Shown piece after piece: positions 1 through 64,000 of a stretch of 64,000 nt of DNA; within the stretch, counting starts at the first letter, position 1, and the number at the start of each line of letters is the position of its first letter. The stretch is from Pyropia haitanensis (Eukaryota; Rhodophyta; Bangiophyceae; Bangiales; Bangiaceae). The stretch spans positions 2,466,064 to 2,530,063 of the forward strand of contig SDUX01000007.1 in assembly GCA_008729055.1 (NCBI GenBank). The letters are read 5' to 3'. The translations under genes were made by a program, and so were the position numbers. The notes below the pieces were generated by a model. The model had not been told where the DNA came from. It did not search any database and was given only the letters and a program-made list of their open reading frames with translations.

Positions 1-2461
1 CCGCCGCCGCCGCCGCCGCCGCGTGCCTCTTGTCCACCGGCGGCGACGGCGGCGGCGGCGGCGGCAGCAGCGGCAGCGGCGGTGGCGGCGGCGGCGGCGG
101 TGGCGGCGGCACCGGGTGCGGGGCCGGTGCCGGCGGCGGCGCGGGCGGGGCGGGCCGGCCGCGCGGCGGACGCCCACCCCCCCGGCGGCGAGCCGTACAC
201 GCCGACGCCGACGCCCAGCAGCGCCACGTACAGCGCCTCGGCAGGCCAGGTGAGGCGGGTGGGCGCGGCGAGCGCCCACGGCACGCCGACCGTCTGGACC
301 CAGTGGAAGGCCACCCACGCCGCCGCCGCGGCGGCGGCGACGCCGTCGCGCCGCCACCCGCGGTCGCCGCCGCCGCCACCGCCGCCGGCAGCGGCGGCAG
401 CGGCAGCCGCAGCAGCGTTGGCAGCGGCGGGCTTGACGCCGGCCGGCGGGGCGGCCGCGCCCTTGGCGCCGGCAACGACGCGCCAGCCGTTGGCGGCGAC
501 CAGCACCGCGTGCGCGGCGAGCAGCGCGGCCAGCCCGGCGGCCACGCCAAACACGCTGAGCGCGCAGCCGGCCGGGTGGCCGCCACCGCCACACACCCCG
601 TCTAGGATGCCGCCGGCCGCCGCGGCGGGCCGCCGCCGCCCGCCAACAGCTGGGCCAAAGAGGGCGCCGCCGGCGGCAACGACCGCCGACGCGACGACGC
701 CCGCCACGCCCGCCGCAGACGTGACGACCACCACCCCGGCCGCGCCAGAGGGCACCCGCGGCCGCCGCGGCCGCCACCGCCTCCCGCCGTTCGCCGCAGC
801 GGCGGCGGCGGCGGCAGCGGCGGCAGCGTCCGCGTCGCCGTCGGCGGCGCCCCCCCCCCCCTGACAAGCAGCCCCGCCGCGACGCCCACCTGCGCCGCGA
901 GCAGCAGGTCCACGCCCAGCGCGCCCAAAAACGCGCTCCCCCCCCCCGTCAGCAGCCCGTCCACGCCCCGCACGACCGCCGCGTCCGCCCCCAGCAGCCC
1001 GCCCACGGCGGCGCCGACGCCCGCGCCCGCATCCGCGGCGCGGCGGAGGAGCCCCGCCGCGAGCGGCGGCAGCGCCGCGCGCCCGACGGGCCCGTCGAGC
1101 CAGCCGCGGACGCCCGCCGCGGCCAGCGCCGCCGCCCGCGAGCGCCGCACGGCGGCGGCGGCGGCGAGCGCGGCGGCCGCGCCGTCGACGGCCGTCTCGA
1201 GGCCGTCGGCCGCGGCGACCGCCGCGGATAGGTCCGCGTCGGCCGCCGCGGCGGGCGCGGTGAGGGCCGCGCGGGCGGCGGCGGCGGCGGCCGCGGCGGC
1301 GGCGGCCGCGGCGGTGGCGGAGCGGGCAGCGACGGCGGCCGCGGCGAGCGCGTCGATGGAGGTGGCGGTGGCGGAGAGGGAGGCGCGGAGCGTCGCCGCG
1401 TCCGCCTCACGGACGGCCAGGCGGTGGCGTTCGGCGGTGATGAGGGCGGCGGTGGATGCCGCGGCGGCGGCGGTCGGGTCGGCCAGGCCGTCAACGGCCG
1501 CGGCGGCATGGGGGGGGGGGGGGGGGGGGCGCCGCCAGGGGAGAGGGAGGGGGGGCGCCCGCCGCCCACCCAAGGGGGGGGGGGAGAGGTGCCGCGGGGG
1601 GGGGCCGCGCCCCGCGCCCCTGCCGCCGCCGCGGCTGGTGCCACCCACCGGGGGTGGCAGCAACAACGGCGGCGGCGGCGGCGGCGGTGTCGGCGCCTCC
1701 AGCCACGGGCGTTGCACCACCGGCGGTGCCGGCGAGTGGCCGCACGCTCGGGGGCGGCGGGGGTGATCCCCCCCGGGCGGCCCGTCCTCCGCGTCTTCCT
1801 CGGTGGCCGCCTCGGCGGCGGTCACGGCCACGTACGGCGGGGGGCGCCGCCCCCCCGCCCTTGCCCCGCCGCGACCACCGCCGTGGCCGCCGCCATGACC
1901 TCCACCGCGGCCGCCGCCACCGCCGCCGCCACGAGCGCCGCCGCCGCCACCGCCGCCACCGCCGCCACCGCCGCCACCGCCGCTGCCGCTGCCACGACTG
2001 CCACCCCGACCACCGCTGCCGCCGCCGCCGCCGCCGCCGCTGCCACCCTCCACCCCCTCCCCCCCGCGTCCATCCCCAGCAGCGACCGTGAGTGGGCGGT
2101 CAGGCGGCGGACGCGGTCGAGCACCCGGCGCAGCTCCGCGTCGGCCCAGCCGTCGGCCCCAACGGCGGCGCGGGCCACGAGCGAGGCACCGGTGGTGGTG
2201 GGGGTGGTGATGGTGATGGTGGCGGGGGGGGGGTGGTGGCCGCAGCGGCAGCACCGGCGGCGTCGACGGCGGTGGCGCCAAGGCGGCCGCCGCCGCGGCC
2301 GCCCCCATCGCCGCCACCGACCAGCGGCGCGCCCGCCGCCGACGCGGCGATCGCGAGCGCGGCGGTGAGGGCGGCGGCCGCGACGGTTGCCCCGCGGGGA
2401 GGGAGGGGGGCAGGGGGGGGGGGGGTGGGGAAGGAACGGCCGGCCGAGGCCGCCGTGCCAT
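1..2461 (-). CDS. Ala-rich multi-pass membrane protein, partial, frame-shifted
   Basis: No family was recognised. The chosen start is the ATG at 2461, which opens a basic, Pro-rich leader that could be an organelle-targeting peptide (inference). Further along come an Ala-rich hydrophobic stretch near 2390-2300, a charged helical block near 2180-2070 (LVARAAVGADGW, LRRVLDRVRRL), and a long Ala-rich helical block near 1490-1150 that resembles a coiled coil. At least four hydrophobic segments follow: near 950-880, 740-650, 560-490, and two weaker ones in 300-200. Reading frame must change at poly-C/G runs, for example near 2400, 2220 and the C tract at 848-860, to keep this balanced sequence. 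The 3' end lies beyond the left edge of the window. The segment below 745 on its own resembles a small four-pass membrane protein, so two genes are also possible. Confidence 0.4.
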
Positions 2462-2746
2462 GGCGCCCCCCGCCGCGCGCCGCTCCCCCAACCTACGCAC
2501 GCTGCGCACCGCCGGTCGGGATGAAAGACGGAAGGGGTGAAAGGGGGAAGCCCCCCCTAGATGGAGGGGGTGTAGACGGTCGCCGTGTCTGGTAGGAGCA
2601 TGCGCTCCCTGCTGGCGGTGGAGGGGAGTGCGGGCGCGGTGGACAAGGGCAGGGGGGGCGAGCAGAGGAAAGGGAGCGTGGGAGAGGGTCGGGGTAAAGC
2701 AGGGAGGCGCTAGCGCGGGCAGAGTGGGGGACGGGCACCACCCTCT

Positions 2747-2799
<53 letters not shown>

Positions 2800-3280
2800 G
2801 CCGCCGCCCGTCACCGCCGCCGCCGCCGCTGGCGCCGCCGCCACCACCGTCGCCGGCCTGCCGTTGGCGTCACGCCCGCCACCGTCGCCGCCGCGACCCG
2901 CCCGTCACCGCCGCTGTCGCGGCGGCCGCTGTCGCCACAGCGCGGGTGGCACCACCCCCGTCCGCGCGAGGCTGCGTTGGGCGCCGCCGTCGGGCGGCAC
3001 CGTCCCGCCGTGCGCGGGTGGCCATGGCGCCGCGGTGCGGCGTCGACGCCGCGCGCACCGTCCGCCTCGCTCCCCCCCGTGTGCCCCCCGGCGGTGGCAG
3101 TGTCGACGAGCATGGAGGGGGGGGGGTTGAGGGGGGGGGAACTGCCGCTTGGTGGGGTGGAACAGGAAGCGCCGCGCTGCGGAGGGAGGGCGACGGGGGC
3201 GTCGCACCGCGCTCGAATTTGGCGAAGCGGGCGGCGGATGCGCACTCGCGCGGTGCCAAGGCAACAGCGACTTGTGCCGT
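2462..3280. other. GC-rich spacer, no supported gene
   Basis: Upstream of the minus-strand membrane-protein gene. It holds a pure CCG tract at 2748-2799 and GC-rich low-complexity sequence. The open frames here are all Arg/Pro/Ala-rich shadows, and I saw no family motif. Confidence 0.5.
2748..2799. repeat. (CCG)n microsatellite
   Basis: About 17 uninterrupted CCG units are directly visible. It lies outside any gene I can support. It is one of many such tracts in the window. Confidence 0.9.
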
Positions 3281-4480
3281 CTAAACCGTCTCAAGCTGTT
3301 GTTGCGAATTTCGTTGTGAACAGGGCCCGCAAGGATTTGTGTGCCCTCTTTCTGGACCCTGGCCGGAGCTTCTTCTGTCTGTTGCGGGTTTTCATTGGTA
3401 AAGTAGACATCTGGTCCGTCGGCACGCTTCACCTCGGACGAACAGAAGCGTCTCGAGCAGAGCTACGCAGTGACGCAAAAGACGACGGTGGGGAAAGACC
3501 GACAGCATCTATACAACGTGGTCGGGATATGGGTGTGTCACCAATCGCTGCGTTGGATTGTCTACGATCTCTGGCGGCTCACTTATGTAATTGTATCACC
3601 ACAAAGTCCCCGCTCAGTCCAGAATAGGCATGAAGACAATCGAAAGTTCCTCTTCACTGTGCTCCCTTCCCGTTGATGGGTATACAGTACATCTGGCACA
3701 CCGGCCCCAGCCGTACTGTTGGGGCCGTCACATCATCTCGCTGCGTACGAGTGCCGTGCGCTCGCGCGTCCGTGCATCACCTCAGTGAATGGCGCGTGAG
3801 GGAGTGAAAGAAGCGGGGCGCCGTCACTCTCTGTCTAGAGTCCCCCGGCTCGTCACCACCCTCGGCATGGACGACCGGCGCCGCCCTGCGCTTCTGACGC
3901 GGCTCGTCTACCCGTCACGGCGGGATTCCAAGAGCCGTGGCGAGCACGTGAGCGTCGATGACGAGCCGCGGGCGTGCCACGGACCGTTGCGGCCGAGCGG
4001 TGGGCGCGTCCGTGCCCAGCTGGGCGATACGTCGGTCTAAAGATACATCTCGGCGCTGGTGTCGTACAACAGGCGGGAGCACTACCCCCGACTCTGCATG
4101 CCCTACCATCCTCCCTGTGTCTTCAAGGCTACCAACCTCACCATCACAAAGGCCGCACTTAGCCACACCTTGTAGTTGCTGCGCGGTCACGCACACCTAG
4201 GTATCACTTGCCCTGCGTGCTCCCCATCTTCTCTTGCAGCGGCTGATCCTTCGGGATAGCAAGCGAGCGTTGCTTGGATGCCTCCGAAGCAAACAGCGGC
4301 ACCTCTTCAAGGGCGCTTTTTTGGCCCCACCTGAGGCCACCTAGCGGGGGCTGCAACCGCAACTGGGCGTCGTAGCATCTATTGCACCCCCACACCGCCC
4401 CCTCGGTCGATGCCACCGACGTTATTACCGCTACCGCCGCCTGCTGCCGCGGGCATTCACTTGACCGCCACAGCATCGGG
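3281..4480. other. Moderate-GC intergenic stretch
   Basis: Base composition drops clearly compared with both flanks, and every frame is broken by stops within about 100 codons. No RNA gene, repeat or conserved protein motif was recognised. Confidence 0.45.
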
Positions 4481-7400
4481 TGGCGGGTAGTACCGCCGGC
4501 GACGGCGACGCTACCGCCTGCGCCACCGTGCGTGGCGCGGGGAAGCAGGGAGCAGCGGGGGGCGGTACGGGATGTTGCGGTGCAAAAGCTGGTAGATGAG
4601 GGCGGCGCGGGCGCGGGCCAGAGGCGGTACGGGCGGGGTGGGGTGTCACTGGGGCATTGGCTGACGGCAAAGTGCGTGCAGCGGCGGTGCGGGGCGGCGC
4701 GTCGTGGCGCGGGTGGCAGACAGCGACGGCGGGAGGCGACACGTCACCGTGGACCGCAGCGCGCGACGGGCGGCGGCTGCGGGTGGCTGGGGTACAACTG
4801 GGCCGGCGTCTGCACCACCGCCAAGGCACTCTAGAGGCGTCCCCGCGGTTGGGCGACCGTCCAGGTCGTGCGCAGGCAGAGGAGACGGGCCACCCAACCG
4901 ACGACACAGGGTCGACACTACGCTGACGGGGACGGCGCTGTATGGCGACGGCGGGCGCCACAGACGCCGCACGACGTGCCAAGGCAGAATCAGGCGGAGC
5001 AGAGGGGCACCGGGAAAGGCAGACGGGGCAAGGGGGGAAGGGGAGAGCCGACAGTGTTGGGTACCACCACCGACGGGGGAACAGGACACAGCGGTTGGCG
5101 CGGGTGGAAAAGGAGGTAGGAGCGGGGAAGGCGGGACGCGGCGCGCGTTGCGGGCGAGGAGCGACCCCCCGCCATCCCCGCGCGCGCCCGCCCCGTGCTC
5201 GTTGGCACCGCACGGCCGCGGCCGTGGCGGGTGCGGGGAACGCGGCGGCGACGGCGGCGGCGGCGGCCGCGACAAATGGCGGCAGCGGCGGCGGCGGCGG
5301 CGGGCAACCCGCCGCGTCCCCCCCCCTCTCCCCACCGCTGCCGCGTGGCGGCCGCGACCACCGCAGCGGCGCCGTCGCGACGGGCGGCGGCGGCGCCCCC
5401 CCAACGGACCACCCGTCCATCGGCGGGTACCCCCCCCCCCCCCCCCCACCACCTGCCTGCCGTCACCGCCGTCGACAGCAGCCGCACACCGTGACGGGCC
5501 GGCCACACCTTGGCCCCACGCGGGCGGGGACACCGCCGCGCCCCCCCCCTCTGTTTTTTTTCTTCTTGTTTCCGCCAAACGCACCGCGGTGTCTGGTCGG
5601 GCGGTCGGGGCGGCCCGGACGCGGCGGTGGGCGCGCCCCCGCAGCTCGCGGGCGGCAGCGCGGGGCGGCCAGACAGGGGCGGGGCGGCCGGGCTGGCGCG
5701 GCCAGGCGGGCGGGCGGGCGGGCAGGCGCACGGGCAGGCACCGGCGCGCGCGCCGGCGGGCGGCGGGCGGGCGGCGCGGCGGTGGCGGCGGCGACGGCGG
5801 CGCGCCGCGCCGCCGCGGCCGCGGCGGCGGGTGGCGTGGAAGGCGGCCCGCCCCGACGGTATCGCCGCGGGGGCGGTGCGCAGCGGCCGCGGGGGGGGGC
5901 GGCGGGGGGGGGGGGGGGGGGGCGGTGACCGCTACCCGCCTCGACGCTGTCGCCGCGGCGGCGAGCCCCGAACGCGGGCGCTGAAGGGGGGGGGGGGGGG
6001 GGGGGGGGGGGTGGGGGGCGGCCGACGCCGCCTGCGTCAGCGACCGCGGCGGCGGCGGCGGCCCCACGACCACCCGCGCTCACAATCCCCGACGTGGGGA
6101 CTGGCCGCCACCCGCGGTCGGGCCGCCCGCGGGCGGCGCGCGGCTTTTTGGGCTGCCCCGAGTTTGGGTGCTTCCCCGTGCGCCCGCCGGCGCTGGCAGC
6201 GGCCGGGTCCCCGCCGCGGGTCGAGTGGCTGCCGCCGTCGGTGGCTTCTTCGGCTCACGGCCGCCCCGCCCCCCCCCCACCCCCCCCCCCCCCCCCCGAT
6301 TTCCGCGTCAGCCTCGGCCGCTGTCGCCCACCCGCCACTGCGACGGCCAGCTGGCCGCGCCCGTCCAGGTAGCGTGCCGGCCAGGTCGCCAGCGGCGCCA
6401 GAGGGGGCGGATCCCGGCACTGTCCTCCCCCCCCCCCCCCCCCCTCCCCCTCAACTGGCACTGCCACGCCACCCCCACCGCCCGGCCACTGCCCCCACTG
6501 CGACTGCCAATCGCCGCCCCCCCCCCGCCGCCGGCCACGCGCAAGGAGGTCCCGTTTCAAACAGATGAAAAGGATGAAAGGGCCGCGGCGGGAATCCCCG
6601 GGCCCCCCCCCCCCAAGACCTGCCCACAGCCGCCCCCTGGCCGGTGGCCCCCCTGACAGCCGCAGCGGGGCGCCCCTCGCTCCCACCGCCCCCTCCCGTG
6701 CTCACCCTATTCCCGCACCCCCCCCTCGCTCTCACGCACTGCCCCCCCCCCCCCTTCACTCCCTCCCCCTCCCCCCCCCCCCACCCGTTCCCCTGCCTCT
6801 CTCCCTCACACGACCGGCTGTGCCCACTTTGAGCCGCTGAGACGGGCGAGCCGGCCCGGCCCCACCGCGCACGCCACCGCTGCCGCGGCGGCGGGCGGCG
6901 GCGCGGCGCGGCGGCGGCCACGAAGGAAAAAACGGCCGTCCCGGCCGCGGCGCGCCGGCAGCGGGGCGCGCGCCCACCGGGCGGCGCGGCGCCCCCCCGC
7001 CCCCTCCCCCCAACCCCCCCGCGCGGTGCTCGTGGTCTGTGCAAGCCCCCGTCGGCGGCGGGTGGCCCGGCGGCCGCCCAGTCTGGGCGCCGCCGCCGTG
7101 GGCGGCTGGCCAGCGGTGCGGTGGCCGTGGCCGCCGCGGCCGCCCGCTACGGCCGCCGCGGCCGCCCGCTACGGCCGCCGCGGCCGCCCGCTACGGCCGC
7201 CGCGGCCGCCTTGGCACCGCCGCCGGCTGGCCGGGCGGGGTCAGTTGGCCGGGGGGGGGGGGGGGGGTCGGCGGGTTGGCCGTGCCGACGCACCGCCTGC
7301 GTGGGTGGGAGACGTCGCGGCGGTGTGGCGTGGGTCGGGGGCTCGCCGCAGCTCCCGGCGCGTCCACCCCCCCTCACCGCCCCTCACCCCACTCCCCCCA

Positions 7401-7734
7401 ACCCCCTCCCCAATCACCCCCCACCCACCACGCCCAAGCCGCCACCCCACCGCCACCCTCCTGCTGGCGCACCTCCCGACGCACTCTGGCACCGGCGAGC
7501 ACCTGGCCGCGGTCGCGCGGGGAGAGAGCGGGTGGAGCCGCCGCCACCAAGGCGGTGTCTCCCGCTTCACGGCGGTGCCATCCGGCACCAAACCTCCTCC
7601 TTCCTACTCAGTGTTCTCCATACCCTTCCATTGACGCCCTCCCCCGGCCGTCTTTGGCCCCGCCATCCCCCGCCTTTTCCGGGTTCCGCCCTTCCCCCTG
7701 CTTCTTTCCTCCCTTCCCCCCGCGCGCTCATCCC
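4481..7734. other. Low-complexity GC-rich spacer
   Basis: Dominated by poly-C/poly-G runs (for example near 5430, 5910, 5985-6010, 6280 and 6430) and CGG/CCG strings. All six frames stay open for long distances but translate to Pro/Arg/Gly/Ala strings with no motif. The last part (7360-7730) is C-rich and may be the 5' untranslated or promoter region of the next plus-strand gene (inference). Confidence 0.45.
7126..7212. repeat. 22-bp tandem repeat containing GCGGCCGC
   Basis: The trinucleotide TAC recurs exactly every 22 bp (CTAC at 7147, 7169 and 7191), within units made of CGGCCGCCGCGGCCGCC-like sequence. Each unit is itself close to palindromic and carries an 8-bp GCGGCCGC site. About 3.5 copies are visible. 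Confidence 0.8.
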
Positions 7735-8923
7735 ATGGGTGCGGCCGCCTCTCGCGGCGGCGGTGGCCGCGGCCACCCGCCGTCGGCGACCCCCCCCTCC
7801 CCCCCCCTCCCCCCCCCGGCGAGCGCCTCCGCTCGGACAACCCCGGCGAGCGCGCCGCCGCGGCGGTCGAGGCGGCTGTCGCGCTCTCTGCTGCCGCCGC
7901 CAGCGGCTGGGCGTCGTGGTCGGGGACGAGGACAACAGGGGAGGCTGTGGGGGGGGAGGGCAGCGGCGGCGGCGGCAGCGGTGGTGGCGACAGTGGGGAC
8001 CCGCTCGGGGGTGGGGGGGCGGTGGGGCTGCGTGCGTCGGGCTTGCGGGCGGGAGCGGGGGGGGGGGCGGCGTGTCGTTGCAACCGCCGCCTCCGCGTGT
8101 CGGCGCACCTCGGGCTTGGGAGCGGAGGGGCGGAAGGGGCGGGCGGAGGTTGCGCCAGCGGTAGCTGCCGCGGCGTGATGACGGGGGCGGCGGCGGCGGC
8201 GGCGGGGGGGGGGCGTGCCGCTGCAGCCGCCGCCTCCGCATGTCGGGCGCCCTCGGGGTGGCGGGGCTGGGGTTGGGCGGGGCGGGCGCGTGCATTGGCG
8301 GCGGCTGCCGCGGCGTGACGCCGGGGGAGGTCAAGGGGGGGGCAGACGCCCCGACCGCCGCCGCCACTGCCGCGGCGGGGGCGGCTGCGCTCGGCCCGCT
8401 CCTGTTGCTGGCGGACCTCCTCGACGGCGTCGCGCACCTGCTCCGCAGGCCGCGGCGGGTGGGTCTGGCGGCAAGCGCTGGCGGCGGCCGCGACGTCCCG
8501 CGCAGCCCTAGCAACAGCAGCAGCAGCAGCGGCACCGCCACTGACAGTAGTGGCGGCGGTGGTGGTGGCGGTGGGGGTGACGGCGGCGGCAGCGACGGGA
8601 CTGGGGGCGACGTGGCCGCCGCGCTGCGGCTGCTCCCCCCCGCCGCGGCCGCCCTCACCGCCGCGGCGGGGGCGGTGGGCGCCCCGGCCGGGGCGGCGCC
8701 GCTCGCCGCCGCCCTCACCGCCAGCCTCACCGCGCTGCTGCCCGTCCTCGCCGGCCACGCGCTGTCGCCCGCGGCCGCGATCGCCACCGACGCGGCCGCC
8801 GCGGTCGCGGCGGTGGTGGCGCTGCCCGACGCGGCCGCCGCCGCGGCCGCCGACGCGGAGCGCGCGCGGGCGGTGGAGCGCGCGCGCAGCGCCACGGCGG
8901 CGGCGGTGGCGGCGGGCAGCGGC

Positions 8924-8959
<36 letters not shown>

Positions 8960-9993
8960 AGCGCGCCCGCCGACGCGGGCGCCCGTCACCTCCACCCCGC
9001 GTCGGCGGCTCCGCCGCTGCACCGGCGGCGGTCGGGGCCGCCGCGCCACCGGCCGTCGTCGAGCATTGCCGCTCGTGGGTGGCCCGCCGCGGCCGTCGCG
9101 GCCGTCGCGTACCGGTCGGCACCGTCGGCCGAGTCGGCGGCCCGGCTGCTCGACGCGCTCGCCGGCGCGGCGGCGGCGGCGGCGGCGGTCGCGGCGGCTG
9201 GCGCGGCTGGCGCGTCCCAGACTGACGCCGCGGCGGTGTGGGGGGTGGTCGCGGCCGCGGCGGTGGTCGCGGCGGCCGCGCCCGACGCGCCCGACGCGGC
9301 CGCCGCTGTTGCGGCCGGCGCGGCGGCGCTCCTGTCACCGCCGCCCGCCGGGGAGGCCACGGCGGTGTCAACGGTGGCGGCGGCGGCGGCGGTGCCCCCA
9401 CCCGACCGGCGGACCGCACGGGGGCTAGCGGCGTGGGCGGCATCCATCGCCACGGCCGCCGACCCCGAGTCGACGACACAGGAGGCGACGGCGGCGGCCA
9501 CGGCGGCGCCCCCGTTGGTGGTGGCGGAGCCCGCGCTGGCACTCCTGGCGGGCCTGGTGCGCGTGGCCCCCACCGCGGTGGCGGCCGCCGTCCCTTCTTT
9601 GCCGGCCGACCTGATCGCCGTCGTGGGAGACTGGCTGGCCGGCCGGGACGGGCGGGGATGGGTGGATGACGTGGAGACGGCCGCGACTGCCGCGGCCGTC
9701 GCGGCTGCCGCGCTGCAGGCGGCTGTGGTGGGGGGCGGTGCCCGCGGCGGCGGTGGCGGCGACGGCGGGGACAGGAGTGGTTCCTCCTCGGGCCGCCGGC
9801 CAGGGGGAGGGCGGGCTACCGCGGCTGCTGCTGCCGCCGCCGCCGCCCAGTCGCCCCGCTGGTCGTGCCCGCTCGACATGAGCGCCGTTGCCGCCTCGCT
9901 TGACACCCCGTCGCCGGTGGGCACCCCCGACCGCCGCCGCCGGCCCGTCTCCACCGGCACCTCCCCGGCGGTCGCGGCGGCGGGAGGGACGTC

Positions 9994-10025
<32 letters not shown>

Positions 10026-11631
10026 CGCTGCGGCTGGGAGCTGCCTCGACGGCGCCGGCGGTGTCGGCCGCGGCGCCCTCCCCGCGCATTCGGTGGTCGC
10101 CCCTGCCGCCGCCCAGCGACGCCCTTACCGCCGCCCGCCTCTTTGCTGCCATCGCCCGGGGCAACGGCGACGCGGCCACCACGGCGGCCGCCGACGCGGG
10201 CGTCACGGCGTGTGTCGCGGCCGCCGCCGCGTCGGCGGCGGCGGCGGCGTCCGCCGGCGGGCTGCCCGCCGCCACCGCCGCGCACCTGCGGCTGGTGGTG
10301 GCGATGCTCGCGGCGCCGGCGGCGGTGGCGGCGGCGCCCGCCGGGCCAACCGCCGACGCCCGCCCTGTGGACGACGCGCGGCCGAGGCGGACGGCGCTCG
10401 CCGCGGCGGTGCGGGTGCTGATGGATGGCAGCAAGGGGGGGGCCGCCGCCGCCGCGGCCGCCCTCTTCCGCGCGTGGCTGGGCGTCGCCGCCGTCCAGGT
10501 GGTCGGCGTTGGCGGCGGCGCCGCCATGAGGGGGGACGTCGAGGCCGCGGCGGCCGCGTGGGCGGCCCGCTGGGCCGACGCCCCTCCGCCTTCGGCGGCT
10601 GCGGCCGTCGCGGCCGACGCGGACGCGTGGCCGTCGTGGGGTACCCCCTCCCCCCCCCCCCTGCTACTCACCGCGTCGGTCGCAGAGGAGGCAGCCACCG
10701 ACGGGGGCGGCACCCCCCGGGCCACCACCCCCCCCCCTCCCCCCAGCCGGCCGACGCGGAGTTGGCGGCGGCGCTGCTCGCGGCGCTGGCCGCCACCCCT
10801 CCCTCCGCGGTCGCGTCGTGGGCGGCCGTCCCCGGCGCGCCGCTACCCGGCCTGACGGGCCTTCTCGCCGCCCTCACCGCCGGCGCGGCCGACGCGGCGG
10901 CCGCCGCGGACGCGCTCGCCGGCCTTGCCGCGTGCGTCGACGCGGTCGGCGCGCCCGAGCTCGCCGCCGCCCACTCGGCCGCCCTGTACGCCACCGCCGT
11001 CGAGGCGGCGGCGGTCGCGGAAGGCGACCGCGGTGCCGCCGCGGGCGCCAGAGGGGGGGTTGGGGGGGGGGGGGGAGAGGGAGGAGGGGGGAGGGGGGGC
11101 GCCGCCCGCGCGCCGCTCCTGCCAGCACCTCTGCCGTGTTTGACCGCGCCAGCGGCCGGCCGGGGGCCTTGGATGGGGATCGGGGCGGGGGGGGTGGCAG
11201 CGGCAGCAGCGGCGGCGTCGGCGTCGCCATTGGCGTCGGTGCCGGCGTCGGGGCCGACTCGGCGGCGCTCCGCCGGCGGTGGACGCTGGGCGGCGTCGGC
11301 CCGCCCGTGGCGTGGTCTGCCGTTGACGGGGCGGCTGGCGACGGCGGCGGCGGCGGCTGGCGCGGGGGCCGGGGGGGGCCCGCCGCCCCCGTCCCCGTCC
11401 GACCACACGCGGTCGGCGGCTGGCCACGCCGCGGCGACGGCATTGCCGCGGTGGCCGCCGAGGCGCCGCCCGCGTTGGCGGGGGCTGGGTGGCGGCCTGC
11501 GTCTGAGGGCACCACAAGGCCGGGTGGTGGTGGTGGCGGCGGCGGCGGCGGAGGGCGCGGCGGCAGTGGGGGCGGGGTGCGCCGCGGCTGGCGGCCGGCC
11601 TCGGAGGGCGCCGGCAGGCCAGCCGGTCGCA

Positions 11632-11675
<44 letters not shown>

Positions 11676-11934
11676 GGTGGCGGCGGCGGTGGCGGCGGTG
11701 GTCACGCCGTCTGCGACGGGTGCCTCGCGGCCTCTGCGGGGACGCCCCGCCGACCCGCCTCTGTCAGCGGCGCGCCGGCCGCGGCCGCGTCGGGCGGCCT
11801 GCCCCTCCGGCCCGTGGGCACGTGGCAGCCGCCGCCGCCGGGCTGGCGGTACGACACCGCCGCGGCGGGCCCGCCCGTCAAGTGGCGCGCCGCGGCAGAG
11901 GCGGTGTCCGCGGCCGCCGCGGCGGCGGCCGCGA

Positions 11935-12000
<66 letters not shown>

Positions 12001-13373
12001 AGCCGGCGGCGGTGGCGCCCAAGCGGTGGCCCACCCCCCCACCGTCGTTGCCGTCCGGGTCGGTGGTGAGCCGCGAGAGCGGCCGCAGCGGCGAGGGCGT
12101 CTCCCTCCCGACGCCGTCGCCGCCCAGCACGCCGCCGCCGCGGCCACCCTCCCCGCCGCGCACGCCGCCGCCGCCGTCGCGGCGGCCCGCCGCGGCGGTG
12201 GCGGCGGCAGACGCCACGCGGCCGCCAGCAGTGTCGCCGCGGCCGACCACACCGCCGCCGCCGCGGCCGCTGGGCGACGTGTCCCGCGCGCCGCCGACCG
12301 CCGGGCCGTTTGGACGGCAACGGCACCGGCCGGCGCTGCCGCGCGCGGCGTCCTCGGCGGGCCTCACGCGCGCGTCGCACCCGCCCGCCGCGGCGGCCGT
12401 GCGGTCCCGCCCGGCTGGCAGCAGCGGCTGCGTTGGCAGCGGCGGCGGCGGCCTGGCGAGCAGCGCCAGCGTCGGCGCCAGCATTCGCGGCTGCTGCGGT
12501 GATGGCCGCAGCGGCTGCAGCCGTATCGGCGCCGCGGTCGGCGGCGGCCTCAGCGTTGGCGGCGGCGGCGGCGGCAGCCTCAGCGTTGGCGGCGGCGGCG
12601 GCGGCAGCCTGCGCCTTGGCGACGGCGGCGCTGGCGGCGGCGGCGACGACAAGGGCGGCGGCGGCGGCAGCAGCCTCGGCGGCGGCACGGGCGGCAGCAG
12701 CCTCGGCGGCGGCACGGGCGGCAGCAGCGTCGGCGGCGGCAGCGGCGGCAGCGCGCCGTCGCTGCTGCCGTCACCGTCCAAGCGGCGCGCCGGCGTGGAC
12801 TTTGATACGGCCGACGGCGACGCGGCCGCGTCGCCACGGCGGCGGCGGCGCCTCGCGCTCCGCCCCGCGGTGCTGGAGCGGCTCGCGCGGCAGCGCCGCG
12901 GCTCCGCCGCCGCCGCCGCCACCGCCGCCGCGAGTGCGGACCTCCGCACGCTCGTCGCGGCCGACGCGGCGCGCGCGCCGCGGCTGTCGGCCGCCGCGGC
13001 GGGCACGTCCGCGTGGCGCCGCCGGCGGATCGCCGCCGCGGCGGGCGCGTCGGCGGGGCCGGCGGCGCTCGCCGCCGCGGCCGCCGCGGCGGCGGGGGCG
13101 CAGGAAAACCCACCCGCTGGGGGGGGAGGAGGGGGCGTGCGGGGCTGGCTCGGCCGCCACCGGCGGCCCGCCGCGGACGCGGCAGCGGCGGGCGCCAAGG
13201 GGGGGGGGAAGGGGGAGCAGACGCCGCGGCGCCAGGCGGAGCTGGGGGGGGGGGGGGGGGGGGCGCCGCCGCCACACGTCGCGCAACTTGGCAGCGTTCT
13301 TGTGAGCCGCTCGCCGCCGTCTGGGGGGTTGGCGGGCAGAGGGGGGCGCCGCCGCTTGGCGCCGGCACTGTGA
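7735..13373 (+). CDS. Very long Ala/Gly-rich protein of unknown function, frame-shifted
   Basis: No family was recognised. A start at 7735 would give Met-Gly-Ala-Ala-Ala-Ser, a good N-myristoylation context. A later ATG at 8240 is the alternative. From about 8380 the plus frame is well organised: helical, Ala/Leu-rich segments with regularly spaced acidic and Trp residues up to about 10720, suggesting an alpha-helical repeat protein. It then moves to a new frame at the poly-C run near 10730-10745 (helical block at 10750-11030). It moves again at the poly-G runs near 11060-11100, entering a Gly/Pro/Ser-rich tail with poly-Gly (11640-11700), poly-Pro (11940-11998) and Gly-Ser repeats. The final segment (12770-13120) is basic and helical, with a possible nuclear-localisation-like SKRRAG and PRRRRRL. 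The stop is at 13371-13373. Exon structure is not resolved. Confidence 0.4.
8050..8330. repeat. Diverged tandem duplication of about 155 bp
   Basis: Two adjacent segments share the order AACCGCCGCCTCCGCGTGTCGG / AGCCGCCGCCTCCGCATGTCGG-like text, then a GGGCTTGGG-like block, then GCTGCCGCGGCGTGATG versus GCTGCCGCGGCGTGACG (8165 and 8304). It lies in the poorly conserved 5' part of the plus-strand gene and could be intronic. Confidence 0.5.
12545..12750. repeat. Gly/Ser-coding minisatellite
   Basis: In the plus frame it encodes two 10-residue units (SLSVGGGGGG) and then three 9-residue units of the form SSLGGGTGG. It lies inside the C-terminal low-complexity tail of the long Ala/Gly-rich gene. 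Confidence 0.7.
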
Positions 13374-13726
13374 GCCGTCGGCTGTCGGGGCAAGGGGGCG
13401 GGGGACAGCGGCGCTACCGTCCGTGCAAGGCCGCTGCCGCTGCCGCTGCCGCTGCCGCCGCGGGTGTGGCAGGGGCGACGTGGGGCGGCGGGCTGGATGG
13501 GTGAGGGGACACCGCAGATTTTGATTCCATGGGCGTGCCGTGCGAGTGGGGGGGAGGTTGAGGGCGGAGAGGGAAGAGATGGGACGAGCCGGCCTGCTTC
13601 TTTTCGTCGCGCGCAGCTGGTGCTCTTTATATGCCTGGTATTGTGCGCAACGTCTGTCCCCCCCCCCCCCCCCACCCCACCCCACCACCATTGACCATCC
13701 CACAACCCAGTGACACAGTGTAGCGG
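13374..13726. other. Convergent 3' spacer
   Basis: Short gap between the stop of the plus-strand Ala/Gly-rich gene and the stop of the minus-strand fusion gene. It contains a CTGCCG-type tract (13430-13460) and a poly-C run near 13660. No gene is seen. Confidence 0.5.
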
Positions 13727-14544
13727 TCAGTGCCCCCCCCCGCCGGCACCCCCCCCAGCACCGCCACCCCCCCCACCGCCCGACCGGCGGTGGCGCTTGG
13801 ACTTTTCCTTGCGCCCCCCCCCGCCAGGGGCGCCGCCCCGCCCCCCGCGCGGGCCGTGCGCGTCGACCGCGGGGTGGTGGTGGCCGTGGCCGCCGCCCGG
13901 CAGCGGCAGCAGCAGCCCGCCACCGCCGCCGCCCATCGGCGCGCCCGCGGCCGCACCCGCGGCCGCGCCCACGCCCGCCGCCGCCACCCCCGTCACCGCC
14001 GCCACGCTCGTGACGGGGACGCCGGGGCCACGCCCCCCCCCGCCATCACCCGGGCCCCCCCCACCCCCCCCCTTCCCCCCCCGCGGGTGCTGGCACGACC
14101 GCAAGTAGATGTGCGGGTTGAGCGGGTGGTCCGTGTCAACCAGGAACACGTCGTCGTGGCTCTGCAGCAGCCGCTTGAGCCCCCCAAAGCGCATCCGCAG
14201 CAGCACCCCCCAGTCGTGCCGCCCAAACGTGGCGCGCAGGTGCTGGCCAATCTCGCCAATGAGCAGCGGCCCGTGCTCGTCGAGGACGGCGGTGAGGAAG
14301 GCGAGGAGGCCCAGCTCCGTCACCTGCGCGTCGACGATGAAGCGCACGTACGCGAGCTGGTTGCGGAGCGTCGTCAGGTCGCCGTCGAGGGGGTGCGGGC
14401 ACACCACCCGGCCGGCGAGGAGGTAGTCAAAGGGGCGCGGCACCACCGGGGGGGGAGGTACCGCGGGGATGGCTCCGAGGGAAGGCAGCACGCCAGCCGC
14501 CGGCGGGTGCGCAACCGCCCCATTGACGCCACCCCCACCACCAC

Positions 14545-14582
<38 letters not shown>

Positions 14583-17500
14583 TTTACCGCCACCGATGGT
14601 GCACCGCCCGGGATGCTGGCCACATCGCCACCCCCACCGCCACCGCCACCCCCCCCTCCAACCGCCACGCCATGCGGCTGCGCGAGCGACGAGGTCGTCG
14701 CCAGGGGCGCCCCCCCCCCCCCTCAAGCCCACTAAACCCCCCCGCGCCCGTCGGCGCGGTGAGGCACGCCTCCACGAGCGCCGCGGACCGCCGCGCGCCC
14801 GCCTTCCACGCCTCCACGTGCGCCCGCGCAGCGTCGCCAAAGAGCGCGTGCAGCGACGCGGGCGACGGGGAGTGGAGGAACGCCTCGGCGGCCGCGACGC
14901 CCGCCGCCAGCCCGCGCGTCACGGCCGCCCAGTCGGCCGCCGACAGGTGGGCGGTGAGGTTGATCCGCCCGTCCTGCGCGTCAAAGACGTGCGCGGGCGT
15001 GTCGGCCGAGATGGCCGCCTGCGCGGGTGCAGAGTAGTCGGCGGACGCGTCGGTCGCGTCGGCGGCGGGCGCGCCGGGGAGGGGGGGGGGGGTGCGGCGG
15101 CGGCGGCGGCGGCGGCCGCCGCCGCCGCCGCCGCCGCCGCCGTTGCCGCTGCCGATGGACCATCGCCGTCTGGCCGCGCGGCGGTGGTGGCGACGCCACC
15201 GCCGCCACCGCCGCTGCCCAACGTCAGGCTGGGGTGAGCGTCAAAGGGCGCGGCGGCGGCAACGGCGGCACCACCACCCAGCGGCAGCGGCTCCCCCGCC
15301 GGCAGCGCCCCCCCCGCCGGCACAAACGGCTTGGCCGTCGATGCAGAGGCGACCAGCGGCGACGGCGCCGCGCCGCCCACACGCCCATCCACGTACAGTT
15401 GTGGTGGCGGCGGGGACGCGTACGCGGGCACCGGCCCGGCGGGAGGCGGCGCATACCGCGACTTGCCGCCGCCCGGCACGCCCTCATCGGCCGGCAGCGT
15501 TGGCAACGGCGGCGGCGGGTAGGCGGGCGGCGGTGACCGCTGGACAACCGGTGCCGGCGGGGACAGCCCGTGCGGTAGCGGCGGCGGCGGCTGCGCGCGG
15601 CCATTGCCCATCCCCGCCGGCGGCTGCGCCAGTGCCTGCACCTGCTGGTACAGCTGCAGGGGGGTGCGCGGCGGGGGGGACCGCGGCACGTGGCCCGCGG
15701 TCCGCGCGTCGACCGTAGGCGGCGGCGCGGCCGCGGCCTCGGGCGGGGCTTGCGGCCGGCGCCCCGCCGACGCTTTGCGCGCCGAGCCGCCAGCAGCCTT
15801 GCCGCCGCCGCCACCCCCGCCCCCTCGGCCGCCGCTGCCGCCGCCGCCACCTTCTGCTCCGCCGGCACTCGCGGTCGCTTCCCCCGCGTGGCTCCTGCGC
15901 GAGTAGGAGCTCACAAAGCCGCGGTCGAGGAGCAGGTCCGACGGCCGGCACGGCGACACGACCGCCGCGTTGCGCAGCCGCACGGGCCCGCCAATGGACA
16001 TGCCGTACGAGCCCCAGTCGAGGCGGCTGTAAAACGCCAAAAACTTGAGGAGGCAGTCGAGGGGCGTCTCGAGCGTCGAGTGGAAGGCGCTGACAATGTA
16101 GAGCATCAGCGTCTCAATGGCCCGCTCGGGCAGCAAGCCAATGCCGCACCGGTCGGCCGAGCGGGGAGCAGACCCGCCATCGCCACCGCCAGCACCACCG
16201 CTGCCGGCGGGCGCACCACCCCCATTGGTGGCGGTCCCCCCAGCAGCGTTGTCGTGCCCCCCCCCGGCACCCCCTCCCCCTGGCCCACCTCCCCGGTCCT
16301 TACCCAGCGGCAGCGCCGCGCCGTGCACGCACGCCGCGTCTTCCGACAGCGACAGGATGCGGCCGCCATAGATGGCCCACGCGCGCACCAGCAGCAGCCC
16401 TCGCTTGCACAGGTGCGCCCGCCCCAGCAGCGCGTCCGCCTCCTCCACCAGACACGTCTGCGCCAGCCCCGACACGTGGTTGACCCACACCCGCACCCAC
16501 ACGCCGCCGACAGCAAACGTGACGAGCGCGCGGCGCGTCGGCGCGTCGACGCGAACGCTGATGCGCTCCGCCGCGAGCGGGCCGGGGTCGGGGTTGGCCG
16601 CCGTCGCCACCGCCGCGGCCGCGTCGGCGGCCGACGCCACGCTGTACGGGCCCGACCGGCCGGCCGCCGCGGCGGCAGCCGTCGCGTCGGCGTCGTGCGC
16701 GCGGGCGGCGCCGGCGCCGGGTGGTGCCTTGGTGCCCTCCCCCCCCGGCGCGGGCAGGTGCCCCTGCGCGCAGGCCGCCTCCTCGCACAGGGCGGTCATC
16801 AGGCGCGCCGTCCACGCCGACGACGCGAACGAGTTGGTGTCGTGGCCAACGAGAAAGGCGCCCACATCGAGCGGCGACGACGCCAGCGCCGTCTGCGTCG
16901 ACGAAGACCCAAAGATAAACGCCTGCCCGCCGAGCGCGCGCTTGACCACCGCCGCCACCCCAGCAAAGACCGCCTGTCGCCGGGCGGTCGCCGCGCGTGT
17001 TGGCAGCAGCACGTCCACCAGGCGGTTGGTGAGGACGTTGGCGGCGCCGCCCAGCGGGGGTGCCGCCGCCCCCACCCCACCCCCGCCGCCACCCCCCGCG
17101 CCGCCATCCGCAGACGCCGCGTAGCCGGCCACCCCATCTCGGCCGCCAGCCAGGCCCGGGCCAAGCCCCAGCGACGGGCTGGACCGCCGTGGGCGCGCCC
17201 ACGGGGACCCCTCCCCCGCCTCCAGCCCGCCGTCAAGTCCCCCGTCGCCGTCGCTGCCGCCCCGCAGCTCGTCGAGGCGGTCGAGGCCGATCGGCCGGCC
17301 CGGCGCCTGCTGCCGCCGCAGGGTGTGGAGGGCGGCACCAAGGACCGCCGCGCCGCCGCCCACGCCCAGGCTGGACGACCTCCGGAACGGGGCCGCCACG
17401 TCGCCCGGCTGCGGCACCGCGTGTGGGCCGCGGCTGGACGGGCGGGCAGCCAAGACCAGCGGCGGGGCGGTCTCGGACACAAAGAGGCGGCCCTGGAAGG

Positions 17501-19014
17501 CACCCGCCGCGGTGTCGGGGCCGACGCGCTCGTAATAGGTCGCAAACACCGAGCCAATCACAAACGACTCGCCGGCGGTGCCGCCGCCGAGGCCCCCAAA
17601 CACCTCCACGCCGTCATCGTCGGCGGCATCCTCCTCGTCCTGCGTGTCGGTAGAGTTGGAACCGCCGCCCGCGACCGCTCCGCCGCCGCCGCCAATGCCA
17701 TCCGCGGCAGTCTCCGCGGCCGCCTCTGTGACCCCATCACAGCGACCCAAGCCGGGCAGCGCCGGTGCATCGGCGCGCCCGTCCCCCACAACGCCTCCTC
17801 TCCCCCCCCCCACGGGCCCCAGCAGCCCCTCGTCCGTCGAGTTGGACCGCGAAAACACGCGCACGTCCCGCACATGCGGTGGCGGGGGTAGCGCCCGGGG
17901 GACCGAGCGCCCCACGCGCGGCGCGGCCCCCGCCTGCTCCCGCTCCCGATGCCCATCGCTGCCGCCGTCAACGCCCCCCCCGGTCGGGCCATCCGCATCC
18001 ACTCCCCCATCATCCACAGAGCGCTGGAGCTCGCGGATGAGCCGCCGGTGGAGGTCCGCGTTCTTCCGCCGCTCCCGCCTCGCCGCGTACGCGGCGGCCA
18101 GCGGGTGGTTGGGGTTGGCCAACGACAGCCGGCCGTCGCGCTCGGTCGAGCTGGAAAAGAGCCGCGGCGCAAAGAGGGTCGCCCCGCGCGTCGACACGCC
18201 GGGCGAGTCAAACGAGTCGAGGAGGAGGCCCTCGATGCGCTCCTCGTGCGCGCGGAGCGCCAGCTCCGCGCCGTCACCGCCAGCCGCCGCGGCCGCGGCG
18301 GTGGGCATCGCCACGCCCGCGTGGACGTCGTCGGCTTCCGTGACGGCCAGGCAGGGGTCCCCGTTGGGGGAGGCCTCGCCGCTCACGTACGGCCCGCCGT
18401 GAGGGACGGGAACGTCGGCGGCACGCCGGCTGGAGGCGGCCCCGACCGCATCCAAGGCAGGAGACGGGTCGGTCGAGATGGTGCAAGACGATGGCACCAC
18501 CGGCTCATCGCACGCACCCCGCATGCCAGCGGCCTCGCGGTCGCCACTGCCCCCGCCGGCGGTCGCCACGGCACGTGCACCCGAGCTGTCGTCCTCGCTG
18601 TCACTGTCACCACCGCTGCTGCTGCGGCTGTCGCTGGTCAAATACGACGGCGTGTGATGGCGCGGGCGTTCGCGACCCCCCCCCCCCACCCCCCCCCCCG
18701 CCCCCGCCGCCCCACCGGTGGCTTGACGTACCGAATACACAGGTCCTCTAGCCGGTCGCTGGGCTCGGAAAACTGCTCCCGCGCCACCGCCTTGGTGTCG
18801 TACACCCGCGGGACGAGCGCGGACAGGACGGCCGAGAAGGCCGACAGCGACAGCCTCGACGGCAGCGGCGCGTGAAAGGCGTGGATGAGCGCCGCCAGCG
18901 CGCACAGGCCGTCGTGGACGACCAGCGGCACGCCGCTCTCGGCGAGGACGCGAAAGAGGGTGGCGCCAAAGCCTTGCGCAGACGACGGCGGGAGCGGCGC
19001 ATCCCAGTTGGGGT

Positions 19015-19055
<41 letters not shown>

Positions 19056-20317
19056 CCCCCCGTCGCGCCAGCAAAGGACGACGCGCCGAGTGCCGCGGCG
19101 GCACCCCCCGCGCCGTGCACGCTGCTGGTTCGCGACGCGCCCGCCGAGCGGTACGCGTCCATGGCGCGGCCGCTGTCGCCTGGCGAGAAGAGGGACTCGG
19201 CCAGGCGGGGCACCTCGTAGGGCAGGCCCGCGGCAAACGCGGCGCCCATGTCAATGCCGCGCCCAGACAGGTCCGCCGCCAGGGACACGACAAACGGCGC
19301 GTCGGTGCGGGAAAAAAGGACGCGGAAGGAGCGCACGGCGTAGAGGGCGGTGGTGGAGCGGGGGGGTGGCGGCAGGGGGGGTGCGCCGCCGCCACGACCG
19401 CCAGGGCCACCCCTATTCGCCGCGGCGGCGGCGGCGGCGGCGGCGCCCGCCCCCCCGCCGCCCGGCGGGGGCAGCCCGTCGCCCACTTGTGGTGGCCGCC
19501 GCCGAAACGTGGTGATGCCCACCTCCACCAGCGCCCCCGCCGCCGCCCGTGCCACGTACGCGCGGATGCGCTCGTCGGGCGGGAGCGCCTCTGCCGGCGC
19601 ACCGGGCGTCGCGTGGTAGGTGGCCGGCATGGCCGGCGGCGGGCGGCCGCCGCCGCCACCACCACCGCCGCCGCCACCACCACCACCGCCACCACCACCA
19701 CCCGCATCGGCATCGTCGCGGGAGGCGGCCAGCGACAGCGCGTCGGTGGCGGCCACCGACACGGCCGCAAACGACGCGGTGCGCACCGCCGCGCAGAGGA
19801 CGGGAAACAGGGCGGCCGCGTTGTGGCGCGTGACCACCACCGTCGCGCCAGACGCCGCGGCGGCCGACGCGCCCGCCGCGGTCGCGCCCGCCGCGGCGGT
19901 CGCGGTCGCGGCCACCGGCGCTGCCGACGGCGTCGAGCCGGGCCGTGACGGCGAGTGCCGCCGCCGCGTCCGTGGCGCCGCCGCCGCCGCCGACCGCCGC
20001 CGCCGCGACGGCGACGGCGGCGGGGGGGGGGCGCCCGACCGCGACGGCACCACCAGAGGGGGGGGCGCCGGCGGGGGACTGCCGGCGGCAGCCAGCCCCC
20101 CGAGGCCGCCCCCACAGCCGCCGCCGCTACCGCCGCCGCCGCCGCCACCGCCGCCGCCACCGCCGCCACCGCCGCCATCGCTGCTGCCGCCGCTGCCACC
20201 GCCGCTGCCGCCGCTGCCGCCGCCGCTGCCGCCGCCGCTGCCGCCGCCGCTGACGCCGCCGCCATTGCCGCGAACGCCGGCGGCCGCGCCTCGGCCGGCG
20301 GGTGGAGAGGTACTCAT
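13727..20317 (-). CDS. PARN/CAF1-like domain fused to poly(A)-polymerase-like nucleotidyltransferase and OST-HTH
   Basis: The start chosen is the ATG at 20317 (MSTSPPAGRG). After a Gly/Ser-rich leader, residues about 160-510 match the PARN/CAF1 deadenylase fold. They carry the N-terminal VTRHNAAALFPVL motif, an RAYV..GALVEVGITTFR block, a GIDMGAAFAAGLPYEVPRL block, and VPLVVHDGLCALAALIHAF followed by PRVYDTK. A 98-bp intron (18634-18731) joins it in phase to a long disordered, acidic and Ser-rich linker. Next is a plant-type nucleotidyltransferase with a PAP/OAS1 substrate-binding region: FIFGSSSTQ near 16910, EEADALLGRAHLCKRG near 16430, and ETLMLYIVSAFHSTLETPLD near 16100. A Pro-rich tail, an INLTAHLSAADW block (about 14965) and an OST-HTH/LOTUS-like winged-helix domain (about 14340-14110) follow. 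Catalytic acids are missing in both enzyme domains. Frame changes occur at poly-G/C runs near 15080 and 14710. The likely role is RNA 3'-end or poly(A) metabolism, perhaps as a scaffold (inference). Confidence 0.65.
18634..18731 (-). other. Intron joining CAF1-like and nucleotidyltransferase parts
   Basis: On the minus strand the donor is CG|GTACGT at 18731 and the acceptor is TTTGACCAG ending at 18634. Joining gives ATT CG+C GAC AGC CGC, which keeps the CAF1-like frame and enters exactly the frame of the downstream Ser/Asp-rich linker and nucleotidyltransferase. This phase match is the main evidence for one fused gene. The intron contains poly-G runs and is 98 bp long. Confidence 0.65.
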
Positions 20318-21660
20318 CGGGGCGGCGACGTCATGGGCCGGCGGCGCCACCGGGGTGCGGCGACGGCGCGGTGGCGGCACGCGGGGGAGCACAAGCGTCG
20401 CACAGGGACAGCGCGGTGGGACGGGGGGGGGGCGAGGGGGGTAAACGGGAAGGGGGAAGCGGCCGTGGGCAACCACACCTCGGGGCAGGGGCGGTGTAAG
20501 GGGGCAGCGGGGGCGGCTCGTGCCCACCGGCGTGTGGGCGGACAGCACTCCACCGTGAGGGCGGCCGCGGGCAGCGACGGCGGTCCCACGGGCGCTGGGC
20601 GTCGGAACAGGCGGGCGGGGGCTTGTGGACGGCCGCGTGGGGGGGCGGGGGATGGGGCGGGGGGGGGGGGGAGGGGCGACGCCCACAGCGCCGCGACCGG
20701 CAATGACGCGCGCAGGGTAGGGGGGAGGGGGGGCGGCGGCGCAGAGCGACCACGACGGCGGCCGCAGCCGGCGCGCGGCACTGGCGCGGGTGGGCCGCGT
20801 GGCGGCCACACGCCCGCGCAGAGTAGGGGAGGGGGGCGCGGACGCTGTGCCACCGCGCTGGTCGGCGACGACGCGGAGGGGCGTGTGTGGTGCGCGTGTA
20901 GGGTGCGTGGGTCGTCTCACGGTGGGTTGACAGGCTCGGGTCCCGCTCACACACGAGTCCTGAATTTTGAATAGGTCTTGGATGAAATTTGATTAGCCCT
21001 TGACTAGGTCCCATACTTTCGATATATTACCCAAATATTTAGAACACTAGTCATTGTTTCGTGCAAATACATCAGTATGCTGTTGTGCTGGGCTCATGTT
21101 GCTTTCTCTTCCATTGATTCCTTCATGCTTGCCCCTTCCGCGGCTGACTGAAGGGGCAGCCACCGTGCGAGCAGCCGCCGACTCTGCCCTTTGGCCGGTA
21201 GTGCTGCCGATCGCCGCACCCCAACCCTGCGGTCGCTGATGCGGCCGGCGGGCGCGGGCGCTGCCCATCCCCGCCCCGGCCGCGGGTCGCACCTCCTGCC
21301 GCCAGGTATCCCCCACCCGGCACCCAGCGGCACCCGCCCGCAGCCCCCGCCGCCCTCTACCAGCGCGCAACCCCGCCACCAGCCCGTTTAACCATCACCA
21401 CCACGGCTGCATCCCACCCTCCTCCCCGACGGGCACGCTACCCCCACTCCCATCCCAACCCCCCCCCCCCCCCGCCCCTCTCCTCACTTGACCCCGTCTC
21501 CGTTGGACAACGCCCCCCGCCACCACTGCGGCCGCCCGTGACCGGGGCGCGAGGGCCTTGTTCACCACCCCCCCCCCCCCTTCCCCCCCCCCCGGCGATT
21601 CCCCCGCTCCGCTCGCACACTTTTTCCCCGCCGGGGCGAGCGCGGGCGCCCACGGACGTC
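20318..21660. promoter_or_regulatory. Bidirectional upstream region with an AT-rich island
   Basis: This spacer separates the divergent starts of the fusion gene (minus) and the plastid-type membrane protein (plus). About 20955-21130 is strikingly AT-rich for this window and includes GATATATTAC at 21021-21030, which could act as a TATA-like element. The rest is GC-rich with C runs near 21460 and 21570. The promoter role is inferred from position and composition only. Confidence 0.35.
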
Positions 21661-22256
21661 ATGGCCGCCCCCGCGTTTGTGGCGGCCGCCGGCGCGCTCC
21701 GGCTGCGCCCCGCGGCGGGCGCCCCCCCCCGCCACGCGCGTGGCGGCCCGCGTGGCCGCGCCGCCCCCCCGCCGGCGCGGGCGGTGGCGCGGCGGCGGCG
21801 GCGGCCGCGGCACCCCCTCGCCCCTCCCCGCGCGGCGGCGGGCCCCCCCAGCGGCGCGCCCGGCGGCGCGGCGTCCCCCCCCGCGTCGCGCCGCCTCCCC
21901 GCCGCGCGGCGGTACCTGTCACGCCTCGCCACCGCGGCCGCCACCTCCATCCACGTTGCGATTGCGCTGACGCTCGCCCTCCACTTCCGCGCCGTCCCGG
22001 CCGCCCACCTGGCCGTTGGGGTCGTCGCGCTCGGCGCGCCACGCCACGCGTCGCCGCTGCCGCCGGCCGCGGCGGCGGCGCAGTGGGTGCTGGGGGTGGC
22101 CGCGCCCGCCGCGGCGGTACACCACGGGGGGGTGGGCTTTGGGGTGGTGGCGATGCTGTCGCCGCCGCTGTTTGCGTCGCTCGTTGGCCTCCGCCGGGGG
22201 GGGGGGTGGTGGGGGGACGGCCGCCGCGCCGACGACCGTGCCGGCGGGGACGTGCC

Positions 22257-22291
<35 letters not shown>

Positions 22292-22539
22292 CGGCGGCGG
22301 CGGCGGGCCAGTCGCCGCCACACCCGGGCTGGGCGTGGGCGGGGCTGGCCTGGCGTGGCTGGGCGCTCGGCGGCTGGGCGCGGGCGGCGGTGGGGTACGG
22401 GCCGTGGCACCGGGCGGGGGTGGTGCTAAACGGGGTCCTGTGGGTGGCCGAGGCGGCGGTGATGGCGGCCCGCCACTTTGGGGGGGACGCCGCCGCGGAC
22501 GCGCCGCCGGCGGGGGCGGCAGACGGTGACGGCAGGTGA
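21661..22539 (+). CDS. Probable plastid-targeted membrane protein, unknown family
   Basis: A single uninterrupted frame of 292 codons plus stop, starting at MAAPAFVAAAGALRLRP. The first 80 residues are rich in Ala, Arg, Pro and Ser with almost no acidic residues, as in a red-algal chloroplast transit peptide. Hydrophobic segments follow at roughly residues 95-125, 135-160 and 160-185, with further aromatic-rich helices near 220-275 containing many Trp (GWAWAGLAWRGWALGGW). Residues 200-220 hold a low-complexity Ala stretch. I do not recognise the family. A small thylakoid or envelope membrane protein is the best guess. The start fits a clean ATG preceded by GACGTC and a pyrimidine-rich leader. 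Confidence 0.5.
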
Positions 22540-22927
22540 GGGCGGTCGCGCGTGGCGGCGCGTGCGGGTCGAGGGCGGGGCGGCCGGGGTGAGGGGGGGG
22601 GGGGGGGAAGGTGGGCAGCCGCCGCATGCGCGGTGCGCTGCCGTCTGTGGGTGGGGGGGGTGCCGGGCGCGTGCGCGTGGTGGCGGACGCGGCCGCGTGC
22701 CATCATGCACGCCGCCACCGTGGGGGCGGCCGGCCGGCGGGGGCGCCGTCCCGCCCGTGTCGCCGACCGCCGACGGCGGCGGCTGCTGCCACGCGCAGGG
22801 GGGAGCGGGGGGGGGCAACCGTGGCGCCGGCCCGTGGCTGGCGACCGGCCGCGGCGACGCGTGGCGGCCAGGCCGTTGGCGAGAGGGGCGGGGGGGGGGG
22901 GGGGGGGGCGCCGCGGATGGTGGCAGT

Positions 22928-22958
<31 letters not shown>

Positions 22959-23288
22959 GCGGCGGCAATGACGGTGGCGGTGGTCGTGGTGACGGCGGGT
23001 GGGGGGGAGGGGGCATCCGCGGTCGGCGGCCGCGGTGGCGTGACGGGCGTGCCCCGCGCGGCGGTGCCACTCGCAGCGGCGACGCGCGGGTGTGCCGCCG
23101 CGCCGGGACGGCGTCTGCACGTGTGGGCTGCTGTGGAGGTGGTCGCGCTCGCCCCGCCGCACCGCCGCGGCCGGCGCGGGGCGGCCATGCATGTACTAGC
23201 TGGATGCAAGGGGGTGCGCGCGTGCGCGGTCAGCCGCGCCCCCTTCCCCCCCTCCCCCCCCATCACCCCCGCCTCTCTTCCGCGCCAT
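22540..23288. other. GC-rich spacer between convergent genes
   Basis: Lies between the stop of the plus-strand membrane protein and the stop of the minus-strand UBX gene. It contains poly-G runs (22595-22610, 22885-22905) and GGC strings. No supported gene. Confidence 0.45.
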
Positions 23289-24300
23289 TCACGGGTAGCC
23301 GCGCGCGGCCTCTCTGCTGGGCCCCCCGCCCGCTCGTCGGCGGCCGGGGACGAACCGATTCAGCGTCTCTCCCCCCCCCCATCCGCCACGCCGTGGGGCG
23401 TCTGCGTCGTCGTCCGCGTCTCCATCGTCCCGCGCGCCAAACGTGGTGCCGTTGCCATTCCCATAGTCCACGTCGCCGTCGCCGTCGTGCCCGCCGTCGC
23501 CGTCGCCAGCCGCGGGCCGTTGCCGCACGCCGCCCATTCGCGGCCGCCGCGTCTCGTGGCCGCCGCCAGTCGCGTCGCGCCCGCCGGTGGCCGCGGCGCC
23601 CCCCGTCGCGGCGGCCACGCCATCACCACCGCCACCGCTGCCGCCGCCGCCACCACCGTCACCACCACCACCGCCGACGCGGGCGGCGGCGCAGCCAAAC
23701 CAGCCGCCCACCGTCGCGGCGGCGGTGGCCACCCCCGTCGCCGCCACCGTCGCGGCGCCACCAACCGCCGCGGCCACGCCCGCAGCGGGGCCGCTGCCGC
23801 CACCGCCGCCGCCACCGCCGTCGCCGCCGCCGCCGTCCAGCGGGGTCGCCACCAGCACCGCTGATGGGACGAGGCGGAGCGCCGCCAGCGTCTGTTCCTC
23901 ATCCGCCGCCGAGTAAAAAGACGCGCGGGAAGGCCGTCGACAGCCGCACGCGCCCACCGCGCCCACCGCCTCCCCCAGCCGACGGCGACAGCAGCTCGTC
24001 CCGGGCGGTGGCAAGGCGGGTGGGGCCGTCAAACGTGCCGCGCACGGTCGTGCCGTCGGGCAGGCGGAGCGCCAGGCGGGCCGTCGCGGCGGCCGCCGCC
24101 GCGCCGCCGCCGTCCGTGCCGCCCGTGTCGCCCAGGCGCATGGCGGCCGCCGCAGACGGCGGTGCCGCCACGACCACCCCCGCCGCCGGCGCTGGTGGTG
24201 GTGGTGGTGGTGGTGGCGCCAAAGCGGCCGCCGCCGTCGGCGGCGGGGCGCATCCCGCCGCGCGACTGCGGGGACGGTGCGGGCGGCGGTCGTTTCTCCG
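23289..24300 (-). CDS. UBX-domain protein, C-terminal part, one-base frameshift
   Basis: The minus strand encodes a UBX (ubiquitin-like) fold: ARLALRLPDGTTVRGTFDG, then TRLATARDELL, then VRLSTAFPR. One base out of frame follow FYSAADEEQTLAALRLVPS and AVLVATP. In known UBX domains the FPR loop contacts the p97/Cdc48 ATPase, and the TL..LGL..SA strand closes the fold, so both halves belong together. The break is at a run of five T's on the minus strand (about 23914-23918). Taking one T away restores the consensus. A Gly/Ala-rich tail ends at a TGA at 23289. Upstream exons, which would hold the N terminus, were not identified. The expected role is that of a Cdc48/p97 adaptor in protein degradation, from family knowledge. 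Confidence 0.65.
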
Positions 24301-25886
24301 CAGCGGGCGCCCACCACCCGATGGTCTCGTGGGCGGGGCGGGCGGGCGGGCGGGGTTGTTCCTCCCGTCGGCGAGGTATGAGGGATGGACGGGGCACGGG
24401 ACGGCCATTCTCGTTTGGCAGGGTAATGGTGACGGTGGCCGCCTCTTGGGAGGGAGGGAGGAGGCAGGGATTGGCTGGGGGGTGGTTGCTGGCAGCGGCT
24501 TGCAGGCATGCTGCTCAGCCTGTGGCCCGCCGTGGGGTTTCGGGGTCCGCCGATCGCCGATGGGCCCTGTGCTCTCTGCGTCGACATACAGCTGCGGCGG
24601 GGGCTTTTCCGTTGCCGATGACGGGGCGGCGCATGGCGCGGCGGGCTGCAGCGACTGCTGGCCGCGGCCCGCGGAGTAGGCCGAGGGTAGCCACATGACA
24701 TGAGCGATACAATCCCGACGGTGCGCCCTGGACGGTGTCCGTGAGGCGCCCGCCCCAACGGCCTGTGGACTCCGCAGTGTGGAGGCCGCCGCCACCGCCA
24801 AAGCGCGCGTCGCGGCGACGACTGGCCCGGCCGGGCACGCCATCGCAATCGAGACATCGCGGATTGACGGGCGCAGGGAGAACGACGGCGCCCGCTACTT
24901 CCAAGGTCAGACGCTCAAAGAGCGCAGCACTACCCGTGGGACGCAGACAGAGAGGCGGGGCGCGGGTTGCACGCTTCGTGACACCACTGGCGCCGCCGCC
25001 GCGTGGCGCACGCGCGGGAAGCGGGCGGGGCAGGGAGCAGTGGCGTCGGTGGGCGGCTCGTCTAGCGTCGCAACCGCCGGGGCGGTATGTAGGGGAGGAG
25101 CACTCCCGGCGGGAGCCAGCACCCCGCCGCTCCCTCGTCCACCCTCGCCATACGCGCTGCGTACGCAAGGCGGCGGGCGTTTGCGTCAAAGAGAGTGGGC
25201 AGGCTCTCCGGCAAACCGACCTGCCGGCCGGATGCAGCACATTCACTTGGCTTTCCCCAAAAGGATTCAAAAAACAAAACGTCCGGATGTCTTCCCACTG
25301 CTGCTCGCACCGCGTGGCCCCGCACTCAAGTGCTGCGGTCGTGCCCGCGCCGGCGGCGCCCGCGCGCGGTCGGCTGCCGCCCGCCGCACGGGGCGGGCGG
25401 GTGCAACTGCTTGGTGCTTGCCTCGCCGCCGTTCCGGCTGCACGCAGACGCCACCGTGCCGGGCGGGCGGTCCCCTCCATGTGTCCGCCATGGACACCCC
25501 AGCCGAGGGGTCCACCGCCGCCCAGCCACGCAGGGTGCCGCCACCGGGCTGGCGGTGCGCCAGACCCGACCGCACGGCGGGCGGCCTGGGCACCCATGAG
25601 TTGCGGCGCTACCCGCCGCCCGGCCGCTGTCTCGTCCGCCCGCGGCGTTGACCACGCTTCGGTCGTCGGCTGGGTCACCCCTTCACCGCCGCCTGCGCCA
25701 ACAGCGCCGCGGTCAGCATCGTGTCGGCAACAATAGAGCCGAATATACTCCGTCGCGTCACGTGCGGGCGGCAGCCCGTCCGGGAAACGGGGATGAGGCT
25801 CTCGGTGTCGCCCGCCAGGCGGCCACGATAGTCAGTGTCCCGCCACCGCACGTATTGCACATGTCGACGTGCGCGACAGCAGCGCG
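24301..25886. other. Unassigned stretch with possible minus-strand exons
   Basis: No gene can be closed here. A minus-strand block at about 25062-25220 translates to balanced, helical sequence (SLPTLFDANARRLAYAARM) unlike the shadow frames, and could be an upstream exon of the UBX gene or of another gene. The rest is mixed composition with (TGG)n near 24190-24215. Confidence 0.3.
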
Positions 25887-26650
25887 CTACGCGTGGACGC
25901 TATGCTCCTTGCGGTCGAGGTGGCCGGCGCGGAGGAGACGCAAGACACCAGCCACCGCCACCACAACCAGTATCAAGCCGCTCCGCCAGCGCCGATGGGG
26001 CTGGCGATGCAGCGGGCCGCGCGGCAGCAGCAGCAGCTGCAACGCCGCAACGGCCTCGAATACGGCTATCATCACGGACAAGAAGAGGCTGGCAGTGGAG
26101 ACGGGGCCGACGGAGGGGGGCTGCAACGGCTCCACCTTCAGGAAAGAGCTGCCGCGCGCACGCACGTCTTTCCGAGTGCCGAGCAAGGCGCACGACGACA
26201 CGTTGAGACCATCTCTCGCCATCGCCATCTCCGGTTCAGAGGGGCAGGTCACCGCTGACAGATGCTCTGACATCTGAGGAGCATCCGCCTCCTCTTTCAG
26301 CGCCGCCACGGCGACTGCCCCTGTCGCCGCCACCGCCACGGCAGCCAGGCACATCCCCCAACGGCTCCGCATGGTACACCGGGCGGGCGCGCTGCCGGAC
26401 AGCTCCAGCAGTGTCGCCTTGTGGGCTTCGCGACGGCCACAGCAGATGCAGTGGCCCGGTGGGTCAGGGCACACTGCGGCTGTCAGACCAAGCGGCCGCA
26501 AGCACACGCGATGGGTAGCACCGGCAAGGTGCGGAAGGTGGGCGGCCGCCCTGAATGGAACGTATATGTAGCCAGTGGCAGCGCCCCGCCGCGGTGGGAC
26601 GCAGCCAACAAGGCGCAGACGGCACACGCGAGCCCGGCGGCAGACTGCAT
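25887..26650 (-). CDS. Small signal-peptide membrane protein, Cys-containing, frame-shifted
   Basis: From the ATG at 26650 the minus strand encodes MQSAAGLACAVCALLAASHR, a convincing signal peptide, followed by PTFRTLPVLPIACACGRL. That frame stops near 26486, but a neighbouring frame continues smoothly with VCPDPPGHCICCGRREAH, a hydrophobic helix (MCLAAVAVAATGAVAVAAL, about 26355-26300), and a luminal-looking stretch with NVSS and several Cys. Two C-terminal hydrophobic helices follow (LFLSVMIAVFEAVAALQLLL and LILVVVAVAGVLRLL), with a basic tail ending at 25887. A conservative alternative is the 161-residue frame starting at 26372 alone. No family was recognised. The frame change near 26490 may be a small intron or an indel. 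Confidence 0.4.
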
Positions 26651-27334
26651 GACCAGGTGCCGCCTCGCTGCCCACCATTTCACGGTGCATGGCGGCAGCT
26701 CAGGTGCTGGTGAGTGTGTAGAGCAGGCCCCGTCCCCTCCGAGGGAGAGCCGCCGTTGCCCCTCGTGCCGAGCCGGTGGCCCTGTTGCCGCCAACTTGGA
26801 TCTGGGCCCGCCTGCAGCTGGTCAGCTCTCAAAGCTGCTGGCGTGCCGCGTCCGGTCGTGTGGTGGGGGGGGAAGATTACAAAGAGGACAGGGGTGGTGG
26901 GCCCGGCAGGAGCGACGTCCGCTGTGACAGGTCATTCTTGCACGGGACCAATCCCTGTGTACAGCACGGTGCTGTGCGCAGATGAGAAGCTGGTCCAGGA
27001 CTCATCCGATCGGCTCCCACAGGGAATCCCACAGGTGCGTCGCAAAAACACGTCGTATCGCCATTCGTCAAGAAACGCCACGCAGTCCACCACCCGCTCC
27101 GCCGCACCAGCAATGCAGCGACCATCATCCGGGGCGTCGCGCGGGGCGGCGGGTTGACAAGGGCCGGTGACGAGGACGGTCGGCACCGGAGGCACACGAG
27201 CAGGACGAGATTGGTGAGACGAACGGAGGGGGGTGGGGGGGGGGCAGGAGTGCAAAACAAGGGGGTTCCGAGGGAGGAGGCGCGGCGGGCGGGCGGGGCT
27301 GGAGCGCAACCGCCCCGAAACGCTGCGGTGGCGC
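26651..27334. other. Spacer with an unassigned coding-like block
   Basis: Minus-strand sequence at about 26932-27140 translates to a balanced, non-repetitive peptide (ERVVDCVAFLDEWRYDVFL, then RRTCGIPCGS) ending in a stop at 26932. It may be a small gene or a 3' exon. The remainder has a poly-G run near 27230 and no clear gene. Confidence 0.3.
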
Positions 27335-29586
27335 TCACGCCACCACCACGCCCGCCGGCGCGGGGCGCGTCGCCTTGGCCGCCGCCGCGGCCGCGTCGGC
27401 AGCGTCGCCCGCGGCGGCCCGACGGCGGCCGAGGCGGGTGGCCACGGCGGCGGCGCCCCCCGCTAGCCCGCGGGCCATCCCCGCCAGTGCGCCGGCGCTG
27501 TTCCACCCCAGCCCGACCGCGGAGCCCGTGCAAAAAAGGACCACGACCGCCGACAGCCACAGGGCGCTGGTCATAAAGTCCTCGTGGATGGGCGCGGCGG
27601 CCGCAAAGGCGGACCAGCCGGCCATGGCGGCCTCGACCAGCGGGAGCGGCGACAGCTGGATCATCCAGTAGGACTCGCCCGCCGCAAGGGCGCCCGCGGC
27701 GGCAGATGACGAGGATGCCGACGCCACACCGCCCACGTCGTCGTCGTCGACCGCCGTGGCCGTCGTCTGCGTGTCGTCCGAGAGGGTGCGACAGGCGGCG
27801 CCGCCGGTACCGGCCGTCGCGGTCGCACTGTCCTCACGGTGAGGGGGGAGGGGGAGGGAGGGTGGCGCCGTCGGCCGAGGTGCCCTCACCCGCCACCACC
27901 AACGCCGCAGCCGTCGCCGTCGCCATCGTCGTGGCCGCGGGCTCCACCGCTGCCGCCGGCGGCGGTGCCTGGATGCCGGCCGGCACCGAGGGGATGGTCG
28001 AATCCGACGCGACCGGCACGCGGTGCGCGGCGCGCGACGATGATGCGTCGTCCGCGGTGGCGGCCCGCTTGGGCGTCTGCGTAATCCATAAAAAAAAACA
28101 GTGGCGTCGCTGGAAGAGGTGCCCTGGACAGGCGCGGTGGCAAGCAGCGGCGCCATCCCCCAGCACAGCACCATCACCCCAGCGATGCGCCACTGCGCAG
28201 CGAGGCCGCGCCAAAAGCCGAGTGCCCGGTACAGCGTCAGCGAGTAGAAGGCCCAAAACATGGCCTGGGCGCCCAGGTTCACCCCCAGCCACGCCCACGA
28301 AAAGGGGACACTGACAAACACTGCCGGCCAAAAGGAGAGCAGGAAAATGACCGTCGGCGTAGCAGAGGCTGGGGAGGGTGTGGAAAAAGAACACCACCTT
28401 GTGCACCACGGGCGTGTTGGACGACGTGAACGCGTCGGCCGCCTTCTTGGCAAACGGCTGGCCAAAGCCCTTGAACCACCGCGTCTGCTGTGACCGGTAC
28501 GCGGCAATCGAGGTGGGCAGCTCCAAAGGGGCCTCCCGCTCCCGCACAAAGATATTGCGAAAGGCCGCAGCAAAGCACTTGTAGGACAGGGTCGCCGTCC
28601 TCCACCAATCGTGTCGTGCTCCCAGATACCCACGGCCGCGACGGCCGACCGTCTCCACACACCGGCGGTGCCGTTGAAGTTCCACGACCGGCTCACGCGG
28701 CTGCGGACGACGTTGCTCCATGAAAAAAAGTGGCCGGACAGAGCCACCTCCTGCACGCGTGTGTCTGCAGGTGGGCGTGGGCGTTGGGGTAGCCCCACCG
28801 GCCGTGCACCATGGAGCTGTCCGCCCTGCCCGCCCCGATCGCGTCGTAACCATAGGCCATCGCGGTCTACAGCCGGTCGGCGGCGGGCGCAACGTCCGCG
28901 TCAATGGCGGGGAAGACCCGCGACGCGGGGCGCACCTCCTGGCCAAAATCCCACCGTCGGACGCCGCGGCCGCCGCCATCGCCGTCGTCGCGTCGTTTGA
29001 GCCGTCCAGGGCGGGCACCTCCAACCGGTCCTTGAGCCACTCGAGCCCCCACGCCGAGTCCCATGACCCGCCAGATGACGGCCGCCATTGTGGAAGCAGC
29101 GCCGCTTGCACGGTGTGACACAAACGGGCGGCGCTCGGGCCGCACCCCCCGCCACCGGCTGCCGGCGCGTCCCAAACGGCTCCCCCCGCAGCAGCAGCAG
29201 CGTGTGGGAGAGCAAGACGAGACAGACGCGCAACTCGTGCCGTACGGCGCGACGCGGACGGTCCCGGAGAAGGCACCCGCGGCGACGCCATCGAGACCCA
29301 TTGGGGGGGGGGGGGGGGGGGGGGGGGACCGAGGGGGGGCACAACAACAACGGTCGTCGCGGGTGACCAGCGGGGATGCCGCGGCGAGACGCGGCCGACC
29401 GCCGCGGGCCGCCGACGGGTGCAAGACGACCGACCGCCGGCCGCGGCGGCCGACGCGACGACGCGGGCGGCGCGGGGACGGCCGGCGCGGCTCGACGCGC
29501 CCACAGGGGCACCCACACGCAATGACCGAGGCGGCTGTGGACGACACGGGCGGACGGCCGCGCGGGTGGTACTGCGAGCCGCCCAT
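27335..29586 (-). CDS. GT2 glycosyltransferase, cellulose-synthase-like A type, frame-disrupted
   Basis: Family 2 inverting glycosyltransferase, probably building a beta-linked cell-wall glycan such as mannan at the Golgi or plasma membrane (family inference). Motifs occur in the right order on the minus strand: LDGSNDATT (about 29015-28990), the DxD motif in AIDADVAP (about 28905), a WGYPNAHAHLQT-like region (about 28790), NFNGTAGVW (about 28675), a DT..VED acidic motif (about 28600), LSYKC, and QQTRW (about 28490, the QxxRW product-binding motif). Transmembrane helices follow (VIFLLSFWPAVFVSVPFSW, then WRIAGVMVLCWGMAPLL), then an acidic linker and a C-terminal hydrophobic helix ending at 27335. 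No single frame holds all of these. At least five single-base frame changes are needed, two of them within about 30 bases at 28600. The start is uncertain. This is either a decaying gene or an indel-rich assembly. Confidence 0.65.
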
Positions 29587-31520
29587 GGTCTAGGAACAGC
29601 CGCCATGGTGCCGTCGTGACGGCCGCCCATGTGCCACACCGCCTCCTTCCTTCTCCTCCTCCCCCCCCCCCCCCCCCCCCCCACCCCCCCCCCCAACCCC
29701 CCCGCGACCGCCGCTCCCCACCACCACCACCGCCCCCGTGCCTGCCCACCACCGCCGTCCGTGGCCACCCCCCCGCCGCCGCGCCCGCCCCGCGGTGCCG
29801 CCGCGCGCCACACGCGCGGCCGTCGCTGCCGGCGGCGCCACACGCGCGGCGCGCCGCCGCCGACGCGGGCCGCCGCCCGTCGCGGTCCGCACCGCGGCGG
29901 GCGCCGTCGACGAGGGAAGGGGGGGCGCCGCGACGGGGGGGGGCGGGGGGGGGGGAGGGGGGGCCCCCCGCCGCCCCCCCTCCCCCCCACCGCCAGCGGC
30001 ACCGACGGCGGCAATGGCGGCCGCCGCGCACGGCGGCGGCGGCGGCGGCGGCGGCGCGGCACCGCCGCGGCGGTGCGGCCGCGGCACGCCGCGGTGGCGG
30101 CCGCCGCCGCCGTTGCGGCGGCGGCGGGGGGCGGCCGTCACGGCAACAGCCGCGGCGCGCCGCGGGCGCCCGCCGGCGCGCGGCGCGCGAGCGGGCGCGT
30201 CCGCGCGGCACGTCCGCCGCGGCGGGCGGGCGGGCGGGCGGCGGCGGCGGCCGAGCACGAGACCGTGGATCCGGGTGGGTGGCCGGGACGACCCGCGACA
30301 CGGGCGGCGGCGGGCGGAAAACCACCCCGCCGCGTCGACGGAAAAAAACACCGCCGCCGCCGCGGCGGGCGCCAGCCGCGCCGCCGCCGCGCCGCCGCCG
30401 CCGCCACGCGCTGCCGCCGGCCGCCCGCCGCCGCCGCGGCGGCGGCGGCCGGCCGGCCGGCCGGCCGGCGGCGGCGGCGGCGGCGGCGGTGGCGGCGGTG
30501 GCAGACGCTGGCCGCCGCCGGCGGCGGCGGCGGCCGACGCGGGGCGGTGCCGGCGGGTGGCGCCCGCGTCGGCCGGCGCCGCGCCGTGACGGCGGGCGGC
30601 GGAGGGGGGGGGGGGGGGGGGGGCGGTCGTGACGGCGACGGGGCGACCGCATCTGGGGGTGGGGGGGGGGGGGGGGGGGGGGGAGGGGGGGATCCGGTGT
30701 GCCGTCGGCACCGGCGGCGACCAGCCGCACGCCGCCCGCGTGCCACGCGGCGGCGCACCGCGGGCGATGCGCACGCCCCCGCCACGGGGCGGGCGCCCGC
30801 GCTGCGGCTGCCGCCGCCGCCGCTGCTGCCGCCGCCGCCGCTGCTGCCGCGGCGTCGTGGCGTGGCGGGGGGGGTGGGTGCCCGCGCGGCGCGGTCGGGC
30901 CGCCCTGCCGGCCGACGCGTCGGCTGGCGCGGGCGGGCGGGGGCGACCGCGGCGGCCGCGGCGGCGGCGGCGGCGGCGGCCGTGCAGGCCGTGGTGCCGG
31001 TGGCGTCGGTGGGGTTGGCCGAGGCGGCAGCGGCGGGGGCGGCCGCAGCGGCGGCGGCACAGCAGTGTCTTTTTTTTTTTTTTTTTTTCTTTGAAGGGCA
31101 GGACACGCTTCCGAGAACGCAGAGGAGAGACCCAAGCAGGGGCCACCGGCCCTCCAAGAGGACCGCAAGCCGACCATCCCACCCCCGCGTGCGCGCACTC
31201 GGCGACGGACACTGGATGCACTCGGGAAAAAAAAAAAAAAAAAAAAAAAACTCGAAAAACGTGCCCCGACACGCGGGGGGGGCCCCTAGAAAGGAAAAAA
31301 AAAAAAAACCAACACCAAAAGGAAAGGGAAGCACACCCCGCCGCAGGGCTGTGCATGGTGTGGGCCGCTCGCCGTGACGCACACGGGGTGGCGGACCCCG
31401 GCCGCCGCCCGACGGCCGCCGCCCGACGGCCGCCGCCCGACGGCCGCCGGCTGGCGCAGCCGGCGGGCGACCACCGCCCGCCCGCCCGCCCGCGGCGCGA
31501 CCGCCGCCCCCCGCCGGCGC
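29587..31520. other. Low-complexity spacer, no supported gene
   Basis: Contains long poly-C (29660-29700), poly-G (29940-29955, 30605-30625, 30659-30690) and CGG/CCG strings, a GGCC-repeat near 30450-30470, poly-T and poly-A tracts, and a 14-bp tandem repeat at 31400-31453. The long frames on both strands are compositional artefacts. Confidence 0.45.
31070..31312. repeat. Segment bracketed by poly-T and poly-A tracts
   Basis: A run of about 18 T's at 31071-31088 is followed by about 135 bp of normal sequence, a run of about 25 A's at 31227-31251 and a further run of about 14 A's near 31296-31309. Such A/T homopolymers are rare in this window. Confidence 0.7.
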
Positions 31521-31686
31521 TCAAGCAGGCCCAAACGGTCCGTCGGAGCGGGGCGTCAGCGCCGGCCGGCGGGGCGTCAGCCGGGAGAGCGGCGCGACGC
31601 CCCCGAGGGGCCGCGGGCTGGGCAGCAGCCCGCCCACCCCCCCGCCGCCCACCCCCGTCAGCAGCGAGTGGGGGTGGGGGAGGAAG

Positions 31687-31761
<75 letters not shown>

Positions 31762-32086
31762 CCCCGTGGGGTGGCCATCGGGTCGGCAAACGCGGGCGGC
31801 GGCAGGAGGGGCGTCAGCGCGCCGCCGCCGTCGCCAATCACAATCGCCGCGTCGCCGCCGCCGCCGCCGCCATGGCGGCCGTGGCCACTGTGGCCGCCGT
31901 GGCCACCGCCAACGCCGCCAACACCGACGCCCCCATGCACAGATGGGAGAAGGGAGCCCCCGCCGCCACCCGTCCGCGACAGCGGCGCGGGGCTCCACGC
32001 GGGCAAGTTCCACGACAGCACCCCCGGGCCAGACGCCGACGGCAGACACCCCGGTCCGGTCGCCGACGGCAGGCGTGCCGAGCTGC

Positions 32087-32117
<31 letters not shown>

Positions 32118-33701
32118 ACCGCCGCCGCCGCCGCCGCCGCTGCCGCCAGAAACCGACGGCGCACACGCGTGGAGGAGCCCCCCCGAGCCGGGCGCGTCCG
32201 AGGCGCCCTGTGGGATCTCCACCGTCAGGTCCCGTCGCTTGTACCGCCCGGGCGCGGGCGACGCGGCCGTGAGTGCCGACGCCGCCGATGGCCTACCTAC
32301 TGGCACGGGTCCCAGGGGGGCCGCCGCCACACCTGGTGCCTGTGGCGGCGGCCTGCTGCCACCATGCAGCGCAGAGACACTGTGCAGGGGGTGCCGTGGC
32401 CCGCCCACGCCACCGCCGCTACCCACACCAGGCGGGGACAGGCTGCTCGACGGGCGAACGTCCACGTCGACGCCCAGAGGTGTCCGGGGCGCCCCGGGGG
32501 GGACCCCAAACACAGACACGGGCGGCAAGCCGCCGCCAGAGCCAACAACCAGCGGCGACGGTCCCGACGCCACGCCGCCCGCCGTCGGTAGAGGCCCATA
32601 CCCCTCCGCGCCGCCGTCGTGGCCCGTGCCGTCCAAGGCGTGGCTGACGTTGGCCAGGACCGCCCGACGCTTGATTGGCGGCGACGGCGCGCGTGGCGCC
32701 GAGGGGCTGGGCGGGGACCCCGACCGGGGCCGCCGCTGATGAGGGCGCGGCGCCCCCCCCGGCGGCGCCCCGCCGTCCTCCTCAATCCGTCCGCTCGACG
32801 GGCTGCTGCCGGGTCGCGTCCGAAACGGCGGTGTTGAGCGCACCGCCTCCGCGTCGCGAGGGGTGGTCGACCCCGACGACGGCCACTGGCTGCCAGCCAA
32901 CCCGCGTCCACGAGACAACAGGTGCACCGGCGGTTCCGCACGGCCATCGTGAGGGCGGCTGGCTCCGACAGACGTGGTGGGGCTACGCGACGGCAGCACC
33001 GGTGGCAGTCGGGGCGGGTGCATCTGGTGGTGGTGCGCGTACGCCCGCTGACCGTTCAGAGCACGTTGCTGTTCTTGCTGCCCGTGTTGGCCGTGGTGGT
33101 ACTGTGGTGGTGGGAGGTGCTCCAGCCGCTGGTGCTCGGGCCACCGGTGCTCGTGCCGCTGTTGCTCCTGCCGCCCTTGCAGCGGATCTGCCGCGTAGGG
33201 TGGCAGGCCGGCCCCTACGAACCGTTCGCCATGCTCTTGGTGGTGCCCGCCGAGCGCCCGCTGCGCAACGTCCAGTGCCTCCCGCGCGTCGTCCCGCGCG
33301 AGCGCCTGCGACGCGTGGCCGCCCAGCCGGCCCGGGTGCTCGTGCCGGCGCGGCTGCGGGGGCGGTGGTGGCGGCGGCTCAATCGCGTGCGGACGCGGCG
33401 GCGGCGGTGGCGGCTGGCGGTCCTTCGGTGACGTCGCGAGAGGCGGGTGCGCCGGCGCACCCGCTGCCGCGGCGTGCCTCCCTGCAGGATGCGCCGCGGC
33501 TACCGCGCTGCGTGCCGCGCCCCCAGCCCGCGACGCAAGTTCGCCAGGCCAGTGTTGAGGGGCGCGCTGCGGCATCCGCGACGCCGGTGGTGGGGGAGGC
33601 GGTGGGGGTCGCGATGGCTGCTGTAATGGGTGCTGCTGCTGCTGCTGCTGTGCCCGCTGCGGCTGCTGCTGGTGATGCTGCTGCTGCTGCTGCTGGTACT
33701 G

Positions 33702-33767
<66 letters not shown>

Positions 33768-35012
33768 TTGTTGTTGTTGTGACTGCTGCTGTCGTGCCAG
33801 CTGCTGCTCGTGTTTCAACGGATGCAGCTCCCGCTGCCCGTGCCCGTACGGGTGGGCACCCGGCCGCTGCGCCTGCCCGTGGGGAGCGGCGTCCATTAGA
33901 GGCCCCCCGCGGGAAGTCTGGAAGCGGGCCGCAGCTACCGCCGCGGAACGAGTCAGGTCGCTGTCGCCAGCGCGTTCGCTGCCATCTACCCTCCGCGCCG
34001 CGTCTACAGTACGGCCAGAGAGCGGGAGGTGCCTACCACCCCCCGCCCCGCCCCCACGATCGCCCAGCCCCCCATCCCCCGACGCTGCCGCCGCCGTCGC
34101 CGCCGCCGCCGTCGCCGCCGCCGCCGTCGCCGCCGCTGCCGCCGCCGCCGCGGCTGGCCCGTGTCGCGGCCGGCGGTCCTCGGTGGCGCCACCCCCCCGC
34201 CCCGCCATCACCCGCCCACTGTCCCGAGAAGGGGAGGCGCCCCACGGGGTCGCCCCAGGTCGAGCAGTGGTCGGCGTCACCGTGGCTGACGCGCTCACCG
34301 AAACGGACGGGGTGGTGCTGGGCGCCTCCCCGCCGCCCGCGCCACCGACCGCCAACGAGATGGGCGACGACGACGGGCGCGAGGAGGCGGTCGCGGCCGC
34401 CGCCGCCGCGGCGGCGGCCGCGGCGTGGCCGCCCGACGCGGACCCCCGGTACTCGCGGACGGGGTTCAAAAACTGCATCGACCGAGTGGGTGCCGCGTCG
34501 CCACCCAACCCCACGTCCCATAGGAGTAGAAAAGACAATAACAAAAAAGCAATGGCGGGGGGGGGGGGGGCCGACCGGGGAAGATCACACCCAGGCGCCA
34601 CGCCGACGCACAATCGAGACAAGGGGCACGGGATCCAACAGCCATGTTAGACACATGGCCACACACAAGCAACCAAGTTGACGAGCGGCACGCCCGGTCG
34701 ATACCCTTTTCCCCCCCCATCCCCTTCGCCTCGCCCTCCCCTCCCTCCCTTGCACGTACGTCTGCAATGTTGCGGGATTCGACGACGCCCTCGTAGCGCG
34801 AGTAGCGAATCAGCGTGGACGCCATCCCCCCCACCTGCGCCTTGGCCGCGCCGCCCGCTCCGGCGGCAGCAGCAGCGGCGGCGGCGGTCGTGCCCGCGAC
34901 GGGCGCGGCGGCAGCACCAGCAGCAGCGGCGGCAGCGGCGGCAGCGGTAGCAGTGGCGGGCGCGCACACAGACGGGGACGCAGAAGCGCCCCCTCCCCCT
35001 CCCGCACCCCCC

Positions 35013-35050
<38 letters not shown>

Positions 35051-35697
35051 GCCGCCGCCGCCGCCCGGTGACCCGTCGCCCGACGCAAACTCAAACAGCT
35101 TCCCGTTGCTATTGTTAAAGATGACCACCGCCACGTCCGCGGCGCAGAGGACGGAGAGCTCCATCGCCTTTTTGAGCAGACCATTCTTCCGCTTGGTAAA
35201 CGTCACCTGCGGCAGGCGGTGTCGACGCGGTGGTGGGGGAGGAGGGGCGGCGGCCAACAGGAACACAACCAGTGCGACAGCGTCACGGAATAGATGCAAA
35301 CAGAGGAAGGAGACCGGAGCAGGGGCGGGGTGTCACAGTCGCAGCTCAAGAGCGTCAGTACCTAGCCGCGAATAAAGACAGGATCGCCACTGGCCGCCCC
35401 CCCAACCCTCACCCACCCCCAAAACACCCACCCGCAGCACCCACCCCCAGCACTCCGCCAAGTACCATGCGCCTCCCACACGGTGGAAACCTCCAAGCAC
35501 CCGCCCACCCCCCAAACCCCACCCCACCCCACCCCACCCTACCCCACCCGATCCCACCCCACCCCCACCCGCCCCACACCCCTCCTGCGTCAGGCACGCC
35601 ACCCTCCAGCCACCCGCCCGCCCGCCCGGCACCGCCCACCTACCTGCCGGTTCCGCTCGTCGGCAATGCGCGCAATCTGGATCTTCTTGCGGCCCAT
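31521..35697 (-). CDS. MEF2-type MADS-box transcription factor
   Basis: DNA-binding transcription factor, expected to act in the nucleus as a dimer on CArG-like sites. Three exons are readable. Exon 1 (35644-35697) encodes the 18 residues [18 protein letters not shown]. Exon 2 (34760-35206) continues [20 protein letters not shown], then [12 protein letters not shown] and KLFEFASGD, a poly-Gly/Ala stretch, and [15 protein letters not shown]. Exon 3 (34472 to 31521) begins [10 protein letters not shown] and runs to the stop. All junctions are in phase 0 with GT-AG ends, giving about 1150 residues. The MADS box has the MEF2-type spacing. Beyond it is a very long disordered tail, rich in Gln (CAG repeats), His, Pro, Ser and Gly, likely an activation domain (inference). 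Residues in the MEF2-specific domain after the MADS box are weakly conserved. Confidence is high for the MADS box and lower for the tail end. Confidence 0.85.
33631..33779 (-). repeat. CAG/CTG tract coding poly-Gln
   Basis: The plus strand reads nearly pure CTG triplets with a few interruptions (TTG, GTA, ATG). On the coding minus strand this is CAG/CAA, giving a poly-Gln stretch of about 30 residues plus shorter ones in the MADS-box tail. Confidence 0.9.
34473..34759 (-). other. Intron 2 of the MADS-box gene
   Basis: The donor GAC|GTACGT is at 34759 and the acceptor GATGCAG ends at 34473, both on the minus strand. It is phase 0 and 287 bp. It joins NIAD to FLNPVREY. Confidence 0.65.
35207..35643 (-). 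other. Intron 1 of the MADS-box gene
   Basis: The donor CGGCAG|GTAGGT is at 35643 and the acceptor CTGCCGCAG ends at 35207 (minus strand). It is phase 0 and 437 bp. It splits the MADS box after residue 18 (Gln), and joining recreates the consensus exactly. The intron holds CACCC-type repeats at 35400-35600. Confidence 0.85.
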
Positions 35698-36207
35698 GCC
35701 GGCGGCCGCGGGCCCGCCGCCGCCGCCGCCGCCGCCACCACCACCACCACCGCCGCGACCGGGTGTGTAGGCCGCCGCCCCTCCGCACCCAGCCTCCCCC
35801 CCACGCCTGCCCACCAGCGCCAATCCCCGGTGGCGCCCCTCCCCACAAGCCGCCACGCAAAAAGCCCCCGCGCCGCGCCACGCCCGGCGCGCGCCGCGTG
35901 CGCGCGGGACCGCTGCGGGCGGCCCCCAACCCTCCGCGGTGGCCACGGCAAGGGCCCACCGCGGCTACAAAGAGGGCGGAGCGCAAGCAGGAGGGCGCCT
36001 CCCCCACCCGCCCGCCCGCCCGACCACCCGCCCACCCGCCCGCCTGCCCGCCCGCCTGCCGACCCGCCCGCCCGCCCGCCAACCCGCCCGCCTGCCGACC
36101 CGCCCGCCTGCCGACCCGCCCGGCCACCCCCCCCCCGGCGCGTACACGAAACGGAAGACCGCGGCGCGACGCCCTCCAGCAGCGGACGCCACGCACCGCC
36201 CGCCCGC

Positions 36208-36255
<48 letters not shown>

Positions 36256-36420
36256 ACCACGCCCCCCCCTGCGCCACGCACCTCTACGCGGCGGCGGCCA
36301 CCTCAGCGGGGCGGCTGGCCCGCGCGCGTGACGCGGCGGTCACGCCAGGTGGGGTGGGGGGGGAGGCTGGCGGCGGTTGCGGCACGGGGTGGGGGCGGCG
36401 GGTGGGCGGGCGGCGCGGCA

Positions 36421-36452
<32 letters not shown>

Positions 36453-37139
36453 ACGCGGCGCAGACAGCAGCAGCGAGCAGCAGACGACCAGCGTACCCGC
36501 GGCCGCGTGCACCGCCTGCCTCCACCTCTGGCGCTCCGCCCCCAAGCACGCGCCGCCCCCAAGAGAAACAGTAAGAAAACGCACGGCGCCGCTCCCCCCC
36601 CTCTCAACCCGCCACCGCGGGGGCGCACACCCCCCTCCCGTACGGCGGCGGCGGATAGCCGCTGGGGGAGCGCGCGTGCGTTGCGGGAGGGGGCGGGGGC
36701 GCGGCGGGCGGGCCGCGCCGCGGCGCTGCGAAACCCGGGGGGGGGGGGGGGGGGCGGCGCGAAACGCGCACGCGCACGCGCAGGGGCCCCCCCCGCAGGC
36801 GGCGTGCAGCCCCTCCCCCCCCCCCCCCCCCGCCGGCCCCCCGCCTCTGCCGCCCAGACCGCGGCGGCGGCCGCCGCGGTGGCGGCGACGGGCGGTGCGC
36901 CGGCCGCGGAGCCAACCGCGTCGTAGTGTGACCACGCTTGCGAGGGTGAGCGGGGGGGCGGGGATGGGGGGCCAGGGGGGCGCAGCACACCCCCGGGGGT
37001 CGGCACCCGAGGGGCCAAGCGGGTGGGGCAGAGCGGGACGGGTGGGGTGGTGGCGCAGGCAATCCGCCTGCCGCCCCCCCACGAATGGGCGCGTGCGCAC
37101 GGGGGATGCCCGCCGCGCCGCCGTGGCGGTGCCGCTGCA

Positions 37140-37189
<50 letters not shown>

Positions 37190-37254
37190 GTCACGTCTGG
37201 CAGCCGCCGTGGGGCGACGGCGATGGCGGCGGGTCACGGCGGGTCTCGGCGGGT

Positions 37255-37307
<53 letters not shown>

Positions 37308-37350
37308 CACCGTGCCGGCGGCGGTGGCGGCGGCACCCGCGCGGGCAGCG

Positions 37351-37382
<32 letters not shown>

Positions 37383-38160
37383 ACTCGCGGCGGCGCGCGA
37401 GCCGGCGGCGGCCACGGCCGTGCGTCGGCGGGCAGGTCCGACTCGCCGACCAGGCGGCGGCGCGCGGCGGCACTGGTGGCCGGCTCGGCCCACCGGCGGC
37501 GCGCCGCGGGGGGTCACGGTGTCGGCGAGGGGGGGGCGCGGCGGACGTTTGAAGGAGGGGGGGTCCGGTCCGGTATTGGCGGTGACGGGCGGTGACGGTG
37601 AGGGGAGGGGGCGGGCGAGAGGGGGGGGTATGGGTGGAAGCGCCACGACGCCGTCAGCCACGCGGCGGGGAACGTTGCTGGCTGGGGGCGGGAAGGGGGG
37701 GGGGGGGCCCTCGCGCGTACCGGCAAGTGGGTGGTGCCTCCTGCCGCCCCCCCGCCTTCCCTCACACACCACCGGTCGGACCGGGAGCCGCGGGCAGCGA
37801 GGGTGCCAACGTGGGGGGGTGGTCAAAATTAGATTGTGAGGGTCTCGGGACACCCCCCGCGCTCGCCCCGCACTGCCGGCGCACCACGCCGGCGGCTGCG
37901 CCACGAGTGGCCAACAGCCCTATGCCACGCGGGGTCAGGCCAAGGGGCCGACGCCACCCACGCGGCCAGCGGCGGCGGCGGCCGACGCGCGTGGCGGAAG
38001 TGCCGGCCTCCCTGTCACACGCGGCGGTGAGCCAGCTGTGTGAGGTGCTTGTGAGGTGTGGACGCTGCTGTCGCACGCGAGGACGCTCCCGCGAAGCTGC
38101 GAAGTGGATGGTCGGCTGTGCCCGCGCGCGCCGCCTACCCAACGAAGAGGATGACGGACA
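35698..38160. other. Low-complexity region upstream of the MADS-box gene
   Basis: No supported gene. Contains CCCGCCCG/CCTG minisatellite DNA (36003-36125), (CCG)n at about 36207-36255 and 37140-37190, and (CGG)n at about 37257-37305. The proximal part probably holds the MADS-box promoter (inference from position). Confidence 0.4.
36003..36125. repeat. CCCGCCCG-type minisatellite
   Basis: Imperfect 4- and 8-bp units of CCCG with CCTG and GACC variants run for about 120 bp. On the plus strand they translate to Pro/Ala/Arg strings that create spurious long frames. Confidence 0.75.
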
Positions 38161-41100
38161 ATTCACACAGCTGCATACTGTTTACGATTTTTAAAATATT
38201 GGACGTGAGCACATGCAAAGTTTCAACACACTCCGCATGCATTAGCATTGCGTAGATACTTGTCTCCCGCTACCCTACCTCGCTAAGTCGCCCGCTTCCA
38301 GACAACCGAAGGATGAGGACGGCGGCGCGTGACGTCCACGCTGGACCGTCACTTCACCCGACGTAGGCTTGCAAGGCTAGGAGCCACGGCGCACCTCAAG
38401 CAGCCCACTCTGACGCCGCGGGTCACCAGCATTATGACCACGTCACCAGTTCTGCCCGTCTCCGTCTCCATTGAGGTTGCGAAGGACGGCTGGGAATTGG
38501 ACAGCTTCGCACGCCACACAAGCATGGCTGTGTAGGAGGCCACCCGGTTTTCATAGGTGTCATCCAGCGCCGCCATCAGAGAGCAAAGACAACCGTTATG
38601 GAGTGAACGCTCAGCCTTGATAACGCCCTTCAATCACCAGGATGCGCCTGCGCGGGTGATCCATGGGCGGTTGGGTCTTCGCTGGTCGACCGCGCTTCTA
38701 GTGTAGCAGTCGCGCAATCCCCCTCACGACTATGTCTGATCAACCACCACAAGTCAGATGTTTACTGGGTTATGCGTATGAACTACTTGAGGAATGTCCT
38801 GATTCTTTGTCCACTTTTTTCAAGGTGTTTCATTGTGTATGAGCTACGTTTTCCCATCCTATCCGTGCTCGTCGTTGCTGGGCACTGTACCCTCCGACGT
38901 GCGTGCTCCGACGGCGGGGCTCCAACGCGCGCGTCGCGGACCCACCCAGCTGAGGGCAGCTGTGGCCGCTGGGCCTGTCATCTTCGCTGCTGACCGGATC
39001 GTGGGGCGCCACGTGCATTCGCACGACCGACGGCGATGGAGGTTGGGTGTCGTGGTGGTGTGAGCGGCAGCCGCCTGCCCGGGCGAAAAATAGATTTGCG
39101 TTGCGCGTGCGGGAGGAAGCCACCCACGTCGTGGCGCGCGCGCGGGCGACCCGTCGGGTGGGGGGGTTGTGTAGGAACTGAAAAGGGCGCTTTTCTCCAC
39201 CCCAAATTTGTCCCAGGTGCAAGGCGTTGTCTTGTCCACGAATCGCGAGCCGCATCAGATGCGGCCATATCGGGGCGCCACCGTTCTGGAATCTCGGACC
39301 GCGTTGGCGCAGAGGACCTTCCCAACGACGACCCCGTCACCGTGGCCTGCCCAGTTGGGGCCACCCCGGCCAGTCACGTCGTTGGCACCGGGGCGGTTTG
39401 CGTTTCCAGAGCTGGTGCAAGCAATGATCCATCTGCACACTGTCAGCCGGTGTCCGCGCGACGAGAGGCCCGTGATCGGCCTCCACGCAGGAGAGGGCTG
39501 ACGCGGGGGTCTACCAGACTGGCCGGATCTGCCTCCGGTGGAGGAGATGATGAGCGGGACACTGTGCCGTGTCAGTACAGTTTGTGGTCCACGCATCGTG
39601 TGATCCCACGACGTGACCCATAAATGGACCACCCATCTCATGCCGTGATTCCCTTCATTTATTTGTTGTCTACGTACTCTCCAGAGGGGAGTCGTCGCAG
39701 TGGGAGTCTTTCCGCGTTGCGGTTGGCGCGGTCGGCCACCGCGAGCGGGTGTGCACGGCTGCGCACCAAGGTGTAGGCAGCGATGGCTGCCACGCGGGCG
39801 GAATTGCTCGTCAACTGCTTCTGGTGTTGAGCATGGGCACCCCATCGCCGCGGGTGAGGGCTCCGGGCTGTTGACGCGAGGGGGGCTCGGCGAGACTGAC
39901 CTGGGGAGGATGTCCTCGCTGCCGTTGTGACCCGTGCCGGCGGACGACTGCCGGTGGGGGCGGCTGGGCACAGGCGGCGGCGGCTGCAGCCGCTGGGCGC
40001 GCCCGGGCGGCCATGGCGGCGTCCGACGGGGCGGTGACGGTGCCGACGGCGACGAACCTGTCTGCGCCGTACAGCCTCCTCGGCCCGACGCGGCGGCAGC
40101 TTCCGCGGTAGACGTCTTGGGACCGCTACAGGGGTCACACGTTGGATTTGTGGCGGGGTAGCGCCGCTTCGAGCGGGCGCCCGCTGTGGTGCCAACCCCT
40201 GCTGTCCTCCGCGATACGGTCGAGTGCGTCTTGCGCCTGGCGTGACGTCGTCGATGGCGGCCGGCGCCGCGTACCGGTCGCGGCTCCTTTCCCTCGTGTG
40301 GTTGCGGTCCGGTGTCCCCCCCTTCCCCGCCTGCGGCTGGGGGTGCTGCCACTGCGACCGCCGGCGCGGCCCACTATTTGCTTCCTCCCTGTCCCCCCCT
40401 CCCCCCCCCCCCTTGCCCCCGCTTGCTGCCTTGGACTATCACCGACAGCGCGGGGCTGGTGCGGGTGGAGGTGGGCGTGGCGGCGGGGACCGGAGCGGTG
40501 TTGCGGCGCCATCGCTCCCTACCGACGGCTCACGGTCCAGCGGGTGGCGAGGGGGTCGTCAGTCACGTGGACGGCGCGGGCGGCCTTGACCACGCCGCCT
40601 CCGCCTACGCACTGGCGTTTGTGGGATAGGGGTGCTGGCCCGGGCGGTCCTCCTAAGGGGTCCTCCCTCTGCATGGGCGGCCTCGGCGGCGCCGTGCGCT
40701 ACACCAGAGGTGGACGCGGCGGCGGTGTTTGCCGCTGTCGCCACAGTGGCCGAGGCGGTACACCGCCATCTACGTTTCGCGAGCTGCTCCGGAGGGGTTG
40801 ATGAGTGTGCCGTGGGGGGAGAGTTGGTGGCGGTGGGTGAGCGCGGGGAGGATATCAGGATAGACACGTACTGCTGTGTTGAACCCTTCTTCCGTCACCC
40901 CCTGCAGTCACTGACCAGACGCGCTACTTGTTGTGTCGACGGGCTGCCCCACCGCTGCCGCTGCCGCTGCCGCCGTGCGCGGGCATTGCCGCGTATCAAC
41001 CCATTGCTTCCCCGTCCCGCGGTCGGGGTCGATGCACGGGTTGCAGCCGCCACGGCAACCGGGGCGTGCGCGGCCCCCCCGCGGGCGGGCGTGGCTGGCG

Positions 41101-41743
41101 ACCCAGGCTGACAGCGCACCATGAGCGGCAGGCAGCCACCCTGGTGGGACGCTGGGAAGGCACACGCTACGACGCCCGCGTGGGTCCCACCACCGTCCAG
41201 CGCCCATCCTCCCACCCCTGCTTGCACCCCAAAACGCGTGAGAGGGAACAGAAGGGGTAACCTGTAGTCTGACCACTGGGAGGCCCTCGACCAGGCCAGG
41301 GCCGTCATCGTGCGTATCGCGGGCACAGCTGTCCCGCAGGGTGCTCGCGGGGCGGCCGAGCCCTTGTTGCACACACTGTGCTGCGTGCGTACAGGACGGT
41401 TCCGGTACATGGAGTACCTGTACACGTAGTTGCCATCCGTCGAGCCCACCAATTGCGGACGCACCGTCCGCTCCACAGATCCAAGTGGGTCTGGGCGTCC
41501 CCCCCCCCGCCGGCTCCCGCGTGACGTGGCCGCGCGGCGCCACGCACCGCGGCGGGCGCGCGGCGGCGCCGCCGCCGCGCCGCGCCCGCCCGACACGCAC
41601 GCCGGCCCGCCGGCCGGCGGCGCGCCGCCGCGGCGGCGGCGGCGCGTCGGCGGCGGCCGGCCACGCCCGCGGCGGCGGCGGTGCGTCAGCAAGCGGCCGC
41701 CCGCCGTCGCGGGCCGCCCGCGGTGGCGGCAGCGGCAGCGGCA

Positions 41744-41774
<31 letters not shown>

Positions 41775-42202
41775 AGCGGGGGTGCACGCCGCGGGGCGGT
41801 GGAATTTTTCGCCGCCCGCGGGCGGGTGGGGGCCGCGTCTCCCCGCTGCCGCCCGCCGTGCGGCGCGGCCACGCCCGTGGTGGCGGCACCCCCCCGCCCC
41901 CCTGTCCGTCTTGTACGCGTCCACGGTGCGGCGGGCGGGGGCGGTCCGCCGCCGCCGACGCGCCGCCGCCGCTGCCGACGGCAGCGGCGGGCTGACATTT
42001 TTTTTTTTTTTTTCCGCCGCCGCCCGCCGCCGCCCTGCGCGTCGCCGCCGGCGCCGCCCGTGGCGCCTCCCCCGCCTTGGCCGCCCGCCCGCTTGGGCCG
42101 GTCCACCCGTCCCCCCCCCCCCCGCCGGCGGTGCCCGCTCTGCCACCGCCGCGTGTGTGCGGGTGACACCGTGGCCGCCGCCGCTGGGGTGCGGCTGCCA
42201 CT

Positions 42203-42267
<65 letters not shown>

Positions 42268-42999
42268 CTGCCACTGGTGGCCGCCGCCGCCGGGGCTGGA
42301 GTCGGCGCCGCCGCGGGAGCACCGCGGCGGGCGACGCCGCGCGCCGCGCGTGGACGCCGGCCGCCCGCGGTGGCTCGCCCGCCCGCCCTCTGCTTCTACC
42401 CGCTCGCCGACGGCGGCGCGCACTCCCCCCCCCCCCCTCCCCCCCCCCCCCTGGCGGTGCGTCTTGGAGGGGTGGCCAGCCGGCGGGGGGGGGGGGGGGA
42501 AGCCGCCGCCCGCCCGCCCGCCCGCCCGCCCGCCCACCCGCCCGCCCGCCCGCGCACGTGGCACGCACCGGCCGCCGCGCCGCGCCGTCGCCGGGTGCGG
42601 GGCGGCTGCCGGCGGCGGCGGCCCCCCCCCCCCCCGCGCGCCCCCCCCGCGCCGTGGCACCAGCCGGTGGAGGCGCCGCCGCGCCCCGCGCCGCGCACCG
42701 TGGCGCCGTCTGGTGCGCCGGTGGCGGCGGCGGCGTGCGGGCCTGTCAGTGGCGGCGGCGGCGGCGGCGGCGGAGGTGGCGGCGGGGGTGGCCGCGGGCG
42801 GCGGGCGGGTGGCGGCGGCTGCCGCCAGCCGCCGCCGCTGCCGCTGCCGCCGCCGCCGCCGCCGCGGCGGGCGCTGCGGCCGCGCGCGGCCGCGGCGGCG
42901 GCGGCGGGCGGCCGCCGCCGCCGGTCGCGGCTGGTCGGCGACGGCGGGGCGTGTCGGCGACGCGGCGCGTCGGGGGGGGGGGGGGAGGCGGCCGCGGCC

Positions 43000-43068
<69 letters not shown>

Positions 43069-43343
43069 GCGAGCAGCGGCCGTGGGCGGCGGCGAGTGCG
43101 GGAGGGGGTGCGCGCGTGGGATAAGAGGGCGGCCGCCGCGGCGGCGGTGCGGCGGGTCCCGCCCGGCGCCGCCTGCCCACCGCCGCCGTCGACCGTTTTC
43201 CTTGCCGTCTGCAGCGCGCGCGCGAGCACGCCCACCCCCCCCCCCCCCCCCCCCCCCCTCCGCTGCGGTCGCTCCGCCCGCACGCCGCCCCCCCCCCCTC
43301 CGCCACCCCGTCTTGTCGACGCCGCCGCCCGCCGGCCGCCGCG
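38161..43343. other. Gene-poor stretch
   Basis: 38161-39700 has moderate GC and frequent stops. I see no gene, RNA or repeat there. 39700-41450 is mixed. 41450-43343 is again GC-rich low complexity with a T14 run at about 41999-42013, CCCG repeats (42505-42555), (CGG)n at about 43000-43075 and a poly-C run near 43233-43258, just upstream of the malectin-germin gene. The minus strand at 41200-41480 has a balanced frame (TDGNYVYRYSMYRNRP) that I could not assign. Confidence 0.35.
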
Positions 43344-44678
43344 ATGGTGGGCGCCCGCTCCACCGCCGCCGCGGCGGTGGTGCTCGCCCTGCTGGTGGCG
43401 TCCGCGACGGCGCAGGCGCCGGCGGGCTCCGTCTGGGACAGCGTCTTGGCGATCAACGCGGGCGGCGCCGCGGTCGGGGCGGTCAACTCGAGCGACGGCG
43501 TGGACTATATGGCCGACATGTACTTCTCGTCGGGGTCGGCGACGTGGAGCCAGGACGCGCCCATCCCGCCGCAGCACCAGTCGCTGCGCTACTCGAGCAG
43601 CGGGCCCCTCTACTACACCATCCCGGTGCCGACGCCCGGCTACTACCGGGTCAACCTGACGTTCAACGAGCTCTACCACCAGGGGCCCAACCGGCGGCCA
43701 ATGTACGTTGGCGTTGGCGCCGACCACACGATGATGGCGCCGTACAACGACTCGGGGCTCGTCGTGGATAGCTCGTCGGTGCTGGACATTTGGTCGCTCG
43801 CGGGTGGCAGCCAGGAGGTGTCCGTCTCCATCATCTTCCCGTCGCCGTCGACGGGGGTGTCCGAGTTGTGGGCGACGCAGTCGGTGACGGCGGCGGTGTT
43901 CCGGGCGGTCAACTCCGCGTCGACGGCGCTGCCGATGCTCGGCACCGTGCAGCTGCTCCAGGCCGTGCCGGGGCCCAACTCCCCGCCAATGGCCACGCCC
44001 ACACCCGCGATGACGATGGCGCCCATGGCGACGCCGACGCCGACGATGGCGCCGATGGCGACGCCCGCGCCGACGCCCATGGCGACGCCCATGGCGGGCG
44101 CCACCCAGTTCATGACGCTCCAGCAGCAGCGCAACATGTTTGACGCGACCGCCTTTGCGATGCCCCTCGCGTCGGTGGCGGCCAACCCCGCCGCGTCGCC
44201 CGCGATGCCCGGCTCCGTCATCCGCCCCGCGACGGCCACCGACTACCCCGTGCTCGGCATGCGCGACGTGAACGTTGCGTTTACGCACGTGGACCTCGCG
44301 GCGGCCACCCACCAGGTGCCGCACACCCACCCGCGGGCGGCGGAGGTGCTCCTCGTCACCGCCGGCACCGTCGGCGTGTGGTTTGTCGAGGAGAACGGGT
44401 CGCCCGCGCCGCGGCTGCTCCGCAACACGGTCGCGGCCAACGGCGTGGCGCTCTTCCCGCGGGGGCTCATCCACGGCGCCGCGTGCATGGCGGGCGCCCC
44501 GTGCGCGTACGTGTCGATGCATACGCACGCCGACCCGGGGGTCGTGTCGGTGGGGCCCAGCTTCTGCAACGCCCCGCTCGCGGACGTTGCGGCGGCGCTG
44601 GGCGTGCCGGAGAACACCGCCGCGACCGTGTGTGGGGGCGTGGTGTCCCCGCTGGCGCCCGCCCAGGCCATGTCTTAG
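43344..44678 (+). CDS. Secreted malectin-germin (cupin) fusion protein
   Basis: A complete, uninterrupted frame of 444 residues. Residues 1-24 (MVGARSTAAAAVVLALLVAS, ending ATAQ) form a signal peptide. Residues about 30-205 resemble a malectin carbohydrate-binding domain: VLAINAGGAAVGAVNSSDGV, YMADMYFSSGSAT, and YYRVNLTFNELYHQGPNRR. A linker at about 214-252 is built from Met-Ala-Thr-Pro repeats. Residues about 275-440 are a germin-like cupin. Motif 1 is PHTHPRAAEVLLVTAGTVGV (H-x-H-x4-E). Motif 2 is ALFPRGLIHGA. All four usual metal ligands (three His, one Glu) are present. Germins bind Mn and may have oxalate oxidase or superoxide dismutase activity, or be non-enzymatic wall proteins. Expected location: cell wall or extracellular matrix. 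Sequence complexity is much higher than in the flanking DNA. Confidence 0.85.
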   Translation: MVGARSTAAAAVVLALLVASATAQAPAGSVWDSVLAINAGGAAVGAVNSSDGVDYMADMYFSSGSATWSQDAPIPPQHQSLRYSSSGPLYYTIPVPTPGYYRVNLTFNELYHQGPNRRPMYVGVGADHTMMAPYNDSGLVVDSSSVLDIWSLAGGSQEVSVSIIFPSPSTGVSELWATQSVTAAVFRAVNSASTALPMLGTVQLLQAVPGPNSPPMATPTPAMTMAPMATPTPTMAPMATPAPTPMATPMAGATQFMTLQQQRNMFDATAFAMPLASVAANPAASPAMPGSVIRPATATDYPVLGMRDVNVAFTHVDLAAATHQVPHTHPRAAEVLLVTAGTVGVWFVEENGSPAPRLLRNTVAANGVALFPRGLIHGAACMAGAPCAYVSMHTHADPGVVSVGPSFCNAPLADVAAALGVPENTAATVCGGVVSPLAPAQAMS

Positions 44679-44799
44679 GTGTCACCTCCCTGTCATGCGG
44701 GTACCCAGCCGCCGCCGTACTACCTCGTCGGTTGCTGGTGCCTGCCCTTGGGGTGGCCGGTGCGGCTCACCGCACGCTCCCCCTCTGCTTCTCATACCT

Positions 44800-44805
44800 A
44801 ATAAA
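44800..44805 (+). terminator. Candidate polyadenylation signal AATAAA
   Basis: A perfect AATAAA lies about 120 bases after the malectin-germin stop codon, in an AT-richer patch. It is the only clear match seen downstream of a gene here. Function is inferred from motif and position. Confidence 0.5.
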
Positions 44806-45323
44806 CTTGATGTCTGCTGGAATAGTCTGGGCCCACTTGCGACCAAGGTGAGCCCGGTCGGCGAGCAGGAACGACGCTCAAAAGTGCTGACCTTTGGGAG
44901 ATATCCACCTCTATGGGTGCCACCAGCATGCAGTATCATTCGTCGTCCATGTCCTCTCTTGCATGTATCCCCGGCATGCAGTTGTTGTTCTGGGGACTCT
45001 GACCTCTACAGGCACGGACAGGCCTGAACGTGTTAGGGCGAAGCTGCACGTCCGTGCCGCAGACGAGCCAAAACAGCCTCGTCTGCGTCTTGGTGCACAG
45101 ACAAGATGGCGTCACTGTGGCTATACCAGTGCCGGGAAAGCTGAGAAGGGATGTGTGCAGCTTGGGGGAGAGAGCTGTGCAATAGCACTATTGGATGCTT
45201 CAGACCTATCGATGGATACGAAACATGCACAGAAGAAGGGTCTCAATGCTTCTCTCGAGGGAGAGCTACAGTTGGAACAGCTCGTGCTTGCTCGAGGGGC
45301 CCAGCTACATGTGAACCCACTCT
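44806..45323. other. Convergent 3' spacer
   Basis: Moderate-GC sequence between the end of the malectin-germin gene and the end of the minus-strand NTF2-like gene. No gene or repeat recognised. Confidence 0.45.
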
Positions 45324-46758
45324 TTATTCCTCCCACATCTCTGGCACAACATGCGCCCCACTTGGCACCACCTCCACCGCCACCTCGGCCGTCCGCGACG
45401 CCCCCGGCACGGTCGCAAACGTGCCAATCGCGGGCGCCCCCCGGCTGTTCCACCCCACCTTTCCATGGAACTGGGTGACCCGCACCGCCGCGCCCGGCGC
45501 CAGCGCCCAGCCGTCGCGCCCGAGGGCGGTGACAAGGCCCGCGGCGGCGGCCGCCGCGGCCCGCCACGCGCCGTCGCCGCCGCTCTGGCGCGGCGGCGAG
45601 TAGCGCGTCACCCCCAAGAGGGTGGTCGGCGCGTGCACGTACGCCACCCGCGACGAGGGGGGGGGGGGAAGGGCGTCCGCGCCGTCGCAGACGGCGCGGG
45701 GATGGACCACCGCACGACGCGGCGGCCATCCCAGGCAGCGGCGGCCGCGTCGTCCGCGTCGACGTTGGCAGCGACGCCGTTGGCGGCGGGGCCGGCCGCT
45801 GCGGCCTCCGCCTCCTCGGCGGCGGCGGCGGCAAGCACAGCGCGGTCCGCGTCGGTCGCGTCTTCCAGGACGAGCGTCATGCCGCTGACACTTTCGTACT
45901 GCTCACGCCGCCTGACCTCCCCCGTGAACAAGACGGCGGGCGCCAGCGGCACCTCATAGAGGCCGTGGATGGCGTCCCCTGGGGTGAGGGCGGTCGTCGC
46001 CACCAACTCGAGCCGCCCCGGCTGCACCTCCACCGTGTAGGTGACGGGCTCGGCCGGCGCGCCGTCGCCGCCGCCGTCCGCGCCGCCGGCAACGACGGTG
46101 CCCGTCAGGGCCGCCGCAAACGCATCGGCAATCACGTCGGGCGGTGATGCAGGGGGCGGCCGCCGGGGCTTTGGGCCCGGCAGCAGGCCCTTGAGGCCGC
46201 CCAGCGCGGACAGCCCCCCCCCGCCCGTGCCCTTGCCGCCGCCCACCGGCCGGCGGGTGGCGGTAAACGCTTCCGCGTGGGGGCTAGCAAACAGCCAGTA
46301 GAGGTCCGCGGCGGTGGGCACCAGCTGGCGCAATACCCGCAGCCCGCCGCCGCCATTCCACGCGTCGGTCCAGCCGACGAGACGGCCGGCGGGGGTCCAC
46401 TCGAGGCGGGAGCCGCCCGACAGCAGCACCCGCGGGCGCGTCGGCACCCCCCACACGCCGCTGACCGTCCACTCCACGCCGGCGGGCTGGGGGTCGGCCG
46501 CGACCGACGCGGGCGGGAAGTAGATGGCGGGGTTGTCCAGGAACGCGACGGTCGTGGCCAGCTGGTCCAGCACCGCCGCCTTGCCAGACAGGTTGAACAG
46601 GGGAGACGTCCACACGACCGCGTCATCGAGCAGGGCAGTCAGCGCCGCGGGGCTGCCAGCTACATACGCAGCCAGAGCGTCACGAAAGGCAGCGTTGGTG
46701 CCGGGCGCCGCTGCCGGGGGTGGCGGTGACGGCGTCGTTGCCGCCGCCGCCGCCGCCG

Positions 46759-46789
<31 letters not shown>

Positions 46790-47014
46790 GTCGCGGGCTT
46801 GTCGCTGCGCACGCGGGGAGGCGCCAACGGATGGGGAAGAAGGGGAGGACGCCGCCGTTGGTGGCGGGGGGGTGGGCGCCGCCGCCGCCCACCGTGGCCG
46901 AGCCGTCGCCGCGCGCCGCGGCAAGCGGCGCGGGGTGCCGCCGCCGCCGCCGCCGCAGGCACGCCGGTAGGTGGGCGCCACCCCCGGCAGCACGGGGGGG
47001 GGGAGGAACGCCAT
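45324..47014 (-). CDS. NTF2-like (DUF2358-type) protein, probably plastid-targeted
   Basis: The start is the ATG at 47014 (MAFLPPPVLPGVAPTYRRAC). The first 100 residues are rich in Ala, Arg, Pro and Ser and look like a plastid transit peptide followed by poly-Ala. The next 200 residues resemble an NTF2-like/DUF2358 fold: FRDALAAYVAGSPAAL, DDAVVWTSPLFNLSGK, then VEWTVSGVWG, RLVGWTDAWNGG and DLYWLFASPHAEAF. A second beta-rich region follows (VTYTVEVQPGRLELVATTAL, GLYEVPLAPAVLFTGEV). In plants DUF2358 is often joined to a SOUL heme-binding domain. The order here is compatible, but I do not see clear SOUL motifs. The frame changes at the G12 run near 45660-45671. After it the protein continues RVAYVHAPTTLLGVTRYSPP and ends at 45324. 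Confidence 0.55.
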
Positions 47015-49004
47015 GTCGACAACGCCCGTGGAGAACGGCGAGGGAGGGAGACGCGGGAAGCGTGGGGAGGCCGGAAAAGGGATGACCGGTGGCGAAGTCA
47101 GTGGAGGGTAGGCGCCGGGCCGGCCGGTGCCGCGGCACGGCACCCGCGGAGAGGGCCGCGGCAGAGCGCAACGTGAGGGGGATGATCTCGTCCAACCAAA
47201 CGAAAAAGCACCGCAGACCGTGTTGAAAAACAGTCCTTCTCCACTTTTGTGCTGTCAGAAGCTGTCCAGGGCGGCAGCTAGAGGGGGGAGAGAACGGAAC
47301 AGCATGACAAAAAATCGACCGTGGAGGATTGCCATTATGGCATAGGAGCGTTTTCTTGGAAACTGTTGTGAAATATGGGAGCGCGGTAGTTCATTGGAGA
47401 ACTCAAAACACACACAATTGTTGTATTGTTTGGTAAATCCTTGTCTCTTGCCGATCACAGCCCGAGCGCAGATCACCGTTGTTGACGGGGGTTCGAATCC
47501 GTCGGATGCTACAATTGTTGGTTGTCCATGGCACCTACAGCATCCCCGAACAGGCCAGCAGTCACAAAAGAGAGAACGAGATGTGCACGGCGCAGCCGCC
47601 CTCGCTAGACCAACATGTTCCAATACATCCGCCGGCCAGACTCGAACTGATCCGTTCGATGAGCGTACGCCGCGTCCCTCTTCAATGCGCTTGTGACGAG
47701 ACACCGCGACACCCCACTACGGCATGCCATATGAGTCCCGATTAGCGCTACGCATGACACGGGCGGTGTCCTGACTCAAGTTTGCGGGACTGCTCAAACA
47801 ACCCGCCTCCTTTGCGACACACAGTGCCCAGGTGGTCCGCGGAGGACGAGGGTTGGCACGTACGCTACAAGGAAGAGACCACTGGCGACTTTCAAAGCCC
47901 ATTGCCGAGCTGTATGGGGACCCTGCCACTGGTGCGTCACTGTCGGCCAAGCAGAATCTCCGCACGTTGCGCTGCGCGCCGACCGGCGGCCGCTCATGGC
48001 GCGGTGGTGGTGTTGTGTACCGCAGGGAATGGAGCACGCTCAGCACCTGGACTTGCTGCTTGCCTCCCCCTGCGTCGCTCGTGGCAGACGTCATCCCTCT
48101 GAACTCGATGTCCCATCTAGACTGGAACGCCAAGGGTTTCGACTGACAAGACGCTGCCGGGCGGCAAAGGGTTAGAGCGGCCCAGATACCCCCACACATG
48201 AAACGTCCTGCAGGCGGGGGTGGGCAGATGCACGCAGGAGAGCGCTGAAGAGGACGAAAGAGTGCGGAAAAGCGCATCACGATGGCGGTGCACCGCCATG
48301 AAACGCCGTCGGGCGTGCTCCGCGGGGACGCCATTCCCGTAGGAGCCCCCCGAGGAGAGCACTACAGTGGGTACACCGCTACGCAAATCGGGTGGCCCGA
48401 TGTGGGCTGGGCACGTCCCAATGGGAAGGCGCGCTTGGAATGGCGGGCGCTCCCCAGACAGGTCGATAGGAGCGGGCCGACGGGGACTCGCGCCCGCGAG
48501 CATGGACAGACGGGCCACAGGCAACCGCCGAGACGGAGGTTGGCTGGTTCGAGAGGAGCAAAGCAGGCGCGCACGATACACTGGGAGGAACGCCCGCGGT
48601 GCACCCAGTGGGTCGTCACCACGGGTTGGGGCCGAGAGGACGCCTCCCCCACCGCGGGGGGGACCGCCACCGCCCAGAGACGGCCGCCCTCGGTCGCCGG
48701 GTCTCCCTCCCTCCGCGCCCGTTTTGTTCCTGTTTGCGAGCTATTCCGGGCGGTGAGAGCCGCCACGGGCGTTCCACGTGTGTCTGCCGCGCCGCGGCGG
48801 GGCGTGCCTGGCCCGCCCGTGAGACCGCACACCGACGGCGGCCTCGTCCCCGTACCGACCCACCATGCCGCCTGTGTTCGTACGTACGTAGGTGTCCCGC
48901 CGGGGGGGCGTGCACCCCTTCTCCTCGCTCGGGGGTTGACCGCCGCGGCGGGCGGGTCCCCACCACCCCCCCCCCCCCCCACCACGGCGACGGTCGGCCG
49001 AGTG
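47015..49004. other. Moderate-GC spacer before the transposon
   Basis: No supported protein gene. 47372-47515 contains tRNA-like pieces (an A-box-like TAGTTCATTGGAGAAC and GGTTCGAATCC) that do not fold into a proper tRNA. A C run occurs near 48966-48980, just outside the left transposon end. Confidence 0.45.
48992..48999. repeat. Candidate left target-site duplication GGTCGGCC
   Basis: An identical 8-mer occurs at 63410-63417, just outside the right terminal repeat. Both copies lie 4-5 bp outside the aligned 13-bp inverted repeats. Zisupton-type elements are known to make 8-bp duplications. Chance identity is possible in DNA of this composition. Confidence 0.4.
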
Positions 49005-49017
49005 GGGGTAATGGCAG
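49005..49017 (+). repeat. Left terminal inverted repeat
   Basis: GGGGTAATGGCAG, matching the reverse complement of 63393-63405 at 12 of 13 positions. Confidence 0.7.
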
Positions 49018-49036
49018 CATCGGATTCTCATTAGGG

Positions 49037-49066
49037 AAGGGTCGGATCCTTTAACAAGGGTCGGAT
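49037..49066 (+). repeat. Left subterminal AAGGGTCGGAT motifs
   Basis: Two direct copies at 49037-49047 and 49056-49066. The same 11-mer recurs near the right end. Probably transposase-binding sites, by analogy with other DNA transposons (inference). Confidence 0.65.
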
Positions 49067-49229
49067 TTCTATTAACTAAGGTAGATAAGGGATTAGGCGG
49101 TCGGGGAGCTGCTGTCAGCACTCTGACACGTGCACACGCCCACGTGTACACCACATCGGCTTTCTGGCGGGCGGTGCCGCCTCGTCGATGCACGGGCCGC
49201 CTTGTCCTGGTTGATGCTCAGCGGCCGAC

Positions 49230-52200
49230 GTGCGCATCCGCATCCACTTCGGACTTGGGCAGGCGTCTGTGATTGACGTCCCGTGGGCGCAGCGCGACGA
49301 CACCTGCACCGTCTGGGATGTGCTCCTTGCCCCTGATATGGCGGAAGAACCCGCCGGCTCGGTCCGCGGCGTCGACGCCGTTCCGACACCCGCGCCCTTA
49401 GCACCGGCCAACCCCGCTGGGCGGCCCTCCATCACGACGAATGGACGCTCCCGCCCCCCCCGCTGCCCTTATCCCTCCCGCCCCCCCTCCCCCACTCCCC
49501 TCGCACCGATCCGGGACGATGAGCACGCGATCTTGGCGGCATTGCCGCCCAAGGTCTCCGCCTTATGGCCACCCACCGCGGCTATCCGGCGGCGTTCCGA
49601 GGGCCGCCGTGCCTCTGGCGGCCGGCCGACTGCTGCGGCCAGCGCCACTGCCGCGCAATCCGCGGCGCCCTCCCCCCTTACGGCGACCCCGCCCCTCACG
49701 GCGATGTTTCGCGCCACTGTACCGCCCCCCACCTCGGCGCCACCCCCCTCGACGGCGCCGCCCACCATGAACCAGCTCCCCCCCGTCGCCTTCTCGCTTC
49801 ACTCCGTCAATTCCAAGATGATGCTGCCGGACGCTTCCGGGGCTGCGACTGGGGGGGCAGCATTGGCAGGGGTAGCGGTTGATGCGAGGCTTGCTCCGGA
49901 TGCTGGAGTTGTGGCGGCGGCCGGCGTCATCGCGGAGGCGGGCCTCGCATCAGCAGCGGCGGTGATGAAGGTTGGGGTGGCGGTGTCGGCTGGCGTTGCG
50001 GCGGCAGGGGTGGGGGCCCTCACCACCTCCTACCCTCCCACGGGGGCTACTCGGCAGCGTCCCAAGGGCCGCGGTGCGCAATCGTTGCCTTCATCGGCTG
50101 CCACTTCGTCTCCCAGTGCAACCCCCACCTCACATCCCGAGGACGCTGTGAGCACTCCTCGCATCCGGCGGGTGGCGTGCGAGCCACCACCGCCGACCCA
50201 GATTGGCGTTGCCATCTTTCCTGCCTTGGCAGCCGCTTTTGCCGGCCGCCGCCACCACCCACCGCCTTCGTCAACGGCAATACGGCCATCAGAGCGAGTC
50301 CGGCGCGTGACATGTTTGAGACCTCGCGCTGTTCCAGTCGCTACTGTGGCGAGGTCGGCGTACGAAGCCGCTGGGGTGGACACGGGCGAGGCGCCTGAGG
50401 GGCCAGCTCGCCCGACTCGGCAGCTTCACACGGGTGGGCGGGTGGGTGGCGCGGGGCGGCCGGCGGACACCCGGCGAGATACGTGGAGGACCCTAGGCGC
50501 CGGCATGCAGCGTGCAGTGTGTGGCGCTCTGATCGACCGCGGCCTTGAGCCGGTGCTGCGCGGCCTGCTTGGTCGGTCCCCGGCTGCTCATGTGCACGAG
50601 CGCATCCATGATGGGTTGAGCGCTCGTGCACGGGAGTTTTACCGCGGTGAGGTCTGGCCGCTGCGCGGCATCTTTGGCGTGCTTGCGCGGTTCCCGGCCG
50701 GTTTGGTAGGCGAGGCCGGCTCCAAGCTGACGCCTACGCTGGTGACCACCTGGCTCACGGACAGCGGTACCGTTGCGTGCTCGTGTGTGGGGCGGGTGGC
50801 GTTCGTCGCCCGCCACAGCCAGGTGCCCTCGGATGCGACGTGCCAGCACGCCAAGACTTTCCGCGGCGCGATCTCGTACCTGGCGGCCCGGCTGGGTGTG
50901 GCGCTGTCTACTTTTCGGCGCGTCGTGCCGCCGCTGTTTGGGGAGACCGCCGGCGAGGGCGGCGGGGGCGCTGAGCTGGGTCCTGATGTCAACGAGAAGC
51001 TCGACTGGGACGCAGAGGGCACCATTCAGGCGTTCCGCACAGGGCAGACGGCGGTCGCCGTGGTGCTCTCGGGCACGGGCTCGTGCAAGGTGCCCACCCC
51101 CGTGCGGTGCGCGCGTAAGACGAGCACGTGCCAGTTTTGTGACAGCGCCGCGGGGTTTTCGTGCGTGCACGCTGTGCGGGCCCGCAGCGTTCGGCGCGGG
51201 GAACCGCCCGAGCGGCTTGGTGCTGCGGATGCCGCTGGGGACGACACAGACGGAGACGGCACCGTAGTTGACGACTCGCAGTCGACGCTGCCCCTCCCGC
51301 TCTACAACTGCCTTCGCTCCGTGCGTGTTGACGCTACTGTGTGCAGCTACATGCGTGAGGGGAAGACACTGGTCGTGCGGGCGCCATCGTGCTGCCCAAC
51401 GTGCGGGTCGGTGCAGACGGACAAGAACACCAAGGTCGATATGGGGGAGGTGATGTGCAGCGAGGGGTACGCGACGATGCGGATGGAGTCGTTTTTTTGT
51501 GATGGCAAGGACTGCCAGCGGTGGATCTTCCCAGACGGCCGCGCTCAAGGACTTGTCATCCTCAGCTGCATCACCGCCTCAACCGCCGCCATCATGCGGG
51601 ACATGGCATCCGAGATGGTGTCCAGCGGTTCTCCTTTCAAGGCGTGCTTCAAGAGATGGACCAACCAGTTCATGGACCGTCGCGACTCGGGGGCGTACCC
51701 CAGGATGCTGCCAGTGAAGATGCGGTCTCGCAAGACGGTGACCTCCATGTTCTTCCTCACGCTGGAGCTGATGACCAAGGAGCCGCCTCTGTGGGCGTTC
51801 CGGTGCAGCACGTGCCAGGACAAGAACGGGCGGTTTCGGATTGTGACGGCCGACGGGATTTGGCTGGGTTACCTCAAGCGTCTGGCCTCGGGCAGTCACA
51901 CCACTCCCTCCGAGATATGCACCTCAGTGCGTGCCGGGGTGCATGCCGCGTCAATACACCCGTCGGAGTGGGTGCGGCGGTTCTTGAGGTTGACCCTCAA
52001 GCAGCCGTCCAAACCCATTGTCATCAAGGCTGGGCAACTGACAAGCGCCAAGCGCGCCCTGGCCTTTCTTTGCCCTGCAGCCCTACCCGAGGTGAATGAG
52101 AGCGACCTGTCTGACCAGCGGCGCGTGCACCTGGCGCGGCTGCGGACCTTTCTTGAGCGGCTGTGGGACCTGGATCGCGCCACGGTGTCGCTGGTTAATG

Positions 52201-54131
52201 CGATCGTCGTCCATACGAAGAAGCAGTTGATGGGTCGTAGTGCGCTGTCGGAGGCTGTCGTGGCGGACCACCAAGCTACACTGCGACACCTGCACGCTTG
52301 GCAACTACGCCTCCAGCAAGGACTGGACGGGGAAGGCTTGGCTGGTGGCGTGGACGCGGTCGTGGGCGATGATGGCCACGGGGGCGCCGCAGAGAGGGGC
52401 GCCGCACCAATTGATGGGGAGGTGGGCGATGGCGATGCTGGCGCGGTCGGCGACGCACCAGCTGCTGCCGGTGCAGTCGGTGGAGGTCAACAAGCTGGGG
52501 GAGCTGCAGCCGCTGTCCCTGCCGCCGCGTTACCCGCAGCTGCCGCTAGGCAAGCGGGTGGTGCGGGTGGTGCCCGTGCCGCCCGACGGCCTGCCGAAGC
52601 TGCGCAAAGGCACCACATGGACAGGAGCACAAGCGAGCCGCTGGACCCGCGATGCTTGCGGGATGGCATCAAGGCGCTCGGGCGGTCGGTGTACCGGGAC
52701 ATCATCTCGTTCGCCATCGCTGTGACCATTGACCCAGTCGTGAATGCCTTCAAGCCGCGGCACGTCACTGCCCTCTCCAAGCTGTCTAACGTATTGCTGG
52801 CTGGTAACGGTCGCACGACGCTGCAGCAGCTGATGCGGCGCGTGGCGCTGGATCCTGAACCTCAGCCGCCTCCTGACACAGCGGACACGCAGCTGCCCCT
52901 GGATGCGGCCAACGTGCACCCACCTCCCGTCCCGGCCGAGGCGGTGCATCCCGCTGGCGTGGGCGACGCGCTGGCAGTCGCGGCCGGCGATGATGGTCAA
53001 CCGCCAATCGTCATACCTGACCCACCGCCCGAGGAGGAAGCACGGCCTGCGGATCTGTCGGATGTGGTGGCGCTGCTCAAGGAGAGCCGCATGCTCTACT
53101 GCTTTTTGGTGGCTATAAGAGCGTCGGTGCCGACCTTTGCCATGTTGGCGGCGCCGGTAAGCGACGTGTTGCTGTCCGTGCGGGCGGCGATTGAAGACTT
53201 CCATGCCGAGCGGGACGGGAAGGATGGGACGGCGGCCGCGTACAAGCAGCGGTGGGGCGACGAGACGCTGGCACCATCCGAGCTCCGCGCCCGCTTTGTG
53301 GCGGAGTACCCCAGCGCCTCGGACGACCCGGCGGTGACGGGGGCGTGGTTCCCTGGGCGTCTTATGTGCCGCCCCGCTGCCTTCTCTCCCGCAGAGGAGG
53401 CGGAGCTCGGCACCTGCTCGAAGAACTACCAGGACGTGCACAAGTTCTTCTCCCCGGGGACGTTCACGATCTGTTGTGCTTGCGCGCACCCGAAGATGCT
53501 GGGGTTTGTCGTGCTTGACAAGCGGGAGGGGCCTCCTGCGCTCCTCAATGCGCTCCTGTCCTACTTTGCTTTGCTGCCCCACTTTGTCATTTACGACTTT
53601 GCTTGTGGTGCGCTGCGCTCTGCCATCGGCAAGCTGCCGTTCTTTGTTGCTTTGGTTGTGCTGGTGTCGGACCTGTTTCACATCGTCAACCATCTATGTA
53701 GCGATGCTCTCCACCCTCGCTCGTATTCGGCGCTCGACCAGGCGAACACCGTCGCCCACGAGCAGCGCAACGCGCCAATCAACTTGCTGCGCAGGACGCT
53801 TCGGGCGGTCGGCCAGCAAGAGTACATGGGCGTCCTCAAGATGGAGAATGTCATCTACAATGTCATGGCGCATGCCAAGGCGGCGTGCTCCAACCCCCTG
53901 CCTGAGAGCTACAACTACAGGCAGTACTACTTTTCGCGCTCCCCTTGTGTGTGCGGGTGCAACTACCACCCTGACGCGCCCCCCCAGCCTCCCCCCCACC
54001 GTCTGTTCCGGACCAACCCAGCTCCGACGAGGAGACCGCCGCTCCGTGGGCGGGGGCGGAGTACGAGATGCTCGACGTGTAGCAGCGATTGTCTTTGCCG
54101 CCGTCTACCTAGCGGCGGGCGGCGCCCTTGA
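49230..54131 (+). CDS. KDZ-family transposase with SWIM-like and CxC zinc clusters
   Basis: Predicted DDE-type transposase. The first 400 residues are Pro/Ala-rich and disordered. A SWIM-like zinc finger follows at about 516-538 (CSCVGR ... ATCQHAK), then a second cluster (STCQFCDSAAGFSCVHA, about 630-645), then a CxC cluster (CCPTCG at about 722, FFCDGKDCQRWIF at about 758). The KDZ catalytic region is C-terminal: FTICCACAHPKMLGFVVLDK, HFVIYDFACGAL (about 1450), SDLFHIVNHLCSDALHPRSY, and AHEQRNAPIN (about 1510), with candidate acidic residues D, D and E, followed by MENVIYNVMAHAKA. The fold order agrees with Kyakuja-Dileera-Zisupton enzymes. Between about 52270 and 52620 another frame looks more protein-like than the open one, implying two compensating shifts. 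A neighbouring frame offers an acidic tail ending at 54082 instead of 54131. The start at 49230 lies 212 bp inside the left repeat. Possible later start: ATG at 49338. Confidence 0.8.
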   Translation: MRIRIHFGLGQASVIDVPWAQRDDTCTVWDVLLAPDMAEEPAGSVRGVDAVPTPAPLAPANPAGRPSITTNGRSRPPRCPYPSRPPSPTPLAPIRDDEHAILAALPPKVSALWPPTAAIRRRSEGRRASGGRPTAAASATAAQSAAPSPLTATPPLTAMFRATVPPPTSAPPPSTAPPTMNQLPPVAFSLHSVNSKMMLPDASGAATGGAALAGVAVDARLAPDAGVVAAAGVIAEAGLASAAAVMKVGVAVSAGVAAAGVGALTTSYPPTGATRQRPKGRGAQSLPSSAATSSPSATPTSHPEDAVSTPRIRRVACEPPPPTQIGVAIFPALAAAFAGRRHHPPPSSTAIRPSERVRRVTCLRPRAVPVATVARSAYEAAGVDTGEAPEGPARPTRQLHTGGRVGGAGRPADTRRDTWRTLGAGMQRAVCGALIDRGLEPVLRGLLGRSPAAHVHERIHDGLSARAREFYRGEVWPLRGIFGVLARFPAGLVGEAGSKLTPTLVTTWLTDSGTVACSCVGRVAFVARHSQVPSDATCQHAKTFRGAISYLAARLGVALSTFRRVVPPLFGETAGEGGGGAELGPDVNEKLDWDAEGTIQAFRTGQTAVAVVLSGTGSCKVPTPVRCARKTSTCQFCDSAAGFSCVHAVRARSVRRGEPPERLGAADAAGDDTDGDGTVVDDSQSTLPLPLYNCLRSVRVDATVCSYMREGKTLVVRAPSCCPTCGSVQTDKNTKVDMGEVMCSEGYATMRMESFFCDGKDCQRWIFPDGRAQGLVILSCITASTAAIMRDMASEMVSSGSPFKACFKRWTNQFMDRRDSGAYPRMLPVKMRSRKTVTSMFFLTLELMTKEPPLWAFRCSTCQDKNGRFRIVTADGIWLGYLKRLASGSHTTPSEICTSVRAGVHAASIHPSEWVRRFLRLTLKQPSKPIVIKAGQLTSAKRALAFLCPAALPEVNESDLSDQRRVHLARLRTFLERLWDLDRATVSLVNAIVVHTKKQLMGRSALSEAVVADHQATLRHLHAWQLRLQQGLDGEGLAGGVDAVVGDDGHGGAAERGAAPIDGEVGDGDAGAVGDAPAAAGAVGGGQQAGGAAAAVPAAALPAAAARQAGGAGGARAARRPAEAAQRHHMDRSTSEPLDPRCLRDGIKALGRSVYRDIISFAIAVTIDPVVNAFKPRHVTALSKLSNVLLAGNGRTTLQQLMRRVALDPEPQPPPDTADTQLPLDAANVHPPPVPAEAVHPAGVGDALAVAAGDDGQPPIVIPDPPPEEEARPADLSDVVALLKESRMLYCFLVAIRASVPTFAMLAAPVSDVLLSVRAAIEDFHAERDGKDGTAAAYKQRWGDETLAPSELRARFVAEYPSASDDPAVTGAWFPGRLMCRPAAFSPAEEAELGTCSKNYQDVHKFFSPGTFTICCACAHPKMLGFVVLDKREGPPALLNALLSYFALLPHFVIYDFACGALRSAIGKLPFFVALVVLVSDLFHIVNHLCSDALHPRSYSALDQANTVAHEQRNAPINLLRRTLRAVGQQEYMGVLKMENVIYNVMAHAKAACSNPLPESYNYRQYYFSRSPCVCGCNYHPDAPPQPPPHRLFRTNPAPTRRPPLRGRGRSTRCSTCSSDCLCRRLPSGGRRP

Positions 54132-54786
54132 GGCGGGCTTGTGTGGGAAGGCGGTGGGGTCGCCCACTTGTCGGTGATCGTAGCGGTGGGCGGAAAGATT
54201 GTTGTGCTGGCCGTCGTGGACACGGCAGCCGGCCGGTGGCTTTCTTGTGGTAGGCTCGTCGGGCTCAGTGCTCTGAGGAGCCCCCGTGTCGCCGCTATCA
54301 GCGAGGCGGCGGGCGCTGCCCAACTCACTGGGCTAGTGGACGGCCATGGCGGTGGGTATCCGCTTGTCAATGCTGTGGGGGGGCAGCGTGGGGATTGTCG
54401 AGCTGGCGGCGGTGGTTCTTGCCTTTGTCGAGGGGACGGTCGGCAACTATCATTTGGTCGTGTAGTTTGGATGGACGGCGGGGCCTGCCGGCCCAAGTGC
54501 CGGGGGTATGGAAGGGCAGCACGGTCGTGGGCTAGTTGCTAGTCGTGTTGCCGCTGCAATCGGAGAGGCATGCGGCGCCGGTTTTGTGTTTTTTCTGTTG
54601 AGGGCGGGGCGACGCATGGTGGTTAGGGTGGTTGTGCCGGAGTGCGTTCATGTCTGGGCGCTTGTGGCGGTGTGTGATGCCAGTTTAGTACACTTTTGCG
54701 GAAGGACAGTGGGAGGCATTGACGTACAACAGCTTGTGGCAGGCATAGTCATAGTTCTCGCAGCGGTTGGCGTCGCCAGCGTCGCC
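54132..54786. other. Spacer inside the transposon
   Basis: Downstream of the transposase. No supported gene, and G-rich on the plus strand. Confidence 0.4.
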
Positions 54787-55316
54787 GAGGGGGTCGTCGA
54801 CGCCAGAAGGCGGTGGGTATCGGCGCTGCACCTTCGTGGTGCAGCTGGCGGTGTCACGTCAGCGGGAGGCGCTCTGGTGTGAGTGCCAGTCTGGGAAGGT
54901 GGCTGGATTGTGGCGCTGGCGGCAAACGTCCTCGCCGCCTTCGATGGAGCCGCGGGCGCTGTGTCGCAAGATTGGATAGGGTCGATAGCGGCCAGCACAA
55001 ACCTTCCACTGCTGACTGCGGTGACTGACTGATCGTGGCGCAGGCGCCGCAGAGGGGGTCGCCGACGCCAAAAGGCGGTGGGCATCGGCGCTGCACCTTC
55101 GTGGTGCAGCTGGCGGTGTCACGTCAGCGGGAGGCGCTCTGGTGTGAGTGCCAGTCTGGGAAGGTGGCTGGATTGTGGCGCTAGCGGCAAACGTCCTCGC
55201 CGCCTTCGATGGAGCCGCGAGCGCTGTGTCGCAAGATTGCATAGAGTCGATGGCGGCCAGCACGAACCTTCCACCGCCTGTTCCGGTGACTGACTGATCG
55301 TGGCGCAGGCGCCCAT
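54787..55316 (+). repeat. 265-bp tandem duplication with conserved hairpin
   Basis: Two near-identical copies (54787-55051 and 55052-55316), differing by scattered substitutions, with an exact 265-bp offset. Each contains GCTGCACC-TTCGT-GGTGCAGC (54825-54845 and 55090-55110), a perfect 8-bp stem with a 5-base loop. The offset is not a multiple of three, so it is probably non-coding. Confidence 0.85.
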
Positions 55317-56750
55317 GGGAGGCCGCCTCTGTACGGAGCGGGGGAAAGTGCCACTGTGATGGGCGCCAGCGCTCTCAGGTTGGCCGCTGAGTGCACTGAA
55401 ACAGTAGCGTAGTTGGCGGCCGAGGGCGTCGTCATCGTCCACGGGTCGGCAATGAGGTATGTGTTTTGTTGGCTCACGGGAGACACGTGCTGGCCAGCGG
55501 CAGACGTCCCGCCCGCTGCCATCAACGCTTCCAAACGACCGCCAACGCCGCCGCTACCACTGCCGCCTCAAGCGCGGCCAGAGCCGGTGCTTCCCCGGCC
55601 CCCAAGGCACCCCAACAGCCTCACCAGTGGAATCCTGCGACACACCCGCTGCATATGTGTCCCTCACACCTTGGCGTGTCTTGGGAGAACACGGCAGCCT
55701 CCGCCACTGCTTACTCTCTGCGTGCGGTGCGCCAGCCACATGTCCATCAGTATCCGCCGACTGGTGCGGCAGGCGAGAAGGGGTTGGGGGGCAGCCGCCA
55801 TCCTCTCGCGCGTTAGGCAACACTCACAAAACCGTGAATGCGTGCGAGAGAAGGATAGCTGGGGGCTGGACAGACGCGGGTCTCACTGGGGAATGCGGGG
55901 AGTGCAATGCCGTCAGAGCATCACGGCCATGGGAAGCGGAGACGCAAAAGAAGGCTCCTAGCCAACTCCCGCACCGCTCGAGCCACTCTCTCGCCACGCC
56001 GAAGGGAGGCGGTGCAAGAGTTCCAGGTCTAGACTGCTCGTTCGGGGGTAACGCGAGAGACTGTACATGGAGGCAAAGGGGCGCTGCGCCAGCGCGACGG
56101 AGCACGGCGGCACGAGGCCAGACACACTTTTTGAGCGATTTGGTCGGGGACGTACAAGGGGCGACCCACCCCCCGGAAGGATGGCGGAAAAGAGGCGTAT
56201 GGACGGGAAAACAGCTCCACTGAACGCATCCATGCCGGCCGAGCTGGACGTCTCGACGAGCAAAAAATGCATCCCTGCCGGCCGTAGATCACTTTGATGC
56301 AAGAGGAGTGCGATGAGATGGAGATTAAATTGATCAATTGTATTTCAGAAATTGTTGTATCGAGCTGAGCGGTCTCCTCATTGGCTAGCCCAGATGCAGT
56401 GCTGCCGCACATCGCTGGCCGTCAGGTGGCACGCCACAGAGTCTTGCGCAAACAGCAAACAGAGGAGCATTGCCTGGCGGCTGTTGCGTTGCTGTCTCGG
56501 GGCAGAACAACGGGGTACGTTCAGGCGCTACAGCTTCGCGGCGTATGCGCTGCCGCTTATCCTTGTCCACTCGCCGCGCCACGCGTTCGTGGCAGCCTGA
56601 ACCGCCCTTGGGGCTTCTGACACAAACCCGCCTCGCACCAGGCGACGTCTGACCTTTCCCGCCCCGTTGGTCGCGAGCAGGCTTGCTTGGCTTTCAGCTC
56701 CGTCCTCGACCCTGTCGCGGACCTGGCGACCAGCGCGAACGTCCTCTATT
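55317..56750. other. Spacer inside the transposon
   Basis: Moderate-GC DNA between the tandem duplication and the helicase leader. Short frames only. No family motif seen. Confidence 0.4.
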
Positions 56751-56754
56751 CGCA

Positions 56755-56880
56755 CGCTCGACTTGCTCCTCTTCGCCCTCCCTTTTACTGTTCCCCCATC
56801 ATCCCTTCCATCTCCTCCTTTCTGCCTTCCCTCTCTTGCCTGCCCACCTCTCTTCCCCATCTTCCCCATTTTGCGCCCGC
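56755..56880 (+). promoter_or_regulatory. Pyrimidine-rich leader upstream of the helicase gene
   Basis: About 125 bp of almost pure C and T on the plus strand, ending about 110 bp before the helicase start. It could be a core-promoter pyrimidine patch or the 3' end of a leader intron. Only composition supports this. Confidence 0.35.
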
Positions 56881-56988
56881 CCTCTGCTATTCTTGGCGTC
56901 CTTTGAGCTGGGACGCCGACGGGCACTGTCCCCCGCCCCTCCTGAGGCGGTGTACAGACTCTGGAGTCGGATCAGCGGGTCTACGGCC

Positions 56989-58497
56989 ATGGCGTTTGAC
57001 TTGGACCTGTCGCAGCACTCGGCTTGGGAGGGATTTCTAGCGGGGAAGAACGTGGGGCTGTTTGGGCGAGCCGGCTGCGGCAAGTCCACCGTCCTCAAGC
57101 GCGCCATCGATCGCGCACGGAGCGTTCACGGGGAGGCTGGCGTGGGTGTCGTCTCGTGGACGACTGCGGCGGCCAAGCTGATTGACGGCCAAACCATGCA
57201 CAAATTTTTGCGGATTGGCATTGCCGAGCTACCTAAGGAGCGCATCCTCGAGGCGGTGAAGCGCAACAAGTTTGTCCGCCACAAGGTGGCTCACACCTCA
57301 ATCCTCTTCATTGACGAGGTGCCGCTCATCCCCACGCGCTGGTTCACCATATTCGAGTACGTCGTCCGACAGCTGGCGCCGGCCGGCAAACAAGGCCGCC
57401 CGTGGGGCGGCTGCCAAGTCGTTGGTATGTTGTCCGCATCGTGCGTGGGAACGAGACTAGGGAGGAGGTACAGACGGATGAGAGAGGCCCCTATTGACGC
57501 TCAAGTGACAACGTGTCGTGGGTGTGTTTCGAGCGGCGGGCGCCATATTCTTTTGCTTAACGTCGTACTCACACATGGTACCTGCTTCCAACGTCGACTC
57601 TGTGCTCCTGCGGTACGTACAGTTGGCGGCGACCCTCTGCAGCTTCGACCTGTGCAAACCAAGAGCACTCGTCAAGACGTGCCCGTATACATGTGTAGAA
57701 TTTTTCGGGACTCCTTTTTGTCTCGGTACGGTATGCTCGTCTTTCTCACAGGGTCGCACCGCCAGTCTGGCGACAGCTGGTTCGTCTCCTGTTTGGACCG
57801 TGTGCGCAAGGGGGAAGTGACCGACCAGGACCTGATGGTCCTCAACGCCACTTCCGACGGCGTAGCGGCGGACGAGTGGGACAAGCGGACGCAGCTGCGT
57901 GCGCTGAACGCGCAGGTCGACGCGTTCAACAATGACCAACTGTCGCGGCTGGCCGGCGCCCAGGTGGTCTACTCTTGCCGCGATGAGGTGGCGGCGCACC
58001 TTACTCACCCGGCGCGGCGCGCGTACGCGCAGAGGTGCTTACGGGAGGTCGCACCGCCTTGCGTGACCCTGAAGCGGGGCGCTGTGGTGTTGTCTACGCG
58101 GGAGGTGGATTTGGTGGCAACCGCCACGCAAGGAGTGGTCAAGGACTGCCGGGAGGCATCTGTGTTATGCGACTTTGGCGGCCGGCTGGTGGATGTGAAG
58201 GCTGCTGCCTTTGACGTGATCGACAACTGTGGGACAACTCTGGCTACTCGCCACGCGATGCCCTTGGCGCTAGCGTGGGCCATGACAATCCACCGTGCGC
58301 AGGGGACTAGTTTGAGCACGCTGGCCATTGACTTCTGTATGCTCAACTGGCGCCTTGAGGGGCTTGTTTATGCTGGATTGTCTCGATGCCGATCACTTGC
58401 TGGGCTTTTTGTACGCGGGCTGCGCCGTGACCACATTGTTGTAGATGAAGATGCGGTGCAGTTTTATTGCAATGCAGTAGACGCCTCCACAATGTAA
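56989..58497 (+). CDS. PIF1-family 5'-3' DNA helicase
   Basis: Superfamily 1B helicase. The start at 56989 (MAFDLDLSQHSAWEGFLAGK) sits in a good GGCCATGGCG context. Motif I/Walker A is LFGRAGCGKSTVLKRA (residues about 24-39). The Walker B region is SILFIDEVPLIPTRW (about 104-118). A 198-bp in-frame intron (57425-57622) interrupts motif III. Splicing gives QVVVGGDPLQLRPV, which matches the PIF1 consensus, whereas the unspliced frame does not. Later motifs are LTGSHRQSGDSWF, VRKGEVTDQDLMVLNAT, MTIHRAQGTSLSTLAIDF and YAGLSRCRSLAGLFVRGL (motif VI). All motifs needed for ATP hydrolysis are present. It ends at a TAA at 58495-58497. Its place inside the KDZ element, beside and co-oriented with the transposase, suggests a role in element replication or repair (inference). 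It could also be a captured host gene. Confidence 0.85.
   Translation: MAFDLDLSQHSAWEGFLAGKNVGLFGRAGCGKSTVLKRAIDRARSVHGEAGVGVVSWTTAAAKLIDGQTMHKFLRIGIAELPKERILEAVKRNKFVRHKVAHTSILFIDEVPLIPTRWFTIFEYVVRQLAPAGKQGRPWGGCQVVGMLSASCVGTRLGRRYRRMREAPIDAQVTTCRGCVSSGGRHILLLNVVLTHGTCFQRRLCAPAVRTVGGDPLQLRPVQTKSTRQDVPVYMCRIFRDSFLSRYGMLVFLTGSHRQSGDSWFVSCLDRVRKGEVTDQDLMVLNATSDGVAADEWDKRTQLRALNAQVDAFNNDQLSRLAGAQVVYSCRDEVAAHLTHPARRAYAQRCLREVAPPCVTLKRGAVVLSTREVDLVATATQGVVKDCREASVLCDFGGRLVDVKAAAFDVIDNCGTTLATRHAMPLALAWAMTIHRAQGTSLSTLAIDFCMLNWRLEGLVYAGLSRCRSLAGLFVRGLRRDHIVVDEDAVQFYCNAVDASTM
57425..57622 (+). other. Intron in the helicase gene
   Basis: The donor is GTTG|GTATGT at 57425 and the acceptor is GGTACGTACAG ending at 57622. 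Its length is 198 bp, a multiple of three with no stop, so the unspliced frame stays open. Joining restores the conserved helicase motif (Val-Gly-Gly-Asp-Pro-Leu-Gln-Leu). Confidence 0.85.
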
Positions 58498-58807
58498 AGT
58501 CCCGCCAGCCGAGAAGAGAAAGAAGTCGCAAGCACAAACAACAAACGAACCTGCAACCTCGGCCGCCGCTACGCGCGCCACCGTCACAGCGACGCCCGCA
58601 AGGCCGGGGGTGCGGACTCAGCCTAAAGCGGGTACAACCTTTACTACCACGGCGCCCCGCCACCGCACTAAGACGGTTGCACAGCGGCGTAGCATCCAGC
58701 ACCCACCCCCGCTGCGTATGAGGACGACGTTGCCCAGCCGGCCGCTTCTTCAGCCTCGGCCACACCCAGCCCCCATCAATCAAAAACATAACACCACCAC
58801 CCTGAGC

Positions 58808-61709
58808 TTACCCCTCGGTGTACAAAGCGTTCCAAAGCACAAGAGACCGCCGTGCGAGCGCCAATGACTCTACCGCCATTGCATCTTCCATGGTAGTTGG
58901 CAACATAAAGTCGGGAAAGTGGTGCTTGCGATACTGGCTGTAGGCGGTGCTCTCGTAGAAGTACATGAACGGATACGTGGCCTCCCTTTGGCCGTTGGCG
59001 TACACCATACCAAAGACCTCTACAGCCGGCATCTCTGCCAGCACGACCGTGCGTTGGCCGGCCTCTAGTTCGCCTGACTCTGCTTCCCGCGCAGCTAGCG
59101 CCGCCATATCTGGCGGAGCCACACGCCACACGCACGCGGTTGCAAGGAGAACGGACCCCTGCTCCTGGGGCGGCCGATCAAACAACCGCACGCGAGGCCT
59201 GCACGAGCGGAAGGCCAGAGGAAGCAGCAAAGCTAGTTAGTCAAGCAGAGCTCTAGGAAGCATCCTTGGAAAACAAGAGGTTCAAGTCGAGTGCGTAGAA
59301 CAGAGGGCCATAAAGCCTGCCTGCACGGGCAGGTTCAGCCAACGGAAACGTACCCTATCGAAGATACAGACCACACCGAGCGGTACCCCGCCGCTATGGA
59401 ACCCAAAGTCACCGGCGTGGGTGATGGGTTGCCGCTGACCAAGCACAACTGGGCGTCCTGCCCAAACGGGTACACAACGTCTTCGCTGCCGTGCTCAATC
59501 GCCTGCAAAAACACCGTGACAACAGTGGGGGGGATGTCCACGCCATGGTACATGGTGAGGTCGAGCAGCAGCTCCGCAGTTGCCGCCCGCTTGCCGTCCA
59601 CAGTCAAAAAGCTCGCGCCCACCCGCTTCACGAGCGCATTGGCAGCGTCGGCGGGCTGCTGCGAAGCCGCGGTGACGGGAAAGTCGCCCGCTCTATCTGC
59701 CGAGCCGCTGACCCCGGCGTCGGCCGAAGAGCTTCCATCCGCTCCTCCCACAGCAGCATTCACCCCGCCTGCTTGAGTGTTGCTTTCAGTGCTGCCACAC
59801 GCGTTGCTGTCCGAACCTTGATTCGCGGCACCGCTCGCACCACCATCTGAGCCGCCTCTTCCTCTCTCATCCAAGCTGCCACTCCCGCGGCCGCCGATCG
59901 CGCGACCGTAGCCGTCACCCGAGCTGCCACTGACACCGCCAGCCGAGGCACCCCTGGCAGCACCTCCAGTACCCCCGCTGGAACCGCCACCCAAACCACC
60001 ATTGGCAGCTGCACCCGAGCCCGTACCTGACCCACCGCCAAGGCCTCCGCCTGCGCTGCCGCCAGCGGCGCCGCTACTAACGCGAGCTTTCGGTGGCGAC
60101 TCCCGTTGCCGCTTCCTGCCCATTCTTTCATTGGCGGCACGTGATGTAGGTGCCACTGACATGCGATTCGCGGTTGTGGACGCGGCTGCGCTCGTGGGAG
60201 CCAGGGCGCCGCCAGAGAAGAGGGCCAGCAGCCAGAGGAAGAAAGGGTCCCGCCGGACCTTCATCAGCATGATGACAGCCAGATACTCGTCGTTGATCAT
60301 ATACCTGGTGTTTTTGAACGATGGCGAGATGAAGCACACCTCAGAGCCCCGTATCTTAAACCTCACAGTCGCACCGCGCGCCGCCTCGGGCGTCAGCTGG
60401 TTGTAATTGTGGTCGACCTTGGCGCGCGCCGTCGCATCGGTCATCTTCCGCTTCACGAGCGTGTCCACCACAAACTTGTATAGACCGATGAACTCCAGTA
60501 GCCGGTTACGGAAGGAGTTGTCGCGGGAAGGCACTTTCAGCTCCGCCTCCGTCTCCTTCACGACCTGGGAGGGGATGAAGTGAGTCGACATGACGGGGGC
60601 CGGGGGAGGGATGCGGGTGCGGCCGCGCCCACACGGCAGCAACGTACGCGGCGGGGCGACCGTTAAGCCTGGGAGGCGAAAATTGTGAGAGAGCGTGTAG
60701 TCCAAACGCTGCTCGGTCCGACGTCCGCTTGCCGCCGCAGAGACACTTGAAGCCCCACCCGCCAAAGACGTGCGGGCAGCGGCACCACCCATGGCAACGT
60801 CAGTCCCCGCGACGCTGCCTGTTGCGGAGCCTTCGCCGGGAGAGCCACGTAAAGCCCCGCCCACAGAGGTGCTGCCCTCCGCGGCGCCGACATCCGCGTG
60901 GTCACTTCCCGAGGCGTTACCAGCAGTCACGCCGCCGCCCGCTTGTAGCCCAGTAGACAAAGCGTCCTGCGGCTGGGACGCAAGCGTCTGAGAGACGACG
61001 CCAGGTAAGCGCTGCCCCGGCGAGTTATTGGTCGCAGAGCTGACCTGCGGAACGGCGCTAGCCAACGCGTCGCCGTCAGTCGCGCCGCTCCCTTGCCCAC
61101 CATCCCCCGCCACGATCCCGCCCGGACCGTACGAACTCCCTGGCGCAGGCGCAGAGGATGCCTCGCGAGATGCCGTCCCCCACGCGATTCGGCAGCCACT
61201 CTGCCGGTGCCCGCTGCGGCCTCCGCGCTGTCTGCAATGTCGCCGGGCGAGCCAACAGGGATACCACCACCAGCCGCGACGCCGCCTCCAGCCCCGACGC
61301 CACCAGGCGCTGCGGCACCTGCAGCGCCCTGCGGCGTAGAGCGGGCGGCCGACGAGCCGACCGCCGAAGGCGATCCTCCAGGGAGTACTGAGACATCCCG
61401 TCCACGTTCCTCGTCTAGGAGACACAAAGCAGAGCACATGCTGTCAATGGCAACAGTGAAGGCTCCCTCGATCTCGGAAGAGGGCCTCTCTTGCCCGGAC
61501 CCATCCACGAACCCAGATCCAAAAAGCATCATCCCCCCCGGCGTCCCAGGGCGGCAGATAGTCACAGAGAGCAGCACCTTGTTGTCCGCAGTGGCAGTGT
61601 GAATTTTCATGCACGTCTCCTGCAACATTTGGGCCAGATGTACGAACGCATGCCCGGAGGAGAACCCATACAAGCCAGCGGCAGCGGACACCGACGGAAC
61701 GACGTCCAT
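58808..61709 (-). CDS. Third transposon gene, unknown function
   Basis: No family was recognised. From the ATG at 61709 the protein begins MDVVPSVSAAAGLYGFSSGH, then AFVHLAQMLQETCMKIH, and SGQERPSSEIEGAFTVAIDS. After a Gly/Ala/Ser-rich linker in which the frame shifts by one base (near 61160-61200) come a conserved-looking core of about 130 residues (LDYTLSHNFRLPGL; FIPSQVVKETEAELKVPSRD; FRNRLLEFIGLYKFVVDTLV; KIRGSEVCFISPSF; YMINDEYLAVIMLMKVRRDP) and a second Gly/Ser-rich linker. A helical block follows (VDGKRAATAELLLDLTMYHG; VVTVFLQAIEHG). A 156-bp intron (59198-59353) leads to a last exon with VRLFDRPPQEQGSVLLATAC and YPFMYFYESTAYSQYRKHHF. It is transcribed towards the helicase gene from near the right end. 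A DNA-binding or transposition accessory protein is possible, but this is only inference. Confidence 0.6.
59198..59353 (-). other. Intron in the third transposon gene
   Basis: The donor ATAGG|GTACGT is at 59353 and the acceptor CTCGTGCAG ends at 59198 (minus strand). It is 156 bp. Joining gives SSIG|PRVRLFD in phase. The acceptor has a good pyrimidine tract. Confidence 0.65.
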
Positions 61710-61929
61710 TGCTCAGAGACCCGCACTACAAGCCCTCCCCCTGAGCGTGCCACAGCAAATCACCCCACCCCACCACTGCCGGTTCCCGCAAGCAGCACAC
61801 CTCCGACACAAGAGGTGCATCGAAGCCTGCAGAGGCCGGGGAGAGCGGGGACGGGGAGCCCGCCGGCCCGGCTCGTCGCCGGCAAGGAGCACACGAGCAG
61901 GAAGTGCTGTAGCGCGTAGCCACAAGGAC

Positions 61930-62185
61930 GCGCCGGCCAGGTACCCGCCAGAAAGGATCGCGCCTGCCCAGCGCGCGCTCGTCGGGTGCACGCTCGCCGG
62001 GCACACGCCGGTTGAGTGCACGACGCCAGTTGCACGCCCGCTGGGTCGGCGGTGGCCGGACTGGCGCCGGCCAGGTGGGCGCCTGGAGACAGCGCGCCGG
62101 CCAGGGGCGCACCAGCCGGGAGCACGCCTGCAGGGAGTGCGCGGTCAGGACGCGCGCGGTCAGTAAGGGCGCGGATGGGCAGCGT
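61930..62185. repeat. Degenerate 15-bp tandem repeats
   Basis: Units like GCGCGCCGGCCAGGG with GCACGCCGGTT-type variants. One minus frame reads as five-residue units of the type ALPAG, VLPAG, APLAG, ALSPG, AHLAG. Whether this is ever translated is unknown. Confidence 0.55.
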
Positions 62186-63115
62186 GCGGGCGGGGCGGCC
62201 GGTAGCGGGGTGGCCAGCGTCGAGGCGATAGCAGCGCCCCTGCGCGTCGCCGCGGCGTGATCGGCGTGAGATGGATGCCGGCGTCGCCGCGAGCGGCGGC
62301 GGGGACCGTAGCAGCGGGGACCGTCGCGGCAGGGAGGGTGGTGGCCGGGATGGCGGTGGCAGGCAGGGCGGAGGCAGAAAGCGCGCGGGCGGGGCGGCCG
62401 GTAGCGGGGTGGCCAGCGTCGAGGCGATAGCAGCGCCCCTGCGCGTCGCCGCGGCGTGATCGGCGTGGGAGGGATGCCGGCGTCGCCGCGAGCGGCGGCG
62501 GGGACCGTAGCAGCGGGGACCGTCGCGGCAGGGAGGGTGGTGGCCGGGATGGCGGTGGCAGGCAGGGCGGAGGCAGAAAGCGCGCGGGCGGGGCGGCCGG
62601 TAGCGGGGTGGCCAGCGTCGAGGCGATAGCAGCGCCCCTGCGCGTCGCCGCGGCGTGATCGGCGTGGGAGGGATGCCGGCGTCGCCGCGAGCGGCGGCGG
62701 GGACCGTAGCAGCGGGGACCGTCGCGGCAGGGAGGGTGGTGGCCGGGATGGCGGTGGCAGGCAGGGCGGAGGCAGAAAGCGCGCGGGCGGGGCGGCCGGT
62801 AGCGGGGTGGCCAGCGTCGAGGCGATAGCAGCGCCCCTGCGCGTCGCCGCGGCGTGATCGGCGTGGGAGGGATGCCGGCGTCGCCGCGAGCGGCGGCGGG
62901 GACCGTAGCAGCGGGGACCGTCGCGGCAGGGAGGGTGGTGGCCGGGATGGCGGTGGCAGGCAGGGCGGAGGCAGAAAGCGCGCGGGCGGGGTGGCCGGTA
63001 GCGGGATGGCCGGCGTCGAGGCGATGGCAGCGCCCCTGCGCGTCGCCGCGGCGTGATCGGCGTGGGAGGGATGCCGGCGTCGCCGCGAGCGGCGGCGGGG
63101 AACGCAGCAGCGGAG
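62186..63115. repeat. 199-bp minisatellite, about 4.7 copies
   Basis: The string CGAGGCGAT starts at 62221, 62420, 62619, 62818 and 63017, an exact 199-bp period. Copies are almost identical (a few substitutions in the first and last). 199 is not a multiple of three, so each copy is read in a different frame and a coding role is unlikely. It lies about 300 bp inside the right end of the transposon. Confidence 0.95.
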
Positions 63116-63281
63116 ATGGTGGTAGTAGGGAGAGTGGTGGCGGGGAGGGCGGACGCGGTGAGGGTGTCGTCGGGGACGGCGGTGGCGACGGGCAGTGCTG
63201 ATGAGCGGGGGCGTGGCGGCGGGATGCTCAGCCGGTGTCGTACACGTGTTGACGACACGTTGACGATAAACACCGCTCAGA

Positions 63282-63320
63282 GAGTGGTTGATACTAGGTC
63301 TGTGAGTGGTTGATACTAGG
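63282..63320 (+). repeat. Two 17-bp direct repeats near the right end
   Basis: GAGTGGTTGATACTAGG occurs at 63282-63298 and 63304-63320. Confidence 0.85.
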
Positions 63321-63359
63321 CATGTAAGGTGACTTGGAAGCCAATAGGAATCCATGGAT

Positions 63360-63394
63360 AAGGGTCGGATTCTTGAAGGGTCGGATCCGACCCT
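63360..63394. repeat. Right subterminal AGGGTCGGAT motifs and 18-bp palindrome
   Basis: Direct copies of AAGGGTCGGAT at 63360-63370 and 63376-63386. An inverted copy overlaps the second, so 63377-63394 is a perfect palindrome (AGGGTCGGATCCGACCCT). The same 11-mer occurs twice at the left end. Confidence 0.75.
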
Positions 63395-63405
63395 GCCATT
63401 ACCTC
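63393..63405 (-). repeat. Right terminal inverted repeat
   Basis: CTGCCATTACCTC. Its reverse complement matches the left end at 12 of 13 positions. Confidence 0.7.
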
Positions 63406-63409
63406 TGTT

Positions 63410-63417
63410 GGTCGGCC
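63410..63417. repeat. Candidate right target-site duplication GGTCGGCC
   Basis: Identical to 48992-48999 on the other side of the element. Confidence 0.4.
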
Positions 63418-63928
63418 CGCCGCCGGCCGCGCGCGGGACAATGGCGGGCTGGGGCCCGCCTTGGCGCCACCCGCGTCGCGTCGGGGCGGGCGGTGGCCGT
63501 CCCGATGGCGCCCGCCGCCCGCCGCCGCCGCCGGCGCACGCGCTGCCGCCACGTGACGCGGCGGGCTGGCCTTCCAAAATTTTGAAACGGGCCGCCCGCC
63601 CACCGCCACCCCCTTGGCGCGCGGTGTGCGTCGGGTGTGTACCGCCTGGGTGTCTCCCCCCCTCCGCGGTGGTGCGCGGACGGGGGCGGCGGGCCGGCCG
63701 GCGTCGGGGTGGCCGCACCACCGGTGCGGCACCCCCCTCCGCGGCGAGGAGAGGGGGGGTGGGGGGGGGGGGGGGGGGCGGGGGGGGGGGGGACGGGCGA
63801 TTGGCGCGCCAGCCGTCCGCCGCCGCCAGAGCACCGGGCAGCGCGGCCTCCGCCGCCTTGTTGCTGCCGCGCCGCCAGCAGGCGCGCGCGGCGGCCGGCC
63901 GTTTTTTTTTTGTGGCTGCGCCCTTTGG

Positions 63929-63967
<39 letters not shown>

Positions 63968-64000
63968 TGGGCGCCGGGCCCCTGTCGACCGCCGCTGTCG
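63418..64000. other. GC-rich flank right of the transposon
   Basis: Extreme-GC composition resumes immediately outside the transposon. Contains poly-G runs near 63755-63790 and a (CCG)n tract at 63934-63967. No supported gene. Confidence 0.5.

Follow-up and report, generated by a model that had tools for sequence, protein, structure and literature searches.

The DNA analysed here is a stretch of 64,000 nucleotides (the window) from Pyropia haitanensis; it lies within contig C9 of a genome that was searched over 52.9 Mb and 136 contigs. The right-hand part of the window holds what looks like a real 14.4-kb transposon that retains, as a set, a KDZ-type (Kyakuja-Dileera-Zisupton) transposase, a PIF1-type helicase and a third gene. 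The features are listed below with the evidence for each.

49000..63410, no strand: whole transposon of 14,411 bp (ends set against those of other copies; flanking 7-bp duplication)
48993..48999, no strand: left target duplication GTCGGCC (7/7 bases as in the right flank)
63411..63417, no strand: right target duplication GTCGGCC (7/7 bases as in the left flank)
49000..49025, plus strand: GAG-type end GAGTGGGGGTAATGGCAGCATCGGAT (a GAG-type end is also present in six 5.4-kb elements)
63385..63410, minus strand: CAA-type end CAACAGAGGTAATGGCAGGGTCGGAT (end comparison with other copies)
49037..49068, plus strand: subterminal motifs AAGGGTCGGATCC / AAGGGTCGGATTT (motif search)
63360..63395, no strand: right-end subterminal motifs, two direct and one inverted (motif search)
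49230..54131, plus strand: KDZ-type transposase ORF, 1633 aa, start and C-terminus uncertain (database relatives and profile match)
51384..51680, plus strand: CxC4-like cysteine cluster, transposase residues 719-817 (Pfam E 0.012, below cut-off)
53592..53771, plus strand: catalytic-type motifs YDFACG (53592), SDLFHIVNH (53667) and AHEQRN (53754) (conserved residues)
54779..55313, no strand: tandem repeat within the element, 265-bp unit, 2.0 copies
56989..58497, plus strand: PIF1-type helicase, 436 aa if an intron is removed (Pfam PIF1 E 2.6e-15; PDB PIF1 E 7.4e-30)
58808..59230, minus strand: final exon of the third gene or else a small gene of its own (36-47% identity at C8, C4 and L066; same position and strand)
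59335..61709, minus strand: main part of the third gene, with an N-terminal block from 61709 and two more conserved blocks (conservation at relatives)
62181..63152, no strand: tandem repeat close to the right end, 199-bp unit, 4.9 copies

The initial annotation had placed three genes between inverted ends at 49005 and 63405, with shared subterminal motifs and a possible 8-bp target duplication. The ORFs, the domains and the inverted ends can all be located; each true end is 5 bp outside the one first given, at 49000 and 63410. The element has the ends GAGTGGGGGTAATGGCAG and CAACAGAGGTAATGGCAG and is flanked by two copies of GTCGGCC. The duplication is 7 bp rather than 8 bp; the supposed eighth base is the final base of the element's own right end. 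In the related elements on C10 (C10a) and C11, seven flanking bases are likewise in common and the eighth differs.

The two ends carry inverted repeats and are asymmetric: one reads GAG...TAAT and the other CAA...TAAT, with TAATGGCAG common to both. The layout of GAG followed by TAAT at position 10 is shared by the ends of the window element and of two relatives on C8 and C4. Subterminal motifs are indeed shared between the ends. With up to two mismatches, AAGGGTCGGATCC occurs six times in the window against 1.06 expected (six were reached in 0/100 shuffles), and five of the six occurrences are located at the two ends. The AAGGGTCGGATCC / AAGGGTCGGATTT motifs are possible binding sites for the transposase.

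The end pattern TAATGGCAGNNTCGGAT has 43 matches genome-wide at up to two mismatches, compared with 12 for a reversed control. Sixteen matches are exact, and 14 of these pair inward to give seven elements, one of them the window element and the other six each about 5.4 kb long. Two further matches with one mismatch each bracket a 17.9-kb element on C8. All eight elements whose flanks were compared have one end of the GAG type and one of the CAA type. Seven of seven flanking bases are identical in 6/9 two-ended elements (the window element on C9, C8, C4n, C10a, C11 and the autonomous element on C4); the C4 autonomous case is not independent evidence, since an exact 7-mer was built into the rule used to search for it. 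The C10b element has 6/7 identical bases, in a C run. No target duplication is seen at two of the 5.4-kb elements, C6a and C6b, where 1/7 and 3/7 flanking bases are identical. Among 56 mismatched left/right pairs used as a control, none agrees at 7/7 and one agrees at 6/7. The paired end types and the 7-bp duplication therefore define the window element as 49000-63410. Ends and duplications of this kind appear to mark mobile units; as signs of mobility they are indirect.

Target duplications of 7-8 bp are a feature of KDZ elements, and the window-type elements, with 7 bp, fall within this range. Reported lengths are 7 bp for Kyakuja and 8 bp for Zisupton and Dileera in the available text of PMC12730594, and 8 bp for Cryptococcus KDZ1 and 4-8 bp for KDZ2 and KDZ3 in that of PMC12810828. 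Two fungal Kyakuja families described in the former text have a 7-bp duplication and CA..TG termini without inverted repeats. The window element agrees with these in its 7 bp and differs in its GAG/CAA termini and inverted repeats.

The transposase has 34 relatives among database proteins, one of them near-identical. The Pfam KDZ model PF18758 gives no match at E <= 1 to the window transposase or to any of 15 aligned sequences; it does match 12 other loci in the genome, nine of them above cut-off. Homology to the RNase-H-like KDZ core is nevertheless clear from profile comparison. When 17 window-type transposases were aligned by hhalign with four proteins from PF18758 loci of the same genome (L067-L070), the match had a probability of 99.8 and an E-value of 2.3e-29 over 661 columns; this E-value is that of one comparison, and as whole proteins two of the four score above and two below the Pfam cut-off. 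A 300-aa catalytic part used as a single-sequence query matched 40 loci, including 8/12 PF18758 loci.

The KDZ-associated cluster CxC4 is matched at E <= 1 by 7/15 aligned sequences (best 2.1e-5), although the window protein itself, at E 0.012, is below cut-off. The D, D, H, C and E of the motifs YDFxCG, SD.FHIVNH and HEQRN are invariant in 15/15 aligned sequences, and a catalytic role for these residues seems likely. AlphaFold gave no confident model for the catalytic part of the transposase. Since homology is clear and PF18758 does not match, the window transposase is treated here as forming a separate lineage within the KDZ superfamily, outside its Pfam-defined core. The likeness to known KDZ elements consists of a homologous transposase, a CxC-type cluster in some relatives, large size and extra genes.

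The helicase reading frame is interrupted within helicase motif III by a proposed GT-AG intron (57425-57622). With this intron removed, a protein of 436 residues starts from the methionine at 56989; its Walker A and B and PIF1 motifs can be located and are intact. PIF1 helicases are typical of Helitrons, and their presence in a transposon is usually taken as a Helitron sign. Helitrons also encode a Rep domain of the HUH type and make no target duplication. The window element resembles them in its PIF1-type helicase and differs in having no Rep: no Helitron_like_N domain was found in the element, and the genome search found two such loci, both elsewhere (C9:6366806 and C8:4588886).

Helitrons are thus present in this genome, and the helicase might be imagined as part of a Helitron, or as another helicase gene, that has come to lie beside or inside a KDZ element by chance. 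This is very improbable and already contradicted by the data: matching ends enclose the same gene order at three loci, neither of the two Helitron_like_N loci detected is nearby, and in a tree of 13 helicases those of the window, C8, C4 and L066 (a contig from another genome) form one group of their own with support 100.

The third gene has nine relatives in the database, one nearly identical to the window protein. A relative in Pyropia yezoensis (hypothetical protein I4F81_004250) is 69% identical over 82% of the part used as query. In the window copy, the N-terminal block and the main part are in different frames; a database protein, P0035, spans both parts uninterrupted and is 99.8% identical over the main part. 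C8 retains the N-terminal block and, like C4, the other blocks; at L066 the middle block is conserved. The block at 58808-59230, which lies downstream of the main part and is likewise shared, is probably the last exon of this gene. No Pfam family was matched at E <= 1 by any of the seven proteins scanned. In the AlphaFold model, two blocks amid disorder (about residues 190-323 and 507-613 of the folded piece) reach partial confidence; most of the protein has no confident model, and comparison with the PDB returned no usable match. The element introduces a conserved protein family without a detected fold or domain.

Full-length relatives with all three genes occur elsewhere in the genome. In searches with the transposase DNA, the helicase protein and the core of the third protein, C8 and C4 were each time the best matches after the window. 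The C8 element (17,914 bp) has a transposase core 67% identical to that of the window, and the C4 element (15,437 bp; 2138535-2153971) one that is 58% identical. Conserved protein blocks at the two loci are 31-67% identical to the window. The C4 element is flanked by the duplication GAGGTGT, and its 24-bp ends match at 20 positions. Order and orientation are the same in all three elements, with transposase (plus), PIF1 (plus) and third gene (minus), and the three full-length members found (window, C8 and C4) share a single design of ends and 7-bp duplications. The same gene order and strands are seen in L066 (JAHDHX010000011.1), an 11.5-kb contig whose identity to the window is 32-50% for the transposase, 36% for PIF1 and 24-36% for blocks of the third gene. 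L066 is filed in a Gracilibacteria genome bin and is probably a stray eukaryotic contig that contaminates it.

These relatives bear out the suggestion of the initial annotation that the locus represents a distinct, complex KDZ lineage, since the three genes stand together in three full-length members from this genome and in L066. Neither the helicase nor the third gene is confined to this locus or to a different kind of element: the genome search proposed earlier recovers both at C8 and C4, together with the transposase, matching ends and duplications, and the helicase stands outside Helitrons.

In 9/9 comparisons (window with C8 and window with C4), differences are more frequent at the third codon position than at the first two, which argues that the genes have been kept as protein-coding. 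Against C8, for example, the differences at the three positions are 0.36/0.30/0.60 for PIF1 and 0.47/0.35/0.64 for the main part of the third gene. Helicase and transposase trees also agree within the window clade: window and C8 group first (support 100 and 92), followed by C4 and then L066 (87 and 62). In the genome search lists, the subfamily of the window element is represented by the window copy alone; given this and the frame break in the third gene, that copy may be in decay, or there may be an error in the assembly. A transposase fragment at C6:712196 and a third-gene match at C6:738825, 26 kb apart, look like remnants. At C10:4617579 (L018) there is a lone GAG-type end with C8-like subterminal repeats, and a further copy may lie there.

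The six elements of about 5.4 kb with window-type ends came from the end-pattern search of the genome. At the cut used, C6a (5,445 bp) matches the window element at its ends only, with 93% identity over 75 bp and 89% over about 80 bp. C6a is the one 5.4-kb element read through, and a comparison with the three genes detected no relative of any of them in it. Over the outer 1.5 kb on each side, the other five copies are 97.1-97.6% identical to C6a on the GAG side and 92.4-97.5% on the CAA side. Elements mobilised in trans by a transposase of the window type would be expected to look like this.

The association between PIF1 and KDZ extends beyond the window lineage. The Pfam model finds 19 PIF1 loci in the genome. 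Nine lie within 13 kb of a KDZ-type transposase, against 0.40 expected (binomial P 6e-11); the 13-kb limit was chosen after the distances had been seen, and 8/19 qualify at 10 kb. KDZ-type hits here number 44 (40 from the catalytic-part search and four from the PF18758 search). After near-identical copies are collapsed, 7/15 PIF1 loci are near KDZ (P 1e-8). As only 2/19 PIF1 loci accompany a Helitron Rep, annotation by the helicase alone would mislead; PIF1 marks KDZ transposons here, not just Helitrons.

Three of the nine KDZ-near PIF1 loci belong to the window group and six to a second, independent lineage, which the initial annotation does not mention: a near-identical pair on C9 and C2, and C4:941309, C7:3655141, C11:4068596 and C6:2948686. 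The pair, C9:412892-431140 (18,249 bp) and C2:2063953-2082200 (18,248 bp; L067, L071-L074), is one second-lineage element at two sites. At their two ends, where 1,119 and 3,141 bp were compared, the copies show 99.8 and 99.9% identity and the match stops sharply; each has a 7-bp duplication of its own (GAAGCTC and CCGTCCT). The window-type third gene was not found among the ORFs of the second-lineage loci on C9, C4 and C7. The helicase at C7:3574481 also groups with the second lineage, with no KDZ hit within 80 kb.

KDZ elements with extra genes are already known: fungal elements carry TET/JBP genes (PMC12730594), and giant Ectocarpus elements carry accessory genes (PMC12477816). The helicase and the third gene could similarly be passengers of an ordinary KDZ element, with no part in transposition. 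This is a serious rival, albeit an unlikely one. Within 13 kb, a PIF1 locus is present for nine of the 44 KDZ-type hits and lacking for 35; KDZ transposition in general can therefore do without the helicase. Orientation in the second lineage also varies, which fits passenger genes too: transposase and helicase are divergent in the C9/C2 element (transposase on the minus strand, helicase on the plus strand), convergent on C4, and on the same strand on C7, C11 and C6.

Against this stand the constraint on the coding sequences and the distribution of PIF1 on the transposase tree. The tree has 27 tips (26/44 hits from this genome plus L066; near-duplicates, short fragments and C11:5277872, a piece that did not align, were left out). 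The nine tips with PIF1 nearby form two clades, comprising 4/4 window-clade and 5/5 second-clade tips. Parsimony requires two changes, and 0/5000 label shuffles gave as few, the shuffles ignoring relatedness and near-identical copies.

In the literature searched, which did not cover Repbase, no KDZ element with PIF1 was found, and co-mentions of the two were unrelated; novelty is relative to that literature. This agrees with the earlier remark that no standard description of such an element is known. The texts available from PMC12730594, PMC12810828, PMC12477816 and PMC8226300 treat KDZ elements, duplications or extra genes, and none names PIF1; the helicases in that of PMC7473861 are RecQ and DEAH. 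Fungal KDZ elements thus differ from the window element in carrying TET/JBP genes and, as far as the text of PMC12730594 goes, no PIF1. Algal KDZ elements can be large (up to 30.3 kb in Ectocarpus and 31.7 kb for a Chlamydomonas element; PMC12477816). The window element resembles these in its large size and accessory genes; their accessory genes are mostly of unknown function in the same available text, and PIF1 is not named among them.

Academ DNA transposons that encode a helicase, AcademH, are reportedly similar in being DNA transposons with their own helicase. They are said to have a transposase of another superfamily and a helicase of another family than the window element.

Sequence comparison establishes the element as a unit with defined ends, together with its shared gene set, its coding constraint and the existence of 5.4-kb elements with the same ends. 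The retained set hints that some ordinary transposons, as one group, may supply their own helper for DNA repair or copying. The probable reading is that a distinct KDZ lineage is represented here by a complete transposon with a kept three-gene set, whose helicase aids copying of the donor gap by the mechanism that follows.

By family knowledge and the form of the ends, the RNase-H-like D/D/E transposase would bind the subterminal GGGTCGGAT repeats, cleave at the element ends and insert the element into targets with a 7-bp stagger. It may also mobilise the 5.4-kb elements in trans. Cellular Pif1 works in break-induced synthesis. The helicase of the element most likely acts during or after transposition, when it would unwind DNA and help a polymerase through the long, GC-rich element. 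The donor gap would be copied back from the sister or homologue with this help, so that cut-and-paste movement would raise copy number. For the third protein, which is the weakest step of the scheme, the likeliest role is that of a partner in DNA binding or complex formation.

The helicase might instead assist copying by strand transfer and replication, with no excision and with PIF1 loading at the transfer forks. Such replicative movement is favoured by the constant presence of a helicase in the window lineage and by the near-identical copies of the second lineage at two sites; short inverted ends and 7-bp duplications suit cut-and-paste equally well, and we regard this route as improbable. 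Gap repair is preferred because the association in the window lineage is old and is seen in every full member found, while other KDZ clades have no PIF1.

A wider reading is offered more tentatively, as something that could well prove wrong. These elements may form a class of cut-and-paste transposons with their own replication or repair helicase as a functional part. PIF1 would have been gained by KDZ elements at least twice (or would be ancestral and lost elsewhere), and the window lineage would copy itself back into the donor gap using PIF1 and a new protein family. The two lineages provide two natural cases for testing whether a DNA transposon recruits a helicase for repair synthesis that raises copy number.

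Three PIF1 loci (C11:5313767, C11:3615301 and C8:1251418) have equal scores and very similar ORFs; they have no KDZ hit within 35 kb and no Helitron Rep nearby, and perhaps belong to another mobile element. At C7:3650180-3657500 (L069), a member of the second lineage, the KDZ transposase beside a PIF1 gene carries a C-terminal Ulp1/C48 protease domain (E 1.8e-23).
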